Positions 1-64,000 of a stretch of 64,000 nucleotides of DNA are shown piece by piece. Numbering within the stretch: position 1 is the first letter of the stretch; every line of letters begins with the position of its first letter. Location of the stretch: positions 1-64,000 of the forward strand of contig NZ_QVMV01000042.1 of the NCBI RefSeq assembly GCF_003417465.1, read 5' to 3'. The notes below the pieces were generated by a model. It was not told the origin of the DNA and ran no database searches. It worked only from the letters and a program-made list of their open reading frames with translations. The stretch comes from Wenzhouxiangella sp. 15190. Lineage in GTDB: Bacteria > Pseudomonadota > Gammaproteobacteria > Xanthomonadales > Wenzhouxiangellaceae. The position numbers and the translations under genes were made by a program.

Positions 1-63
1 AACGTGACCAATCGTGCCCACATTGACGTGCGGCTTGGTGCGTTCAAACTTTGCCTTGGACAT
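1..63 (-). CDS. tuf: Elongation factor Tu, N-terminal fragment cut by the window edge
   Basis: Only the first 21 codons are present. They read MSKAKFERTKPHVNVGTIGHV, the near-invariant EF-Tu N-terminus running into the first GTP-binding loop. EF-Tu delivers aminoacyl-tRNA to the ribosome in the cytoplasm. The gene follows tRNA-Tyr, tRNA-Gly and tRNA-Thr on the same strand, the order of the enterobacterial tufB operon, so it is probably co-transcribed with them. The rest of the gene lies left of the window. Confidence 0.95.
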   Translation of the reverse strand, partial: MSKAKFERTKPHVNVGTIGHV

Positions 64-109
64 GCCTCAACACTCCGTTTTGTTTTACTTTACAAGTTGT
101 CGATGATCG

Positions 110-185
<76 letters not shown>

Positions 186-198
186 GCTCAATAATTGC

Positions 199-272
199 TG
201 GAGCGGGTGATCGGAATCGAACCGACATCATCAGCTTGGAAGGCTGAGGTTCTACCGTTGAACTACACCCGC
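199..272 (-). tRNA. tRNA-Gly (TCC)
   Basis: A 74-nt cloverleaf with encoded CCA. The acceptor stem is GCGGGTG/CACCCGC and the anticodon loop CTTCCAA gives TCC, which reads GGA. The T-arm is GGTTCGATTCC. It lies between tRNA-Tyr and tRNA-Thr in the tuf operon. Confidence 0.97.
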
Positions 273-306
273 TCGGAATAACCGACTTCTTCCAAACCTC
301 AAACTC

Positions 307-391
307 TGGTGGAGGGGGCAGGATTCGAACCTGCGAAGGCTAAGCCAGCAGATTTACAGTCTGCCCTCGTTGACCGCTTGAGTACCCCTCC
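307..391 (-). tRNA. tRNA-Tyr (GTA)
   Basis: An 85-nt class II tRNA with a long variable arm and encoded CCA. The acceptor stem is GGAGGGG/CCCCTCC. The anticodon loop CTGTAAA gives GTA, which reads TAC/TAT. It is the promoter-proximal gene of the Tyr-Gly-Thr-tuf transcript. Confidence 0.97.
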
Positions 392-454
392 GGAAATCCT
401 GCATCACGCCCGATCGGACGTTCCGACTACCCGACTTTCCAGACGAAGCCCGCA

Positions 455-483
455 ATTGTGTCCGATCCAGATTTACAAGTCAA
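455..483 (-). promoter_or_regulatory. Sigma-70 promoter of the tRNA-tuf operon
   Basis: On the minus strand the -35 is TTGACT (483-478), the spacer is exactly 17 nt, and the -10 is CACAAT (460-455). The next bases, TGCGGGC, form a GC-rich discriminator of the kind found at stringently controlled stable-RNA promoters. The tRNA-Tyr gene begins about 64 nt past the -10. No other promoter-like match was seen in the 392-558 gap. Confidence 0.75.
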
Positions 484-558
484 CCGCTTTGCACGATCAA
501 AAGGCGCATACCCGGGCGCACGGCACCCCTCGGCGCGCCGGCCGAATGCGGACGATTT

Positions 559-1503
559 TCAAAGGCCTCTCAGGTGCCTGCTGACGGCAAGCCAGGAGCC
601 GACAATACCCAGAATTCCGCTGCCCAGAATCAGGACTGCGATGATCTCCAGCGGCGGCGAGGCCAGGGCGAAATCACTGGCGTAGGCGCCGCTCAGGCGT
701 CCGACCGGCCCGGAGAGCGCAAGCAGGGCGATTTCGATAAGCAGCCAGGCGGTCAGGCCACCGGCCAGGCCGTACCAGAATCCCGAGTAGAGGAAGGGTC
801 GTCGCACGAAACCGTCTGTGGCGCCGACCAGTGACAGCACCCGGATTTCCTCGCGCCGGTTCTGGATATCCATCCGGATGGTGTTGCCGATGACGAACGC
901 CACGGCCACGGCAAACAACACCCCCAGTACGATGGCCAGGCGTTCGAGCACGGCCAGAATGGCCTGCAGGCGCTCGAGCCACTGCAGGTCGATCACCACC
1001 TGGTCGACACCATCGGCTTCTTGCAGTCGTCGGGACAACGTCTCGGGATTCTGCCCGCTCTCCGGTGTGACCTCCAGCACCCAGGGAAGCGGATTGGTCT
1101 CGATCTGTTCGGATACGTCGTCCAGCCGAAGACGCCCGGTCAGTTCGGCCATGCCCGCCTGCGGGCTGATCGGATCGACGGCGACGATGCCCGGCCGCGC
1201 GCTCAGCTTCGAGGCCAACTGCATGGCGTCGCGTTCCTCGAGTTCGGCGTCGAGAAAGACCGAAATGGTGTCGAGCCGTTCCCAGCCATCGCTGATGCGT
1301 TCGGCATTTTCAAGCGTCATGTACAGCCCGGTCGGCAGACTCAGGGTAATCGCCAACACGACCACCGTCATCAGGCTGGCCACGGGATGGCGTACCAGAG
1401 CACCCAGCGAGGACAGCAGACTGTAGGCATGCCGCCGCGCCCAGGCCCGCAATCCACCCGGCCAGGGTACGCCGCCGGATTGACTGCCCCCGCGCCGGCT
1501 CAC
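559..1503 (-). CDS. ftsX: Cell division protein FtsX
   Basis: A 314-aa inner-membrane permease-like subunit of the FtsEX complex, which couples septal peptidoglycan hydrolase activation to cell division. One N-terminal membrane segment lies at about residues 35-60. It is followed by a periplasmic domain of about 130 residues (VSVFLDAELEERDAM onward) and three C-terminal membrane segments, the usual FtsX layout. The start overlaps the ftsE stop by 4 nt (ATGA), so the pair is translationally coupled. It is the last gene of the gsp/fts minus-strand run, facing the tRNA-tuf promoter. Confidence 0.95.
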   Translation of the reverse strand: MSRRGGSQSGGVPWPGGLRAWARRHAYSLLSSLGALVRHPVASLMTVVVLAITLSLPTGLYMTLENAERISDGWERLDTISVFLDAELEERDAMQLASKLSARPGIVAVDPISPQAGMAELTGRLRLDDVSEQIETNPLPWVLEVTPESGQNPETLSRRLQEADGVDQVVIDLQWLERLQAILAVLERLAIVLGVLFAVAVAFVIGNTIRMDIQNRREEIRVLSLVGATDGFVRRPFLYSGFWYGLAGGLTAWLLIEIALLALSGPVGRLSGAYASDFALASPPLEIIAVLILGSGILGIVGSWLAVSRHLRGL

Positions 1504-2183
1504 GAGACCGTCACCTGCTTCGCCGGCACGTCGTCGGCCAGTGTGCCGTCCTTGAGCACCAGCACCCGGCGCTGCAGGCGCCGAATCAAGTCCAGGTCAT
1601 GGCTTGCGATCAACACGGTGGTACCGAGCTCATGGAGCGACACGAAGAACTGCATCAGCTCGGCGGAAAGCTCGGGGTCGAGGTTGCCGGTCGGTTCGTC
1701 GGCCAGCAACAGCGACGGCTTGGCGACGATCGCCCGGGCGATGCCGACACGTTGTTGCTGCCCGCCCGAGAGCATGGGCGGATACGAACGCTCCTTGTCG
1801 AGCAGACCGACCTTGTCGAGCGCCGCCCTGACCCGCCGCCGAATCTCCGGGTAGGCCACGCCGGCAATGACCAGCGGCAGTGCGACGTTGTCGAACACCC
1901 GACGATCACTGAGCAGCGCGTGCTCCTGGAAGACGATACCGATCTGCCTTCGCAGCCACGGAATCTGGCGGCGTGAAAGACGACCGACATTGCGCCCGTC
2001 GAACAGCACCCGTCCCCGGCTGGGACGTTCGAGCAACGCGATGAGCTTGAGCAGCGTGGACTTGCCGGCGCCGGAACGCCCGGTCAGGAACACCATTTCG
2101 CCGCGGCCCAGTTCGAAACTGATGTCCCCCAGCGCCTGGATGCCGCCGGGATAGCGCTTGGCGACCTGCTCGAAGCGGATCAT
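1500..2183 (-). CDS. ftsE: Cell division ATP-binding protein FtsE
   Basis: ATPase of the FtsEX complex, about 227 aa. Seen: Walker A GRSGAGKST, signature LSGGQQQR, Walker B LLLADEPTGNLD and the switch His in LIASHDLD. I chose the start MIRFEQVAKRYPGG because it matches the family N-terminus. An in-frame ATG six codons upstream (position 2201) adds MVTSEH and has no better ribosome site. The gene begins about 22 nt after the gspF stop, so it may be transcribed with the secretion genes, an unusual neighbour for ftsEX. Confidence 0.95.
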   Translation of the reverse strand: MIRFEQVAKRYPGGIQALGDISFELGRGEMVFLTGRSGAGKSTLLKLIALLERPSRGRVLFDGRNVGRLSRRQIPWLRRQIGIVFQEHALLSDRRVFDNVALPLVIAGVAYPEIRRRVRAALDKVGLLDKERSYPPMLSGGQQQRVGIARAIVAKPSLLLADEPTGNLDPELSAELMQFFVSLHELGTTVLIASHDLDLIRRLQRRVLVLKDGTLADDVPAKQVTVS

Positions 2184-2205
2184 GTGTTCACTCGTGACCA
2201 TGGTC

Positions 2206-3408
2206 TCAGGAAAGCAGCTGGCTCATGGACATGATCGGCAGCATGATGGCGAGCACGATATAGAGCACCACCAGCCCGACGAGGAGGATCAGCGCCGGCT
2301 GAAGGACCGCCAGCAACAGCTGGCTCGCCGCCTGCAGTTCGCGCTCCTGCAGCCGGGCAGCCTGTTCGAGCATCGGGGCGAGTTCGCCGCTGCGCTCGCC
2401 ACCGGCCAGCAGGCGACGGGCCATCGGCGGCAACCAGTCGAACTGCCCCAGGGCCCGCGTCAGCGACACGCCCTCGCGAACCTGGGCGCCGGCCGTGGCG
2501 ACGTCAGCCCGGATCTGCCGGTTGCCGACCACTTCCCCGGCCACCCGCAGGGCATCGACCAGGGGCACCGTGCTGGCCACCAAAATAGCCAGGGTGCGCG
2601 TCAGCGTGGCGGTCTCCCGCGAGCGCGCCAGTCGACCGAGAACCGGCACGTTCAGCAGCCAGGCGTCAAATCGCTGGCGAATGCCCGGCTGCCTCAGCGC
2701 TACCACCGCACCGAAACCGAGCAAGACAAGAACGATCAGCAGCAGCCAGCCCCAGCCGGCGATGAAGTCCGACAGCCCGAGCAAGCTGCGAGTGAGCAGC
2801 GGCAACTCGCGCGAGGCCTGATCGAAAACGCCGACCACCCGCGGCACGACAAAACCGATCAGGCCCCAGACCACGGCGATGGCAATGACGGTCAGCACCA
2901 CCGGGTAAACGAGCGCCAGCGAGAAGCTGCGCCGCATTTCCTCGCGCTGTTCGGCAAAGCCGGCGAGGCGATCGAGGACACCGTCGAGGGCGCCGGCCCG
3001 TTCGCCGGCGGCAACCGAAGCGCTGTAGAGCGGCGGAAACAGTCGCGGCTGTTCGGCCATGGCCGCCGACAGGCTCTGCCCCTCCATCACGCGCGCCCGG
3101 ATGGCGCCGAGCTGGCGCCGCGAGCGGGACTGATCGGCCTGCTCGACCAGCACGGAAAGCGCTTCTTCCAGCGGCAGGCCGGCGGTCAGCAGCGTACTCA
3201 ACTGACGCAGCAGCAGTGCGCGCTCCCGGCCCTGTCCGCCGAATCCGGCTCTGCCGGAACGCTGGCCCTCGTCGACTCCTTGCACTTCCAGCGGAATCAG
3301 CCCGCGCTCGCGCAGCTGCGCTCGCGCTGCGCGCGCACTGTCGGCCTGGACCACCCCGCGGGCGGTCGAGCCGGTATCGGTCAGTGCCTGGTATTCGTAT
3401 GCTTGCAT
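2206..3408 (-). CDS. gspF: Type II secretion system inner-membrane protein GspF
   Basis: A 400-aa polytopic platform protein of the T2SS. Two tandem GspF domains are visible, at about residues 70-190 (LLRQLSTLLTAGLPLEEAL) and 270-395 (LTRTLAILVASTVPLVDAL). Three membrane segments lie near 165-190, 215-240 and 370-395. The start MQAYEYQAL is the conserved GspF N-terminus. A longer reading to 3534 would run into repeat DNA and is rejected. The gene is separated from gspE by a 249-nt gap holding an inverted-repeat element, and it runs almost directly into ftsE. Confidence 0.94.
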   Translation of the reverse strand: MQAYEYQALTDTGSTARGVVQADSARAARAQLRERGLIPLEVQGVDEGQRSGRAGFGGQGRERALLLRQLSTLLTAGLPLEEALSVLVEQADQSRSRRQLGAIRARVMEGQSLSAAMAEQPRLFPPLYSASVAAGERAGALDGVLDRLAGFAEQREEMRRSFSLALVYPVVLTVIAIAVVWGLIGFVVPRVVGVFDQASRELPLLTRSLLGLSDFIAGWGWLLLIVLVLLGFGAVVALRQPGIRQRFDAWLLNVPVLGRLARSRETATLTRTLAILVASTVPLVDALRVAGEVVGNRQIRADVATAGAQVREGVSLTRALGQFDWLPPMARRLLAGGERSGELAPMLEQAARLQERELQAASQLLLAVLQPALILLVGLVVLYIVLAIMLPIMSMSQLLS

Positions 3409-3488
3409 CAGGGTGTGCCGTCGGGTCGCGTGGTGCCGGGTGTGCAGTCCGTGGGGGCAGCTGGTTGCACAGCAGTCAGGTTCAGGCC

Positions 3489-3650
3489 GAAATTCGAAAT
3501 CCGAAGCACCAAATTCGAAAAGTACGGCGAGCAACGGAATCGCCTCATCGAGGCGAGCGAGTCAATGTCTGGGATCGTTGAAATGGCAACCGTTTCGGTC
3601 ATTCGAATTTCGAATTTGTTTCGTATTTGGTGCTTCGGATTTCGGATTTG
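3489..3650. repeat. AT-rich word-type inverted repeat, family R1 (copy A)
   Basis: The left arm (about 3489-3520) and right arm (about 3591-3650) are near-complementary around TTTGGTGCTTCGGATTTCG. The right arm starts CGTTTCGGTCATTCG and then runs as degenerate ATTTCGA/ATTTGTTTCG words. The centre holds a small hairpin, CGCCTC-ATC-GAGGCG. It fills the gspE-gspF gap inside a minus-strand operon. At least eight relatives occur elsewhere in this window. Confidence 0.85.
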
Positions 3651-3657
3651 ACGTTCG

Positions 3658-5136
3658 TCAAGCCGTCCTCGTTACACGCAACACCTCCTCCAGCGAGGTC
3701 TTTCCCGCCAGCGCCTTGCGCCAGCCGTCGGCGAAGATCGACGGAGAAAGCTCGCGTGCCAGATCGTCCAGGGCCTGCTCCGAGGCGCCGTCGTGGATCA
3801 GTTTGCGCATGGCCTCGTTGACCGGCACCAGTTCGTAAATCCCTGTGCGGCCGTGATAGCCGGACTGGTCGGCCGGCAAGTCGTCCCCTGGCCGGTAAAG
3901 CGTGACCGGCTCGCCGGCATTCACGCCCAGGCGCTCGAGTTCGGCAACGTCGATCGTGTAGGCCTCGCGCGTAGCCGGATCGAGCACGCGCACGAGGCGC
4001 TGGGCCAGCACGCCGATCAGGCTGGAAGCCAGCAGGAAGGGCTCGACACCCATGTCGACCAGGCGTGCGATGGCGCCCACCGCCGTGTTGGTATGCAGGG
4101 TCGACAGCACCAGGTGGCCGGTCAGGCTGGCCTGTACCGCGATTCGCGCAGTCTCGAGATCCCGGATTTCGCCCACCATCACCACATCCGGATCCTGGCG
4201 CAGAATGGCGCGCAGGCCACGGGCGAAGGTCAGGTCCACCTTGGGATTGACCTGCGTCTGGCCGACACCGTCGAGATCGTATTCGATCGGATCCTCGACG
4301 GTCATGATATTGCGGCTGCGATCGTTGAGCCGCATCAGCGCGGCATACAACGTGGTCGACTTGCCCGAACCGGTCGGGCCGGTCACCAGCAGGATGCCGT
4401 GCGGGCGCTGGATCAGAGACTCCATCCGGTCGCGGGTGGCCTCGTCCATACCCAGTTCGGCCAGATCGAGCCGGCCGGCCTGCTTGTCGAGCAGCCTCAG
4501 CACCACGCGCTCGCCGTGGTTGGAAGGCAGCGTCGACACGCGAACATCGACCGGACGCCCGGCAATGCGCAGGCCGATGCGGCCGTCCTGCGGGACACGT
4601 TTTTCGGCGATGTCGAGGCGGGCCATGACCTTGATGCGCGAAACGATCAACCCGGCCAGGCCACGCGCCGGGGCCATCACCTCGCGCAGAACGCCGTCGA
4701 CACGGAAACGGATCGACAGGCGCTCCTCGAAGGGTTCGAGATGGATGTCGGAAGCGCCCTCGCGAATGGCCTGGGTGAGCACACCGTTGATCAGGCGGAT
4801 GATCGGGGCGTCGTCTTCGGATTCGAGGAGATCGGCCGGCTCCGGCAGATCCTCGGCCAGGCGCGCCAAGTCGAGTTCCTCGCCCAGATCCTCGGCGGCG
4901 TGCCGGGCCGAAGTGTCGTCGGCCTCGTAGAGCCCGGTTATCAGGCGGTCGAAATCCGCCTTCGACTGGCGCTCGATCTGAACCGGCCCGTCGAGCCGGC
5001 GGCGGACTTCCTGCACGGCAGCCACGTCGATCGGTTCGCGCACCACCAGCCGCGTCCGGCCCTGGCCGTCGCGTCCGGCCACCGTGACACCGCGCTTGCG
5101 CGCAAAGCCATAGGCCGGCCGGAACTCACTGGTCAT
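3658..5136 (-). CDS. gspE: Type II secretion ATPase GspE, lacking the tetracysteine zinc motif
   Basis: A 492-aa cytoplasmic hexameric ATPase that powers pseudopilus assembly. Seen: Walker [11 protein letters not shown], the Asp box and Walker B region [11 protein letters not shown], and the His box LSTLHTNTA. The start [10 protein letters not shown] overlaps the gspD end by 11 nt. Most GspE proteins carry a CxxC...CxxC zinc subdomain just before the GYxGRTGIYE segment. Here that stretch reads [17 protein letters not shown] and [17 protein letters not shown], with no cysteines. Either this lineage dispenses with zinc or the region has been remodelled. The pseudopilin genes are not in the window. 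Confidence 0.93.
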
Positions 5137-7081
5137 CGCGACTCGAATCACCCGACTGGCCCGAGCCACTCGGTGTCTCCGGTGCAGCCTGCATGAACGC
5201 TTCGAGTTCGGGCAGCAGCGGCATCTGTTCCTTGCGCCCCAAACCATCGACCGACTCGCGCTGATCAAGCTGCAGGTCGCGGATCCGGGTGTATTTCGAA
5301 CGTGTAATGCTGTCCATCAAGGCCTCGTCGTGCAGGATCTGCGGCCGGATGAACACCATCAGGTTGCGCTTGACCTTGCTGCTGGTTCGGTAGCGGAACA
5401 GCTCGCCGAGCAGGGGGATACGCCCCAGCCCCGGCACCTCTTCACGCCCCTCCTGCAGATCGTCGCTCATCAGACCACCCAGCACCAGGATCGAACCGTC
5501 GGGCACCATCACGCGCGTGGAGATCGTGCGCTTGTCGGTAATCAAATCGACCGCGCCGGTCGAGGGCGCCAGGGTCGAGACCTCCTGCGAGATGTTGAGC
5601 ATGACGGCGTCACCCTCATTGATGTGCGGGGTAACGTTGAGCTTGACGCCGATTTCTTCACGGTTGATGGTCTGAAAGGGATTGACCTGGCCTTCGCTCG
5701 TCGACAGACCCTGACTGGAGAAACTGCCCGACAGGAACGGTACTTCCTGGCCGACGTTGATGCTCGCCTCGTGGTTGTCCAGGGTCACGATCGAGGGTGT
5801 GGACAGCACGTTGGTATTGGAATCGCTGGCCAGCGCCCGGGCCAGACCGCCGATCTCGAGCAACTCCATGCCGAGCAGGCTGGTCGTTCCGCCCACATAA
5901 CCGAGATTCAGGCCGCGGCCGGGCAGCAGCATGTTGCCGTTCTCACCGCTGCCGAGACCGGCGCTGAGATTGATGATGTTGTTGCCGCCGGACTCGAAAT
6001 TGGTTCCGCCGAAGAATCCGGAATCGCCCGACTCGAAAGCCTGCCACTGGATACCCAGTTCCCGGCTGGTGTCCACGGCCACTTCGGCGATGATCGCCTC
6101 GACCAGCACCTGGGCGCGACGGACGTCGAGTTGGTCGACGACCGACTCGATCGACCGGAAAGTCGAAGGCGGCGCCGTCACGACCAGGGCGTTGGTCTCG
6201 CCGTGGGCCTGAATGCGCGCCTTCGCCCCTTCCTCCGAATCGAGTTCCAGCATGCCTTCGAGTACCGGAACCAGGGTGTCGGCCGTGGCGTAGCGCAGGT
6301 AGATCACCCGCGTGCTGCCTTCGGACTCCAGCGGTGTATCCAGGTGGCTAATCAGGGTGCGCAAACGCAGGCGCCGGGCGGGGTCGCCGGAAAGCACGAC
6401 GGTATTGCTGCGCTGGTCCGCCACCGCCGACTGCGCCCCGCCGTTGGCCGGGTAGATCTGGTTGATCAGTTGCACGACATCGGCGGCATCGGCATGCGAC
6501 AGGGCAATCACCTCGACCTCCTGATCGATGGCCGCATCCAGTCGTTCGATGATGGTCTCGATGCGCCGGATGTTTGTGGCCCGGTCACTGACGATCAGGC
6601 TGTTCGAGCTTTCGTGGTGCACCATGTAGGCCGACTGCGGCAGCAACTGGCGCAGCAGTTGCGAGACCTCGCCGGCGTCGACGTGCTCGAGCTTGATGAT
6701 GCGCGTGACCGGCTCGTCGCCGCCGCCGCGCATGTCGTCGACGGGAACGCGCCCGTCCTGGCGGGCATTGACGTCGGGTACCACCCGCACGGTCTCGTCA
6801 TCGCCCACGGCGGCGTATCCGTGAACGCGCAGAATGGACTGGAAAACCTGCCAGACTTCCTCGTCGTCGAGCGATTGCGAGGAAATCACGGTGACCTGTC
6901 CGGATACCTGCGGATCGACGATGATCGAACGCCCGGTCATGTCGGCCACGGTCGTGATCAGGGCCCGGATGTCGGCGTCCTTGAAGTTGAGCACGTGGCC
7001 GTTATCTTCGGCCGCATCCTGCGCCAATGCCGGTAGCGACAGCGCCAGCAGGACGGCAGCCAGTCGAATTGATCGCATCAT
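5126..7081 (-). CDS. gspD: Type II secretion secretin GspD
   Basis: A 651-aa outer-membrane secretin. A signal peptide ends after [10 protein letters not shown]. The N0 domain (about residues 27-100) is followed by repeated N1-N3 ring domains ([58 protein letters not shown]). The C-terminal secretin domain includes [20 protein letters not shown] and VLGGLMSD. The length is typical of the family. The gene starts 4 nt inside the end of gspC and overlaps gspE, so C-D-E are translationally coupled. Confidence 0.95.
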
Positions 7082-7956
7082 TTTGATTGCAGACTCCCCA
7101 TGATTTGCTCGAGATCGGGCCGCAGCGTCATTTCCCGTTCGCCGCGACGCACCTTGATCGACACTTCCCCGCTCGACATGACGTCGGAGAACAGGCCCCG
7201 CACGGCCTGCGCCGACTCCAGCGGCTGGCCGTTGACCGCCAGAACGACGTCGTTGACTTCCAGGCCCAGGGCCTGGAACAGGCGGGCGTTGCGGCCGGGC
7301 CTGACCCGAAAACCGCCGCCGGAAACCGGCATGACCGAAATGGACTGGGCCAGCTCTCCGGCGTCCAGCCCGGCCGAGCGCGCAGCCTCGGGCAACGAGG
7401 CGACGCTGGCACCTTCCGGCGCGCTGAATCCGCGAATACCGGGCAGCTGCCGCGACGGCTCCTCGGCAACCTGTTCGGATCCGGACGTGCGGCTTGCCCG
7501 CCGGGCCCCGCTCGCGGCATCGGGATCCATGGCCAGCGTCTCGCGGCGACCGTCGCGCAGGATGATCACCCGGCGTGACTCGATGGCTTCCACTTCACCG
7601 CCTCCGGGCAGCTCGTCACCTGCGCGAAAGACATCCTCGCCCGACCCATCGATCGAGATGATGGCGTAACCCCGCTTGCCGGCCACGACACCTTTCAGGC
7701 GCAAGCGACTATCGGATACCGGAACCGGCTGCAGTGTTACCGCGGGCGAAGCGGAGCGGCCGAACAAATTCCAGCGAAACTCGCCGCTGGCACCGCCGAC
7801 TTCGGGCAGCTGCGGAACCGGCAACGCCTGTGCCGATTCGACGGAAACACCGCCGAGCACCAGCCACATCGACCGCACCGCCAGCCAGACCACCGCCAGC
7901 GCCAGTACCGCGCTGCTCAGCATGGCCAGTCGCGATGACCAGGCGGGTGACATCAT
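7078..7956 (-). CDS. gspC: Type II secretion inner-membrane protein GspC
   Basis: A bitopic protein of about 292 aa linking the inner-membrane platform to the secretin. It has one N-terminal membrane segment (about residues 10-30), an HR-type domain (LRLKGVVAGKRGYAIISIDG) and a C-terminal PDZ-like domain (ALGLEVNDVVLAVNGQPLE). The ATG pair at 7956/7953 matches the family length. A GTG at 7965 preceded by GGAG is an alternative start. It is the first gene of the C-D-E-F run. Upstream is a word-type repeat (8023-8068). Confidence 0.88.
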   Translation of the reverse strand: MMSPAWSSRLAMLSSAVLALAVVWLAVRSMWLVLGGVSVESAQALPVPQLPEVGGASGEFRWNLFGRSASPAVTLQPVPVSDSRLRLKGVVAGKRGYAIISIDGSGEDVFRAGDELPGGGEVEAIESRRVIILRDGRRETLAMDPDAASGARRASRTSGSEQVAEEPSRQLPGIRGFSAPEGASVASLPEAARSAGLDAGELAQSISVMPVSGGGFRVRPGRNARLFQALGLEVNDVVLAVNGQPLESAQAVRGLFSDVMSSGEVSIKVRRGEREMTLRPDLEQIMGSLQSK

Positions 7957-8022
7957 GGCGGACACGAACGATTCGGCTCCGGGGATTGCATCTGGCGGGA
8001 GATTAGCACAGACGGGGAGGAC

Positions 8023-8068
8023 CGTTGTCTGGTTGGCTGGTTCGCTGGTTGGCTTGTTCGCTGGTTGA
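8023..8068. repeat. 8-bp word repeat CTGGTTSG (family R3, single arm)
   Basis: About five tandem copies of an 8-bp word alternating CTGGTTGG and CTGGTTCG, with one CTTGTTCG variant. No complementary arm was seen nearby. It lies between the rhlB stop and gspC. The same words recur as inverted arms at 11591-11737. Confidence 0.8.
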
Positions 8069-8180
8069 AGAAACGCAACTCCCCAAGCATGAGCGCACGT
8101 AGCCAAGCGTGTTCAGGGCCGACAGATCGTCCGTTGGGGATATGACCCCGATTACGCGGGTGGCAGTCGGGTATCCGGCC

Positions 8181-9479
8181 TCATCTCCTGTGACCCGAAC
8201 CGCTGCCCCTGTTCGGTCCGCCCCGACCTCTTCCACCGCCGTGCCGGCCGCCGTGCTTCTTGCCGCTCTTCCTGGGCGGCGGCGCCGGGCGCTCGAGTTC
8301 GGGCAGATCGTCGGGATCGTGCTGCTCGACGGGCAGCTGCATTCCGATGTATTCCTCGACCTCGGGCAGGTGGAAGGCGTAGTCTTCGCAGGCGAAGCTG
8401 ATGGCATCACCCGTTGCGCCCAGGCGGGCCGTGCGGCCGATGCGGTGGACGTAGTCGGCGGCTTCCTGCGGCATGTCGTAATTGATCACGTGGCTGACGT
8501 CGGGGATGTGCAGACCGCGTGCGGCCACATCGGTGGCGACCAGCACGTCGAGCTCGCCGTCGTGGAAGCGCTTGAGCAGGGTCTGGCGCTTTTTCTGCGG
8601 CACGCTTCCGGCCAGCATGGCGGCATTGAACCCGTTGGCCTTGAGCGTTCTCGCCACCCGGTCGGTCTGGTGGCGGGTGTTGACGAAGACCATTACGTGC
8701 CCGTCGACCATGCCCCGGAGCAGCTTGACCAGCAGCGGCAGCTTCTCGCTGTTGGACGGGTAGTAAACCACCTGGTGGACGCGGTCGCTGGTGACCTTCT
8801 CCTCCTCGAAACGGATGGTCTCTGCCTCGTTCATGTGCTCGTAGGCCAGCTCGGTGACCTTCAGCGGGAACGTGGCCGAAAACATCAGGGTCTGGCGCTT
8901 GTCGACCGGCGGCATCTTGCGGAATAAATAACGGATGTCGGCGATGAAGCCCAGATCGAACATCCGGTCGGCCTCGTCGAGCACGGCCACCTCGATCACC
9001 TTGAGGTTGTAGACGCCCTGCTTGAGGTAGTCGATCAGGCGCCCGGGCGTGCCGATCAGGATGTCGACGCCGGCGGCGATCTGTTCGCGCTGCTTGTGGT
9101 AGTCGACACCGCCGTAGGTCAGCACCGAACGCAGGCCGGTGTGCTTGCCCAGCAGCTCGGCGTCGCGATGGATCTGGATGGCCAGCTCACGTGTTGGCGC
9201 AATGATGATCGAGCGGGGATTCGGCCCGGGGCCGATCGAGTCGGGCGAGAGCAGGCGCTGGAAAACGGCCAGCAGGAAAGCGGCCGTCTTGCCGGTGCCG
9301 GTGCGGGCCTGGCCGGCCACGTCGCGCCCCGCCAGGGCCAGCGGCAGCGTTCTCTCCTGGATCGGCGTGCAATATTCGAAACCGGCATCGGCCAGGCCGC
9401 TCTGGATATCGGGGTGAAGCTCGAAGGAATCGAAACGGGTGTCGGTCAGCACCTGCTGGGCGCCAGTGTTTTCGGTCAC
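8181..9479 (-). CDS. rhlB: ATP-dependent DEAD-box RNA helicase RhlB
   Basis: A 432-aa DEAD-box helicase, in the family of the RNA-degradosome helicase. In order: Q motif ([18 protein letters not shown]), motif [13 protein letters not shown] in [16 protein letters not shown] in FSATF, and motif [10 protein letters not shown]. The tail from about residue 400 is basic and Gly-rich, typical for RNA binding. It diverges from trxA with rho beyond, the same rhlB/trxA/rho order as in enterobacteria, which supports RhlB over other DEAD-box paralogues. Confidence 0.93.
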
Positions 9480-9683
9480 GGAAATAATGTCGTCCTTGAA
9501 ATTCTGAGTGATTGCCTTGAACTAGCGTGTGATCATGGATGGCTTCAGGCCATCGAGACCCGTTTTGATCGGGAATGTCAACACACAGGCGAGCATGGCA
9601 TAGTATATTGTCAATCGTCCGTTCCTGCCGAGCCCGGACGCAAATCGCCGCCCCGACCCCCACCGCAAGGAGCAAATAGAGCC

Positions 9684-10010
9684 GTGAGCGACAACATCAT
9701 CCATGTAACCGACAGTGATTTCGAGGACAACGTTCTCAAGGCCGACGGACCGGTCCTGGTCGACTACTGGGCCGAGTGGTGCGGGCCGTGCAAGATGATC
9801 GAGCCCATTCTGCACGAGTTGGCCGACGAATACGGCGACAAGCTCAAGATCGCCAAGCTCAACATCGACGAAAACCAGCAGGTCACCAGCCGCTACAAGA
9901 TTCGCGGCATTCCGACCCTGATGATTTTCGAAAACGGCGAGCACCAGGGCACCAAAGTGGGCGCCTTGACCAAATCCGCGCTGAAGTCCTTCGTCGAAGA
10001 AACCATTTGA
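9684..10010 (+). CDS. trxA: Thioredoxin 1
   Basis: A 108-aa cytoplasmic dithiol oxidoreductase. The active site WCGPC is at about residues 32-36 and the cis-Pro is in [11 protein letters not shown] chose the GTG start (GTG AGC GAC AAC) because AAGGAG sits 11 nt upstream and the length matches E. coli thioredoxin. A much longer in-frame reading back into rhlB is an artefact. It is divergent from rhlB and upstream of rho. Confidence 0.96.
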
Positions 10011-10024
10011 GGCGTTTGGCCCCG

Positions 10025-10046
10025 GGCCGGATGATCCGGCCAATTT
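10025..10046 (+). terminator. Possible intrinsic terminator after trxA
   Basis: Stem GGCCGGA/TCCGGCC with loop TGA (10025-10041), followed by AATTT. The T-tract is short, so termination may be partial. It lies 15 nt past the trxA stop. The remaining gap to rho (10047-10263) is the rho leader and holds no other gene I can support. Confidence 0.5.
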
Positions 10047-10263
10047 GCGCGCCACGGCTGGACTCGGCCGCCGAATGGTGCTAACTTTACGGTCTATGGG
10101 CGGGTCACCGTCCGGCAGTTCCTGAATTCCCGTTACCCTTCCCGGACCTCCGGGACAATATGCGATAGAACCTGACCATGGTCCTTTTCCGGTCACCGCG
10201 ACCGGCAAACCTCCCTGTTCGCCCGCGGTGTGCCCAAAGACTTCCGTTAAAGACACTCAAGCG

Positions 10264-11520
10264 ATGAATCTGACCGAACTCAAGAAGAAATCCGCCAAAG
10301 ATCTGGTCGAGATGGCCGAGGAACTCGGCATCGACAACATGGGGCGCTCGCGCAAGCACGACGTCATCTTTGCCATCCTCAAGGCCAAGGCCCAGAAAAA
10401 GGATGCCATCTACGGCGACGGCGTACTCGAGATCCTGCAAGACGGCTTCGGCTTCCTCCGATCGGCCGAGGCCTCCTACATGGCCGGGCCCGACGACATC
10501 TACGTCTCGCCCTCGCAGATCCGCCGCTTCAACCTGCGCACCGGTGACTACATCTCCGGCAAGATCCGCCCGCCCAAGTCCTCGGAACGCTACTTCGCCC
10601 TGCTCAAGGTCGAAGAGCTCAACTACGACAAGCCCGAGCACTCGAAGAACAAGATCCTGTTCGAGAATCTCACCCCGGAGTTCCCCAGGGAACAACTGCT
10701 GCTCGAGCGCGGCAACGGGTCCACCGAGGACATCACCGGGCGCATCGTCGACCTGATCGCCCCCATCGGAAAGGGCCAGCGCGGCCTGGTGGTCAGCCCG
10801 CCCAAGGCCGGCAAGACGATGATGCTGCAGAACATCGCCACGGCGATCCGGGCCAACAACCCGGAAACCCACATGATCATCCTGCTCATCGACGAGCGCC
10901 CCGAGGAAGTCACCGAGATGGAGCGCGGCGTCGACGCCGAGGTGATCTCGTCGACCTTCGACGAGCCGGCCACGCGCCACGTACAGGTCGCCGACATGGT
11001 CATCGAGCGGGCCAAGCGCCTGGTCGAGCACAAGCACGACGTGATCATCCTGCTCGACTCGATCACCCGCCTGGCGCGCGCCTACAACACGGTGGTGCCC
11101 TCTTCCGGCAAGGTACTTACCGGGGGCGTGGACGCCAATGCCCTGCAGCGGCCCAAGCGCTTCTTCGGCGCGGCGCGCAACATCGAGGACGGCGCCAGCC
11201 TGACCATCATCGCCACCGCCCTGGTCGACACCGGCTCGAAGATGGACGAGGTGATCTACGAGGAGTTCAAGGGTACCGGCAACATGGAGATCCACTTGAG
11301 CCGCCGGATCGCCGAGAAGCGCATCTACCCGGCAATCGACATCAACCGCTCCGGCACCCGCCGTGAAGAACTGATGATCGGCAACGACCAACTCCAGAAG
11401 ACCTGGATTCTGCGCCGCATCCTCCATCCCATGGACGAAAGCCAGGCGATCGAGTTCATGCTCGACAAGCTCAAGGTCACCAAGACCAACGAAGAGTTCT
11501 TCAATTACATGAAGCGGTGA
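10264..11520 (+). CDS. rho: Transcription termination factor Rho
   Basis: A 418-aa hexameric RNA helicase that ends transcription, one residue shorter than E. coli Rho. The N-terminal helix bundle starts [20 protein letters not shown]. The cold-shock RNA-binding domain follows ([15 protein letters not shown], about residues 52-66), then Walker [11 protein letters not shown], Walker [12 protein letters not shown] and the Q/R-loop region. The ATG at 10264 is the family start; an earlier ATG at 10228 only adds unrelated residues. The leader of about 250 nt leaves room for autoregulation, as known for E. coli rho. Confidence 0.97.
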
Positions 11521-11536
11521 GGCCGCTTCCCGGATG

Positions 11537-11556
11537 AACGGCCGAATTGGCCGTTT
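11537..11556 (+). terminator. Hairpin after rho
   Basis: A perfect 7-bp stem AACGGCC/GGCCGTT with loop GAATT, 17 nt past the rho stop. Only TT follows, so it is a weak terminator candidate or an RNA-end stabiliser. Confidence 0.4.
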
Positions 11557-11590
11557 CTGCCGGCTGGTAGGCCTGCGCGGCTAGATTCTG

Positions 11591-11737
11591 TTGGCTGGTT
11601 GGCTGGTTGGGCAGTCTGAATTGACACTGGTCGCCATTCCAGGTTTTTTCGTCACCGTCGGGGTTACGCGGCGAAGCCGCCCCGCAAAATCCGGCAGGTG
11701 CCGAACCAGCCAACAAGCGAACTAGCTAACCAGCGAA
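11591..11737. repeat. CTGGTTGG-word inverted repeat (family R3)
   Basis: The left arm (11591-11612) is tandem TTGGCTGG words. The right arm (about 11703-11737) is the complementary set, GAACCAGCCAAC followed by CTAACCAGCGAAC. The ~90-nt centre contains a small GCGGC-GAA-GCCGC hairpin. It fills most of the 329-nt gap between rho and the response regulator. The words match 8023-8068. Confidence 0.8.
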
Positions 11738-11824
11738 CGTCCTCTACCGGCAAGCAACCCGAGAATTTCGCCAGGGCGCCCTCTCGTTCACTCCGCGTTG
11801 ACATTTCCCGCCTAAACTTGCGCT

Positions 11825-11838
11825 TTCACAGATGTGAA
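11825..11838. promoter_or_regulatory. Palindrome TTCACA-GA-TGTGAA upstream of the response regulator
   Basis: A perfect 6+6 inverted repeat ending just before the AAGGAG ribosome site of the regulator gene at 11850. It could be an operator, for example for autoregulation, or a small hairpin controlling translation. A TTGACA lies at 11798-11803, but I see no well-spaced -10. Confidence 0.35.
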
Positions 11839-11849
11839 GGAGCGAGAGA

Positions 11850-12554
11850 ATGTCCGAAGCAGCCCTGCCCCAGCCAACCATTCTGCTGGTCGAAGACCAC
11901 GACGACCTGGCCGCGACCATCGGCGCCTGGCTTGAAGACGCCGGCTTTGCCGTCGATTTTGCCGCCGACGGCGCGATTGCGTTGAACCTGGTCGGCGAAA
12001 ACGATTACGACGCCATCGTGCTCGACCTGATGCTGCCGCGCATCAACGGGATACGCGTAGCGGAGAAGCTGCGCGACGACGGCGTGGCCACACCGATCCT
12101 GATGCTCACCGCCCGTGACCAGCTCGACGACAAGATCGAGGGTTTCAATGCTGGCGCCGACGACTACGTGGTCAAGCCATTCGAAACCGAAGAGCTGATC
12201 GCCCGTCTGCGCGCCCTGATCCGCCGAGCCCGCGGTGAGACCGCCGAGGGCCAACTCAAGGTCGGCGACCTGGTATTCGATCCGCGCCTGATGCGTGTGG
12301 AGCGTGCCGGTGAGCGCATCACCCTGTCACCGACGGCGATGCGCATCCTGAAAGTCCTGATGCGGGAATCACCCCGCGTGGTCAGCCGCGAGCAGATCGA
12401 GAACGAACTCTGGGGCGACACCCTGCCCGATTCCGACACGCTCAGAAGCCACGTCTACAACCTGCGCAAGGGCATCGACCGCCCGTTCGAGCACAAGTTG
12501 CTGCATACCGTGCAGGGGATGGGATTCAAGCTGGCGACGCCGGAAGATGCCTGA
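11850..12554 (+). CDS. OmpR/PhoP-family response regulator
   Basis: A 234-aa two-component regulator. The receiver domain (about residues 9-125) has the acidic pair EDHDD, phospho-acceptor Asp in IVLDLMLP, Thr in LMLTARD and Lys in DDYVVKPFE. A winged-helix DNA-binding domain follows (about 135-230: RVVSREQIENELWG, SHVYNLRKGID). AAGGAG precedes the ATG. No kinase gene is adjacent. The closest kinase of the matching class is at 17814-19139 on the other strand, and pairing with it is only a guess. Target genes are unknown. Confidence 0.9.
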   Translation: MSEAALPQPTILLVEDHDDLAATIGAWLEDAGFAVDFAADGAIALNLVGENDYDAIVLDLMLPRINGIRVAEKLRDDGVATPILMLTARDQLDDKIEGFNAGADDYVVKPFETEELIARLRALIRRARGETAEGQLKVGDLVFDPRLMRVERAGERITLSPTAMRILKVLMRESPRVVSREQIENELWGDTLPDSDTLRSHVYNLRKGIDRPFEHKLLHTVQGMGFKLATPEDA

Positions 12555-12630
12555 CCGGTGGGGCGTCCGCTGTGCCGAGGCATTGGAAACCGGTGGAGGT
12601 GATAACCGCTTACACGACAGACTCCACCAA

Positions 12631-12700
12631 GAAAGCACCAAATCCGAAATTTCAAATCCCAAACAAATTCGAAATCTCAATTTTCGAATGACAGAAACGG
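12631..12700. repeat. AT-rich word repeat, family R1 (copy B, single arm, reversed)
   Basis: Read on the minus strand it begins CCGTTTCTGTCATTCG and continues with ATTTCGAATTTGTTTGG and ATTTCGGATTTGGTGCTT, the R1 right-arm consensus. No left arm was seen. It lies in the convergent gap between the response regulator and idi. Confidence 0.8.
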
Positions 12701-12765
12701 CATTCGGTGCCATCGGCTTGGGACAGGGGCAACGGCGGCGTTAGGAGCCCCGCCCCTGCGGCTCG

Positions 12766-13359
12766 TTACTTCCCGGATTGGAGCAGCTCCGCCACGCGGT
12801 CCCAGTAGGCCTTCCGCAACTCGCGCCACTCCATCCGGAACCAGGGCGCCACGTCAGCTGCTTCGTCGGCAATCAAAGCATCCACTTCTTCCGGGGCCAG
12901 GAATCGCCAGCCGTCGATCTCGGTGGGATTGGGTCGCACGTCGCTTTCGGCCGTGCGGCCGATATAGACCCAGCAAAGCTCGTTTTCGGCACCCAGATCC
13001 CCGTAATTGGCCTGGTACTGGAACTTGTAGACGAACTCGAGTTCGGCCGTCACGCCCAGCTCTTCCCGGGTGCGTCTGACGGTCGCCTCGTCCATGTCCT
13101 CGCCGGCGCGCGGATGCGAGCAGCAGCTGTTGGCCCAGTAACCCGGCCACAGACGCTTCTCGCCGGCACGTTGCTGGACGAGCAACCGGCCCTGCGCGTC
13201 GAACAGGAAGACCGAAAAGGCGCGGTGCAGAATTCCCTCTCCGTCGTGACACGCGCCCTTCGAAAGTGTTCCGATCTCCCGGTCAGCCGCGTCGACGAGG
13301 ATCAGCTCCTCGCTGTCGGACGAGACCACTCGTTCCGGGCCGGCCTGCTCAAGCGCCAC
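12766..13359 (-). CDS. idi: Isopentenyl-diphosphate delta-isomerase, type I
   Basis: A 197-aa Nudix-fold enzyme that interconverts isopentenyl and dimethylallyl diphosphate, the last step of the mevalonate route. Seen: catalytic Cys in ANSCCSHPRAGED (about residue 82), catalytic Glu in AENELCWVY, and the Nudix-like stretch ATVRRTREELGV. I chose the GTG at 13359. GGAGG lies about 9 nt upstream, and the start overlaps the stop of the HMGR-kinase gene by 11 nt, so it is translationally coupled to it. It is the last gene of the mevalonate operon. Confidence 0.93.
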   Translation of the reverse strand: MALEQAGPERVVSSDSEELILVDAADREIGTLSKGACHDGEGILHRAFSVFLFDAQGRLLVQQRAGEKRLWPGYWANSCCSHPRAGEDMDEATVRRTREELGVTAELEFVYKFQYQANYGDLGAENELCWVYIGRTAESDVRPNPTEIDGWRFLAPEEVDALIADEAADVAPWFRMEWRELRKAYWDRVAELLQSGK

Positions 13360-15628
13360 CGATCGGCACCTCCAGCGCGTTGTAGCCGGCCTCACGAATG
13401 GCTCGGGCCACGCGCGCGCTTTCGCCGGGGCAGAGCGCGATGATTGAACCACCGCCACCGCCGCCGGTGAGCTTGGCACCGACGGCGCCGTTGTTGCGTG
13501 CGACCTGCAACAGTTCCTCGAGCTCCCAGCTGGAAACCTGCATGGCGTTGAGCAGCCCCTGGCAGACGTTCATCAGTTCACCGAGCGTGTCGTAGTCGCC
13601 GGTCTTGAGCGCATCCAGGCCGTTACCGGCCAGGGTGTCGATCTCGTCGAAGATGCGCTCGTAGAGATTCGGGTTCTTCTTCCAGGCCTCGCGCACTCTC
13701 GCGACCGTGCGCGCAGTCAGGCTTTCGACGCCGCTCATGCCGATGACGATCGGCAGCGGCTCGGCCACCTCGATCACCTCGCGCTGCGGCTGCTCGCCGT
13801 TGCGAAACAGCATGAACTCGCCCCAGGTGGCCAGCGTGTTGTCGATACCCGAGGGCGTACCGTGAGCCACCTTCTCGCACTCGAAGGCCAGCTCGTTGAT
13901 GCGTTCGTCGCTCAAGCCCAGCGAGAAATGCGCGTCCATGGCGCGGATGACGGCCACCGCCAGCGCGGCGGAGCCGCCCAGCCCCATCGCCCGGGGCACG
14001 TTGGGAAAGACCTCGATGCGCATGCCGCGCCCGCTCAGGCCCAGGGCCTCGAGCACGCGCGCCATCGACCGGGCGAAGGACTGCGGATGCTTGGCGGTGA
14101 AGTCCAGGCGCTGCTCCACACCCCAGCGTGGAATGATCAGTTCCACGCCTTCGCGTGCGTCCTCGACCCGGGCCTGGATGGCCAGCGGAATGGGCGCGGC
14201 GATGGCGCGGCGGCCATAGACCACCGCGTGCTCGCCCAGGAGAATGATCTTGCCGTGCCCGGCGCCCAGCTTTTCGCCCTCGAGCGTCTCCTGTTCGTCT
14301 CGACGCTCGTCTTCACTTGCCTTGACAGTCGGAGGCTCGGTCTGCGAGCGCACCTCGGTGATAAGCTCCTCGGCCTTCCAGATCTTGATCTCGCCGGAGG
14401 CGATCAGCCGCTCGACCACCGTGTCGAACAGTTCCGGCGGCGTGCCGGCGGCGGTCGCCACGGAACGGGCATGCAGGGTCATGTGTCCTTGCTGGATGCC
14501 CTCGGTCACCAGCGCCCGAATGGCGGAGAAGTTCTGGGCCAGGCCGACGGCCCCCATGACCTCGGCCAGTTCCCTGGCCGATTCCACGCCGAGCAAGCGC
14601 ATGTTCAGCGCCACGGTCGGATTGGTCTGCAGCGGGCCGCCGACCGTGCCGACCTTGATCGGAATCTCGAGTTCTCCGATCAGGTCGCCGTTTTCGTCCT
14701 TGAACCACTGCGTCAGCGAGGCATAGCGACCGCCGCGGGCGGCAAAGGCATGCGCACCGGATTCGATCGCACGCCAGTCGTTGCCGGTCGCCAGGGCCAC
14801 GGCGTCGATGCCGTTCATGATGCCCTTGTTGTGGGTAGCCGCCCGGTAAGGGTCGATGCGGGCAAAATCGTTGGCCACGATGATGCCGTCGCGCACCTGC
14901 TCGCCGTCAAAGCCCTTGCCCGTGAGCTGGTCGACGGGGATTCGCACTCGCGCCTTGACCAGGGCGCGGTCGGTCAGGTTCGAGAGAATCCGCAGGAAGA
15001 CCCGGCCATCGGCAATGGTCTCGACCAGCGAGGCGACGCCCTCGCACATGGTGTTGACCAGATTGGCGCCCATGGCGTCGCGAGTATCGACCAGCAGGTG
15101 AACCACCACCATGTCGCCGCCCGGCCCCTGCGAAGGATGGATGAACACTTCGAGGTCGCGTGCGCCGCCGCCGCGGGCGATCATCTTCGGGTGCAGGCTG
15201 TTGGCCAGGTTGAGAATCTCGGACTTGCGCTGCAGCAAGGCGGCCTTGGCGCGCGCGGGGTTGGCCACGTCGACGATCTGGACCTGGCCGATGAGCTGCG
15301 GCTCCGTGCTTTCGACCGCGAAGCCGCCGGACTCGCGTGCGAGTTTGGCCGCCGACGAGAGAGCGGCGACGATCGAGGGCTCCTCGACGACCAGCGGCAC
15401 CACGTATTCCTTGTCGTTGATCAGGAAGTTCAGGCCCAGACCGACAGGCAGCCCCATGACGCCGATGACGTTTTCGATCATCTTGTCGGCCAGTTGCACC
15501 GACAGCGTGTGGCTGCCGGACTGCAGATCCTTGTAGTCGTCCGGACCGAGGAGACCGCGATCGCGTACGGTCCGCACCCGCTCGGGCACGGACATTTTGT
15601 AGAAACGGGGAATCCGGGATCGTTCCAT
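13349..15628 (-). CDS. HMG-CoA reductase-mevalonate kinase fusion protein
   Basis: A 759-aa bifunctional enzyme. Residues 1-~430 are a class II (bacterial) HMG-CoA reductase: start IPRFYKMSVPERV, catalytic Glu in VVEEPSIVAALSSAAK, Lys in DRALVKARVRIP, Asp in IMNGIDAVALATG, and the flap His in MTLHARSVATAAG. After a charged linker (about 430-452, ASEDERRDEQETLEGE), residues ~453-759 are a GHMP mevalonate kinase: GKIILLGEHAVVYG, PRAMGLGGSAALAVA, and KLTGGGGGGSIIALC. No stop or frameshift separates the domains. Fusion would carry HMG-CoA to phosphomevalonate in one polypeptide. These are normally two genes. Confidence 0.93.
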   Translation of the reverse strand: MERSRIPRFYKMSVPERVRTVRDRGLLGPDDYKDLQSGSHTLSVQLADKMIENVIGVMGLPVGLGLNFLINDKEYVVPLVVEEPSIVAALSSAAKLARESGGFAVESTEPQLIGQVQIVDVANPARAKAALLQRKSEILNLANSLHPKMIARGGGARDLEVFIHPSQGPGGDMVVVHLLVDTRDAMGANLVNTMCEGVASLVETIADGRVFLRILSNLTDRALVKARVRIPVDQLTGKGFDGEQVRDGIIVANDFARIDPYRAATHNKGIMNGIDAVALATGNDWRAIESGAHAFAARGGRYASLTQWFKDENGDLIGELEIPIKVGTVGGPLQTNPTVALNMRLLGVESARELAEVMGAVGLAQNFSAIRALVTEGIQQGHMTLHARSVATAAGTPPELFDTVVERLIASGEIKIWKAEELITEVRSQTEPPTVKASEDERRDEQETLEGEKLGAGHGKIILLGEHAVVYGRRAIAAPIPLAIQARVEDAREGVELIIPRWGVEQRLDFTAKHPQSFARSMARVLEALGLSGRGMRIEVFPNVPRAMGLGGSAALAVAVIRAMDAHFSLGLSDERINELAFECEKVAHGTPSGIDNTLATWGEFMLFRNGEQPQREVIEVAEPLPIVIGMSGVESLTARTVARVREAWKKNPNLYERIFDEIDTLAGNGLDALKTGDYDTLGELMNVCQGLLNAMQVSSWELEELLQVARNNGAVGAKLTGGGGGGSIIALCPGESARVARAIREAGYNALEVPIGGA

Positions 15629-15635
15629 CAGCTCA

Positions 15636-16697
15636 TCACTCTGTTGTTACTCGAACGCCCTGTGCCGACGGCGGGAGACGCAATGTCTTCAAACCGGCCT
15701 GCCGGCAAAGATGACGCATGCGCGATCGAAACTTCGCGTCGAGCGAAGCGGCCATCCCGAGATCACCGCCGCCGGCGCCGCAGGGCTTGTAGACGCCGTT
15801 CAGCAACTCGGCCAGGCCACCCGCTATCCGGTGTTCGGCGGTCACGATCTCGCGGCCGACCAAATCATTCATTTTACCCATTATTTCGCCATAAGCCGAC
15901 CAACAGGCCAGGATTTCTTCAACATCACCTTTTTCGACCGCGTCCAGGCCGGCGCCCGCCACAGTCTGCATCTCGCCAATAATTCGTCCGTGCTCGCGCG
16001 GCGAGTGCTGTCGCGATCGCCGCCAGGCCGTCAGCAACTCGCCCGTCGAGGCGGGCTCTCCCGCCCACACGAAGCAGGTCACGATCCCTTCCGGCAGCGA
16101 AAGCGGTCGAACCTCGATTTGCTCATCACGAATGCTGTAACCCAGCAGGCCGCCGCAAAGACTGGCGGCCAGGTCGATGCCGCTTCCGGCATTTTCCTGG
16201 GCCTCGCGCGCCGGCTGCAGCAATCGCGCGATGGTTTCGATCCGGGACTCTTGCCGATCCCCTTCAAGAAAGGCGGCGTGAAGCACGGCGTCGATGGCCA
16301 CCGCTGTCGCCGCACTCGAGCCGAGACCGAGCTTCATCGGGGAGCGGCTGTCACCGTCGAACAATTCGGCCGTGTCCACACGCATCCGGAACGGCCCGGG
16401 CCGGCCACCGCGCTTGCCAATATCGGCAAGCACCGAGTCGATCAGGGCCGCCGTTCTTGCAAACGGTACCGGCACGGCGTCCTGCCAATTCAGTCGAGCG
16501 CCATTGCCGACCCTGAAATGAACCGGCGAGATTCCGAGCTGTGGTGCCTCGATCTGGCAGTCTGCACCCTTGCAACGCACCAGCTCCACGCGACAGCGGC
16601 GATCGACGGCCTGAACCAGGGCCGGCGCACCCTCGAGGACAGCGTACTCGCCCAGCAGGACGATCTTGCCCGGAGCTGTTGCCACCCAGCGCGTCAT
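15636..16697 (-). CDS. Phosphomevalonate kinase
   Basis: A 353-aa GHMP kinase that phosphorylates 5-phosphomevalonate. Motif 1 is APGKIVLLGEYAVLEGAPAL and motif 2 is the Ser/Gly-rich loop KLGLGSSAATAVAID. Motif 3 reads KPCGAGGGDLGMAAS near the C-terminus. The assignment to phosphomevalonate rather than mevalonate follows from EYAVLEG in motif 1 and from a separate mevalonate kinase domain in the next gene. It starts 2 nt after the mvaD stop and ends 7 nt before the fusion gene. Confidence 0.9.
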   Translation of the reverse strand: MTRWVATAPGKIVLLGEYAVLEGAPALVQAVDRRCRVELVRCKGADCQIEAPQLGISPVHFRVGNGARLNWQDAVPVPFARTAALIDSVLADIGKRGGRPGPFRMRVDTAELFDGDSRSPMKLGLGSSAATAVAIDAVLHAAFLEGDRQESRIETIARLLQPAREAQENAGSGIDLAASLCGGLLGYSIRDEQIEVRPLSLPEGIVTCFVWAGEPASTGELLTAWRRSRQHSPREHGRIIGEMQTVAGAGLDAVEKGDVEEILACWSAYGEIMGKMNDLVGREIVTAEHRIAGGLAELLNGVYKPCGAGGGDLGMAASLDAKFRSRMRHLCRQAGLKTLRLPPSAQGVRVTTE

Positions 16698-16699
16698 CG

Positions 16700-17671
16700 C
16701 TAAGCCACCGCGCCCGCGCCGGCGCCCAGTCCGGTGACCATGACGTCGTGTACACCCGGCTGCCCGCGAAGGACGTCGACCACCCGCTCGCCTTCACCGG
16801 GGAGACACACCGCCTTGACCTGCGGGCCGGCATCGACGGTGAAAAAGACGCCGACCCCGCCCGAACGCAACGCGCGCACGGCGTGCAGGCACGCCAGCGT
16901 GGCCGGATTCCAGTAGACCAGACCGGGCCGGGCGGCCAGCATGGATGCGTGCATTTTCAACGCACTGTGTTCACTCACTTCAGCCAGGGCTTCGAAGTCC
17001 CGCGCAACGATCGCGGCCCTGGCCGTCTCGAGATCGGCGGCCACCGTTTCCACCCAGGCCGGGTAGTAGGGGGAGGTTTGCATGGTGTGATTCATGCCGT
17101 CACGAGAACCCACCGCCTTGCTGCTCGACTCGGTGACGGCCACGACCACTTCCAGGGGCCACGCATCGGCCGCCAGCAGGGGATGCGCCACCGCGTCCGA
17201 GCCGTCCTCGAGTTCTCCGGCGTCCATCTCCACGAAACCGCCGAAAATCGAGCGGGCGGCCGACCCCGAACCCAGGCGGGCCAGCCCGGAGCGCCGGTCT
17301 TCGGAGATTTCCAGTTCGAAAGCCCGTGCGCCGGCGGTGACCAGCGCGGCGAAGCCGGACGCCGAAGACGCCAGACCGGCGCCGGTGGGGAAATTGTTGC
17401 AGCTGTCCACCCGGCAGGGCGTCGTCTCACCGGCCATCTCGCGCAACAAGTCGAGCATCGCGCCGACGCGACCGGGCGACTGCTCGACGCCGTCGAGAAA
17501 GAAACGGTCACTCCCGAGCGTGGGATCGGGTGTGACGGTCGTGCGCGTCTCGAGTCCGGCCAGGGTGATCGAAATCGACCCGGCCGCCGGCAGATTCAAC
17601 TGCGGGTCGCGCTTGCCCCAGTATTTGACCAGCGCGATATTGGCCCCGGCCCGCGCAGTGGCTTGATTCAT
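16700..17671 (-). CDS. mvaD: Diphosphomevalonate decarboxylase
   Basis: A 323-aa GHMP-family enzyme that makes isopentenyl diphosphate from mevalonate diphosphate. Seen: the signature ANIALVKYWGKRD near the N-terminus, the ATP-binding loop PTGAGLASSASGFAAL, and the catalytic Asp region in VFFTVDAGPQVKAVC. I chose the ATG at 17671 (MNQATARAGANIALVKYWG) because it matches the family N-terminus. It is the first gene of the mevalonate operon. A possible -10 TATCAT lies about 35 nt upstream with only a weak -35. Confidence 0.94.
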   Translation of the reverse strand: MNQATARAGANIALVKYWGKRDPQLNLPAAGSISITLAGLETRTTVTPDPTLGSDRFFLDGVEQSPGRVGAMLDLLREMAGETTPCRVDSCNNFPTGAGLASSASGFAALVTAGARAFELEISEDRRSGLARLGSGSAARSIFGGFVEMDAGELEDGSDAVAHPLLAADAWPLEVVVAVTESSSKAVGSRDGMNHTMQTSPYYPAWVETVAADLETARAAIVARDFEALAEVSEHSALKMHASMLAARPGLVYWNPATLACLHAVRALRSGGVGVFFTVDAGPQVKAVCLPGEGERVVDVLRGQPGVHDVMVTGLGAGAGAVA

Positions 17672-17747
17672 CTGGCTTTGGTGTGTGCGTAGCGCCAGGG
17701 GGCATGATAAGCGCTTGCGCCACACTATGGCAGTGGGGGAAGGTATC

Positions 17748-17816
17748 AGGTTTCAGGGTTCAGGGGTGGCTTCGGTCTGGTTTTCCTGAAACCTGAACCC
17801 TGAAACCTGAACCCTA
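17748..17816. repeat. CCTGAACCCTGAAA-word hairpin (family R5)
   Basis: A 17-bp perfect stem: left arm 17748-17764 pairs with 17792-17808. The right side is tandem 14-bp words CCTGAAACCTGAAC/CCTGAAACCTGAAC. It ends at the stop of the sensor kinase gene and separates the lipid operon from mvaD, so it could act as a transcript-end structure. Confidence 0.85.
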
Positions 17817-19139
17817 GTTCCCACTGAACGGCTTGAATGTCGCCTGGGGGAATTCGACCCGAATCTCGGTCCCCGCCCCCAGTTCGCTGTCGGCATGCAG
17901 GTGCCAGCCGAAGCGATCACACAGGCGGCGCACGATCGACAGGCCCAGGCCGTAACCCTCGTTGGAGCGGTCGTGACCGCGGTAGAAGGGTTCGAACATG
18001 CGCTCCAGATCGGCTTCGCTCATACCGCAGCCGGAATCCTGGACGGTCACACCGTTGCGATCGATCAGCACGTGGACATGACCTTTTTCGGTGTAGCTGA
18101 GCGCGTTGCGTAGCAGGTTGGTGAAGACAATGGCCAGTACCCGCTCGGGCGCACTGATCTCGAGCAGGCCGTTGGCCCGCACGCTCGTCGCCACTTCCGG
18201 CCGGTCGATGGTCGAGGCAAACTGATCGAGCAAGTCGGCGAGGAGATCGTTGAGCACGACCGACGACCAGTTGAGCCGCGATTCGCTCTCACGCGCGAGG
18301 ATCAGCAGGGTCTCGACCAGGGCTTCCATGTCGCGCACCGTGCGGTTCATACGGTCGACCGTCTTCGCCCGCGCTTCAGGGTCGGACTGCTTCGCGAGCA
18401 GGCCCAGGTTGGAACGCAGGACCGCCAGCGGGGTGCGCAGCTCATGGCTGGCGTTACGGGTAAAGTTGCGCTCGCGCTGGATGAAGGACTCCAGCCGGTG
18501 GATGAACTGATTGAAAGCGTTGATCAGCGCGAGCGTCTCGGTATCGGTCGCCTCGCCGAAATCCGCCTCGCTGAGCTCCTCGAGCTTTCCCGAACGGAAG
18601 TCATAATTGCGCACGGCATCGGCCAGCTGGACGACCGTGGAAACCGCCCGCCGCGACATCACGTAGCCCACCCAGGTGAGCAAATAGATCAACAACAGCA
18701 CGCCGGTCAGCGGCGCGATACCGAAGTACCAGGCCAGCGAGGAAACCTGCATTTCGTCGAACACCAGATAAAGGCGATCCCCGTCCCGCTCCGAGACATG
18801 AACGACTGGACTCGAATCGTCCTGGCGGTGCCCTCGGCGGAAGCCGGGCTGTTCATCACGCAACCACGCCGGCACGGTCGATGTATCACTGTCCTCGGCC
18901 AGGTAGGCGGTCAGGTTATTGGTGTCCGGAAGCGGGAAATCGGCGTTGTCGCTATAGCGGTCCCAGAAATACTCCGCCTCGCCGTTGAGCGCTTCCTGCA
19001 CCAGCACGCGCTCGACCACCCAGGCTGCGGCATAGACACCGAGTACGGTAGCGATGCTGATTGCCAGCACCTGCAGGAGAAAGACCCGCACCAGGCGGGT
19101 ACGCAACCCGCCCGTCAGCACTCTATTAAACGGTTTCAT
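17814..19139 (-). CDS. Membrane sensor histidine kinase at the end of the lipid operon
   Basis: A 441-aa two-component kinase. Membrane segments lie at about residues 15-40 and 165-190, flanking a ~120-residue periplasmic sensor. A HAMP-like linker follows, then the H-box FTRNASHELRTPLAV (His near 240), N-box FTNLLRNAL, G1 VQDSGCGMSEADLE and G2 GYGLGLSIVRRL. The ATG at 19139 overlaps the stop of the upstream methyltransferase by 4 nt, which ties its expression to the lipid genes. No partner regulator is adjacent. Its ligand is unknown; a membrane-lipid or photo-oxidative signal is inference from context. Confidence 0.9.
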   Translation of the reverse strand: MKPFNRVLTGGLRTRLVRVFLLQVLAISIATVLGVYAAAWVVERVLVQEALNGEAEYFWDRYSDNADFPLPDTNNLTAYLAEDSDTSTVPAWLRDEQPGFRRGHRQDDSSPVVHVSERDGDRLYLVFDEMQVSSLAWYFGIAPLTGVLLLIYLLTWVGYVMSRRAVSTVVQLADAVRNYDFRSGKLEELSEADFGEATDTETLALINAFNQFIHRLESFIQRERNFTRNASHELRTPLAVLRSNLGLLAKQSDPEARAKTVDRMNRTVRDMEALVETLLILARESESRLNWSSVVLNDLLADLLDQFASTIDRPEVATSVRANGLLEISAPERVLAIVFTNLLRNALSYTEKGHVHVLIDRNGVTVQDSGCGMSEADLERMFEPFYRGHDRSNEGYGLGLSIVRRLCDRFGWHLHADSELGAGTEIRVEFPQATFKPFSGN

Positions 19140-20164
19140 GGCGCCTTTCGAAATCGGAAATGGCCGACCAGCCACTGCCGGCCGCGGTCGAATCCGAAAA
19201 GCTCCTCGCAGGCCATGAAGAAGATTCGCCAGCGCTGTTGCCAGATCGCCGCGTCTTCGCCGTATACCGCCTGCATGACCGCTCGAACCTCGCGCCCGTG
19301 CTCATCCAGATTGTCCAGCCAGCCTCGGGCGGTTCTGGCGTAATGCTCGCCCGAGTACAACCAGCGGCGTTCGATGACCACATCATCGGCGAAGTGTAAC
19401 AGCGTGTCGGTTGCCGGCATCAGGCCGCCGGTGAAGAAGTAACGCCCCATCCAGTTGCCTTCACCCTCGGTTTCGAAAGGATAGGCCAGGAAGCGATGAC
19501 AGAAGATGTGCACGAACAGCCTTGCGTCATCCTTCATCCATCCGGCAATGCGCTCGAGCAGCTGGCGATAGTTGCGCACATGCTCGAACATCTCGACCGA
19601 TACGACCCGGTCGAACTGCTTGTCCAGCGTCAACTCGTTGACGTCACAGGTAATTACTTCGAGATTGTTCAGTCGGAGTTCGCGGGCTCGTGACTCGATA
19701 TGCTCGCGCTGCGATGCCGAGTTTGACACCGCCGTGATCCGACTGGCCGGGTATTGCGCCGCCATCCAAAGGGTCAGCGATCCCCAGCCGCAACCGAGCT
19801 CGAGGAGCTCCTGTCCATCCGCCAGTTCGGCGTTGCGGCAAGTCTGATCGAGCATGGCGGTCTCGGCATCGTCCAGGTTGTCCACGCCCGGCGGCCAAAG
19901 CGCACTCGAGTACTTGAGCCGACGGCCGAGTACCTGCTGGTAGAAAGCGGCAGGTACTTCGTAATGCTGCTGATTCGCTGCGTCGGTTTCGATGGCAATG
20001 GCCGACTCGGCCAGCTCGTCCATCAGAGCCTGATAATGAATGGACTGGGCTTCCGGGTCGTCGACTTGTTCATCACGCAAACGCCGCTTGAGCAGTGCGC
20101 GAATACCGCGCCGGATGAGCCAGTCCGGGACAAGGCCTTTCTCGGCCAGTTCGATGGGCTTCAT
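19136..20164 (-). CDS. Cyclopropane-fatty-acid-synthase-like SAM methyltransferase (shorter paralogue)
   Basis: A 342-aa class I methyltransferase. The SAM-binding motif is LLELGCGWGSLTLWMA (about residue 125), with post-motifs AVSNSASQREHIE and VVSVEMFEHVRNY. It resembles CfaA family proteins but differs clearly from the 428-aa paralogue two genes upstream, so the substrate lipid may differ. AAGGAG precedes the ATG by about 10 nt. It overlaps its neighbours on both sides by 4 nt. Confidence 0.85.
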   Translation of the reverse strand: MKPIELAEKGLVPDWLIRRGIRALLKRRLRDEQVDDPEAQSIHYQALMDELAESAIAIETDAANQQHYEVPAAFYQQVLGRRLKYSSALWPPGVDNLDDAETAMLDQTCRNAELADGQELLELGCGWGSLTLWMAAQYPASRITAVSNSASQREHIESRARELRLNNLEVITCDVNELTLDKQFDRVVSVEMFEHVRNYRQLLERIAGWMKDDARLFVHIFCHRFLAYPFETEGEGNWMGRYFFTGGLMPATDTLLHFADDVVIERRWLYSGEHYARTARGWLDNLDEHGREVRAVMQAVYGEDAAIWQQRWRIFFMACEELFGFDRGRQWLVGHFRFRKAP

Positions 20165-20730
20165 GGCGTTACGCTCCTTGAAGGCGTGTTGGTTGTCTCC
20201 GACCGATCCAGCCGACCGCCGGGGCGGCGGGCCAGCCAGAACAACGCGGGCAAAAGCAGCGCCCAGCTCAGGCCCGTGGCCAACACCACCTGCCAGGCCG
20301 GTGCCAGCCACTCGACTGCACCGAAGCGCGATCCGGCGTAGTAGGACATGGGTGAGCCAACCGCGCCCAGGAGGCCGATCAGCAGCAGCCGATGCTTGAA
20401 CACGCTCATGGAGTGATTGAGAACAAGGGCCAGGGCCAGCCACAGCAAGAGAATCCAGAACGGCGCAAATCCGCTCGACGGCCAGGGCATGGCGTAGGCC
20501 AGCAGGCCCCATTGCACCCACAGGGTATCGAGCGCGAAACCGATACCCAGGCACAGGGCAATCATGCCCCAGTCATTGGGATGACGCCGCCGCGGATGCA
20601 GCTGCCAAAACACCAGGGCGGCGACCACCAATGGGCCGCTCCAGCCGGCAATACCCCAGGAGGCGCCCACCACACAGGCCGGCCAGCTCAACTGGAACAG
20701 GCCCTGGTTGATCCAGAAGTCGCGCTTCAT
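20161..20730 (-). CDS. DUF2878 membrane protein
   Basis: A 189-aa integral membrane protein with about five or six hydrophobic segments (for example VVAALVFWQL, FWILLLWLALALVL, LLLIGLLGAVGSP, LLLPALFWLA). It matches the DUF2878 type that recurs beside cfa-like, DUF1365 and FAD-oxidoreductase genes in other proteobacteria. The biochemical role is unknown. The start MKRDFWINQG overlaps the upstream gene by 4 nt, and its end overlaps the next methyltransferase by 4 nt. Confidence 0.82.
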   Translation of the reverse strand: MKRDFWINQGLFQLSWPACVVGASWGIAGWSGPLVVAALVFWQLHPRRRHPNDWGMIALCLGIGFALDTLWVQWGLLAYAMPWPSSGFAPFWILLLWLALALVLNHSMSVFKHRLLLIGLLGAVGSPMSYYAGSRFGAVEWLAPAWQVVLATGLSWALLLPALFWLARRPGGRLDRSETTNTPSRSVTP

Positions 20731-22013
20731 GCCAGCAACTCGCTTCCGGCGGTCAGCCCGGCTTCGGATGCCGGCCGCCACTGGGGACCGGCGAGCAGCA
20801 GATGAACATCACTGATCGCTCGCTCGCGGAACCCGCCCTCACAGTAGGCCAGGTACCAGAGCCAGCGACGCCGGAAGGCCTCGTCAAAGCCCATCTCGCG
20901 GATAGCCTCCCATCGCACCTCGAAGCGCTCGCGCCATGCGGCGAGAGTGCGCGCATAGCTCGTCCCGAAATCGGCCAGCTCGACCAGTCCCAGACGGCTG
21001 GCACGCGCCATTGACTGCGTGATGGTGCTGACCGAGGGGATGAAGGCGCCGGGAAAGATGTAGCACTTGATGAAATCAACACCCTTCAACGCGCTGGCGT
21101 AACGATAATCCTCGATGGTGATGGCCTGGATCAGCGCCAACCCATCGGGCCGGAGCAGTTCGTCGATCTTCGCCAGGTAGGTGTCGAGATACTGGTGACC
21201 GACCGCTTCGATCATCTCGACCGAGACAATCTTGTCGAACTGCCCCTCCAGCATGCGGTAGTCGTTGGTCAGAAGCGTGATCCGATCTTCCAGGCCCGCT
21301 TTGTGCACTTTCTCGCGCGCCAGGTCGTACTGTTCACGTGAAATGGTGGTGGTCGTGACGCGACATCCGTAATGCTCGGCGGCGTGAATGGCCAGGCCAC
21401 CCCAACCGGTACCGATCTCCAGCAGGTGGTCCTCAGGGCCGAGAGCGAGCTTGCGGCAGATCCGCTCGAGCTTGTTCAGCTGTGCCTGCTCGAGCGTTTC
21501 ACCGTCTTCCAGGTACAGCGCACTGGAATACATCATGCGCTCGTCCAGCCAGGCTGCGAAAAAATCGTTGCCCAGATCGTAATGGGCGGCGATGTTGCGC
21601 CGGCTGCCCTTGAGGCTGTTGCGATTGAATGCATGCCAGAGACCAAGGGCGCCATTGGCCAGCCGCGCAGCCGCGGTTTCCATCTCGTCAAGCACGCGGC
21701 GATTGCGCGCGAGCACCTGAACGACGGCCACCGGATCCGGACTGTCCCAGAGCTGGGCCATCCAGGCCTCGGCTGCACCCACGCTACCGCCGCTGGCCAT
21801 CAGGCGCCAGAAACGCAGGTCGCGAATAACCACCGTCGCCTTCAGTGCGTCGTCGGGATTACCCAGCGTGTACTCGCCGTCGACGTCCTCAATGGCCAGG
21901 CTGCCCTGCTCGATCGAGTCCAGGCGCGACAGCACCCGGGTGCGCAACCAGCGATCGAGGCCACCACCGGATCCGGCGTCGAGAGCGTCGAAGGTTCTGT
22001 CCGTATGCGTCAT
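20727..22013 (-). CDS. cfa: Cyclopropane-fatty-acyl-phospholipid synthase family methyltransferase
   Basis: A 428-aa enzyme that uses S-adenosylmethionine to modify unsaturated acyl chains of membrane phospholipids. The CFA signature AHYDLGNDFFAAWLDERMMYSSA (only the core is conserved), the SAM loop LLEIGTGWGGLAIHAAEHYG, VSVEMIEAVGHQYLDTY and the lipid-binding FIKCYIFPGAFIPS are all visible. Its C-terminal YLAYCEGGFRERAI is typical. Operon context with desaturase, DUF1365 and the FAD enzyme suggests acyl-chain remodelling under oxidative or light stress. Confidence 0.92.
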   Translation of the reverse strand: MTHTDRTFDALDAGSGGGLDRWLRTRVLSRLDSIEQGSLAIEDVDGEYTLGNPDDALKATVVIRDLRFWRLMASGGSVGAAEAWMAQLWDSPDPVAVVQVLARNRRVLDEMETAAARLANGALGLWHAFNRNSLKGSRRNIAAHYDLGNDFFAAWLDERMMYSSALYLEDGETLEQAQLNKLERICRKLALGPEDHLLEIGTGWGGLAIHAAEHYGCRVTTTTISREQYDLAREKVHKAGLEDRITLLTNDYRMLEGQFDKIVSVEMIEAVGHQYLDTYLAKIDELLRPDGLALIQAITIEDYRYASALKGVDFIKCYIFPGAFIPSVSTITQSMARASRLGLVELADFGTSYARTLAAWRERFEVRWEAIREMGFDEAFRRRWLWYLAYCEGGFRERAISDVHLLLAGPQWRPASEAGLTAGSELLA

Positions 22014-22759
22014 TGCGTCACCTTGTCCGGGTGAGAGTAAAAAGGTACCTTCTTGAGCCACAGGCGCAGGGCCTGCCAGTAGATCCCGGCGACAACCTTG
22101 AAGGTCATCAGCGGAAACTTCAGGGGCATCCGGCGCATCGTCGATGTCGTCATTGGTTCGAGGGCCAGCTGCATTCCGACGGCGAAGCATTCTCGGCCCG
22201 AGTCCTTCAGAACCATGTGAACGTCGAGCCGGTCGTGATCGATGCGGAATCGCCAGTCGTAGTGAATCGCCATCGGCATGAAGGGTGAGACGTGAAAGGA
22301 CTTGTCAAACTCGAAACGGTACTCCGGCCCGGCCTGGCCCCGACAGTCGAGCACGTAGGCATGGCGTTCGTTCCAGGGCGTGTTGTGCACCTCGGCGACG
22401 ATGGCCTGCAGGATTCCGTCCCGACCGAAACAGAAGTAGAAACTGACCGGGTTGAAACACAGACCCCACTGGCGCAGGTGCGCCAGCAGGAAGATTCGGC
22501 CACTCGGCTGACAACCGGTGACTTCGGCCACCCGTTCGAGCACGGCCTGTCGCAGCGGTCGATCGAGCGGCCGCAGGAAATCGCTCCGCCGAAAACTGAC
22601 CAGGGTGAACCGGCCTACCGACCACAGGCGACTGCGCGCAAACACATTCTCGACGCGATCGATATCGATCAGCGTGTAGCTGGTGCGGTAGTCAAAACGG
22701 TGCGGCTTCGGAGTCAGGCGCCGGTGCCATACTTTTCCCGAGGCAATGGCGTTATCCAT
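22010..22759 (-). CDS. DUF1365 family protein
   Basis: A 249-aa protein of the DUF1365 family. It has the conserved N-terminal VWHRRLTPKPHRFDYRTSY and the central WGLCFNPVSFYFCFG and FHVSPFMPM segments. The family regularly sits between an FAD-dependent amine-oxidase-like gene and cfa. A role in modified fatty acid synthesis is known only by association. It overlaps the FAD gene by 8 nt and cfa by 4 nt. Confidence 0.88.
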   Translation of the reverse strand: MDNAIASGKVWHRRLTPKPHRFDYRTSYTLIDIDRVENVFARSRLWSVGRFTLVSFRRSDFLRPLDRPLRQAVLERVAEVTGCQPSGRIFLLAHLRQWGLCFNPVSFYFCFGRDGILQAIVAEVHNTPWNERHAYVLDCRGQAGPEYRFEFDKSFHVSPFMPMAIHYDWRFRIDHDRLDVHMVLKDSGRECFAVGMQLALEPMTTSTMRRMPLKFPLMTFKVVAGIYWQALRLWLKKVPFYSHPDKVTQ

Positions 22760-23993
22760 GGCGAGCCTCGATATCGTCGATCACGCGTCGGGCGCTGCGC
22801 GCGCCGTCCTCGTGGAACCCCCAGCCCCACCAGGCGCCGCAGAACCAGGTTCGGCGCAGGCCGTTGATATCGCGCCAGCGAGACTGGGCCGCCACCGCTT
22901 CCGGCGTGAACACGGGGTGGGCGTAATTTCGCCGCACGAGGATGCAGTCTGGATCGATCTTGTCGGTCTGATTGAGCGAGACGATGTAATGCTGCCGGCT
23001 GTCGATATTCTGCAGCTTGTTCATGTAATAGGACACCCGGCATTGGTCGTGCTCCCGATCATCGACACGGACATTCCAGGCCGCCCGCGCGGCCGGGTTG
23101 TCGGGCAGGACGGAAACGTCGGTGTGCAGCACGGTCTCGTTGGGCTGATAGTCGACTGCGTTGAGTACGCAGCGCTCCACCGGGCTGGCGTCGTCGAGCA
23201 GTTTCAGCGCCTGATCGGAATGACAGGCGAGAACGACCGCGTCGAAGCGGGCTTCGTCATCCGGGGTTCGGATTTGTACGCCGTCTTCGTTGCGCTCGAC
23301 CGAGCGCACCGGCGTACCGGTTGAGAATCGCGCCGCGCAGCCGCCTGCTGCTTCGACGTAGCGGCGACTGCCGCCGCGAACCGTTTCCCATTGCGGACGT
23401 GTTCCCAACGTCAACATGGAGTGGTTATCCATAAAAGCCAGCAGATGCCTCATGGGGAATTGGGTGACGTCCCCGATTGGCGCCGACCACAGGGCCGAGG
23501 CCATGGGCAGCATGTGCCGGCTGGCGAACATTTCGCCCAGGTCGCTTTGTTCAAGCCATTCGCCGAGCGTCACGCGATCGTCGATTTCCTCGAGCAGCTG
23601 TGGTGCACGCCGGTAGAAGCGGGCGATGTCGAGCACCATGCCGTGAAAACGCGGACTGAACAGGTTGCGACGCTGGCAGTAGAGCCGTCGCAACGTGCTG
23701 GCGTTGTAAGCCAGGCCGGTCTGGGTATCGCTGACGCCGAAACTCATGTCGCTCGAATCCGACTCGACGCCGAGTTCTTCGAACCAGGCCGTCAGCAGGG
23801 GGTAGTGCGCCCGGTTGAAGACGATAAAGCCGGTATCAATGGAACGTGGCACACCCTCATCGTCCACGACCTGTGTATCCGCATGGCCGCCGAGCCTGTC
23901 CTCGGCCTCGAACACCGTCACCTCGTGACGCTGCGACAGATGCCAGGCGGCGTACAGCCCGGAAACCCCGGCGCCGACGATCGCGATCTTCAT
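22752..23993 (-). CDS. FAD-dependent amine-oxidase-like oxidoreductase
   Basis: A 413-aa flavoprotein. The N-terminal Rossmann motif is MKIAIVGAGVSGLYAAWHLS with FEAEDRLGGHADT. The C-terminal region has WFCGAWWGWGFHEDGARSA. This COG2907-like group co-occurs with DUF1365 and CFA-like enzymes. In Rhodobacter related neighbourhoods have been linked to furan fatty acid formation. Applying that here is inference. The ATG at 23993 overlaps the desaturase stop by 4 nt. Confidence 0.88.
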   Translation of the reverse strand: MKIAIVGAGVSGLYAAWHLSQRHEVTVFEAEDRLGGHADTQVVDDEGVPRSIDTGFIVFNRAHYPLLTAWFEELGVESDSSDMSFGVSDTQTGLAYNASTLRRLYCQRRNLFSPRFHGMVLDIARFYRRAPQLLEEIDDRVTLGEWLEQSDLGEMFASRHMLPMASALWSAPIGDVTQFPMRHLLAFMDNHSMLTLGTRPQWETVRGGSRRYVEAAGGCAARFSTGTPVRSVERNEDGVQIRTPDDEARFDAVVLACHSDQALKLLDDASPVERCVLNAVDYQPNETVLHTDVSVLPDNPAARAAWNVRVDDREHDQCRVSYYMNKLQNIDSRQHYIVSLNQTDKIDPDCILVRRNYAHPVFTPEAVAAQSRWRDINGLRRTWFCGAWWGWGFHEDGARSARRVIDDIEARHG

Positions 23994-24901
23994 GACGGCA
24001 CCCGCCGCGCCTCGCGGATTCGCCCCGGCACGAGCTTGAGCCCGCGCACGAGCCCGAACCAGCTCATCAGCTTGAGCAGATAGTAGCTGGCATCGACCTC
24101 CCACCAGTAGAAACCCTGACGCGCCGAGCCCGGAAAGTGGTGGTGATTGTTGTGCCAGCCTTCGCCGAGTGTGAATAGTGCCAGTATGAAATTGTTCCGG
24201 CTGTCGTCACGGGTGGCGTAGCGGCGACTGCCCCAGACGTGGGCGAGGGAGTTGATGGTCAGCGTCACGTGAATCAGTACCACGGTCGAGACGAAGTAAC
24301 CCCAGACCAGGATCTGCCAACCGCTTGTCTCCAGGCCCGGGGCCCAACGATCGAGGCCTGCGCCCAGCAGGAAGAGAAGCAACGCGTAGATGAGCGGAAC
24401 GATCAGGTCGTAGCGGTCCAGCCAGCGCAGTTCCGGATAGACGATCAGGTCCGGAATCTGCTCGGCACGCGTCTCGAAGTTCTCGCGGCAAAGGAACCAG
24501 CCCATGTGGCTCCACCAGAAACCGTGGCGAGGTGCATGCACATCATCGTCGGTATCGGCATGCTTGTGGTGATGGCGATGGTGGGCCGCCCACCACAACG
24601 GCCCACGCTGGGTGGCCGAAGCGCCGATCAGCGCAAAGAGGAACTGCACGGGCCGGCTGGTGCGGAAGGTCCGGTGCGAGAAATAGCGATGGTAGAAGGC
24701 AGTAATGGCGAACATGCGCAGAAAATAGCTGGCCAGAAAGACCACGATCGCGGTTGTCGACACGCCCACGACGAACACGCCCAGGCAGGCTAGGTGAAGA
24801 CCGATGAATGGAATAATCCGGATCCAATCGACGCGACGGGAGTCTTCCACGCCGTCGCTCAGGCGCTGTCGGGAGTCGAACCAGGCGAAGAGTTGCTGCA
24901 T
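23990..24901 (-). CDS. Membrane fatty-acid desaturase (acyl-CoA delta-9 type)
   Basis: A 303-aa di-iron membrane desaturase. The three histidine boxes are HRYFSH (about residue 70), HRHHH (about 107) and HNNHHH (about 255). Four or more hydrophobic segments lie around them (IIPFIGLHLACLGVFVVG, LIVPLIYALLLFLLGAG). It introduces a double bond that the downstream CFA-like enzymes could use as substrate. It is the first gene of a seven-gene overlapping operon, with the promoter expected in 24902-25014. Confidence 0.92.
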   Translation of the reverse strand: MQQLFAWFDSRQRLSDGVEDSRRVDWIRIIPFIGLHLACLGVFVVGVSTTAIVVFLASYFLRMFAITAFYHRYFSHRTFRTSRPVQFLFALIGASATQRGPLWWAAHHRHHHKHADTDDDVHAPRHGFWWSHMGWFLCRENFETRAEQIPDLIVYPELRWLDRYDLIVPLIYALLLFLLGAGLDRWAPGLETSGWQILVWGYFVSTVVLIHVTLTINSLAHVWGSRRYATRDDSRNNFILALFTLGEGWHNNHHHFPGSARQGFYWWEVDASYYLLKLMSWFGLVRGLKLVPGRIREARRVPS

Positions 24902-25014
24902 TACAAAAGAGTGTCCACTTCCATTGAAAGCGGATTAGACGCCCCCGTTCATCAACCTGGTGTGAAAACGGCTCTTCACTCCCGGTGGACACGACCGGGC
25001 GCATCATCGCGCCC
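24902..25014. promoter_or_regulatory. Divergent control region with an 8-bp inverted repeat
   Basis: The only gap between the lipid operon and the SnoaL-like gene. GTGTCCAC (24911-24918) and GTGGACAC (24985-24992) form a perfect inverted repeat, 66 nt apart, one near each start. No convincing sigma-70 promoter was found in either direction, which would fit an alternative sigma factor or activator. Confidence 0.35.
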
Positions 25015-25596
25015 ATGAATCAGCGACGAATCATTCAACGCTGCGCGGTGGCCGCAATCCTTCTGGCGGCCACGGCAGCTTGTGCCGGGAGCGGCTCGAT
25101 GACGGACAAAAAAACGGTCGAGGCCTATCATGAGGCGCTTGAACAGAACCCCGGGCACACGGCATCCATCGACCAGGGCGTGGCCACATTCAGGCAAACC
25201 TTCGCGGATCTGACGCGCGAAGACCTGGCCGGAAGAATCGGTGAACTCTACGCCGACACCTTCTATTTCAACGACACGGTACACATTGCCCGCAAGCGAT
25301 CCGAACTGGTCGATTACATGGCACGGACTGGCGAGAGCCTGGAGCAAAACCGTGTCGAGGTGCACAAGGTCATCCACGATGGGGCCGACGTCTACCTGCG
25401 CTGGGAAATGACATTCATCACCCGTGCCGTGGGCAAGCGCGTGGAGTCACACTCGATCGGCATGACCCACCTGCGCTTCGACGAGAACGGGCAAATCGTG
25501 TTGCACCAGGACTTCTGGGACAGCGCTAGCGCGATTTACGCACACCTGCCGATGGTCGGATTCTTCGTGCGACGCGCACAGAGAGCGATGCAATGA
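25015..25596 (+). CDS. SnoaL/NTF2-like putative lipoprotein
   Basis: A 193-aa exported protein. An N-terminal hydrophobic stretch ends ...LLAATAAC, a lipobox-like site with Cys near residue 23. The remainder resembles the SnoaL/NTF2 fold (LYADTFYFNDTVHIARKRSE, VYLRWEMTFITRA, GQIVLHQDFWDSAS). The start at 25015 puts the signal sequence at the N-terminus; a GTG 30 nt upstream is possible. It is coupled to the next gene by a 4-nt overlap and divergent from the lipid operon, so it probably belongs to the same system. No enzymatic role can be stated. Confidence 0.75.
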   Translation: MNQRRIIQRCAVAAILLAATAACAGSGSMTDKKTVEAYHEALEQNPGHTASIDQGVATFRQTFADLTREDLAGRIGELYADTFYFNDTVHIARKRSELVDYMARTGESLEQNRVEVHKVIHDGADVYLRWEMTFITRAVGKRVESHSIGMTHLRFDENGQIVLHQDFWDSASAIYAHLPMVGFFVRRAQRAMQ

Positions 25597-26114
25597 GGCC
25601 CAGCATCCCGGCTATCCTCTTGCTGGTTGCCGTTTCGAGCGCGACCCCTGCAGCAACATTGGAGCGCTGTTCCGAAGTGGAACTGAAGGTCATCGGCCTG
25701 TTCAGCGTCGGCACCGCAAGTCTGCACCTGGTCGACTGTAGCGATACCGGGCGCGTACTCGAAACCATCCCCAAGCAGTTTTCCCTGAAACTCGACCGGG
25801 ACATGGCCGGCGAGGATCTGATCGAAAGCGCCAATGAATTGCTGGTCGAGAATCTCGATGATGTCGACGGCCCCGACGAGCTGCCCCAGGAACTGGCTTG
25901 CCTGGCCAATGCCTACGTCGACGCCGTGGAAGGCGAACGTTTCGACGTCGTCTACGAGCCCGGGAACCGCCTGGCGCTCTATCGCAACGACGAACTACTG
26001 ACAGAATGCCCCGACCAGGGCCGCGGCCATGAATACTTCAAGATCTGGTTCGGCGAAGAACCCTTCAACCAACGAATGAAGAAACGCCTGCTCGAACGGG
26101 CTAATGGAAATTAA
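25593..26114 (+). CDS. Chalcone-isomerase-like periplasmic protein
   Basis: A 173-aa exported protein with a signal peptide ending near SSATPAA. The body resembles the bacterial chalcone isomerase-like family (VIGLFSVGTASLHLVDCS, FSLKLDRDMAGEDLIES, YEPGNRLALYRNDELL, YFKIWFGEEPFNQRMKKRLL). Some members of this fold bind fatty acids, which would fit the lipid-modifying neighbours. This is inference from family and context. An enzymatic chalcone reaction is unlikely. Confidence 0.75.
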   Translation: MRPSIPAILLLVAVSSATPAATLERCSEVELKVIGLFSVGTASLHLVDCSDTGRVLETIPKQFSLKLDRDMAGEDLIESANELLVENLDDVDGPDELPQELACLANAYVDAVEGERFDVVYEPGNRLALYRNDELLTECPDQGRGHEYFKIWFGEEPFNQRMKKRLLERANGN

Positions 26115-26132
26115 AAAGAAATTTAAAACCTT

Positions 26133-26429
26133 CCACAGATAAACACGGATTAACACAGATAAAAGAAACACTGCTATTCGATCGATTGAATGCCACCCCA
26201 CCGCCATGCTTCGCGAGTCCGAAGTCGCTAGCGCCAATGGGCACCCAATGAAGAGTCTCGTAGCAGGTTTGCCGTTTAGGTCATTCGAATTTCGGTCATT
26301 CGAATTTGTTTGATATTTGGTGCTTGGAATTTGAGATTTTCAGCGCCGAATTGATCACCGCGCGAGAACAGGACCAAACCCCCTTCTTATCGGCACACCA
26401 GATCTGTGTTCATCTGTGTTTATCTGTGG
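26133..26429. mobile_element. MITE-like element R2, copy 1 (297 bp)
   Basis: The terminal inverted repeats are made of CACAGATAAA-type 10-bp words: 26133-26160 against 26402-26429, 26 of 28 positions complementary. Internal blocks shared with copy 2 (38666-38955) are GCTAGC.CCAATG (26227), CGTAGCAGGTT (26259), a 60-bp R1 arm (26281-26340), GCGCCG, and TTATCGGCACACCA (26387-26400). It holds no coding sequence. It lies in the convergent gap between the chalcone-isomerase-like gene and doeC. Confidence 0.85.
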
Positions 26430-26443
26430 ACAATTTTCTTTTT

Positions 26444-27820
26444 TTAAGCCTTGACCGGCCCAACCCAGACTTGTTGTGCATTCACGAATTCTCGGATGCC
26501 GTGCGGCCCGAGTTCGCGGCCGATGCCGGAGCGCTTGACGCCACCCGAGGGCAGCCTCGGATCGGTTTTGACGATGCCGTTGACCGCAACCTGGCCGGTT
26601 TCGAGCCGGCTGGCCATGGCCACGCCGCGCTCCGTGCTCGTCCACACCGCCGCGGCCAGACCGTAGTCGGTATCGTTGGCCAGTTCGATGGCCTCGTCCT
26701 CACTGTCAACTTTCATCACGACGGCCACGGGACCAAAGGTTTCCTCGCAGGAAGCGGTCATCTCCGGGCCGACGCCAGTCAGCAACGTCACCGGGTAAAA
26801 CCAGCCCTCGCCCTCGGGCAGTTCACCGCCGAGGGGGCAGTCCGCACCGGCCTCGATCGTCTTGCGCACTTGAGAGTGCAGGTTCTCGCGGAGATCCTCG
26901 CGCGCGATCGGGCCGATGTCGGTCGACTCCTCGGAAGGATCGCCCAGCTTCAGACGCGCCAGACGCTCGTGCAGCAGTTCGACGAAGTGGTCATGGACCG
27001 GTGATTCGACGATGATGCGCTTGGCCGCGATGCAACTCTGTCCGGCGTTGATGATGCGCGAGAGGCAAATGGTGTCGGCCGCCTTCTCCAGCTCGGCGTC
27101 GGCCAGCACGATGGCCGGGTCGGAACCGCCGAGTTCCAGCACCGAGTGCTTGATCTCGGCCGCCGCGGTCGAGGCGACGATTCCGCCGGCTCGCTCCGAA
27201 CCGGTGAACGATACCGCCTGCACGCGCTTGTCCCGGATCACCCGCTCGACACGTTCGGTCTCCAGCGGCAGGTTGGCAAACAGGCCCGCCGGAGCACCGG
27301 CGCGCTCGAACAGCTTGCCGATCGCCTCGGCGCAGGCCGGTACGTTGGGATCGTGCTTCATCACGCAGGTATTGCCGGCCATCAGGGTCGGCGCAGCAAA
27401 GCGGAAGGCCAGCCAGAACGGCGCGTTCCAGGGCAGGATGCCCAGGATCACGCCCAGCGGCAGGTACTGCACGTAGCTCTCACTGGCATCCGAGGCGAGA
27501 TACTCGGTCGCCAGGTATTCCTCGGCATGTCCAGCGTAGTGCTCGGCGCACCAGGCTGCCTTCTCGACCTCACCGCGGGCTTCGCGGATGGGCTTGCCCA
27601 TCTCATCGGTCATCAGGCGGGCGAGGTTCTCGACATCCTCACGCATCAACCCGGCCACATTGTTCAATACCGTCGCCCGGTCGGAAAAGCTGGCCAGCTT
27701 CCACCCGGCAAACGCGGACTGAGCCCCGGCCAGACGCTGTTCCAGCGCGTCGTCCGACAGCGCCTCGACTTCGTACTGGGTCTTCCCGGTCGTTGGGTTG
27801 ATCGAACGCAGTGTCGTCAT
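26444..27820 (-). CDS. doeC: Aldehyde dehydrogenase, probable aspartate-semialdehyde dehydrogenase DoeC
   Basis: A 458-aa NAD(P)-dependent aldehyde dehydrogenase. The catalytic Cys is in NAGQSCIAAKR, the general-base Glu in LELGGSDPAIV, and GNTCVMKHDPNVP and FTGSERAG are cofactor motifs. By sequence alone it resembles succinate-semialdehyde dehydrogenases. As the last gene after doeB2, doeD and doeA it most likely oxidises aspartate semialdehyde to aspartate, the final ectoine-catabolism step. It overlaps doeA by 4 nt. Confidence 0.85.
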   Translation of the reverse strand: MTTLRSINPTTGKTQYEVEALSDDALEQRLAGAQSAFAGWKLASFSDRATVLNNVAGLMREDVENLARLMTDEMGKPIREARGEVEKAAWCAEHYAGHAEEYLATEYLASDASESYVQYLPLGVILGILPWNAPFWLAFRFAAPTLMAGNTCVMKHDPNVPACAEAIGKLFERAGAPAGLFANLPLETERVERVIRDKRVQAVSFTGSERAGGIVASTAAAEIKHSVLELGGSDPAIVLADAELEKAADTICLSRIINAGQSCIAAKRIIVESPVHDHFVELLHERLARLKLGDPSEESTDIGPIAREDLRENLHSQVRKTIEAGADCPLGGELPEGEGWFYPVTLLTGVGPEMTASCEETFGPVAVVMKVDSEDEAIELANDTDYGLAAAVWTSTERGVAMASRLETGQVAVNGIVKTDPRLPSGGVKRSGIGRELGPHGIREFVNAQQVWVGPVKA

Positions 27821-29094
27821 TGTCGGCGAGCCTCCTTGATGTCCTTGATCGATTCACCACCCGAGTCGCTTTCGGCTCTCTTCTTCGGCGGCGCACTGGT
27901 CTTCGGGTGAGGCAGCTCCTGCGGCGCCTGGTCGGGCTTGACCACGAAGTTCTCGTCGAGATCGAAGAAGGACTTGCAGCCGTCGGCGGTGATGTAGATG
28001 GTGTCGGAGATTCCAACCGTCTTATCGCCATCCACGCCCCACATCCAGGGGATGATGTGGAACGTCATGCCTTCCTTGATCACGCGCGAGTCGCCCTGCT
28101 TGAGGCTCATGATGTAGCCTTCATCCCAGCTCGGCGGGAACGCGATGCCGATGGAGTAGCCAGAACGCGTAATCAAGCGTGCCCCCACTTCGTTGGCGGT
28201 AATGATGTTACGGATCAGGTTGTCGGCATCCGACACCGTCATACCCGGGCGGATCACGTTCTTGATCTCATGCAAGGCCTGCTTCATGCGGTCCTGGGCA
28301 TGGGCCATCGAGGGCGAGAGCTCGCCCAGCACGACGGTGCGCATCATGGCCGTGTGATAGCGCCGATAGCAACCGCCGACTTCCAGAAACACGTGCTCAC
28401 CCGGCTGGACCGTTCGTCCCTCCCAGGTGGCATGACCGATCATGCTGCGCGGCCCCGACGTGACATAGGGCATCACCGCGGGCGGTTCGCCGCCGGCGCG
28501 GAACATGGCGGAAGAAATGGCAGCACCGATATCGTTCTCGGTCACGCCGGCCTCTGTGGCCTCGAAGCCGGCCTTCATGCCGGCCTCAGTGGCTGCTGAA
28601 GCCCTGCGCATGATCTCGATTTCATGCTTTGACTTACAGACACGGCCTTCCTCGACGATGCCGAAGCAATCGAGCAGCTTGCCGTCCAGGAACGTTGTGA
28701 AAATACTGTCCTGATGATAGGCAGGAAGATAATAACTGTTACGTTCATAGCCGATGCACTTGCCGGTCAGGCCAAACTCGCGCAACGACTCGACCAGCAT
28801 CTGGATGGCATCACCCGTGTCCGGATACGGACGCGTCTTCTCGACCCAGGTCCGGGCATGGACATTCGATTCCTCCATCATGCGCGTGATCATGAACGGC
28901 TCGTCTTCCAGCGGCACCACGAGGGCCTGGAAGAAGCTGTAACCCGTGGTCTGATAATCGGTGAGATACATCAGGTTTTCCGGGTCGGTGATCACCACCG
29001 CATCCAACAGGCGCTCGGCCATGCGCTCGCGCAACTCCTTGAGCCGGCGCTCGTACTCCTCGAAGGGAAAGGTCATGTCGTCACGCTGTCTCAT
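27817..29094 (-). CDS. doeA: Ectoine hydrolase DoeA
   Basis: A 425-aa M24 (creatinase/Xaa-Pro peptidase fold) protein that opens the ectoine ring to N-acetyl-diaminobutyrate. The N-terminal domain (MTFPFEEYERRLKELRERM) and the pita-bread domain are visible. Where metallo-M24 enzymes have two metal-binding Asp, this one reads HVFLEVGGCYRRYHTAMMRT, consistent with a metal-free hydrolase. The ATG at 29094 overlaps the doeD stop by 4 nt; a second ATG six codons on is possible. The tail after about residue 395 is Lys/Ser-rich and not conserved. Confidence 0.9.
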   Translation of the reverse strand: MRQRDDMTFPFEEYERRLKELRERMAERLLDAVVITDPENLMYLTDYQTTGYSFFQALVVPLEDEPFMITRMMEESNVHARTWVEKTRPYPDTGDAIQMLVESLREFGLTGKCIGYERNSYYLPAYHQDSIFTTFLDGKLLDCFGIVEEGRVCKSKHEIEIMRRASAATEAGMKAGFEATEAGVTENDIGAAISSAMFRAGGEPPAVMPYVTSGPRSMIGHATWEGRTVQPGEHVFLEVGGCYRRYHTAMMRTVVLGELSPSMAHAQDRMKQALHEIKNVIRPGMTVSDADNLIRNIITANEVGARLITRSGYSIGIAFPPSWDEGYIMSLKQGDSRVIKEGMTFHIIPWMWGVDGDKTVGISDTIYITADGCKSFFDLDENFVVKPDQAPQELPHPKTSAPPKKRAESDSGGESIKDIKEARRQ

Positions 29095-30359
29095 GCCGCT
29101 GCCCTGTGTGCCTTGGCTACCGACTGCTCGAGGATGTCCAGACCTTGTTCCAGATCGGCCTCGGGGATGGTCAGCGGCGGAATCAGCTTGAGCACCCGCC
29201 CGCCGGTGCCGCAGGCGCCGATCAGCAGGCCGTTTTCGAATGCGGTCGACGCAATCTGCTTGGCCAGCTCGCCGTCACCGACATCGAGCGCCTGAATCAT
29301 GCCGCGGCCGCGTACGGAAAAATCGCCGTTGCCGTGCTTGCCGGCGATGGATTCGATCCGCTCGCGCATGATCTCGCCATTGGCCTTGACGGCATTCATC
29401 AGTTCATCGTCATCGAAGTATTCCAGCGCCTCGACGCCGGCGACAAAGCTCAGGCCCTGCCCGCGGAAAGTACCGGTGTGCTCGCCCGGCGACCAGTGCT
29501 TGTCGTATTCCGGCTTGACCAGGTTCATCGCCAACGGCGTGCCGAAACCGCCGATCCCCTTGGCCAGGGTGATGATGTCCGGATCCAGGCCCATGTCATC
29601 GAAGCTGAAGTAGCTGCCGGTACGGCCGCAGCCGGCCTGGATATCATCATAGATCACCAGCGCGCCCAGGTCGCGGGCCAGGCCCTGCACGGCCTTCAGC
29701 CATTCTGGCCGGGCCACGTGCACGCCGCCTTCGGCCTGGATGGGCTCGATCACGAAAGCCGCCGGCGGCTCGAGACCGCTGGAGGAGTCCTCGTACATCG
29801 CACGCAACTGGTCGACCCAGGCCAGGCACTGTTCCAGTTCGACTTCGTCACTGCCGAAAGGCTGACGAACGACATGACCCAGCGGCACGCCGGCGGCGTT
29901 GCGGAAGTAGCTGTTCGCGGTGCAGGCCAGCGAGCCGAGCGTCATCCCGTGGAAGCCGTGTTCGTAAGCCACCACGCTGTGCCGACCGGTGACCTTGCGC
30001 GCCAGCTTCAGTGCGGTTTCGACCGCGTTGGTGCCGGTCGGGCCCATGAACTGAAGCTTGTGGTTCCAGCCGCGCGGCTTGACGATGGTCTCGACGAATT
30101 TCGCGATGAAATCGCGCTTGACGTCGGTGTACATGTCCAGGCTGTGGGCCACGCCGTCGCGCTCGATGAACTCGATCATGGCGCGCTTCATCCGCTCGTT
30201 GTTGTGGCCGAAGTTGAGCACCCCGGCGCCGGCGAAGAAATCGATGTAGCTCTTGCCGTTCTCGTCCGTCTGGCGCGCATTGGACGCCGACTTGAACACG
30301 GTCGGATACAAGCGGCAGTAGCCGCGAATGTCCGATTCCCACTGTTCGAATACCTGCAT
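29091..30359 (-). CDS. doeD: Diaminobutyrate aminotransferase DoeD
   Basis: A 422-aa class III PLP-dependent transaminase converting L-2,4-diaminobutyrate to aspartate semialdehyde. Seen: the PLP Lys in DIITLAKGIGGFGTP, the Asp in LVIYDDIQAGCGRTG, and MGPTGTNAVETALKLARK. It is close to EctB, but its place among catabolic genes with no ectA or ectC nearby argues for DoeD. A strong GAGGAGG ribosome site precedes the ATG. A small hairpin (30383-30402) lies in the 54-nt gap after doeB2. Confidence 0.9.
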   Translation of the reverse strand: MQVFEQWESDIRGYCRLYPTVFKSASNARQTDENGKSYIDFFAGAGVLNFGHNNERMKRAMIEFIERDGVAHSLDMYTDVKRDFIAKFVETIVKPRGWNHKLQFMGPTGTNAVETALKLARKVTGRHSVVAYEHGFHGMTLGSLACTANSYFRNAAGVPLGHVVRQPFGSDEVELEQCLAWVDQLRAMYEDSSSGLEPPAAFVIEPIQAEGGVHVARPEWLKAVQGLARDLGALVIYDDIQAGCGRTGSYFSFDDMGLDPDIITLAKGIGGFGTPLAMNLVKPEYDKHWSPGEHTGTFRGQGLSFVAGVEALEYFDDDELMNAVKANGEIMRERIESIAGKHGNGDFSVRGRGMIQALDVGDGELAKQIASTAFENGLLIGACGTGGRVLKLIPPLTIPEADLEQGLDILEQSVAKAHRAAA

Positions 30360-30413
30360 GTTGCACCTCCTCGGGTCTCTGTCCCGGCATCGTTTCGCCG
30401 GGCACTGACGTTG

Positions 30414-31586
30414 TTACTCCTCCACCGGGATGCCGGCGATCCGGGAATAAATGCGGCCGACCGTGTCGATCAGCCGGTCGTTGAAGTCGTATTTCGGGCT
30501 GTGGCAGGGATGATCGTGGCCCTGCCCGTCATCGGCGCCGATCAGCGCGAAGGCGCCGGGAATGGCCTTGAGGTAATAGCTGAAATCCTCCGAGGCCATG
30601 ATCGGCGTCTTCAACGCTACCTCGAGCGCATCGTCGCCAAGCTCGCCGCAGATCGCCTGGCGATATTGCCCGGCCTCGGCCGGGTGATTGACCGTCGCGT
30701 CATAGCGCGGGTGGATACGCACATCGACCTCGACACCGTAAGCGGAACCGGTGTTCCGGGCGATGGTCTCGATCAGCTCGCCCATCAGTGCACGCGTGTC
30801 GGGATCACCCAGGCGGAAACTGCCGCCGAGCGTGGCGGATTCCGGAATCACGGTCGGCGCACCGTCGGCGCGGATACTCGTCACACTCAGCACCGTCGGT
30901 GCCTGCGGCGAGATCCGCCGACTGACCACCTGCTGAAGATCCATGACGATGTTCGATGCGGCCAGCACCGGGTCGCGGCACAGTTCCGGCTGGCTGGCGT
31001 GCCCGCCTCGCCCATGCACGCTGATTTCGAAGGTGCCGTTGCCGGCCATCACCGCCCCGTCCGGACAGACTGCCCGGCCGAATGGAATCGCCGGCCAGTT
31101 GTGCCAGCCGAAAATGGTGTCCACGCCCTCGAGCGCACCGTCATCGATCATTGCCCGGGCGCCGTGACCGCCCTCCTCTGCCGGCTGGAAGAGTAGCGTC
31201 ACCGGGCCGGGCAGCCCGGATTCATGTGCCTTGAGCCACTGCGCGGCGGCATAGAGTGTGGCCGCGTGCCCGTCATGGCCACAGGCATGCATGCAGCCTT
31301 CCCGCGTGGAACACCATTCCACGCCCGACTCCTCGACAATGGGCAGGGCATCGATATCGCCACGCAGGGCCACATGCCGCCCGCTAGCCTCGGGTGCCAG
31401 CGTCGCCACCGTGCCGGTCCCGGCACAGGCCTGCCAGGCAATGCCCAGATCGTCCAGCCGGTCGCGAATCGATGCGGCGGTCTCGTCCTCGGACCAGGTG
31501 AGTTCGGGCGAAGCATGCAACGCCCGACGGAAGGCCACTGCCTCGTCGACCATCACCTGCCAGTTGTGCGTCGTACTCGTAGCCAC
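30414..31586 (-). CDS. doeB2: N-acetyl-diaminobutyrate deacetylase DoeB2 (M20 amidohydrolase)
   Basis: A 390-aa M20 zinc hydrolase that removes acetate from N-alpha-acetyl-diaminobutyrate. Metal ligands are seen in CMHACGHDGHAATLY, FQPAEEGGHGARAM and MASEDFSYYLKA. The GTG at 31586 has GGGAG about 9 nt upstream and gives a normal M20 length. An in-frame ATG at 31646 would force translation through a terminator hairpin and is disfavoured. It is the first gene of the operon, behind a structured leader. Confidence 0.86.
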   Translation of the reverse strand: MATSTTHNWQVMVDEAVAFRRALHASPELTWSEDETAASIRDRLDDLGIAWQACAGTGTVATLAPEASGRHVALRGDIDALPIVEESGVEWCSTREGCMHACGHDGHAATLYAAAQWLKAHESGLPGPVTLLFQPAEEGGHGARAMIDDGALEGVDTIFGWHNWPAIPFGRAVCPDGAVMAGNGTFEISVHGRGGHASQPELCRDPVLAASNIVMDLQQVVSRRISPQAPTVLSVTSIRADGAPTVIPESATLGGSFRLGDPDTRALMGELIETIARNTGSAYGVEVDVRIHPRYDATVNHPAEAGQYRQAICGELGDDALEVALKTPIMASEDFSYYLKAIPGAFALIGADDGQGHDHPCHSPKYDFNDRLIDTVGRIYSRIAGIPVEE

Positions 31587-31600
31587 GGCCCAAGCTCCCG

Positions 31601-31631
31601 AAAAAATCAACCCGGCGGGCACCGGGTTGAT
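31601..31631 (-). terminator. Intrinsic terminator inside the doe operon leader (attenuator)
   Basis: On the minus strand ATCAACCCGG, a 6-nt loop, and CCGGGTTGAT form a perfect 10-bp stem followed at once by TTTTTT. The end of the T-run is 2 nt from the GGGAG ribosome site of doeB2. No gene lies upstream on this strand, so the hairpin must interrupt the doe transcript itself. Confidence 0.75.
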
Positions 31632-31644
31632 GGCAAAACCTGAC

Positions 31645-31691
31645 ATCGCCCGGACGCTCGTCTCGTCCGTCGATGGGTCTAGGCTAGACCC
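31645..31691 (-). promoter_or_regulatory. Two stacked hairpins in the doe leader RNA
   Basis: Hairpin 1 (31691-31675) is GGGTCTA-GCC-TAGACCC. Hairpin 2 abuts it (31674-31645): ATCG/CGAT outer pairs, then CGGACG-AGACGAG-CGTCCG. With the terminator just downstream they form a compact three-hairpin leader of about 100 nt, as expected for a riboswitch or protein-binding attenuator. A possible promoter upstream is TTGCTG (31746-31741), 17-nt spacer, TAAACG (31723-31718), which is weak. Confidence 0.5.
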
Positions 31692-31858
31692 GCGGCCGAT
31701 CCACTTGCAAGCACTTTCGTTTAGGCCCAAAACAGTTGCGCAGCAAGTATTTACCCGGCCTATCCACAATGATTGGGAGCGCCATAACCAGACAAGCGAC
31801 AGACCGCACTCGGTCTTGCTATTCTTCCGCTCTGTTCCAGCGATCAACCAGGAATCGA

Positions 31859-32332
31859 GTGAAAGCCTCCACCCTGCGACTGCTGTTCAACCTGTATCCA
31901 CCATATTGGGGCACGGGAATCCGGGTACGTGAGATCGCCGAGGACTACCGCCACGTCGTGGTCGAAATGAAACTGCGCTTCTACAACCGCAACTACGTGG
32001 GTACGCATTTCGGCGGCAGCCTGTCGGCGATGACCGATCCCTTCTACATGCTGATGGTGATGAACAACCTGGGAAACGGCCACATCGTCTGGGACAAGGC
32101 CGGCACCATCGAGTACCGCAAACCCGGAAAGGGGCGGGTCCGCGCCGAGTTCCGCATCGACCAGACACTGATCGACGAGATCCGGGAGGCCACGCAGGAG
32201 AGCCGCAAGTTCGAGCCGACGCTGGCGGTCGATATCGTCGACGAAGCCGGCGATGTAGTCGCCCATGTCACGCGCACGCTTCATATCCGCCAAAAGAAAC
32301 AGGCCGGGGCAGACCAGCGCGAAACCGCCTGA
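31859..32332 (+). CDS. DUF4442 hotdog-fold thioesterase-like protein
   Basis: A 157-aa protein of the DUF4442/PaaI-like hotdog group. Seen: FNLYPPYWGTGIRV, MKLRFYNRNYVGTHFGGSLSAMTDPFYMLM and WDKAGTIEYRKPGKGRV, which resemble the acyl-CoA binding core. I chose the GTG at 31859, preceded by CCAGGA. Longer readings run into the doe promoter region. It is divergent from doeB2. Substrate unknown. Confidence 0.8.
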   Translation: MKASTLRLLFNLYPPYWGTGIRVREIAEDYRHVVVEMKLRFYNRNYVGTHFGGSLSAMTDPFYMLMVMNNLGNGHIVWDKAGTIEYRKPGKGRVRAEFRIDQTLIDEIREATQESRKFEPTLAVDIVDEAGDVVAHVTRTLHIRQKKQAGADQRETA

Positions 32333-32479
32333 CCGGACGCCAGTCCCGCCCTGATGGTATGTGCCGAATCCCCCGATGCTGTGCAAGCAAAATAGAACGT
32401 GCCTGCCAGAAGGCCGTAAAAGGTTTACAAGACTGTGTCCCGGCAGCGGGCAAGCGATTTCCGGCAGTCGATTGACACC

Positions 32480-32508
32480 TTGGCCCCAACCGCCCCCAGG
32501 GCTAGAAT
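32480..32508 (+). promoter_or_regulatory. Probable promoter of fbp
   Basis: -35 TTGGCC (32480-32485), 17-nt spacer, -10 TAGAAT (32503-32508), about 42 nt before the fbp ATG. A nearby TTGACA (32472) is too far (25 nt) from the -10 to pair with it. Nothing else was recognised in the 32333-32550 gap. Confidence 0.5.
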
Positions 32509-32550
32509 GACGCGTTTTGGAATCGCACAGTCCCCCACGAGTCGTTCATC

Positions 32551-33555
32551 ATGCGCATCGGCACCACACTGACCCACTACATCATCCGCAACCAGCGCGA
32601 CATCGAAGGCGCCAGCGGCACCTTCACCGGCCTGCTCAACGACATCTGCGTGGCCTGCAAGAAGATCGCCGCGCTGGTCGACAAGGGCGCGCTGGTCAAC
32701 GTCCTCGGCAGTGCCGAGAGCGAAAACGTTCAAGGGGAGGAGCAGAAGAAGCTCGATGTGATTTCCAACGAGATCATGATCGAGGCGCTCGAGCACAACG
32801 GACATATCGCCGCCCTGGCTTCCGAGGAGATGGAGGGCATCCATCCCATGAGCGCCGAGCGCCGCGGCCGCTATCTCCTGCTGTGCGATCCGCTCGACGG
32901 CTCGTCCAACATCGACGTCAACGTCTCGGTGGGCACGATCTTCTCGATCCTGCGCGCGCCCGACGACACGCAGGAGCCAACCGAGGCCGACTTCCTGCGA
33001 CCGGGCGTCGAACAGGTCGCCGCCGGCTACTGCCTGTACGGCCCCTCGACCATGATGGTGCTGACCACCGGCGACGGGGTGAGCATGTTCACTCTCGACC
33101 GCGAATTCGGCGAATTCCTGCTCACGCGCGAGCACGTCACCATTCCGGAAGATACGAAGGAGTTCGCCATCAACGCTTCCAACCAGCGATTCTGGGACGA
33201 ACCGATCCGGCGCTATATCGACGAGTGCCTGGCCGGCGAGGACGGCCCGAGGGGCAAGAATTTCAACATGCGCTGGGTCGCCTCGATGGTGGCCGAAGTC
33301 CACCGCATCCTCACCCGCGGCGGCATCTTCATGTACCCATGCGACAAGCGCATCCGCGCCCAGGGCAAGGCTGGCAAGTTGAGATTGATGTACGAGGCCA
33401 ACCCCATGGCCATGATCGTCGAACAGGCCGGCGGCGCGGCCAGCACCGGCGAGCGGCGCATTCTCGACCTCGCCCCGGAAGAACTGCACCAGCGCGTGCC
33501 GGTGATTCTGGGCTCACGCAACGAAGTCGAGCGTGTAGCCGGCTATCACTCCTGA
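32551..33555 (+). CDS. fbp: Fructose-1,6-bisphosphatase class I
   Basis: A 334-aa gluconeogenic phosphatase. Metal-site motifs are seen in [23 protein letters not shown] and [20 protein letters not shown]. The substrate site lies in [24 protein letters not shown], and [17 protein letters not shown] ends the fold. Full length. Its stop overlaps the end of the convergent secreted-protein gene by 10 nt. Confidence 0.96.
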
Positions 33556-34358
33556 AAGCGATCGCTGAAGATGCCGTCAGGCGCTGGCTCGGCGGAGATG
33601 GCATTGAGGCCGGCGGTGACGGAGAGCGGTGCTTCACGGCTGCTGAGTTCGATGGCCGAAAGTCGGCCGTCGGAATCGCCCAGAAGCACATCGCCGGCAA
33701 AGTAGACCAGCCCGTCCAGCGTCTGCCCGCCAGAAGCCAGCGTCACCAGCCAGCGGCCGCCGGTGCCCTGGGTAATGCCGGTGACATCCGCGCTGGTTTC
33801 CAGACCAAGGTCAGCTTCGGAGGCCACGAGAAAGAACTCCGTTCCGTCATGCCCGATCAGGTCGCCGTCAGAGTAGGCCGTACCGCCGAGCTCAGCATGC
33901 ACATCAATGGAAATCACCCATTGCCCACTTTCAACCCGATGGAGCGCATCGATCTTCACCCCGTCGGGAATCCCTTCCGCATCGGCGTCAAATGCCAGAT
34001 TAAGACCGCTCGCATCACTGACGATAATATCGTTCGGACTGGCCACAAGCCCGCTTCCCAAGTCAACGTGATGCTGCAATACAAAATAAGAAGAATCGGC
34101 TTCAGCCACACTCACTCCGCTAATCGGCACACTGTCAGTAGGCGTCAATTCAGTCGAAATCGCACCGGTGCTGAGATCAAAGTTCATCACCTGATATGGG
34201 AAGCCCGTCTGGCCATTCATTTCTTGTATCGATTGGAAGGATAGATACCACTGACTGGCTAGACCGGCCATCACCGTTCCCGGGAGTGTCAACACGGAGC
34301 CGAAAAGGAGACTTAACACCGCAATTTTCAAACAACGTAAAAATAGAGTCATCTTCAT
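33546..34358 (-). CDS. Secreted protein of unknown function with a C-terminal [10 protein letters not shown] motif
   Basis: A 270-aa exported protein whose signal peptide ([22 protein letters not shown]) is near the N-terminus. The body shows repeated beta-rich stretches with [34 protein letters not shown] and [16 protein letters not shown], which look like a propeller or repeat fold. The end, [10 protein letters not shown], recalls the IFxDGFE-like tails common on secreted proteins of related gammaproteobacteria. A sorting role is my inference. It starts 6 nt after the beta-helix gene, so the two form an operon. Confidence 0.75.
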
Positions 34359-34364
34359 AACGAA

Positions 34365-35138
34365 TCAGCACTTTTCGCCAGCGCAAGAGTTATCGTCTGC
34401 AGACACCCCGCCATTGAATGCCCGTTCGAAACTGTTGCCGGTGACTAAGACGTTAGCTCCGAAATTGATGCCCACAAACTCTCCGGTTCCTTCGTTATTG
34501 GAGATGGTGTTGTTACGAATGACTCCACTGACAGCATTAGAACCAGTAATTCCTGCATTGCCATTAAAGCGCGCAATGGATCCTTCTACTAGATTCCCTT
34601 CACCCTTAAGCCGCACACCGTAATAAAGATTACTCTCGAATACGCAGTTGCGGGCAATTAGCCCCGTTTCATTAGCCCCTACCCCTGCTGTTGCACCGGA
34701 TCTGGTGTTATCGGAGATGTGCAGGTTGGCCATCCTGCATCCGGTACAATCAACACCAATCTCGAAGCCCGATACCGATCCATTCTTTACGGACACTCCA
34801 TCTGGGGCAATCACTCCCCGTTCCTGGGTAACTTCATTGCACTTGGTAACTGGTTCGCCACTGCACTCATTCGGACCAATAACAGCATACCCATTCAGAT
34901 CAATCTCTACGGGACCCAGGCCGGAATTGACCAAAATACCGTGGCTATCTCCGACAGTGAGATTACTTGTCAATTTATAAACACCGGATGACATGATATT
35001 AACTGGAAAGCCGGGATCATCTCCGTCGAAGCAACCTTCTTCCACACATGCTTGATTGATTTCAAATGCACCATCCTGCGCGATTGAGAATAGTGGAACG
35101 GCAAGACCAAGACTTAGAAAAATTGCAAAACGAATCAC
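34365..35138 (-). CDS. Secreted right-handed parallel beta-helix protein
   Basis: A 257-aa exported protein with signal peptide ending SLGLAVPLFSIAQ. From about residue 60 it shows coil-by-coil beta-helix repeats (NGYAVIGP, KNGSVSGFEIGV, ARNCVFESNLYYGVRLKG, IRNNTISNNEGTG, VTGNSFERAF), with Asn/Gly turns and several Cys. Such folds often bind or cleave polysaccharides, but no catalytic residues can be named. The GTG start has GGGAG 5 nt upstream. The gene is visibly richer in A and T than its neighbours, which may indicate acquisition. Confidence 0.78.
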   Translation of the reverse strand: MIRFAIFLSLGLAVPLFSIAQDGAFEINQACVEEGCFDGDDPGFPVNIMSSGVYKLTSNLTVGDSHGILVNSGLGPVEIDLNGYAVIGPNECSGEPVTKCNEVTQERGVIAPDGVSVKNGSVSGFEIGVDCTGCRMANLHISDNTRSGATAGVGANETGLIARNCVFESNLYYGVRLKGEGNLVEGSIARFNGNAGITGSNAVSGVIRNNTISNNEGTGEFVGINFGANVLVTGNSFERAFNGGVSADDNSCAGEKC

Positions 35139-35266
35139 GGTTTCTCCCTCTGTTTAACTAAACTCTGAACTTACACTACGCGAAAATGGATAAAACCATG
35201 ACAATACTTGCGAAACCAGTCCTATTAGGCGCCAGATTGCCCAGCGCCGCATGGAACAGTGAATCC

Positions 35267-35300
35267 ACGAAAAAGGCCGCCCGAAAGCGGCCTTTTTCGT
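35267..35300. terminator. Bidirectional intrinsic terminator downstream of prpD
   Basis: A 14-bp perfect stem ACGAAAAAGGCCGC/GCGGCCTTTTTCGT with loop CCGAAA. The AAAAA/TTTTT at the stem base lets it work on either strand. It lies 16 nt past the prpD-like stop. The rest of the 35139-35315 gap is the leader of the beta-helix gene. Confidence 0.88.
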
Positions 35301-35315
35301 GATCGTCCGACTCGA

Positions 35316-36770
35316 TCAGTCGAGTGACCACAAGCTGGTGAACTCGGGTACCAGCGTGCCCTTGAGAGCGTCGAAGCGCTCGGTTGCCTTCATGATGGCG
35401 CCGGCCTGGCGGGCGGAGAGCTGGCCGGAGACGGCACGTTTGAACTTGTCCTCGAGCAGCGGAATGCCTTCCTCGCGGCGGCGGCGGTGGCCAACGGGAT
35501 AGTCGATGGAGACCTTGTCGGTGCTCGAGCCATCCTTGAAGAACACCTGCACCGAGTTGCCGATGGCGCGCTTGTCCGGGTCCATGTATTCCTCGGAAAA
35601 GCGCTTGTTTTCCTTGACGGTCATCTTCTCGCGCAGTTCGTCAATACGCGGATCAGACGCAACCTCATCGGTATAGGAATCGGCGGTCAGCTCGCCGAAG
35701 ATCAGCGGCACGGCGACCATGTACTGCAGGCAATGGTCGCGGTCGGCGTAGTTGTTGAGCGGGCCGGTCTTGTCGATGATGCGGCAGCCCGCCTCTTGCG
35801 TTTCAAGCTCGATCTTGTCGATCTCGTCAATACGATCCTTGACCTCGTCGTGCAGCTTGTAGGCACATTCCACGGCCGTCTGGGCATGGAACTCGGCCGG
35901 GAAGGAAATCTTGAACAGCACCTGCTCCATGACGTAACTACCGAGTTCCCGCTCGAGCACCAGGTCGTTACCCTTGAACAGCACGTCCTGGAAGCCCCAG
36001 CCCTTGGCGGTCAGCGCCGAGGGGTAGCCGATTTCGCCCTTGAGGGTGATCAGCGCCAGCTGAACGGCGCGGCGGCAGGCGTCGCCCGCGGCCCAGCTCT
36101 TGCGCGGGCCGGTGTTAGGGGCGTGGCGATAGGTACGCAGCGCACCACCATCGATCCAGGCCTGGCTGACGGCGTTGACCACATCATCACGGTCGCCGCC
36201 GAGCATCTTCGTGACCACCGCGGTGGACGCGACGCGCACCAGCAGCACGTGATCGAGGCCGACACGGTTGAAGCTGTTCTTGAGCGCCAGGATGCCCTGG
36301 ATCTCGTGGGCCTTGATCATGGCCTCCAGCACCGCCTCGATCTTCAGCGCCTCGCCGCCTTCGGCGACGTTCCTGCGAGAAACGTAATCGGCCACGGCCA
36401 GGATCGCGCCCAGGTTATCGGAGGGATGTCCCCACTCGGCCGCCAACCAGGTGTCGTTGAAGTCGAGGTAGCGCACCAGCACGCCGATATTGAAGGCGGC
36501 CTGGACGGGATCGAGCTTGTAGGGCGTGCCGGGAACCCGCGAACCCTTGTCCAGCTCCATGCCCGGCACGACCGGGCCCAGCAGCTTGACGCACTCGGGG
36601 AACTTCAGCGCCAGCATCGAGCAGGCCAGGGAATCCTTGAGGCAGTAGTGCGCCGTCTCCCAGGCTTCACTGGAGGTGATGTCATAGTCGACGACGTAGT
36701 CGGCGATGTCCTGGATGAGCTGGTCCGGGTCCGGGCGCGTCGCCGAACGAATATCGATCTCGCCACTCAT
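35316..36770 (-). CDS. prpD: 2-methylcitrate dehydratase, MmgE/PrpD family
   Basis: A 484-aa MmgE/PrpD-fold dehydratase. Seen: the N-terminal ADYVVDYDITSSEAWETAHYCLKD, the central NDTWLAAEWGHPSDNLGAILA and AHEIQGILALKNSFNRVGLDH, and the C-terminal YMVAVPLIFGELTADSYTD. The full length matches PrpD, which dehydrates 2-methylcitrate in propionate catabolism. The prpB and prpC partners are not in the window. It follows oleC across a repeat-filled 231-nt gap, so co-transcription is uncertain. Confidence 0.88.
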   Translation of the reverse strand: MSGEIDIRSATRPDPDQLIQDIADYVVDYDITSSEAWETAHYCLKDSLACSMLALKFPECVKLLGPVVPGMELDKGSRVPGTPYKLDPVQAAFNIGVLVRYLDFNDTWLAAEWGHPSDNLGAILAVADYVSRRNVAEGGEALKIEAVLEAMIKAHEIQGILALKNSFNRVGLDHVLLVRVASTAVVTKMLGGDRDDVVNAVSQAWIDGGALRTYRHAPNTGPRKSWAAGDACRRAVQLALITLKGEIGYPSALTAKGWGFQDVLFKGNDLVLERELGSYVMEQVLFKISFPAEFHAQTAVECAYKLHDEVKDRIDEIDKIELETQEAGCRIIDKTGPLNNYADRDHCLQYMVAVPLIFGELTADSYTDEVASDPRIDELREKMTVKENKRFSEEYMDPDKRAIGNSVQVFFKDGSSTDKVSIDYPVGHRRRREEGIPLLEDKFKRAVSGQLSARQAGAIMKATERFDALKGTLVPEFTSLWSLD

Positions 36771-36849
36771 TTGGGTGAGGCTCCTGATAGATGTGGGTCA
36801 AACCGGTTATTTTAAGGCACTAACCCCGGGCAGACGGCGGTTTGACCCA

Positions 36850-37000
36850 CAAATTCGAAATCCGAAGCACCAAATCCGAAACAGGCTCCGGTTTAGGTCA
36901 GCGGGAAACCCGACAGCCGGAACACTCTCATGGATCCTCGAGAGGTCGTTTCGAATTTCGAATTTCCTTCGAATTTGGTGCTTCGAATTTCGTATTTGCT
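36850..37000. repeat. AT-rich word-type inverted repeat, family R1 (copy D)
   Basis: The left arm 36850-36882 pairs with the right arm 36947-37000 around TTTGGTGCTTCG(A/G)ATTTCG. The arms are written in ATTTCGA words; the ~65-nt centre is unrelated to other copies. It occupies most of the gap between oleC and prpD. Confidence 0.85.
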
Positions 37001-37001
37001 T

Positions 37002-38639
37002 TTATTCCGCTGCCCACTCGGCCAGTTCGCGCCGGCGGATCTTGGCGTTGTGGCGGATATCGACGGGGAAGGCGTCCTTGAACAGTACGCGCCGGATTTC
37101 GCGCGATAGCCAGTCGCGGGAAAGCACTTCGCGCACGGCCCGCTCGACGGCGGCCTGGTCGGCGCCGGATTCAGGCTCGATGACGATCACCGGCTCCTGG
37201 CGGCCCTTTTCGCCGACGCCCACAAGGGCTGAGCGGAACACGCCCTCGACGGCGTTGACCGGGCCCTCGACGCACTCGGTGAACAGCGTACCCTCGGGGG
37301 TGACTACGCGCTCGGACTTGCGGCCGCAGAACCACAGGCGGCCCACGTCGTCCTGCCAGCCCAGGTCGCCCATGCGATGCCAGATTCGGCCCCGGCTGTC
37401 GGTCATTTTCGCTTCCCGGGTCTGCTGCTCACGCTTCCAGTAGGTATCGGTCACCGTGGGCCCGACCACGCAGATTTCGCCGATCTCGCCGTCGGGAACC
37501 TCGCCGGCGTACTCGGTCAGGTCGATCGGGTCGTCGGAGATCGGGATGATGCGCACCTCGTTGGCCGCCAGCGGCCGGCCGATACAGATGCCCTTGCCCG
37601 AGCGATTGCCGTCGGACAGTTCGCCGACGAGTTCACGGCCGGCCACGGTGGCCACCGGCAGGGCCTCGGTCGCCCCGTAGGGCGTATGGATGTCCGACCA
37701 GGGGTCCAGGGCACCGTGCATGCGCTCGATCACGCCCGGCGGCACCGGTGCGCCGGCCGACAGGGCCCGGCGCACGCCCGGAATCCGGATATTGTGTTTT
37801 TCCAGGTGGCGGCTGAGGGTGTTCATCAACGCCGGCGAGCCGAACAGGTGAGTCACGCCGTAGGTCTCGATCAGGCTGACCAGCATGTCCGGATCGGCCT
37901 GGGCCGGGCGGGTGAAGTCCATGATCGGAATCACCGAAGTCATTCCCAGCGCCGGGTCGAACAGGGCGAACGGCGGAAACGTCGGCAGGTCGACTTCCCC
38001 CGGGCTGATGCCGAAGGTCTCGCGCAGCAGCTCGACCTGGGCGGCGAACATGCGGTGGCGATAGATCACGCCCTTGGGAATGCCGGTCGAGCCGGAGGTG
38101 AACAGGATGGCCGCCTCGTCGTCGGCACCGACTTCCGGCGGATCGAAGTCCTCGAGCCGGGCCGAGAGCAGGTCGGCGTATTTCAGACCGAGCCAGAACG
38201 GGCGCGGCCCGACGGTGATAGTCTGCCGGATACTGCCGCGCGCCCAGCCCAGGACCATGCGCGCGACCTGGGCGCGGGTCACGCCGATAAACACCCCGGG
38301 CTCGGCCTCGGCCAGGCAGGTCTTGAGCGGTTTCAGGCCGATGCCCGGATCGATCAGCACCGGTACGGCCCCAGCCTTGAACAGGGCGAAGAACAGGGCA
38401 AAGAATTCCAGCGAGGGCGGCACCATGAAGGCCACGCGCGTGCCCTTGCCAATGCCCTTGGCCTGCAGCCCGGCGGCCAGGCGATCGGTCAACTCGTCGA
38501 GCTCGCGATACGTCCAGCGCCGGTCGACCCAGCCATCACCCGAGCGCTTGATGGGCAGGATCAACGCAATGGCCTCGGGCTGGGCCTCGGCCTGCCGGGT
38601 TAGCGCGTGGGCGATGTTGATGGGCTGTTCAGAGGCCAT
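37002..38639 (-). CDS. oleC: Beta-lactone synthetase / acyl-AMP ligase-like OleC
   Basis: A 545-aa ANL-superfamily enzyme. The P-loop is ILFTSGSTGIPKGV, with the A5 core TPYGATEALPV, the A8 hinge region GDLGWQDDVGRLWFCGRKSERV, and the A10 region IRHNAKIRRRELAEW with its catalytic Lys. Together with oleA and oleB it converts 2-alkyl-3-hydroxy acids to beta-lactones on the route to long-chain olefins. A fatty-acid-CoA ligase role would be the alternative without this context. oleD is not in the window. Confidence 0.9.
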   Translation of the reverse strand: MASEQPINIAHALTRQAEAQPEAIALILPIKRSGDGWVDRRWTYRELDELTDRLAAGLQAKGIGKGTRVAFMVPPSLEFFALFFALFKAGAVPVLIDPGIGLKPLKTCLAEAEPGVFIGVTRAQVARMVLGWARGSIRQTITVGPRPFWLGLKYADLLSARLEDFDPPEVGADDEAAILFTSGSTGIPKGVIYRHRMFAAQVELLRETFGISPGEVDLPTFPPFALFDPALGMTSVIPIMDFTRPAQADPDMLVSLIETYGVTHLFGSPALMNTLSRHLEKHNIRIPGVRRALSAGAPVPPGVIERMHGALDPWSDIHTPYGATEALPVATVAGRELVGELSDGNRSGKGICIGRPLAANEVRIIPISDDPIDLTEYAGEVPDGEIGEICVVGPTVTDTYWKREQQTREAKMTDSRGRIWHRMGDLGWQDDVGRLWFCGRKSERVVTPEGTLFTECVEGPVNAVEGVFRSALVGVGEKGRQEPVIVIEPESGADQAAVERAVREVLSRDWLSREIRRVLFKDAFPVDIRHNAKIRRRELAEWAAE

Positions 38640-38665
38640 GAGTCAGCAAGAAATCAAAATCTATT

Positions 38666-38955
38666 TGTCCACAGATGAACACAGATAAACACAGATGAAA
38701 AACTGTGTTACTCGAGTGTTTGACTGTTGCCTTAGTGCCAGGCTTCCCACGTTGGGAGTTGCTAGCACCAATGAGCATCCAGCCAAGCATTTCGTAGCAG
38801 GTTGGCCGTTTCTGTCATTCGAATTTCGGTAATTGGAATTTGTTTGATATTTGGTGCTTGGAATTTGAGATTTTTGGCGCCGGATGAATGGTTGGGCGGA
38901 CGAGTTGCCCAATTCCTGGTTATCGGCACACCAAATCTGTGTTCATCTGTGGACA
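38666..38955. mobile_element. MITE-like element R2, copy 2 (290 bp)
   Basis: Perfect 21-bp terminal inverted repeats (38666-38686 and 38935-38955) written in CACAGAT words. Internal blocks shared with copy 1 at near-identical spacing: GCTAGC (38761), CGTAGCAGGTT (38793, 32 nt on in both copies), an R1 arm (about 38815-38874), GGCGCCG and TTATCGGCACACCA (38920). It fills the oleB-oleC gap. No coding capacity. Confidence 0.87.
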
Positions 38956-38968
38956 TAAACCTTTTCTT

Positions 38969-39856
38969 TTACTGGCCGAGAAACTGCCGAATACCCGCTA
39001 CGACCCGCTCGGGGGCATCTTCGAGGACATAGTGGCCGGCATCCTCGAGATATTCGACCTCGGCCTGCGGCCAGAGCTTGCGCCACATGTCGAGCACGCG
39101 GTCGTCGAAGACGAAGTCCTTCGCGCCCCAGATGAACTTGATCGGGTTGTCGGCCAGGCGATCGAGATGTTTTTCGGTTTCGGCCAGTACCGGCCAGGCC
39201 TGGTCTGATTCTTTCAGTGGAATATCCTGCACGAAACGCAGCGTGGCCAGTCGGCGACTCGGGCTACCGCGATACGGGGCGGTCAGCCCGCGCGCCACTT
39301 CACGATCGAGCCTCGTGGCTGTAGCCAACCGCGTCGCCATTCCGGAGAAAGCGTTGAAGCGGTTGATCAGGAAACCGCCCGGGCCGGTGCGCGCGAATTT
39401 CAGCGCGAAGGGCAGCGGTTCGTCTTCCGGAATGGTGAATGCCCAGGTGTTGAGCAGCACGATGCGCCGTACACGCTCGGGATGCTGCACGGCCCAGGCC
39501 ATGGCGATCGCCCCGCCCCAGTCGTGCACGACCAGATCGATCTTGCGGTCTGGTTCGACCTCGTCGAGCCAGTGCCCGAAATCCGCGACCCGGCTAGCCA
39601 TGGTGAAATCGTAGCTGGACTCGTCGGGACGGTCCGACAGGCCCATGCCGACATGATCCGGCGCCAAGCAACGAAACTCGCCCTTCAACGCGGCGATGAC
39701 ATTGCGGTAATAGAACGACCAGGTCGGGTTGCCGTGCACCATCACCACCGGCTGCCCCTCCAGCGGCCCCTCGTCCACGTAATGCATGCGGTGGCCGGTG
39801 GATTGGGTGTGGTAGTGGGGCTCGTAAGGGAAGAGCGAGTCAGGAACGTTGTTCAT
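38969..39856 (-). CDS. oleB: Alpha/beta hydrolase OleB (beta-lactone decarboxylase)
   Basis: A 295-aa haloalkane-dehalogenase-like hydrolase. The oxyanion region is MVHGNPTWSFYYRNV, the nucleophile Asp lies in LVVHDWGGAIAMAW (about residue 108), the acid in KFIWGAKDFVF, and the catalytic His in YLEDAGHYVLED. OleB removes CO2 from the beta-lactone to release the olefin. The Asp nucleophile and its place between oleA and oleC distinguish it from a generic esterase. Confidence 0.9.
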   Translation of the reverse strand: MNNVPDSLFPYEPHYHTQSTGHRMHYVDEGPLEGQPVVMVHGNPTWSFYYRNVIAALKGEFRCLAPDHVGMGLSDRPDESSYDFTMASRVADFGHWLDEVEPDRKIDLVVHDWGGAIAMAWAVQHPERVRRIVLLNTWAFTIPEDEPLPFALKFARTGPGGFLINRFNAFSGMATRLATATRLDREVARGLTAPYRGSPSRRLATLRFVQDIPLKESDQAWPVLAETEKHLDRLADNPIKFIWGAKDFVFDDRVLDMWRKLWPQAEVEYLEDAGHYVLEDAPERVVAGIRQFLGQ

Positions 39857-39884
39857 TGACGGATATCCCGGTGGTTCCGATCAA

Positions 39885-40019
39885 GCAAATCCGAAATCCG
39901 AAGCACCAAATCCGAAACAAGCACGAAATTCGAAACATGGAAACCCGTGTAATGGAGCCGTTTCGAGTTTCGTGCTTCGTATTTGTTTCGGATTTCGATA
40001 TTCGAATTTCGAATTTGCG
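39885..40019. repeat. AT-rich word-type inverted repeat, family R1 (copy F)
   Basis: Left arm 39885-39936 and right arm about 39957-40019 are largely complementary, with only ~20 nt between them, so this copy could form one long hairpin. Words: AAATCCGAAGCACCAAATCCGA on the left, GTTTCGTGCTTCGTATTTG and ATATTCGAATTTCG on the right. It lies between oleA and oleB. Confidence 0.85.
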
Positions 40020-40041
40020 CCCGAGCGCGCCTCGGGCGCTC

Positions 40042-41058
40042 TTACCAGACGACTTCGGCCATGCTGCAGTTCAAGCCTGAACCGATGCCCATCAGTGCGA
40101 TGCGGTCACCGCGATTAACCCGACCGGCGTCGATGATCTTGCTCAGCACGGTCGGAATCGAGGCGGGGCCGACATTACCCAGCTTGGGGAAGATTCGGAA
40201 GATCTTCTCGGGCTCGACGCCGAAGGCACGTATGAAAGCCTCGGTATGCACCCGCGAGACCTGGTGGATAACGACATGATCGAGTTCGTTGGCCACCCAG
40301 CCGAGTACCTGGCGGGCGGTGGTATACGTGGCGCCGGCGAGCTTCATGCCCTCGCGCAAAAGGCTCTTGGCATCGGTCCACATCAGGTCGTCCCAACCGC
40401 GGCAAAGGTTGTTGAATTCGGTCGCCGCGCGCGAGACACCGCCCTTGTACTGGTGGCCGTCGGGCTCGAGGTCACCGCGCGACATGACCATCGCGGCCGC
40501 GCCACAACCCAGCGTCAGGCTGGCGAACTCGCTCTTGAACTGCTTGCGCGTCACGCCGGGCTCGAGCAGTCGGTTGATCGTGATCTCGCAGACCTCGCGG
40601 ACATTCTCGGCGTTGACGATCAGCGCGTAGTCGATCTCGCCGCGATCGAGCATGTGCGCGGCGATATTCATGCCGTTGATGAACGCCAGGCAAGCGTTGC
40701 CGACATCGAAGCTCTCGCAGGTATTGGAAAGCTTCAGGTTGCTGTGGACCATACAGGCCGTCGACGGCTCCAGGAAGTCGCGCGTGACCGAGGTATTGAT
40801 CAGGATACCGACCCGATCGCGGTCGATATCGGCGCGGGCCAGTGCCTTCTCGGCGGCCATCGTCGCCGCATCGGAAGGCTGCACACCTATGTCCCAGAAG
40901 CGGCGCTCCTCGATGCCGGCCACGTCGATGAGCGGGTTGCCTCGCATGCGAAGCTTCTGGAAAGTCGGCTCGAGCCGGTCGCGAATCTCGGCGCTGGTTA
41001 CCATGTGCGGGGCGTCCACCGAGACGACCGACTTGATGGCGACATTGTCAAAAAGCAT
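40042..41058 (-). CDS. oleA: Acyl-CoA head-to-head condensing enzyme OleA
   Basis: A 338-aa thiolase-fold (FabH-like) enzyme. The active-site Cys is in DVGNACLAFINGMN, His in HVVIHQVSRVHTEAF and Asn in KLGNVGPASIPTVLS. It joins two fatty acyl-CoAs to a 2-alkyl-3-keto acid, the first step to long-chain olefins. The ATG at 41058 (MLFDNVAIKSVVSVDAPHM) gives the family length. The same frame stays open far upstream, but that part is antisense to the DUF1704 gene. Confidence 0.91.
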   Translation of the reverse strand: MLFDNVAIKSVVSVDAPHMVTSAEIRDRLEPTFQKLRMRGNPLIDVAGIEERRFWDIGVQPSDAATMAAEKALARADIDRDRVGILINTSVTRDFLEPSTACMVHSNLKLSNTCESFDVGNACLAFINGMNIAAHMLDRGEIDYALIVNAENVREVCEITINRLLEPGVTRKQFKSEFASLTLGCGAAAMVMSRGDLEPDGHQYKGGVSRAATEFNNLCRGWDDLMWTDAKSLLREGMKLAGATYTTARQVLGWVANELDHVVIHQVSRVHTEAFIRAFGVEPEKIFRIFPKLGNVGPASIPTVLSKIIDAGRVNRGDRIALMGIGSGLNCSMAEVVW

Positions 41059-41142
41059 TGATCTTATCCTGGCCGCGAATTCGAGGCAGTTTCGTTGGAT
41101 TAACACGCTATTATACCGTGAAATGTTCAACGGAACCTTCAT

Positions 41143-42468
41143 TTGAATACTCGGGCCGGAGCACCGCTGGCTGTGCGCATAACCCGTGCCGCGACCGCGC
41201 TGCGTGAGGCCGAACAGCCCCTGCGCATCCTGGGCCTTCTGGCCTGGCCGCTGTCGGTACGCGACCACTTCCTCGACACCGGCGCACAAGAGCTCCCCCG
41301 GGTCGAGTACCCCGCAGTTGATACCAAAAGTGTCCGGCACGCCCTGGCCAGGGCGCGCCCCCTGATTGCCAAAAGCGGCCCGGCCCGCGAGTGGCTGGAG
41401 CGCATTGCCGAGCGCCTCGAACTGGCCAACCGGATGATCGAAGGCCTGGGCACGCCGGAGTTCTTCGCCGCCTCGCGCGAACTCTACGGCGCCCCGGACG
41501 AAGCCCTGCCCGACTCCACGGACAGTCCGCTGCAACTGGCTCGCCGGCTGCGGGGCATCATCGACCAGCTCGACCACATCGACCTGGGTACGCCGGCCGA
41601 CGCCAGCGCCACGGACCAGGAAGTGGCCCGGCGCATGAGCGCAGCCGTGCTCCGCTTCTTCGGCGACGAGGCGCCGGACGTGGAGATCGTCGACACGCTT
41701 TCGGCCAACGCCACTGCCGGTGCCGACCGCATCAGAATCCGGTCCGGTGCCCGCTTTACCGACCGCGACGTCGACCAGCTCATCCACCACGAAGCCGGCA
41801 TTCACGTCACCACCGCCCTCAATGGGAGAGCCCAGAGCGAGCTGCCCATCCTGGCCGCCAGCCATCCCGGCACCACGCGAACCCAGGAGGGCCTGGCCGT
41901 GTTCGCCGAGTTCATCACCGGCGGCATGGACATCGACCGCCTCGGCCGCCTGACCGACCGCGTACTCGCCATCCAGATGGCGGTCGACGGCGCCGATTTC
42001 ATCGAGGTCTACCGGCACTTCCTGGAGCAGGGTGAGGCCGCGGCCGAAAGACAGAGTAATCGGCCGAACCCTCGTGCCCTTCAGTGCACCGCCTTCGAAC
42101 AGACCCGGCGGGTTTTCCGGGGCGGGGTACTCACCGGCGGCGCGCCGTTCACCAAGGATGCCGTTTACCTCGACGGCCTGCTGCGGGTACATGATTTTCT
42201 GCGCTCGCTGGTGGCCGCCGGCCGCGTCGACATCCTGCAGCTGCTGTTCTGCGGCAAGCTCGCACTGGCCGACATTCCGGTCCTGTGCGAACTGGCCGAA
42301 ATGGGCCTGCTCAAGGCTCCGAAGTTTCTGCCGCGCTGGGCCAGCGACCGTCGCTTCCTGGTCAGCTACCTGGCATATTCCGGCTTTCTGGGGCGCGTGC
42401 GAATCGGACGCGTGCACGAACGCTACGCCGAAGTATTGGCGACTGCGCCGGTGGCCAGGTTTTCCTAG
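41143..42468 (+). CDS. DUF1704 (QEGLA-motif) metallopeptidase-like protein
   Basis: A 441-aa DUF1704 protein. A zinc-site motif HHEAGIH (HExxxH type) is followed by TQEGLAVFAE, the QEGLA motif. DUF1704 proteins include the eukaryotic MATCAP tyrosine carboxypeptidase; bacterial functions are poorly known, and flavohemoglobin modulation is only an annotation name. The proposed start is TTG with GGAA 9 nt upstream. It is divergent from oleA with an 84-nt gap. Confidence 0.85.
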   Translation: MNTRAGAPLAVRITRAATALREAEQPLRILGLLAWPLSVRDHFLDTGAQELPRVEYPAVDTKSVRHALARARPLIAKSGPAREWLERIAERLELANRMIEGLGTPEFFAASRELYGAPDEALPDSTDSPLQLARRLRGIIDQLDHIDLGTPADASATDQEVARRMSAAVLRFFGDEAPDVEIVDTLSANATAGADRIRIRSGARFTDRDVDQLIHHEAGIHVTTALNGRAQSELPILAASHPGTTRTQEGLAVFAEFITGGMDIDRLGRLTDRVLAIQMAVDGADFIEVYRHFLEQGEAAAERQSNRPNPRALQCTAFEQTRRVFRGGVLTGGAPFTKDAVYLDGLLRVHDFLRSLVAAGRVDILQLLFCGKLALADIPVLCELAEMGLLKAPKFLPRWASDRRFLVSYLAYSGFLGRVRIGRVHERYAEVLATAPVARFS

Positions 42469-42515
42469 GTTCCGTGGCCGAATCCGATTCGATCTGACAT
42501 ACGATCGGCTGGCTG

Positions 42516-42768
42516 AAGTACCAAATCACAAGTGCCAATTTTCAAACAATTTTCAATGTACGAAATTCCAATGACCTAATTCTCGACTCCGTCCAGATCA
42601 CGGGACTTCCTGCTGTCTCCGTCCGGCTCGACTCCACCGGGCCTTGCAATGAGGTGCCTGTCCCTGTCTCAGGCGCGCAAGCCCGTGAATTCGGCGCCCC
42701 GCCCGTTTCGGTCATTGAACATTTGGTCCTTCGGAAATTGTTTGAGAATTGGTGCTTGGGATTTGGAA
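42516..42768. repeat. AT-rich word-type inverted repeat, family R1 (copy G, diverged)
   Basis: The left arm (about 42516-42577) and right arm (about 42704-42768) pair loosely. The right arm starts CCGTTTCGGTCATTGAAC and continues ...AATTGTTTGAGAATTGG and TGCTTGGGATTTGG. The centre (~125 nt) is unrelated to other copies. It fills the convergent 372-nt gap between the DUF1704 gene and the hybrid kinase. Confidence 0.75.
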
Positions 42769-42840
42769 CATTTCACCGTCGATCCACCACCCCAAGGCGA
42801 GGACTGACGGACTCCTATCGAGGGACTCCAGACCGTCAAG

Positions 42841-45800
42841 TCACCCTCCACGTCGCCGGCGCGGCATCATGCGCGTTATCAGTGAACGCAGGGCCAGCGG
42901 TCGAATCGGCTTGTGCAGAAACTCGCCACCGGCGCGGCGGGCGGCCTGCCGCACCTCGGCGGCATGGTCGGCACTGATCAGAATGGCCGGGCTGTCACAG
43001 CCGGTCTCGCGCAGTGAATCGAGCAGCTCGAGACCGGTATGTCCTTCGTCGAGATGGTAATCGACAACCAGCAGCTCCGGGTCGAACTGTCCGACGGCCG
43101 CCAGTGCCTGTTCGGCGTTGCTGGCCACCCGCACCTCGAATCCCCAGCCCGAAACCAGGGTGTCGAGCGAGCCCAGCATGGCCGCCTCGTTGTCGACGAT
43201 CAGCACGCGACCGGTACCCGGTTCGCTGCGGTCGGCGCTTCGCGACGGCGCGCTTTGCACCGGTTCGGCGCGGGGAACCTGCACGCCGAAGACCGTGCCT
43301 CGACCCGGTTCACTGATCAATTCGATGTCGTGCCCGAGCAACCGGGCCATGCGCTCGGCGATCGCCAGTCCCAGCCCCAGGCCCGGCGCGTGCTGGCGAT
43401 CACCCAGGCGACGGAACTCCTCGAAAATCACCGCCTGGTCGTCGGTCGTAATACCCGGCCCGGTATCCCAGATGCCGATCAGCACCTGGTCGCCCCGCCG
43501 CCGGCAGCCGATCAGGACCCGCCCGTGGCGTGTATAGCGCACGGCGTTGGACAGAAAATTCTGCAGGATGCGCCGTAACAACTGCGGGTCGGTTTCTACC
43601 CAGACCCGGGTGTCGACGCATTCCAGCCTCAGACCGCGCTCGCGGGCGAGCACTGTGAACTCGCCCTGCAGCTGGGAAAACAATTCGCCCAGGGGAAAAC
43701 GGCTGCGCCGGGGTTCCATCCCGCCGGCATCCAGCCGCGAGATATCGAGCAGGCCCTCGATAAGATCCTCCGTGGCGCCCAGGGCACCGGAAATCTGGTC
43801 CAGCGACTTGCGCGATCGCTCGTCGTTGACTCGTCCCGACAGTGCATGGGTCAGCAGTTGCGCGGCATTGAGTGGCTGCACCAGATCGTGGCTGACCGCG
43901 GCCAGGAAGCGCGTCTTGGCCTCGCTGGCGCGCTCGGCGTCGACCTTGGCCTGCTCGAGTTCATGCGTCCGGTCCGCCACACGCTGTTCGAGCGTTTCAT
44001 TGATGCGCCTGAGCTCTTCCTCGGCATTGCGGAAGGCGGTGACGTCGGTGAAGGTGGCCACGAACCCCCCGCCGGGCATGGGATTGCCGCGGATTTCGAT
44101 GATGCGCCCGTCCGGCCAGGGCCGCTCGATGCGATGCCGCGTACCGGCACGCTTGTGGGCGATCCGCCGCTGGATCTTGCGCTCAATGTCCCCGCCTCCC
44201 ATCAAGCCCGACTCGGCGTTGTGACGCAGGAGGTCGGCCACCGGCCGGCCGAGGCGGATCAATTCCTCGGGATAGTCGAACAGGGCCAGGTAGGCGCTGT
44301 TCCAGGCCACCAGGCGCATGTCCTGGTCGACGACGCATACACCTTGGCTCATGTTCTCGAGCGCGCCCGAAAGGACTTCGCGGCTGAATCGCGCCTGTTC
44401 GGCCGCCTGGCCGACCAGGTCGGCAACGGTATCCAGAGGTGCCGGTGTGCGACGGCGCGCGGCATCGAGCAGCAACCTCGCCGAGGCTGAACCGACCACG
44501 GCGGCCAGCTCGTGCTCCAGGCGGGCGGCCAGGCTGCGCGCATCACTGCGTTCGGCGAACAGGGTCGCCAACTGCTCTTCCGGCAGGAAACGCTCGGCCA
44601 GGCGATAGAGCATGTCCGGGCGCATCGGATCGTCCTCGGCAGTATCGCGCCCCGGTGCGGCGTCGAGCCGGACGCCGATCAGGGTCACCATCAGGTTGAC
44701 CGCCAGGCTGGCGACCACGGCACGCGTCAGGGGCGAAAATCCGGCCATGCCGAACAGGTTCTCGGGCGCCAGCCAGGTCAGCCCCAGCGGGCCGGCACTC
44801 ATCCAGTCGCCCTGGACGCCAAAACCGGTCAGCAGCAGCGGCAGGAACAGGACATACGCCCAGGCCGCCACGCCGAAGACGATGCCGGCCAGTATGGCCC
44901 GTGCGGACAGGCCGGGCCGGTAGACCGCCAGTATCACGGCCGGGCCGAGCTGGGCCAGGCCGGAAAAGGACAGCGCCCCGATATCGGCCAGGGCATCGGC
45001 CACGCCGATGGAGCGACTGTAGACGTAGGCCAGCAAAAGCACGACCACGATACCCAGCCGGCGCTGCTGGCGAACCGGAATACCCAGCTCGCTCACCCGG
45101 CCCCAGTGGCGGTTGAGCAAAGCCGGCGTCAACCAGTGGTTGCCGATCATGATCGACAAGGTCAGACTGGCCAGGATGACCATCGAGGTGGCCGCACTCA
45201 AACCGCCCAGGAAAGCCAGCAGCGCCAGCCCATTCTGGCCCTCGCCCAGCGGCAGCATCAGCACATAGAGATCAGGCGTGACCACGCCCTCGAGCAGTGC
45301 ATTGCCCGCCCGTGCGAGCGGCAGAATGGGCAGGCTGATGAGGATCAAGAACAGCGGAAACAGCCAGCGCGCCACGCGCAGGTGACGCTCCTGACGGCAC
45401 TCGACCACGCCGATGTGGAACTGGTGCGGCAGCGTGAACATGGCCAGCGCGCCGAGCAGGGTCAGGGTCAGAAAGGAGTCCAGGTTCGAGAATTCCGGCG
45501 ACGGCGCACGTTCGGCGAACTCGGCCGGGCCGGAGAACAGCACGAACAGAACGAAGCCCCCCAGGGCCAGCATGGCGGTGAGCTTGAGCAGTGACTCGAA
45601 GCCCATGGCCAGTACAAGCCCCCGGTTGTGCTCCGTGGCCGCGGCGCGTCGCGTACCGAAGAGCATGGCGAACACCGCCATGATGAGTGCCGCGTAGAAC
45701 GCCAGATCCTGCCAGGCGGCGGACTCCGCCGCCACGCGGCCATGAATGGCCTCGAAGCTCATCGCCACCGCCTGAAGCTGCAGCGAAATGTAGGGCACGA

Positions 45801-46173
45801 GGCCGATGACGGCCACTCCGGTCACTACCGCCGCCAGCATCGACGACTTGCCGAAGCGCGTGGCGATGAAGTCGGCAATGCTGGTGGCATTGGTCGCCTT
45901 GCTCAGCGCCACCAGTCGCCGCAGGAAGGGAAAGAAGACAACGAACAGCACGATGGTGCCGACGAAGGTCGGCGGAATGGGCCAGCCCGATTGAGCCGCC
46001 TGGGTGGTGGTGCCGTAGAACGTCCAGGCCGTGCAGTAGACCGCCAGGGACAAAGAGTAGACCACCGGCCACAGTTTCTGCCAGCGCGCTTGGGAACGCT
46101 CGCCGAACAGCGCGACGGCGAACAGCAGGCCCAGCCAGGCCAGCCCGGCGGCAACAAGCGTCAGCGTCGACAC
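42841..46173 (-). CDS. Symporter-type hybrid sensor histidine kinase (CbrA/PutP-like)
   Basis: A 1110-aa protein. Residues 1-~490 are a polytopic solute:sodium-symporter-like domain. A PAS domain (about 592-710: GVCVVDQDMRLVAWNSAYLA) follows. A coiled coil leads into the H-box FLAAVSHDLVQPLNAAQ (about 756), then N-box NFLSNAVRY and G-boxes WDTGPGI and GLGLGLAIAERM. The C-terminal receiver (about 989-1100) has Asp in LLVVDYHLDEG and Lys in FLHKPIRP. The start is GTG with GGAAAG upstream. CbrA-like kinases sense or respond to nutrient flux. The nearby TonB receptor and transporters suggest a nutrient-uptake role, by inference. Confidence 0.9.
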   Translation of the reverse strand: MSTLTLVAAGLAWLGLLFAVALFGERSQARWQKLWPVVYSLSLAVYCTAWTFYGTTTQAAQSGWPIPPTFVGTIVLFVVFFPFLRRLVALSKATNATSIADFIATRFGKSSMLAAVVTGVAVIGLVPYISLQLQAVAMSFEAIHGRVAAESAAWQDLAFYAALIMAVFAMLFGTRRAAATEHNRGLVLAMGFESLLKLTAMLALGGFVLFVLFSGPAEFAERAPSPEFSNLDSFLTLTLLGALAMFTLPHQFHIGVVECRQERHLRVARWLFPLFLILISLPILPLARAGNALLEGVVTPDLYVLMLPLGEGQNGLALLAFLGGLSAATSMVILASLTLSIMIGNHWLTPALLNRHWGRVSELGIPVRQQRRLGIVVVLLLAYVYSRSIGVADALADIGALSFSGLAQLGPAVILAVYRPGLSARAILAGIVFGVAAWAYVLFLPLLLTGFGVQGDWMSAGPLGLTWLAPENLFGMAGFSPLTRAVVASLAVNLMVTLIGVRLDAAPGRDTAEDDPMRPDMLYRLAERFLPEEQLATLFAERSDARSLAARLEHELAAVVGSASARLLLDAARRRTPAPLDTVADLVGQAAEQARFSREVLSGALENMSQGVCVVDQDMRLVAWNSAYLALFDYPEELIRLGRPVADLLRHNAESGLMGGGDIERKIQRRIAHKRAGTRHRIERPWPDGRIIEIRGNPMPGGGFVATFTDVTAFRNAEEELRRINETLEQRVADRTHELEQAKVDAERASEAKTRFLAAVSHDLVQPLNAAQLLTHALSGRVNDERSRKSLDQISGALGATEDLIEGLLDISRLDAGGMEPRRSRFPLGELFSQLQGEFTVLARERGLRLECVDTRVWVETDPQLLRRILQNFLSNAVRYTRHGRVLIGCRRRGDQVLIGIWDTGPGITTDDQAVIFEEFRRLGDRQHAPGLGLGLAIAERMARLLGHDIELISEPGRGTVFGVQVPRAEPVQSAPSRSADRSEPGTGRVLIVDNEAAMLGSLDTLVSGWGFEVRVASNAEQALAAVGQFDPELLVVDYHLDEGHTGLELLDSLRETGCDSPAILISADHAAEVRQAARRAGGEFLHKPIRPLALRSLITRMMPRRRRGG

Positions 46174-46230
46174 AGTTCTTTCCGCAAAGAAAGGGAGAAG
46201 TTCATGTGAAACAGTTTAAGGGCTCAGTCA

Positions 46231-46330
46231 CAACGAATTTGCAGCACCTAACCCGTTTCGGTCATTCGAATTTCGATCATTAGAATTTTGTTTGAGATTT
46301 GGTGCTTGGTGCTTCGAATTTGTGATGCTC
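46231..46330. repeat. AT-rich word repeat, family R1 (copy H)
   Basis: The right arm is clear from 46251: CCCGTTTCGGTCATTCG then ATTTCGATCATTAG and TTTGAGATTTGGTGCTTGG. The left side (CACAACGAATTTGCAGCACC, 46230-46249) is a short partner. It lies between the hybrid kinase start and the TonB receptor terminator. Confidence 0.75.
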
Positions 46331-46376
46331 GATTCAACTCCCAAAAATAAAACCTTCGGGTACGTAGGATTGCCCC

Positions 46377-46417
46377 CCGAAAAAGAAGGGCCGGCAACCG
46401 CAGAACGGTTCCGGCCC
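46377..46417 (-). terminator. Intrinsic terminator of the TonB receptor gene
   Basis: On the minus strand GGGCCGGAACCG, loop TTCTG, CGGTTGCCGGCCC (one bulge), then TTCTTTTT. It begins 23 nt past the receptor stop. Confidence 0.82.
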
Positions 46418-46439
46418 AAAGAGGAGAGTCAAGCGAACG

Positions 46440-48824
46440 TCAGAAGTTTATGGTGCCCGTCAGCGTGACCGTGCGCGGCGGGCCGTAGAAGGCGTTCATC
46501 ACACCCTCGAGACCCAGCGTCGACTCACTGCCGTCCGGCGTGGCGAACACGTAACCGGAGGTCTTGTACTGCTCGTCGCCGAGGTTGCGCCCGTGCAGGC
46601 CGATTTCGTAGCGCCCGTCGTTGCGCTCCCAGACCAGGTGCAGGTCGTAGAGCGAATAGGCTTCCTGGTCGAGGAACTGCGAGGGAATCTCGAACTGGTG
46701 TGTTTCGCCCCGGTAGGACCAGGCCCCGATAACAGAGAACAGTCCTTCACTACCGAATAGCGCCATAGGCGTTTCATAGCGCATGTTCCAGTGGCCGGTC
46801 CAGTCCGGCGTGTTCTGGAACACGCGCTCATCGGAAACATCCTCGAGCGCGGTATCGCCCGTGGCGGGGTCCGTGACCGAGGTAATGAACTCGTCGTACT
46901 CGGCATCGATGTAACCCAGGGTCAGCATGGTCGTAAGGGCATCACCCTGGGTGGCCAGGTTACTACCCAGCAGGGCGTTCAGTTCCAGCTCCACACCCTG
47001 GACGGTGGCTTCACCGGCATTGGTCGTGACACCGGCGAAGGTGTCGGAAACGCCGTCGCCGTCGGTATCGACCCCGATCGAACCGGGCACCTGGATATCG
47101 GTGTAGTCGCTGTAGAAGAACGCCAGACTGGTGTTGACGCGACCGTCGGCGAACGACGACTTGGCGCCGATCTCGTAGGTATCGACTGTTTCGGGCTCGA
47201 AGCGCATGAACTCGAAGACTTCGTCTTCACTGACCGTACCGTCACCATTGAAGTCCGGTGCTGCGGTGGTCAGTCCGCGCGGGTCAAAGCTGCCGCCCTT
47301 GAAGCCCTGGCTCCAGGAAACGTAGAGATTGTGCTGGTCGTTAGGCTGCCAGGCCAGGCTGGCGCGCGGCGTGAACTCCGAGAAAGTATCCGAGCCCCGG
47401 AAATCGGAATCGATCGAGAGAATGGTCGGGTCACCGCCAAAGTAGGAGGATCTGCCCAGCATGGTCTGACGCAGCACGCGCGAGGAGCGCTCATCTTCCG
47501 TGTAGCGTCCACCCACCGACAGCTCGAGTCCGGTATTCAGGTCAAACATGTTGGCCAGATCGAAGCTGGCATCGGCGAAGACCGACCAGGTTTCGGTATC
47601 GACGTCGCCCAGGGTGAAAGCATTGAGCTCGGGCAAACCGAGCAGCTCACCGGTCTGGAACAGACGCACATCGAACGGCCCGAAGGCGTTGGCATCCAGG
47701 TAGTAGAAACCAGCGACACCGCTGACGTTATCGCCGGTGAAGTTGAGCTGGAACTCCTGGCTGAACTGCTCGTTGTCATAGATCGTGGCCACATCCAGGT
47801 CGACCGGCGGCAACGCCTCGAAGTCGATCTGATTGATGGTCTCGTCAGCGCGCCAGGCAGTGATGCTCTTGAACAGCCAGCTGGGGTTGATGTCGTACTC
47901 GACCAGCAGGCTCAGTCCTTCCTGCTCGGTCTCGTTCTCACCCCGCATGCCGCCGCGGGAATCGTAGACATCGTCGAGCACGGGGGCGCCAGAGAACAGG
48001 CCCGGGATCAGGCGATGGCCGCCCACCGGATTGGAATCATCCTTGTAGTAGTCGCCCGACAGGCGCATGAACAGGTTGTCGCCCGGCGTCCACTCCATGC
48101 TGGCGCGGGCGGCCATGACTTCCTTGTTGTAGTTCTCGAGGCCCGTCGTCAGGTTCTTGCCGAAACCGTCGCGATTGAACGTGGCCAAGGCACCACCGAT
48201 GGCGAGCGTATCGCCGATCGGCGTCTCGCCCTTGACCACCAGGTCGGCCTGGGAGTAACTGCCCACGCTGGCACGAACGCTGGCCGAAGGCTCTCGGCCC
48301 AGGCGCTTGGTCACGTATTTGACCGCACCGCCGATGGTGTTGCGACCATAGAGGGTGCCCTGGGGACCGCGCAGCACTTCGACCCGCTCCACGTCATAGA
48401 TGTCGAGCACGGCCCCCTGCGGACGGTTGAGGTAGACATCGTCAATGTAGACGCCGACTCCGGCCTCGAAACCGGCGACCGGATCCTGCTGGCCGACACC
48501 GCGGATGAAAGCGGTTAGCGTGTTGCTGGTACCCCTGGAGACTTCCATGGTCGTATTGGGTACGACCTGATTGAGATAGGTAATGTCCTGGGCGCCGGAC
48601 TCTTCCAGGTTCTCACCCGAAAGTGCAGTCACAGAAATCGGCACGTCCTGCAGGCGCTCAGTGCGGCGCCGGGCCGTCACCTGGATGTGTTCGAGCTCGG
48701 AGGACTGCTCCGAGTCCTCCTCTTCAGTAACGTCGGAGGATTCGTCCTGCGCATAAACGCTGCAGGTCATCGCCAGGCCCATGGCAACGGCGAGGCTCAG
48801 TTGTGACAGCTTCAGTGATTTCAT
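46440..48824 (-). CDS. TonB-dependent outer-membrane receptor
   Basis: A 794-aa receptor. A signal peptide (LSLAVAMGLAMTCSVYAQ) is followed by an acidic stretch, then a plug domain (about residues 50-170: IQVTARRRTERLQDVPISV, YIDDVYLNRPQGAVLD, VEVLRGPQGTLYGRNTIGG) and a beta-barrel ending TVTLTGTINF with terminal Phe. The ATG at 48824 has GGGAG 5 nt upstream; the GTG two codons earlier overlaps that site and is disfavoured. It is divergent from a GntP permease with a palindromic operator between them. Ligand unknown. Confidence 0.93.
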   Translation of the reverse strand: MKSLKLSQLSLAVAMGLAMTCSVYAQDESSDVTEEEDSEQSSELEHIQVTARRRTERLQDVPISVTALSGENLEESGAQDITYLNQVVPNTTMEVSRGTSNTLTAFIRGVGQQDPVAGFEAGVGVYIDDVYLNRPQGAVLDIYDVERVEVLRGPQGTLYGRNTIGGAVKYVTKRLGREPSASVRASVGSYSQADLVVKGETPIGDTLAIGGALATFNRDGFGKNLTTGLENYNKEVMAARASMEWTPGDNLFMRLSGDYYKDDSNPVGGHRLIPGLFSGAPVLDDVYDSRGGMRGENETEQEGLSLLVEYDINPSWLFKSITAWRADETINQIDFEALPPVDLDVATIYDNEQFSQEFQLNFTGDNVSGVAGFYYLDANAFGPFDVRLFQTGELLGLPELNAFTLGDVDTETWSVFADASFDLANMFDLNTGLELSVGGRYTEDERSSRVLRQTMLGRSSYFGGDPTILSIDSDFRGSDTFSEFTPRASLAWQPNDQHNLYVSWSQGFKGGSFDPRGLTTAAPDFNGDGTVSEDEVFEFMRFEPETVDTYEIGAKSSFADGRVNTSLAFFYSDYTDIQVPGSIGVDTDGDGVSDTFAGVTTNAGEATVQGVELELNALLGSNLATQGDALTTMLTLGYIDAEYDEFITSVTDPATGDTALEDVSDERVFQNTPDWTGHWNMRYETPMALFGSEGLFSVIGAWSYRGETHQFEIPSQFLDQEAYSLYDLHLVWERNDGRYEIGLHGRNLGDEQYKTSGYVFATPDGSESTLGLEGVMNAFYGPPRTVTLTGTINF

Positions 48825-48926
48825 TTCCACTCCCTATAATCGAAGGCTTGCTCGCAGATTCATGCCGCTTCCGCGAACTGCGAAGCGACCGACACGGCTT
48901 GCAGACTAGACAAGCTGCCCGGCCAT

Positions 48927-48951
48927 GTAACTTGTACCTTGGTACAGTTAC
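48927..48951. promoter_or_regulatory. Palindromic operator candidate between the TonB receptor and GntP permease
   Basis: The core TGTACC-TT-GGTACA is a perfect 6+6 inverted repeat, extended to GTAAC...GTTAC with one extra base on the left. Its position in the 181-nt divergent gap fits a local transcription factor, perhaps GntR or TetR type. No such regulator gene lies alongside. Confidence 0.55.
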
Positions 48952-49005
48952 GCACCGCGACGGGCCTTGCCAACATGGCCGCGAATTCATGCGGAAGCAT
49001 CCATC

Positions 49006-50319
49006 ATGCTCAGCCTGATCGGCCTGTTGGGCGGCCTCGCTCTATTGATCGTACTCGTCATGCGCGGCATGAGCCTGTTCGTGGCCACCCCCCTGTGCGC
49101 CCTGCTGGTCGCATTGACCAGCAATATCGCCTTGCTGCCGCCGCTGGCCGCGGAAGGCCAGGCCGACCTGATCACCCAGTACATGGACGGCTTCACCGGC
49201 TTCATCGCCTCCTGGTTTTTCGTCTTTCTGCTGGGGTCGCTGTTCGGCAAGATGATGGAATCATCCGGCGGCGCCGAATCGGTCGCCCACTGGATCATTC
49301 GCCGCCTGGGCACGAAACAGGCCGCGCTGGCCGTCGTGCTGGCCTGCGCCGTGCTGACCTACGGCGGGGTGAGCCTGTTCGTGGTCGCTTTCTCGGTCTA
49401 CCCGATGGCGCTGGCCCTCTTCCGCGACGCCGATCTGCCGCGGCGCTTCATTCCGGCTACCCTGGCCTTCGGCTCGGTGACCTTCACCATGACCTCGGCC
49501 GGATCACCCGAAATCCAGAACTGGATTCCGATCGAGCATCTGGGCACCGGCCCGCTGGCGGCCTGGCAGGCCAGCCTGGTGGTCGCCATCTTCATGGCCA
49601 CCACCGGTTATGTCTGGTTGCAGTGGATGCTCAAGCGCGCCGTCGAGCGCGGCGAGTCGTTTGAAGAGCGCGAAGTCGACCCCGAGAGCGGACGCGACGA
49701 TCTGCCCAATCCCATAGTCGCCCTGGTTCCCCTGATCCTGGTCCTCGGATTCTCCTTCACCTTGCACGACCGCCTGGGTATTTCCGCACTGATCGTCGCG
49801 CTGCTGGCCGGCTGCATCGGTGCGGCGGCCATCAACCTGCGCCATCTGCATCAGCCAGGACTGGCACTGACCGAAGGCGGCGTGGGCGCATTGGTCGCCA
49901 TCGGCAACACGGCTGCCGTGGTCGGCTTCGGCACGGTCGCCAAGGTATCGCCCGCGTTCGACGCCGCGGTGGTCTGGGTCACCGGATTGCCGGGCAACGG
50001 CCTGGTCAGCGCCGCCATCGCCGTTTCGGCGATCGCCGCCATGACCGGCTCGGCCTCCGGCGGCCAGGCCATCGCCCTGCCTATCCTGGGACCGCACTAC
50101 GTCGACGCCGGCGTCGATCCCGACCAGTTGCATCGGGTCGTCTCGATTTCCTCGGGCGCGCTCGATTCGCTGCCGCACAACGGCTACGTGGTCACCACCA
50201 TCCGCGCCATCTGCAACGAAACCCATTCGGGCGCCTACCCGGCCATGGGGGCACTGACCGTGCTGATCCCGGTCGCCGGCCTGATCCTCTGCCTGGGGCT
50301 GTTCGCGCTGGGGCTTTGA
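49006..50319 (+). CDS. GntP-family permease
   Basis: A 437-aa inner-membrane transporter with about 12 hydrophobic segments. It shows the GntP-type FVFLLGSLFGKMMESSGGAESVA near the N-terminus, LTYGGVSLFVVAFSVYP, and SGALDSLPHNGYVVTT near the C-terminus. Family members carry gluconate, hydroxybutyrate or other small organic acids; the substrate here is not determinable. ATG at 49006 with GGAAG 9 nt upstream. Divergent from the TonB receptor. Confidence 0.88.
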   Translation: MLSLIGLLGGLALLIVLVMRGMSLFVATPLCALLVALTSNIALLPPLAAEGQADLITQYMDGFTGFIASWFFVFLLGSLFGKMMESSGGAESVAHWIIRRLGTKQAALAVVLACAVLTYGGVSLFVVAFSVYPMALALFRDADLPRRFIPATLAFGSVTFTMTSAGSPEIQNWIPIEHLGTGPLAAWQASLVVAIFMATTGYVWLQWMLKRAVERGESFEEREVDPESGRDDLPNPIVALVPLILVLGFSFTLHDRLGISALIVALLAGCIGAAAINLRHLHQPGLALTEGGVGALVAIGNTAAVVGFGTVAKVSPAFDAAVVWVTGLPGNGLVSAAIAVSAIAAMTGSASGGQAIALPILGPHYVDAGVDPDQLHRVVSISSGALDSLPHNGYVVTTIRAICNETHSGAYPAMGALTVLIPVAGLILCLGLFALGL

Positions 50320-50320
50320 A

Positions 50321-50513
50321 GACTTAAAGTGTGAAGTTTTAAGTGTGAAGTTTTAAGTGTGAAGTGTGAAGTGGCGGGCGTTAGGTCGGTGGTTCAGGTT
50401 TTATATCTCGAGGCTTGCGATCGGCACGGCTCGTGTTAGGTGTTAGGCGTTATCGCAAAGCCATCTCATTGATTCTTAACACTTTACACTTAACACTTCA
50501 CACTCAGCGTGTA
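50321..50513. repeat. GTGTGAAGTTTTAA-word inverted repeat (family R4)
   Basis: The left arm (50321-50373) is tandem 14-bp words AAGTGTGAAGTTTT, breaking into 7-bp GTGTGAA words. The right arm (50473-50513) is the complementary TTAACACTTTACAC and TTAACACTTCACAC. The centre has a second word set (GTTAGGTGTTAGGCGTTA). It fills most of the 321-nt gap before the AbgT transporter. No gene seen. Confidence 0.85.
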
Positions 50514-50640
50514 ACGCTGTCTCCCCGGCCCAGCCACCCCCCGAGCGCTCCCTCGGCAGCAGACAGCCGGCGGGCCCGTGCGCTATCATGCCGGGTCGCT
50601 GCCACGGCGGCATTCCGGACCAAACGCAGGGACTGACATC

Positions 50641-52233
50641 GTGAGCAATTACGACAACTCGGCGGCCGCGACCGCCCGGCGAAACTGGTTTACCCGCTTT
50701 CTGGACGTCGTCGAGTGGCTCGGCAATCTCCTGCCTCACCCGGTCACCCTGTTCGCCATCCTCGCGACCGCCATGGTCTTCCTGTCGGGCTTTTTCGGCT
50801 GGATCGGGCTGAGCGTCGAAGATCCCCGGCCCAGCGCGGGCGCCGGCGCCACCATCGAGGCCGTCAGCCTGCTCAACCCCGAGGGCCTGCGACGAATCCT
50901 GGGCGGCCTGGTCGACAACTTCGTCAACTTCGCCCCGCTCGGTGTGGTGCTGGTCGCCATGCTCGGTGTCGGCGTGGCCGAGAAGTCGGGTCTGCTGTCG
51001 GCGATGGTGCGCGGCATCGTTCTGTCGGCACCGAAGCACGTGGTCACCGTGGCGGTCGTCTTCGCCGGCGTGCTATCGAACACCGCCTCGGAAATGGGCT
51101 ATGTCGTGCTGGTTCCGCTTGGCGGCGCCATCTTCCTGGCCCTGGGCCGGCATCCCCTGGCCGGCATGGCCGCGGCTTTCGCCGGGGTATCGGGCGGCTA
51201 CAGCGCCAACCTCCTGCTCGGCACCATCGACCCGTTGCTGGCCGGTATCACCGAGGAAGCCGCCCAGCTCATTGATCCGGGCTACACCGTGTACGCCACC
51301 GCCAGTTGGTATTTCATGATCGTGTCGACCTTCATGATCACCATCATCGGCTCACTGGTGACCACCTTCATCGTCGAGCCCAAGCTGGGCGAGTACGACG
51401 ACTCCAATGCCGATCCCTCGGTACTCGACGACAGCCAGATGAAGCCGCTTACCGGCTCGGAGAAAAAGGGCCTGGGCACCGCCCTGTTCACCACCGTCGC
51501 CTTGCTGGGATTGATCGCCCTGCTGGTCGTACCGGAAAACGGCATTCTGCGCGACCCGGACGCCGGCGGAGGCTTCCTCGAATCCTCCGGCCCGTTCTTC
51601 GATTCGATCGTCGCCTGGATCTTCATCTTCTTCCTGGTTGTCGGCTTCGCCTACGGCAAGGTCGTGGGCACGATGAGGAACGACCGTGATGTCATCGACG
51701 GCATGTCTTCGGCCATCTCGACCCTCGGCCTCTACGTCGTGCTGGTGTTCTTTGCCGCCCAGTTCGTGGCCTTCTTCGGCTGGTCCAACCTCGGTCTGAT
51801 CACGGCCGTGACCGGCGCGGAGTTCCTGCAGAACATCGGCCTGACCGGACCGCTGGTGTTCGTGCTGTTCATCATCATGTGCGGCATCGTCAACCTGTCT
51901 CTGGGTTCGGCCTCGGCGCAGTGGGCGGTCACCGCCCCGATTTTCGTGCCCATGCTGATGTTTATCGGTTACTCACCAGAGGTCATCCAGACCGCCTACC
52001 GCATCGGCGATTCGACCACCAACATCATCACCCCGATGATGAGCTACTTCGGGCTGATCCTGGCCTGGGCGACACGCTACGACAAGAAGTTCGGCATCGG
52101 CACCCTGATCGCCACCATGCTGCCCTACTCGATCTTCTACTTCATAGGCTGGAGCCTGCTGTTCCTGCTTTGGGTATTCGGTCTCGATCTGCCGGTCGGC
52201 CCGGGTTCGCCCACCTACTACGAAGCGCCATGA
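50641..52233 (+). CDS. AbgT-family transporter
   Basis: A 530-aa inner-membrane transporter of the AbgT family (p-aminobenzoyl-glutamate uptake in E. coli, drug or folate-intermediate efflux in others). The N-terminal WLGNLLPHPVTLFAILA, the NFAPLGVVLVAMLGVGVAEKSG segment, and the C-terminal VTAPIFVPMLMFIGYSPEV and GDSTTNIITPMMSYFGLIL are family marks. I chose the GTG at 50641 (SNYDNSAAATARRNW). An upstream ATG at 50578 adds an unrelated Arg-rich stretch. It overlaps the DUF971 gene by 4 nt. Confidence 0.9.
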   Translation: MSNYDNSAAATARRNWFTRFLDVVEWLGNLLPHPVTLFAILATAMVFLSGFFGWIGLSVEDPRPSAGAGATIEAVSLLNPEGLRRILGGLVDNFVNFAPLGVVLVAMLGVGVAEKSGLLSAMVRGIVLSAPKHVVTVAVVFAGVLSNTASEMGYVVLVPLGGAIFLALGRHPLAGMAAAFAGVSGGYSANLLLGTIDPLLAGITEEAAQLIDPGYTVYATASWYFMIVSTFMITIIGSLVTTFIVEPKLGEYDDSNADPSVLDDSQMKPLTGSEKKGLGTALFTTVALLGLIALLVVPENGILRDPDAGGGFLESSGPFFDSIVAWIFIFFLVVGFAYGKVVGTMRNDRDVIDGMSSAISTLGLYVVLVFFAAQFVAFFGWSNLGLITAVTGAEFLQNIGLTGPLVFVLFIIMCGIVNLSLGSASAQWAVTAPIFVPMLMFIGYSPEVIQTAYRIGDSTTNIITPMMSYFGLILAWATRYDKKFGIGTLIATMLPYSIFYFIGWSLLFLLWVFGLDLPVGPGSPTYYEAP

Positions 52234-52589
52234 CCGACCGACAGCCGCTAGAACTGCGCTACGAGCGCGCCAGGCGCGTGCTGGTGGTGGCCTTCGACGA
52301 TGGCGAGCAGTTCGAACTGCCGGCGGAGTACCTGCGAACCCACTCGCCCTCGGCCGAGGTGCGCGGCCACGGCCTGTCGGAACCGAAACTGTTGACCGGC
52401 AAGAAAGACGTCGACATCACCGCGATCGAGCCGGTCGGCAGCTACGCCGTGCAGATCCGCTTCGACGACGGTCACGATACCGGCATCTATTCATGGTCTT
52501 TCCTTTATGATCTGGGCAGGAACATGGACGCCAACCTGGCCCGCTACCGGAGTCGCCTGAGTGACGCCGGCCTGGACGAGGATCGCTGA
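52230..52589 (+). CDS. DUF971 protein (gamma-butyrobetaine hydroxylase N-domain-like)
   Basis: A 119-aa small protein with the DUF971 core: LRYERARRVLVVAFDDGEQFELPAEYLR, ITAIEPVGSYAVQIRFDDGHDTGIYSWSFLYDLG. The domain resembles the N-terminal unit of 2-oxoglutarate dioxygenases and often sits beside ubiE in proteobacteria. Function unknown. ATG overlaps the AbgT stop. Confidence 0.88.
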   Translation: MTDRQPLELRYERARRVLVVAFDDGEQFELPAEYLRTHSPSAEVRGHGLSEPKLLTGKKDVDITAIEPVGSYAVQIRFDDGHDTGIYSWSFLYDLGRNMDANLARYRSRLSDAGLDEDR

Positions 52590-52620
52590 CTCCTGAATCC
52601 TGACTCCTCGCCCTGAATCA
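52590..52620. repeat. Short CCTGAATCCTGACT-word tract
   Basis: Degenerate tandem words CTCCTGAATCCTGACTCCT and CCCTGAATCA fill the 47-nt gap between DUF971 and ubiE. They recall family R5 but lack a second arm. It may be an eroded copy or chance. Confidence 0.4.
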
Positions 52621-52636
52621 CAACGAGCACGAACAG

Positions 52637-53362
52637 ATGACCGACTTTGGCTACCGCGACGTATCACCCGAGGAGAAGACGCAGTTGGTCGATCGCGTCT
52701 TCTCTTCGGTGGCGAAGCGCTACGACTTGATGAACGACCTGATGAGCCTGGGCATTCACCGGCTCTGGAAGCGGCACTTCGTGGCGACCTGCGGCATTCG
52801 AGCGGGCCACAAACTGCTCGACCTGGCCGGGGGAACCGGCGACATTGCGAAACTCGCACGCGAGCGCGGTGCCGATGTGATCGTTGCCGACATCAATCGA
52901 GAAATGCTCGCCACCGGCCGCTCGCGGATGGACGCCAAGGGCCTGGTCGGGGGCCTGGAGTGGTTGCAGGTCAATGCCGAGGCCCTGCCTTTCGCCGCCA
53001 ACCATTTCGACCACCTCACCATCGCCTTCGGCCTGCGCAACGTAACCTGGCGCGACACGGCCCTGGCCGAAATGTACCGGGTACTCAGGCCCGGCGGCCG
53101 GGTGCATATCCTGGAATTCTCGAAAGTCGGCCTGCCGGCACTGGCGAAGGTCTACGACACATGGTCGTTCCAGGTGCTGCCGCGTCTGGGGGCACAGATT
53201 GCCGGCGATGCCGAAAGCTACCAGTACCTGGCCGAGTCGATCCGCCGCTTTCCCGATCAGCCCACCCTGGCCGAGCAGATGCGCGAGGCCGGCTTCGAGC
53301 GGGTGGATTGGTCGAACCTTTCCGGCGGCATCTGTGCGATTCACCGTGGCGCCAAAGTCTAA
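52637..53362 (+). CDS. ubiE: Ubiquinone/menaquinone biosynthesis C-methyltransferase UbiE
   Basis: A 241-aa SAM-dependent methyltransferase acting on demethylated quinol rings. Seen: FGYRDVSPEEKTQLVDRVFSSVAKRYDLMNDLMS, the SAM loop LLDLAGGTGDIAKLA, and the family signatures FGLRNVTWRD and LRPGGRVHILEFSK. The stop codon abuts the inverted-repeat element that separates it from ubiJ. Confidence 0.96.
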   Translation: MTDFGYRDVSPEEKTQLVDRVFSSVAKRYDLMNDLMSLGIHRLWKRHFVATCGIRAGHKLLDLAGGTGDIAKLARERGADVIVADINREMLATGRSRMDAKGLVGGLEWLQVNAEALPFAANHFDHLTIAFGLRNVTWRDTALAEMYRVLRPGGRVHILEFSKVGLPALAKVYDTWSFQVLPRLGAQIAGDAESYQYLAESIRRFPDQPTLAEQMREAGFERVDWSNLSGGICAIHRGAKV

Positions 53363-53627
53363 ACTAATGAGATCCTTGATCAGCAGGCCTTCAGAGTTTC
53401 GGATGCGTTCGCCTGGAAGGCGTGTCGGCGAAGGCATAGTGGCGCTACGTCGAGCCGACACAACGCAGCAGGCGGACGCATCCGAATCTCCCGGAGGGCT
53501 TGCACTGAAGCGTCCGTGGACTGCGTTCTCGACACTTGATGTAGAGTGGCTACACCGGCGCGTCGACGCCTTGGCACGAACGCTTCAGAGCAAGCTGAAT
53601 GCCTGCTGATCAAGGATCTCATTAGTT
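53362..53627. repeat. 266-bp element with 27-bp perfect terminal inverted repeats and two internal hairpins (R7)
   Basis: The ends 53362-53388 and 53601-53627 are exactly complementary over 27 bp, and pairing resumes for 5 bp after one mismatch. Inside lie hairpin I (53398-53414 with 53470-53486, 16 of 17 pairs) and hairpin II (53498-53513 with 53580-53595, 15 of 16), each with further inner pairing (GTGTCGGC/GCCGACAC; TGTAG-AGTGG-CTACA). The whole folds as a three-way junction. It begins at the ubiE stop and ends 4 nt before ubiJ. No protein-coding signal. Confidence 0.88.
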
Positions 53628-53631
53628 AGGG

Positions 53632-54243
53632 ATGAGCCGCTACCTCACACCGCTGCCGAGCATGCTGGCCGCTGGCATCGAGCAGGCGATCGCACGCGCC
53701 GCCGCACTCGACGACAAGGCCCCGCAGCGACTCGCCCCGCTAAAGGACAAGGTCGTTCGGCTGAAACTCAAGGGCCTGGGGATCGACCTGTATTTCCGCG
53801 GCCACGAAGACACCCTGGGCGTAAGCGCCGAGGACGACACACCGCCCGATACCAGCATCAGCGGCACGCCGGTGGCCCTGCTGGCCATGGCCGTGCCGGA
53901 CTGGCGCGCCCCCGGCAGCGGGGTACGGATCGAGGGCGAGGCCGGCACCGGCCAGGCCTTCGAAAAGCTGCTCAAGCAGCTCGACCCCGACTGGGAGTCG
54001 ATGTTCGTCGAACGCTTCGGCCCGGTCGTGGGCCACCAGCTCTGGCGCATGCTCACCGACGCGCGCGCCGGCGCCCGGCATGTCTCGAACACCGCGGCCG
54101 ATCAGGCCGCGCGCTTCCTGCGCGAGGAATCGGGCCTGCTCGTCATGCGCGAGGAGGTCGACGATTTCGTGCACCAAGTCGACGAATTGCGGGAAGCGGT
54201 CGATCGGCTCGAAGCGCGCCTGCGCCGCCGGAGCCGCACATGA
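53632..54243 (+). CDS. ubiJ: Ubiquinone biosynthesis accessory factor UbiJ
   Basis: A 203-aa SCP2-domain lipid-binding protein of the Ubi complex that presents hydrophobic ubiquinone intermediates. The SCP2-like region spans about residues 20-120 (VVRLKLKGLGIDLYFRG, DTSISGTPVALLAMA). The C-terminus is a coiled coil (FVHQVDELREAVDRLEARLRRR). It lies between ubiE and ubiB, as in E. coli. The stop overlaps ubiB by 4 nt. The ribosome site is poor (TTAGGG directly before the ATG), a result of the neighbouring element. Confidence 0.9.
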   Translation: MSRYLTPLPSMLAAGIEQAIARAAALDDKAPQRLAPLKDKVVRLKLKGLGIDLYFRGHEDTLGVSAEDDTPPDTSISGTPVALLAMAVPDWRAPGSGVRIEGEAGTGQAFEKLLKQLDPDWESMFVERFGPVVGHQLWRMLTDARAGARHVSNTAADQAARFLREESGLLVMREEVDDFVHQVDELREAVDRLEARLRRRSRT

Positions 54244-55883
54244 TCTCGCGCATGCTTCGAATGACCAGCATCGCGCTGACCCTGGCGCGCTATCGGCTCG
54301 ACGAGTTGCTGGTGGCCCTGCCGCCGCTCCGGTTCGCCCGCGCGGTCCGCCTGCTGCCGTGGGGCCGGCGCGGCGTGCGCGACCTGCCACGGGGCAGGCG
54401 CTTGCGGAGGGCGCTGCAGGAACTCGGACCGATTTATGTCAAGTTCGGCCAGATCCTTTCGACGCGGCGTGACCTGTTGCCCCACGATATCGCCGAGGAA
54501 CTGGCCGGGCTGCAGGACGACGTGCCGCCCTTCCCCGCCGAGATGGCCCGTGCCGCGGTCGCGTCCGAACTGGGCAAGCCGGTCGACGAACTGTTCGCCG
54601 AATTCGAGAACGAAGCGCTGGCATCGGCCTCCATCGCCCAGGTTCACGGCGCCCGGCTCGAAGGCGGCGAGCGGGTGGTTGTCAAGATCGTGCGACCCGG
54701 CATCGAACGCCAGATCCGCAAGGATCTCGAACTGCTGCATGCTCTGGCGCGGTTGACGCGTCGCTACCATCCCGAGGGCGATCGCATTCGCCCGGACGAT
54801 ATCGTGAGCGAATTCGAGCGCGTCATCGAACGCGAACTCGACATGCAGGCCGAGGCGGCCAACGCCTCCCTGCTTCGGCACAATTTCGAGCACTCGGCCG
54901 ACCTCTACATCCCGGCCATCCACTGGCGCTACACGGCTTCGAGTGTACTGGTCATGGAACGCGTCGATGGCGTCCCGGTCAAGGACATCGCTGAACTGGA
55001 ACGCCGCGGCGTCGACCTCGAACGGCTGGCCCAGCGCGGCATCCGGGTGTTCTACACCCAGGCCTTCCGCGACAATCTGTTCCATGCCGACATGCATCCG
55101 GGCAACATCCTCATCGACACCACCGATCCGGCCGATCCCACCTATATCGCGCTGGATTTCGGTATCGTCGAGAGCCTGCCCGAGGCCGATCTGCATTATC
55201 TCGGCGAGAACTTCATGGCCCTGTTCAACCGCGACTACCGGCGCGTTGCCGAGTTGCACGTCGAGGCCGGCTGGCTGCCATCCGATACCCGCATCGACGA
55301 ACTCGAGGCGGCGATACGCACGGTCGGCGAACCCAACTTCACCCGACCACTCGAGGAAGTGTCCTTCGCCGAGCTGATCATCGCCCTGTTCTCGGTCGCG
55401 CGGCGTTTCAAGCTCACCCTGCAGCCCCAACTGGTGATGTTTCAGAAAACCCTGCTCAATATCGAGGGCATGGCCCGCTCGCTGTTTCCAAGACTCAACA
55501 TGTGGGATATCGCCAAACCCGAGCTGGAAGCGATCCTCGCCGAGCGCTACGGCCTGCCGCGCACCGCGCGCCGCCTCGCACGCGAGCTTCCGAACTGGCT
55601 GTCCCGCTCTCCCGAGATTCCCGGACTGGTCCACGATTACCTCGAGCGGGCCGGTTCCGGCCAGTTGCGCACCCGCATCGATTCGGAAGACCTCGAAAAG
55701 CTGGCCAGCGAACTGGGCCGCCAGAACCGACGTCTTCCGGGAGCCGTTTTCGCCGCCGGCCTGCTCGTCTCCGGCGCCGTGCTGGCCGGGTACCAGGTCG
55801 CCCCGCTGTGGGAAGGCTATTCCCTCCCGGCGGGCCTGGCTATTCTCGGCGGTCTTGTCCTCGGCTGGCGCACCTGGCGCTAG
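54240..55883 (+). CDS. ubiB: Ubiquinone biosynthesis kinase-like protein UbiB
   Basis: A 547-aa ABC1/ADCK atypical kinase-like ATPase needed for ubiquinone synthesis. Seen: the KxGQ motif in YVKFGQILSTRRDLLP, the Ala-rich loop EALASASIAQVHGA, catalytic HADMHPGNILID and metal-site LDFGIVESLP. Two C-terminal membrane segments (AVFAAGLLVSGAVLAG and LPAGLAILGGLVLG) are typical. It overlaps the convergent creatininase-family gene by 4 nt. Confidence 0.95.
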   Translation: MISRMLRMTSIALTLARYRLDELLVALPPLRFARAVRLLPWGRRGVRDLPRGRRLRRALQELGPIYVKFGQILSTRRDLLPHDIAEELAGLQDDVPPFPAEMARAAVASELGKPVDELFAEFENEALASASIAQVHGARLEGGERVVVKIVRPGIERQIRKDLELLHALARLTRRYHPEGDRIRPDDIVSEFERVIERELDMQAEAANASLLRHNFEHSADLYIPAIHWRYTASSVLVMERVDGVPVKDIAELERRGVDLERLAQRGIRVFYTQAFRDNLFHADMHPGNILIDTTDPADPTYIALDFGIVESLPEADLHYLGENFMALFNRDYRRVAELHVEAGWLPSDTRIDELEAAIRTVGEPNFTRPLEEVSFAELIIALFSVARRFKLTLQPQLVMFQKTLLNIEGMARSLFPRLNMWDIAKPELEAILAERYGLPRTARRLARELPNWLSRSPEIPGLVHDYLERAGSGQLRTRIDSEDLEKLASELGRQNRRLPGAVFAAGLLVSGAVLAGYQVAPLWEGYSLPAGLAILGGLVLGWRTWR

Positions 55884-56614
55884 GAAGCAAGAAAATTCCG
55901 ATAGTCCTCGAGGGCATCGGCCAGGCCGGCCTCGTAGAAACGCTCGCCGTGTTCGGGTGTGGCGAGATGCGGTTCCGAACCGATTCGGCCGTCGGGAAAG
56001 TGTTTTCGATAGTCGGCGGCATCGCGAATTGGCCCGTACGGTGCACGCAGCGGATCCAGTTTGTCGCGCCGCTCGGCCTCCGGGTGGGCATACCAGGTCA
56101 GCGCGATTTCGGAGGCGGTGGCGTGGCTGCCTTCGGCGTCTCCGTAGAGTTCACGGGCCAGTGCCTGGACACGCTTCCCGGCGAACCAGTTGCCCATTTT
56201 CATTTTCAGACCGGACGGCGTCTGCGCGAAACTAGCATCGGCCCAGATCTCGGCGAACGCGGCATTGACCGTGGCGATGTTGCCGCCGTGGCCGTTGAGG
56301 AAGTAGAAATGCGTGAAGCCGTGAACGGCCAGGGAATTGACAACATCGCGCACGACGGCGAGCAAGGTTGAAGGCCTTAGCGTGATGGAGCCGGGAAAAC
56401 CGAGGTGATGCTGCGCCATACCGATGCTCAAGGTCGGTCCGACCAGGATTCCGGCTTCGGCCAGGCCGCCGGCGATGGTCTCGGGGCAGATGGCGTCGGT
56501 GCCGATCAGGCCGGTCGGTCCGTGCTGCTCGGTCGAACCGATGGGCATGACGATGCCGGTCGAGTGCTCGAGATAGGCCTCGACTTCGGGCCAGGTCGTT
56601 CGCTGAAGAAACAT
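55880..56614 (-). CDS. Creatininase-family amidohydrolase
   Basis: A 244-aa metal-dependent hydrolase of the creatininase fold. Metal-ligand motifs are seen in MPIGSTEQHGPTGLIGTDA, HLGFPGSITL, FLNGHGGNIATVNAAF and EGSHATASEIALT. Family members act on creatinine, formamidopyrimidine or mycofactocin-type peptides; no neighbour fixes the substrate. It is preceded by the PPTase gene on the same strand, 48 nt upstream. Confidence 0.88.
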   Translation of the reverse strand: MFLQRTTWPEVEAYLEHSTGIVMPIGSTEQHGPTGLIGTDAICPETIAGGLAEAGILVGPTLSIGMAQHHLGFPGSITLRPSTLLAVVRDVVNSLAVHGFTHFYFLNGHGGNIATVNAAFAEIWADASFAQTPSGLKMKMGNWFAGKRVQALARELYGDAEGSHATASEIALTWYAHPEAERRDKLDPLRAPYGPIRDAADYRKHFPDGRIGSEPHLATPEHGERFYEAGLADALEDYRNFLAS

Positions 56615-56662
56615 GTTCGACTCCCTTTCGATCGTTGCTCGTAAATTCAGGTCAGTGGATGC

Positions 56663-57364
56663 TCAAGTGGTGATGCGACGGATCACGGGTTCGGCAGGGC
56701 CCCGGGTGGCCGAGAGATGGCTGACCAGACCGTCGGGCAGCGAGAGAGATCTCAGCACCATGTCGCCGGCATTGTCCCAGTCGGCGGGCAGGCGGTGGAT
56801 GGCAGGCGGCTGCCAGTCCAGCACCATTTCTCCGAGGCAACCGGCCAGACCGCAACCGCGCGCCTTGACCAGAGATTCGCGCGCCGTCCACTGCTTCAGA
56901 AACTGCCTGGACCGGAAGGGTTCATCCAGTCCGCTGATCCATTCCCCTTCCTCGGGCGAAAGGAAACGACGCGCCAGCAAAGAAGACTTCGGCAGCAGGC
57001 GTTCGGTTTCGATATCGATACCCACGGCAACGCCATCGGCAATTGCCACCGCCAGCCATTCACCGGAATGCGACGCATTGAAACGCAGCCGGCTGTCCGC
57101 ATGCTCACCGGCGAGCATGGGCTTGCCGCGGTCACTCCGGACCAACTGGACGGACTTGCCCGGGCAGCCCAGGTAGGCGGCCAGTAAAAGACGAAGGAAG
57201 AACTGCTGCTGCACGCGCTGGCGCATGATGCGCTCACGGCGGGTATCGCCGCGTGGCCCGGTATCCAGCGGCATCTCGGTAAGCCGGGTCAGCCAGACGT
57301 CCACCGTGCCGGGGTCTGGCATGGACCGCGACCGGATGGGTAATTGAACCGTTTCGATCGACAT
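56663..57364 (-). CDS. 4'-phosphopantetheinyl transferase
   Basis: A 233-aa Sfp-type transferase that loads the phosphopantetheine arm of CoA onto carrier proteins. Motifs: RGKPML, RFNASHSGEWLAVAI, the Mg-binding VGIDIETER, and QFLKQWTARESLVKARG (WxxxExxxK). The ATG overlaps the Nudix-ThiE stop by one base (TAATG), so translation is coupled. No PKS or NRPS lies in the window; its target could be the housekeeping acyl carrier protein. Confidence 0.9.
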   Translation of the reverse strand: MSIETVQLPIRSRSMPDPGTVDVWLTRLTEMPLDTGPRGDTRRERIMRQRVQQQFFLRLLLAAYLGCPGKSVQLVRSDRGKPMLAGEHADSRLRFNASHSGEWLAVAIADGVAVGIDIETERLLPKSSLLARRFLSPEEGEWISGLDEPFRSRQFLKQWTARESLVKARGCGLAGCLGEMVLDWQPPAIHRLPADWDNAGDMVLRSLSLPDGLVSHLSATRGPAEPVIRRITT

Positions 57365-58329
57365 TACCCGAAGGCCCGGATACCGGCCACGCCGAAGCCG
57401 CCGTGCTCGCGCGATTGCTCGAGGTCGCCGGGCGCGACGCCGCCGAGGGCGTAAACCGGTAGCGGCGAAGAGTGACACAGGCGCTCGAAGCCTTCCCAGC
57501 CCAGGGCAGTCGCTCGCGGATGGCCGAGCGTGGTTCGCACCTGCGACAGCGTCACGAAATCCAGCCCCAGTTCACCCGCGCGCACCAGCCCCGCGTCGTC
57601 GTGACAAGACGCCGCCACCAGGTAATCTCCGGACAGGGGGCGAGCCGTCACTCTGTCGAGCCCGGCGGCATCGAGATGAACACCATCGGCGCCGGATGCA
57701 GCCGCCAACTCCGGTGGACCATTGATCAGCCAGCGGGCGTCAGCATCTGCCAGCAAGGCACCGAAGTCACGGGCCAGATCGGCCAACGCCACGTCATCGA
57801 GTGACTTCGCGCGCAACTGGAACAGGCGGATACCCCGCTCGAGGGCACCGCGGGTCCAGTCCAGAATCGCGTCGCAACCATCCAGGTCCCCGGGGTCGGG
57901 CGTGATGGCGTAGCGGTCGCCGAGCCCGAAGGCGCGCACGATGGGGCGGTCGGCGGCCGGCATCGGCAGCGCGTTCATTTCCTCGACCGTGACCCACGAG
58001 AGCGCCTGACCTTCGCGACCGTGCAGCTCGCCACGCCAGCCGTCGACGGTGTAGAGCTGCAGGCGTACCGCGATTTCGGGATAGTGATGCGTCAGGGCCA
58101 GCCAGGGCCGAACCGAGCGAACGGTGATCCCCAGCTCTTCGGCCAGTTCGCGCCCCAGCGCTTCACGGCCGGTTTCGTTGCTCTCGCGCTTGCCACCGGG
58201 AAATTCCCATGTCCCGGCCAGGTGCTTCCCGGGCGGACGCTGCGTCAGCAGGATCCGGCCGCGGGCGTCGCGCAGGACGCCGGCGACCACCTCGATCAGC
58301 TCAAGCGACCACCCCGCCTCACGCTTCAC
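57364..58329 (-). CDS. mutT: Nudix hydrolase fused to a ThiE/TenI-like domain (MutT type)
   Basis: A 321-aa two-domain protein. The N-terminal Nudix domain (about residues 8-135) has a full Nudix box GGKRESNETGREALGRELAE followed by ELGI and resembles MutT, which clears 8-oxo-dGTP. The C-terminal domain (about 145-321) is TenI/ThiE-like (RGIRLFQLRAKSLDD, GADGVHLDAAGLDRV, ALGGVAPGDLEQ). Such fusions occur in many gammaproteobacteria; the role of the second domain is not settled. GTG at 58329, 10 nt after the secA stop. Confidence 0.88.
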   Translation of the reverse strand: MKREAGWSLELIEVVAGVLRDARGRILLTQRPPGKHLAGTWEFPGGKRESNETGREALGRELAEELGITVRSVRPWLALTHHYPEIAVRLQLYTVDGWRGELHGREGQALSWVTVEEMNALPMPAADRPIVRAFGLGDRYAITPDPGDLDGCDAILDWTRGALERGIRLFQLRAKSLDDVALADLARDFGALLADADARWLINGPPELAAASGADGVHLDAAGLDRVTARPLSGDYLVAASCHDDAGLVRAGELGLDFVTLSQVRTTLGHPRATALGWEGFERLCHSSPLPVYALGGVAPGDLEQSREHGGFGVAGIRAFG

Positions 58330-58339
58330 GCCACACGCC

Positions 58340-61063
<2,724 letters not shown>

Positions 61064-61202
61064 GAATCGTCCGTTGGCTGATGAAGTGGTTCTGTCAAAG
61101 TGAATTTACTTGGGGTCGGCACCGCGCGGGTGCAAGCACAGCCTGCCATTGTAGCCCGCCGGGGCGTTAAACTGCAGGCCATCGCGCTGCAGGAGCCCTG
61201 AA

Positions 61203-61517
61203 ATGGCGAACAACCGCCGAAGTGAGCGAGCCGTTACCGACGTCTCGGAGGGCCACGATGGGCTCAGCCGCCTGCTGTCGACCGCCCGCGCCCTGGATCA
61301 GCTCGATGCCAGCCTCCGCCAGGTCCTCCCGGGCAGCATGCGCGAGCACATTGGCTTGGCCTGTATCGAGGGCAACACCCTGGTCCTGGCCGCCACCAGC
61401 CCCGCGTGGGCCAGCCGGGCAAGATTGATGGCCGACGACCTGTTGCGGGAGGCCAACCGGCAGCTCGATGAGCGGTTGGAGGAGACGCGGGTGATCGTGG
61501 TGCCTCAACTTCAATAA
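61203..61517 (+). CDS. DUF721/DciA-like protein
   Basis: A 104-aa DUF721 protein with a KH-like core (MREHIGLACIEGNTLVLAATSPAWASRARLM). DciA proteins load the replicative helicase in bacteria without DnaC. Short DUF721 genes beside secA and lpxC are common in gammaproteobacteria, and whether they act in helicase loading is not certain. AGGAG precedes the ATG. Confidence 0.82.
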   Translation: MANNRRSERAVTDVSEGHDGLSRLLSTARALDQLDASLRQVLPGSMREHIGLACIEGNTLVLAATSPAWASRARLMADDLLREANRQLDERLEETRVIVVPQLQ

Positions 61518-61660
61518 ATTCGAAATCCGAAGCACCAAACTCGAAACAAATTCAAAATCCGAAATTCGAAACGCAAAACGGGCGCGATGCGCCCGTTTCG
61601 TTTTTGTCATTCGTGCTTCGGATTTGTTTCGGATTTGGTGCTTCGAATTTCGTGCTTGCT
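61514..61660. repeat. AT-rich word-type inverted repeat, family R1 (copy I), enclosing a terminator
   Basis: The left arm (61514-61574: AAATTCGAAATCCGAAGCACC...) pairs with the right arm (61599-61660: GTCATTCGTGCTTCGGATTTG, TTTCGGATTTGGTGCTTCG). Between them sits a classic GC hairpin with T-tract. It lies in the convergent gap between the dciA-like gene and lpxC. Confidence 0.87.
61576..61605 (+). terminator. Intrinsic terminator of the dciA-like gene
   Basis: Stem AAACGGGCGC/GCGCCCGTTT with loop GAT, then CGTTTTT. It is nested inside R1 copy I, about 60 nt past the stop, and could work for both convergent genes. Confidence 0.85.
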
Positions 61661-61667
61661 CTTTCCC

Positions 61668-62582
61668 TCAGACCGCTTGAGCGGGCTGAACGTAGGAGAT
61701 GGGTGCCGGCTCGTCATCCTCGAACGTCACTTCTTCCCAGGCCTCCTGGTCGGCAAGGACCTGGCGTACGAGCTCGTTGTTGAGTTCGTGGCCGGACTTG
61801 TGGCCGAAGAAGGCGCCGATGGGATTACGGTTGAGCAGGTAGAGGTCGCCAATGGCGTCGAGCACCTTGTGCTTGACGAACTCGTCTTCGTAGCGCAGGC
61901 CGTTTTCATTGAGGATGCGGTAGTCATCCAGCACCACAGCGTTGTCCAGATTGCCGCCGAGCACCAGGTTGCGCTGGCGCAGGTATTCGATGTCGCGCAT
62001 GAAACCGAAGGTGCGCGCCCGGGCGACTTCCTTGAGATAGGACGTCGTGGAGAACTCCACGTCGGCCTGGCAGGAATGCGAGCGAATGACCGGGTGATCG
62101 AACTCGATGGTGAAGTTGACGCGAAAACCCTCGTGCGGCTCGAAGCGCGCCCAGCGGTCCTCGTCGCGCACCTCCACGGTCTTCTTGAGCCGGATGAAGC
62201 GCTTGGGCGCGTTCTGCTCGGCAATGCCGGCGGACTGGATCAGGAAGGCAAACGGACCGGCACTGCCGTCCATGATCGGCACTTCGGCGGCGCTGAGGTC
62301 GACGTAGAGGTTGTCGATGCCCAGCCCGGCCAGCGCGGACATGAGGTGTTCGATCGTGGCCACGCGCACGCCCGCGTCGTTGACCAGGGTGGTCGACAGG
62401 GCGGTATCGCGCACCAGGTGTGGCTCGGCCTTGATTTCGGTGACCGGGTCGAGGTCGACACGGCGAAAGACGATGCCGCAATTGGCGGGCGCCGGCCGCA
62501 GGGTCATGAGGACCTTTTCTCCGGTGTGCAGGCCCACGCCGGTGGCGCGGATGACGTTCTTGAGTGTTCTTTGTCGGATCAC
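61668..62582 (-). CDS. lpxC: UDP-3-O-acyl-N-acetylglucosamine deacetylase LpxC
   Basis: A 304-aa zinc enzyme for the committed step of lipid A synthesis, one residue shorter than E. coli LpxC. Zinc and active-site motifs: [49 protein letters not shown] and [14 protein letters not shown] chose the GTG at 62582 ([21 protein letters not shown]) because it aligns with the E. coli N-terminus. Its ribosome site is weak, and longer in-frame starts are possible. Confidence 0.94.
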
Positions 62583-62715
62583 TGCGTTAACCGATTGCTG
62601 GTTGACGCCGCGGAGCATAGCACAGCCATGTGTCGCGAAAAAGCAATTTTTCGTGAAAATTGCCACATATGTTGTCCAAAAACCACATTCGGCGTCGTAT
62701 CCGTGTCACAAACCG

Positions 62716-62756
62716 GCCGGCCGGGCGTCCGTGGCGAGTCGGACGCCCGTGCCGGC
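62716..62756 (-). terminator. GC-rich hairpin downstream of ftsZ
   Basis: Stem GGGCGTCC/GGACGCCC with a 10-nt loop (62723-62748), extended by GCCGG/CCGGC. No T-tract follows, so it may stabilise the ftsZ message end or pause polymerase rather than terminate. The remaining 62583-62715 stretch is the lpxC leader. Confidence 0.5.
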
Positions 62757-62799
62757 AATCTGCTTTTGACTGCGTCAACCCGCTCGAGCGACGGCAGCC

Positions 62800-63969
62800 T
62801 CAGTCAGCCTGATTACGCAGAAAGGCCGGTATATCGAGATAGTCCATTTCCTTCTGCTCACCGAACAGCTTGCGGCTCTCGCCCGGCTCGGACTGCCGTC
62901 GATCACCCGTGCCCTGCGCACGCTGTTCTTCCTCGGTCGCCGTGAATGCGGCACGATTATCGGTACCGGTGCGGACGACTTCCATCGGCCGCTCTTCGCG
63001 CTTTGGGCGCTGTGACCCCAGGCCGGTGGCCACCACGGTCACGCGCAACTCGTCATTCATATCCGGGTCGATGACCGTGCCGATGACCACCGTGGCGTCC
63101 TCGCTGGCGAGGTCGGCGACGGTGGTGCCGACTTCCTCGAACTCTTTCATGCTCAGGTTCATGCCGGCAGTGACGTTGACCAGGATGCCGCAGGCGCCGT
63201 TGAGGTCGACGTCTTCGAGCAGCGGTGAACCGATGGCCGACTGCGCGGCCATCAGGGCCCGATCCTCGCCCTTGGCGGTACCGGCGCCCATCATCGCCAT
63301 GCCCATCTCGCTCATGACCGTGCGCACGTCGGCAAAGTCGACGTTGATCAGGCCCGGCCGGGTAATCAGTTCCGCGATGCCCTGCACCGCGCCCGAGAGC
63401 ACCTGATTGGCCGACTTGAACGCATCGAGCAGGGTGACTTCGCCGCCGAGCACGCTCAGCAGCTTGCCGTTGGGAATGGTGATCAACGAATCGACGTGGT
63501 GCGACAATTCGTCGATGCCCTGCTTGGCCACGGTACCGCGACGCTGCCCCTCGAAGGGGAAGGGCCTGGTTACCACGGCCACGGTCAGAATGCCCATTTC
63601 CTTGGCAGTCTGGGCCACCACCGGCGCGGCCCCGGTGCCGGTGCCGCCGCCCATGCCGGCGGTGATGAACACCATGTCGCAGCCTTCCAGCATCTCGCTG
63701 ATGCGGTCGCGGTCTTCCAGCGCCGCCTGGCGCCCCACTTCGGGGTTGGCGCCGGCACCCAGGCCCTTGGTCACGCCCGATCCGATCTGGAGCGTGGATT
63801 TGCCCGAGAAGTTGCGCAGCGCCTGCGAGTCGGTGTTGACGCAGATGAACTCCACGCCTTCGATGGCCTGTTCGACCATTTGGTTGACGGCGTTGCCGCC
63901 GCCTCCGCCTATCCCGACGACCTTGATGGTCGCTCCGGGTGTGTAGTTTTCGATCAATTCAAAAGGCAT
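62800..63969 (-). CDS. ftsZ: Cell division GTPase FtsZ
   Basis: A 389-aa tubulin-like protein that forms the division ring. Seen: [14 protein letters not shown], the tubulin signature [10 protein letters not shown], the T7-loop region [15 protein letters not shown], and the C-terminal ZipA/FtsA-binding peptide [26 protein letters not shown] precedes the ATG. ftsA would lie just beyond the right edge. Confidence 0.97.
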
Positions 63970-64000
63970 GTCGGTTTCTCCTTTCGCTCGCCATGTCGAT

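Follow-up and report, generated by a model that had tools for sequence, protein, structure and literature searches.

The window analysed here (64 000 nucleotides, positions 1 to 64 000 of contig NZ_QVMV01000042.1 from Wenzhouxiangella sp. 15190) contains, between the genes ubiE and ubiJ, a 266-nt stretch made of terminal inverted repeats that enclose two long hairpins. The questions raised by this locus are what the element is, how it reached this place in an operon, and at which level its fold acts. It is probably a copy of a non-autonomous, MITE-like family that inserts at TA, is moved in trans and has a core conserved in its fold.

The element between ubiE and ubiJ

The features of the locus are collected in Table 1. 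The SCP2-domain gene downstream of the element is taken to be ubiJ. The ubiE stop codon (TAA) is at 53360-53362 and the ubiJ ATG at 53632. The element thus shares its first base with the end of that stop codon and leaves 4 nt in front of ubiJ, as proposed in the initial annotation, which had been made from the sequence. The 27-bp perfect terminal inverted repeats and the two long hairpins that it had described were also recovered: the arms (33 nt each) are 97% complementary and perfectly so over the outermost 27 bp, and inner inverted repeats at 53394-53415/53469-53490 and 53498-53518/53575-53595 form the hairpins. Folding of the strand from 53352 to 53640 bore this structure out: its energy was -166 kcal/mol, whereas 200 shuffled sequences averaged -102 (z -12; 0/200 as good). 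Among open reading frames of at least 80 aa, a single one is contained in the element (minus strand, 80 aa), and the others that overlap it enter from the ubiE side. At 266 nt, the element is too short for a transposase and encodes none of its own.

Table 1. Features of the ubiE-ubiJ locus, in coordinates of the window.
Feature	Position	Strand	Remarks
ubiE, upstream neighbour	52637..53362	+	Pfam Ubie_methyltran
Whole element	53362..53627	.	266 nt; core ACTA...TAGT at 53363-53626, 264 nt
Left arm, outer stem	53362..53394	+	inverted-repeat pairing
Hairpin unit I, HP2-type, forward on +	53393..53490	+	102.8 bits with model R2, which was built in part from this copy
Unit I internal-loop motif AAGGCG, conserved	53417..53422	+
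Unit I internal-loop motif AACGCAG, conserved	53462..53468	+
Linker joining both hairpins, CCC..GGG type	53491..53498	.
Hairpin unit II, HP1-type, forward on -	53499..53595	-	model R2, 61.6 bits
Right arm, outer stem	53595..53627	-	inverted-repeat pairing
ubiJ, downstream neighbour	53632..54243	+	Pfam SCP2 domain
ubiB-like ABC1 gene, next in operon	54240..55883	+	Pfam ABC1

Thirty ubiE-ubiJ loci were read, including that of the window's own genome. Both genes, a short gap and no element were found in 28 of the 29 others; the remaining locus (L120) is cut by a contig end shortly upstream of ubiJ. The insertion looks private to the window's genome among these 30 loci, and no natural empty site for this copy is known from them. 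Two registers fit the native junction, which may have been GTC-TAG-GG-ATG or GTC-TAA-GGG-ATG. The copy would have inserted among the few bases around the ubiE stop, between ubiE and ubiJ, and would have broken no gene. Upstream of ubiE lies a gene for an AbgT-family transporter (50578-52233; Pfam ABG_transport, E 7.5e-200).

Dispersed copies, mobility and target site

The own genome was searched by BLAST with the element and five dispersed relatives were obtained, matching in full or nearly so (L002, L003, L004) or in part (L005, L006). With L004 as query, L006 was recognized as a full copy of greater length, whereas L005 has 162 nt and a single hairpin. A second type of arm is present in the same genome, in a 267-nt copy at C19 (L269). 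The hairpin covariance model gave 16 matches there, a figure that does not equal 16 hairpins as the model may score one hairpin on both strands. In six own-genome copies, the 32-nt arm matched its own partner at 28-31 positions and the arms of other copies at 14-24, except in the related pair L004/L006 (27-28 positions). Positions altered on both arms and paired in both copies numbered two for L004/L006 and 7-15 for the other pairs of copies.

Outside the family, 22 copies of 264-265 nt were found in the single-contig genome G187. Identity to one reference copy was 258-265 of 265 positions (at least 97%) for 21 of them and 216 for the other. The flanking bases were T|A in 19 of these 22 copies and in 26 of 34 copies from Wenzhouxiangellaceae; the copy of the window is among the eight without T|A and is one of two flanked A|T. 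In genome G022, a copy (L095) is nested in the arm of another copy, and an uninterrupted arm (L115) is present in the same genome. The nested junction fits insertion at TA, either with duplication of TA or with ACTA..TAGT placed between T and A. In fragmented genomes, several contigs end inside copies.

In the own genome and in the sets of 34 copies and 32 elements described below, the copies are short, multiple, dispersed and bounded by terminal inverted repeats, as expected of a MITE. That the element could be a MITE, one of three options in the initial annotation, was further strengthened by the mostly T|A flanks, by the amplification in G187 and by the IS5-type arms of some relatives. The family is mobile and was recently amplified in G187.

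Plan of the element and conservation of its fold

Read in one orientation, a full copy consists of a 32-nt arm, a first hairpin (HP1, about 98 nt), a short CCC..GGG linker, a second hairpin (HP2, about 98 nt) and another 32-nt arm. HP2 on the opposite strand is the same unit as HP1, so that from either end the element begins with an arm followed by a forward hairpin. In the unit, 22-23 bp of lower stem and 7-8 bp of upper stem are separated by an internal loop (CAAGGC / AACGC), and the apical part is TAG..CTA in most Wenzhouxiangellaceae units. Folds and arm spacing identified one-hairpin forms (L005, L060, L062, L085, L179, L182) and forms that carry a further hairpin, about 63 nt long (L006, L066, L067, L069, L081, L179, L181, L182).

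The 34 Wenzhouxiangellaceae copies are those parsed from the loci fetched at that stage, partial copies being left out. Their 32-bp outer stem is Watson-Crick paired in 1019 of 1088 cells, with 26 distinct left arms and two to four pair types at many positions. Both sides had changed in 24 of the 36 pairs of HP2 (93.3% of cells paired) and in 19 of the 34 pairs of HP1 (96.7%); for each hairpin, 0/500 shuffles were as high. Every pair of the upper stem covaried (8/8 and 7/7) and the apical pairs hardly did (0/5 and 1/5). Pairing fell to 29-47% when the partner was shifted by 1-3 columns; like the shuffles, this control is not proof alone, as the sequences aligned are related and the structures were read from them. 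The strong covariation in both hairpins supports the view that the fold is under selection. The initial annotation had also envisaged a sequence with no second copy anywhere and no covariation, and the relatives in the own genome and this covariation dispose of that case.

Distribution

Searches by sequence detect the family piecemeal. BLAST with one copy gave matches in 23 of 61 genomes, all of one bacterial family. A pattern with 23 fixed bases was found in 31 stretches of an 84 980-species collection, under titles of Wenzhouxiangella or Wenzhouxiangellaceae except for three stretches from the MAG T3Sed10_151R1, titled Gammaproteobacteria. No match was obtained in E. coli genomes with one distant member as query, and viral contigs gave one exact arm word and no element match.

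A covariance model of the single hairpin was also used (model R2; R1, an automatic structure of 23 pairs, was set aside). It matched 35 of 43 family genomes, the own genome included, and 61 of 274 genomes of the class under 44 family labels, a count that includes the own genome and family and takes weak matches as scored. Thirty-two elements were parsed from 14 genomes, eight of them outside the family. They are 255-271 nt long and their arms are of many unrelated sequences. In the outer stem, Watson-Crick pairs occupy 968 of 1024 cells, the register having been shifted by up to 3 nt on each side to the best-paired position.

Twenty more loci from 20 other genomes were, like one earlier set of loci, picked among the strong matches listed, not randomly. 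Arms of 28-35 paired bases, with spans of 264-338, were present in 16 of them, and two inverted model matches in 14 (12 of the 16 with arms); the armed loci with a single model match were L305, L312, L313 and L315. No arm pair was counted in four loci: L308 has two units at a contig end, L309 a decayed single unit and L310 a single unit, and in L311 (G279:C251:1-390) two units lie within a 97-nt inverted repeat that takes in the flanking sequence. This repeat stands at the start of its contig and may be a fold-back made in assembly. The outer stem and the linker are absent from the model and yet present in unrelated families, so the model does not match just any hairpin. Plan and length thus recur in the gammaproteobacterial families examined, although most bases have been replaced, pair by pair. 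Two Rfam searches gave no family at gathering score, each with three sub-threshold matches (five of miRNA type and one SAM_alpha match outside the element).

DNA or RNA as the folded molecule

A compensating G-T pair in one hairpin had been read in the initial annotation as a sign of selection for RNA structure. Selection for structure was sustained by the covariation, but the argument for RNA is weaker than it seems, as the strands favoured by the two hairpins are opposite. When each unit was counted on its own strand, wobble pairs outnumbered A-C mismatches by 102 to 14 cells (46 vs 7 in HP1, 56 vs 7 in HP2); in distinct position-types the figures were 10 vs 6 in HP1 and 17 vs 6 in HP2, so the excess comes partly from a few fixed positions. 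In the lower stem class-wide, 92 wobble and 17 A-C cells were counted in an alignment that leans to the model. The outer stem gave 22 wobble and 11 A-C cells. Since the hairpins lie on opposite strands and wobble is favoured on each one's own strand, a transcript of the whole element shows the favoured form in one hairpin only.

According to the RNA reading, the hairpin would be carried in read-through transcripts of the host and be bound, cut by an enzyme of RNase III type, or protect or terminate the mRNA, the inverted units giving a forward hairpin from either strand. This would agree with the strong covariation and the wobble excess. The copies at ubiE-ubiJ and on the PA83 plasmid (see below) are between genes of the same strand and are probably transcribed, and Correia/NEMIS transcripts are proposed RNase III substrates (PMC2229807). 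The reading is nevertheless unlikely. Units that favour opposite strands are not accounted for by one RNA spanning the element, Rfam gave no family, and the copies occupy scattered, unrelated sites and were amplified recently in G187. One transcript cannot show both units in the favoured form, and two ends that each act as a folded strand can, which favours a role at the DNA level. We therefore favour a fold-back of the DNA that would join the ends for a trans-acting transposase.

Origin of the ends

A full relative was found on plasmid pAcX50f of Azotobacter chroococcum, and the word of its arm led to insertion sequences (IS). The IS on an Aeromonas caviae plasmid (862 bp, own ends 19/19 paired) encodes a transposase assigned to the IS5 family by NCBIfam NF033580, its protein alone having been run against the profile libraries. 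A Paracoccus IS with these ends is 842 bp long (17/18 paired). The IS of Azotobacter plasmid pAcX50d has ends that are 19/20 paired and identical to the element arm over 22 nt, and an IS4 transposase gene also lies inside its repeats. Relatives of the element with the same arms are present on a Pseudomonas aeruginosa PA83 plasmid (269 bp, 5 nt past a stop and between two same-strand genes) and on a Halomonas PA16-9 plasmid (267 bp); their model scores are weak, with one match at 26.6 bits and two at 44-47 bits, respectively. Azotobacter-type arms also bound a 317-bp element of Catenovulum with one unit match. The arms of the Azotobacter, Pseudomonas and Halomonas plasmid relatives were shown to be IS5-family terminal repeats. 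The hairpin model had no match in the loci holding IS5 elements (L272, L274, L276), so the twin-hairpin core is not a piece of those IS elements.

No transposase with ends like the arms of the window's copy was found, either in arm-word searches or with an IS5_3-type query, which had 0 matches in the own genome (G000). The terminal repeat of the five IS5 copies of G187, TAGGGCGTGTTAACACTAAT, differs from the arms of the 22 elements there, and the IS5 fragments of G276 and G261 have no terminal repeat like the element arms. The arm words used as queries led to no autonomous element. The first 23 arm-word matches were all inside BLAST matches and a further 12 were in or beside BLAST matches, elements or half-remains (L177, L178, L183); the arm word of G187 occurred as 22 pairs plus one decayed lone arm, and four lone arms of G027 resemble remains. 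This inspection left out most matches of G196 and G293 and the lone arms of G149 and G272. Plasmid searches with other elements and arm groups returned no match, one weak cyanobacterial match or the Azotobacter lead, and no IS; the Halomonas locus L273, matched by an arm word, has no arm pair and no annotation.

At L279, on the A. chroococcum HR1 plasmid, the left arm is unpaired and an IS630-family transposase gene begins 42 nt away; from this locus, a helper other than IS5 is possible. At L290 (= L233) of G187, an IS5-family element abuts a twin-hairpin copy at the TA of a terminal CTAAG.

The whole could be an ordinary IS-derived MITE, with a core that is passive filler from one ancestor and arm differences that reflect the parent IS. 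In its favour, one group of arms is identical to terminal repeats of the IS5 family, and MITEPsy1 provides a working IS5-linked MITE (PMC3189936). We consider this explanation improbable, however, as many families have the core fold in combination with other arms, the three IS5 loci lack the model hairpin, and the pairing of a filler would be expected to decay.

Long inverted repeats are homogenized by template switching, in which one arm is copied from the other. Template switching of DNA could by itself keep arms and stems complementary in an otherwise ordinary MITE, with no selection on structure, and it would account for arms that match within a copy and differ greatly between copies. It is very unlikely to be the explanation. 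A mismatch at position 25 of the outer arm (A.A or T.T) is retained in 21 of 34 copies, and U.G pairs stand at fixed places of the lower stem (19/25 in HP2, 17 and 14 of 23 in HP1). The internal-loop bases are conserved across the class in 66 units, a set that includes one antisense row (L004 1614-1711 +) and lacks L179; the label L226 stands on this antisense row and the label L179 on the row of L226. In 16 of the 22 copies of G187, six 264-nt copies being left out, five single changes at paired sites gave four broken pairs, one wobble kept and none compensated.

A REP or BIME element moved by a Y1 (REP-associated) transposase was rejected as extremely improbable: Y1_Tnp genes are present in 19 of 43 family genomes, but the hairpin motif was in 0/30 Y1 loci scanned (of 35 matches; short partial BLAST matches in L190 and L200), no Y1 gene flanked by the element was seen there, and the plan and target of REP differ from a twin-hairpin plan and a TA target.

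Comparison with known repeat families

The BOX elements of pneumococcus resemble the element in being modular, with outer parts that pair and a variable number of inner hairpins. They differ from it in host, sequence and size and are set apart by description.

MITEPsy1 of Pseudomonas syringae is likewise short and non-autonomous, with terminal repeats near those of the IS5 family and a target with a central TA (CTAG/YTAA). As described in PMC3189936, it differs by its 100 nt, its 18-nt repeats and its 4-nt duplication; the present elements have about 266 nt, arms of about 32 nt, a twin-hairpin core and many unrelated arms. ERIC, Correia/NEMIS and RUP are small elements with TA ends and long stem-loops that are moved, or thought to be moved, in trans, and the terminal repeats of RUP are common to an IS630 (PMC2229807). 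By the descriptions in the same paper, they are shorter than 200 bp, form their stem-loop by pairing of the ends and are defined by sequence, whereas the present family is recognized mainly by fold. The CIR repeats of Caulobacter and Brucella consist of two long inverted repeats that make two arms connected by a linker, a similar plan, but they carry GANTC motifs and have no terminal inverted repeats (PMC2229807).

TRIP1 of E. coli is likewise GC-rich and intergenic, with a length of 266 bp, a 'double Y' fold and a short variant from which about 125 bp are missing (PMC10888264). Membership was rejected despite the similar size and short form, as TRIP1a, b and c of K-12 were not matched by the hairpin model and their folds showed no outer stem of 32 bp. 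The R6 and R200 repeats of Pseudomonas fluorescens are intergenic, and several families there have inverted repeats and are proposed MITEs; with 50-352 bp and other inverted repeats, they are set apart by their description in PMC2718517.

No account of this repeat family was found in the open-licence PMC literature. As far as the open literature shows, what is new is a class-wide family defined by its fold, near-fixed length, few loop bases and interchangeable ends; the kind itself is that of a MITE.

Proposed mode of transposition

A transposase encoded elsewhere would recognize the arms and insert the element at TA, probably with duplication of TA. The hairpins would fold as a single strand or a cruciform and hold both ends together. 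Such a fold would help transposition or tolerance by the host, and would be retained for that reason.

A broader proposal is offered tentatively. The core may be an IS parasite indifferent to the transposase that moves it, in which a fold of fixed length (a stem of about 32 bp and two 98-nt hairpins) joins the ends. In the course of evolution it would have acquired terminal repeats from various transposases that insert at TA, and would in this way have reached much of the Gammaproteobacteria, with its shape and a few loop bases constant. MITEs are usually recognized by sequence, whereas here fold, length and a few loop bases persist while the ends change. If the fold is needed for movement, the family would offer a testable case of a DNA transposon in which movement requires secondary structure and the core changes helper transposases. 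The covariance model is ready for the annotation of unexplained intergenic repeats.

Other repeats were noticed beside some copies. The truncated copy L072 (G027:C1:892000-894200) continues into a simple repeat of AAAACC / GGAAACC type. The word CTAGCCCGCATTATTCATGAAT is in or beside element remains in L251 and L253 of G027, and in L251 it lies within a longer inverted repeat. The word TATTAACCCGGCA recurs (L084:937-1020, L087, L314): in G018 it is part of a perfect hairpin of 39 bp, and in G132 it forms the arm of a copy of 317 nt. Several G187 copies are flanked by AACCCGGC words, which together with TATTAACCCGGCA possibly represent a terminal repeat in common or a different mobile hairpin.
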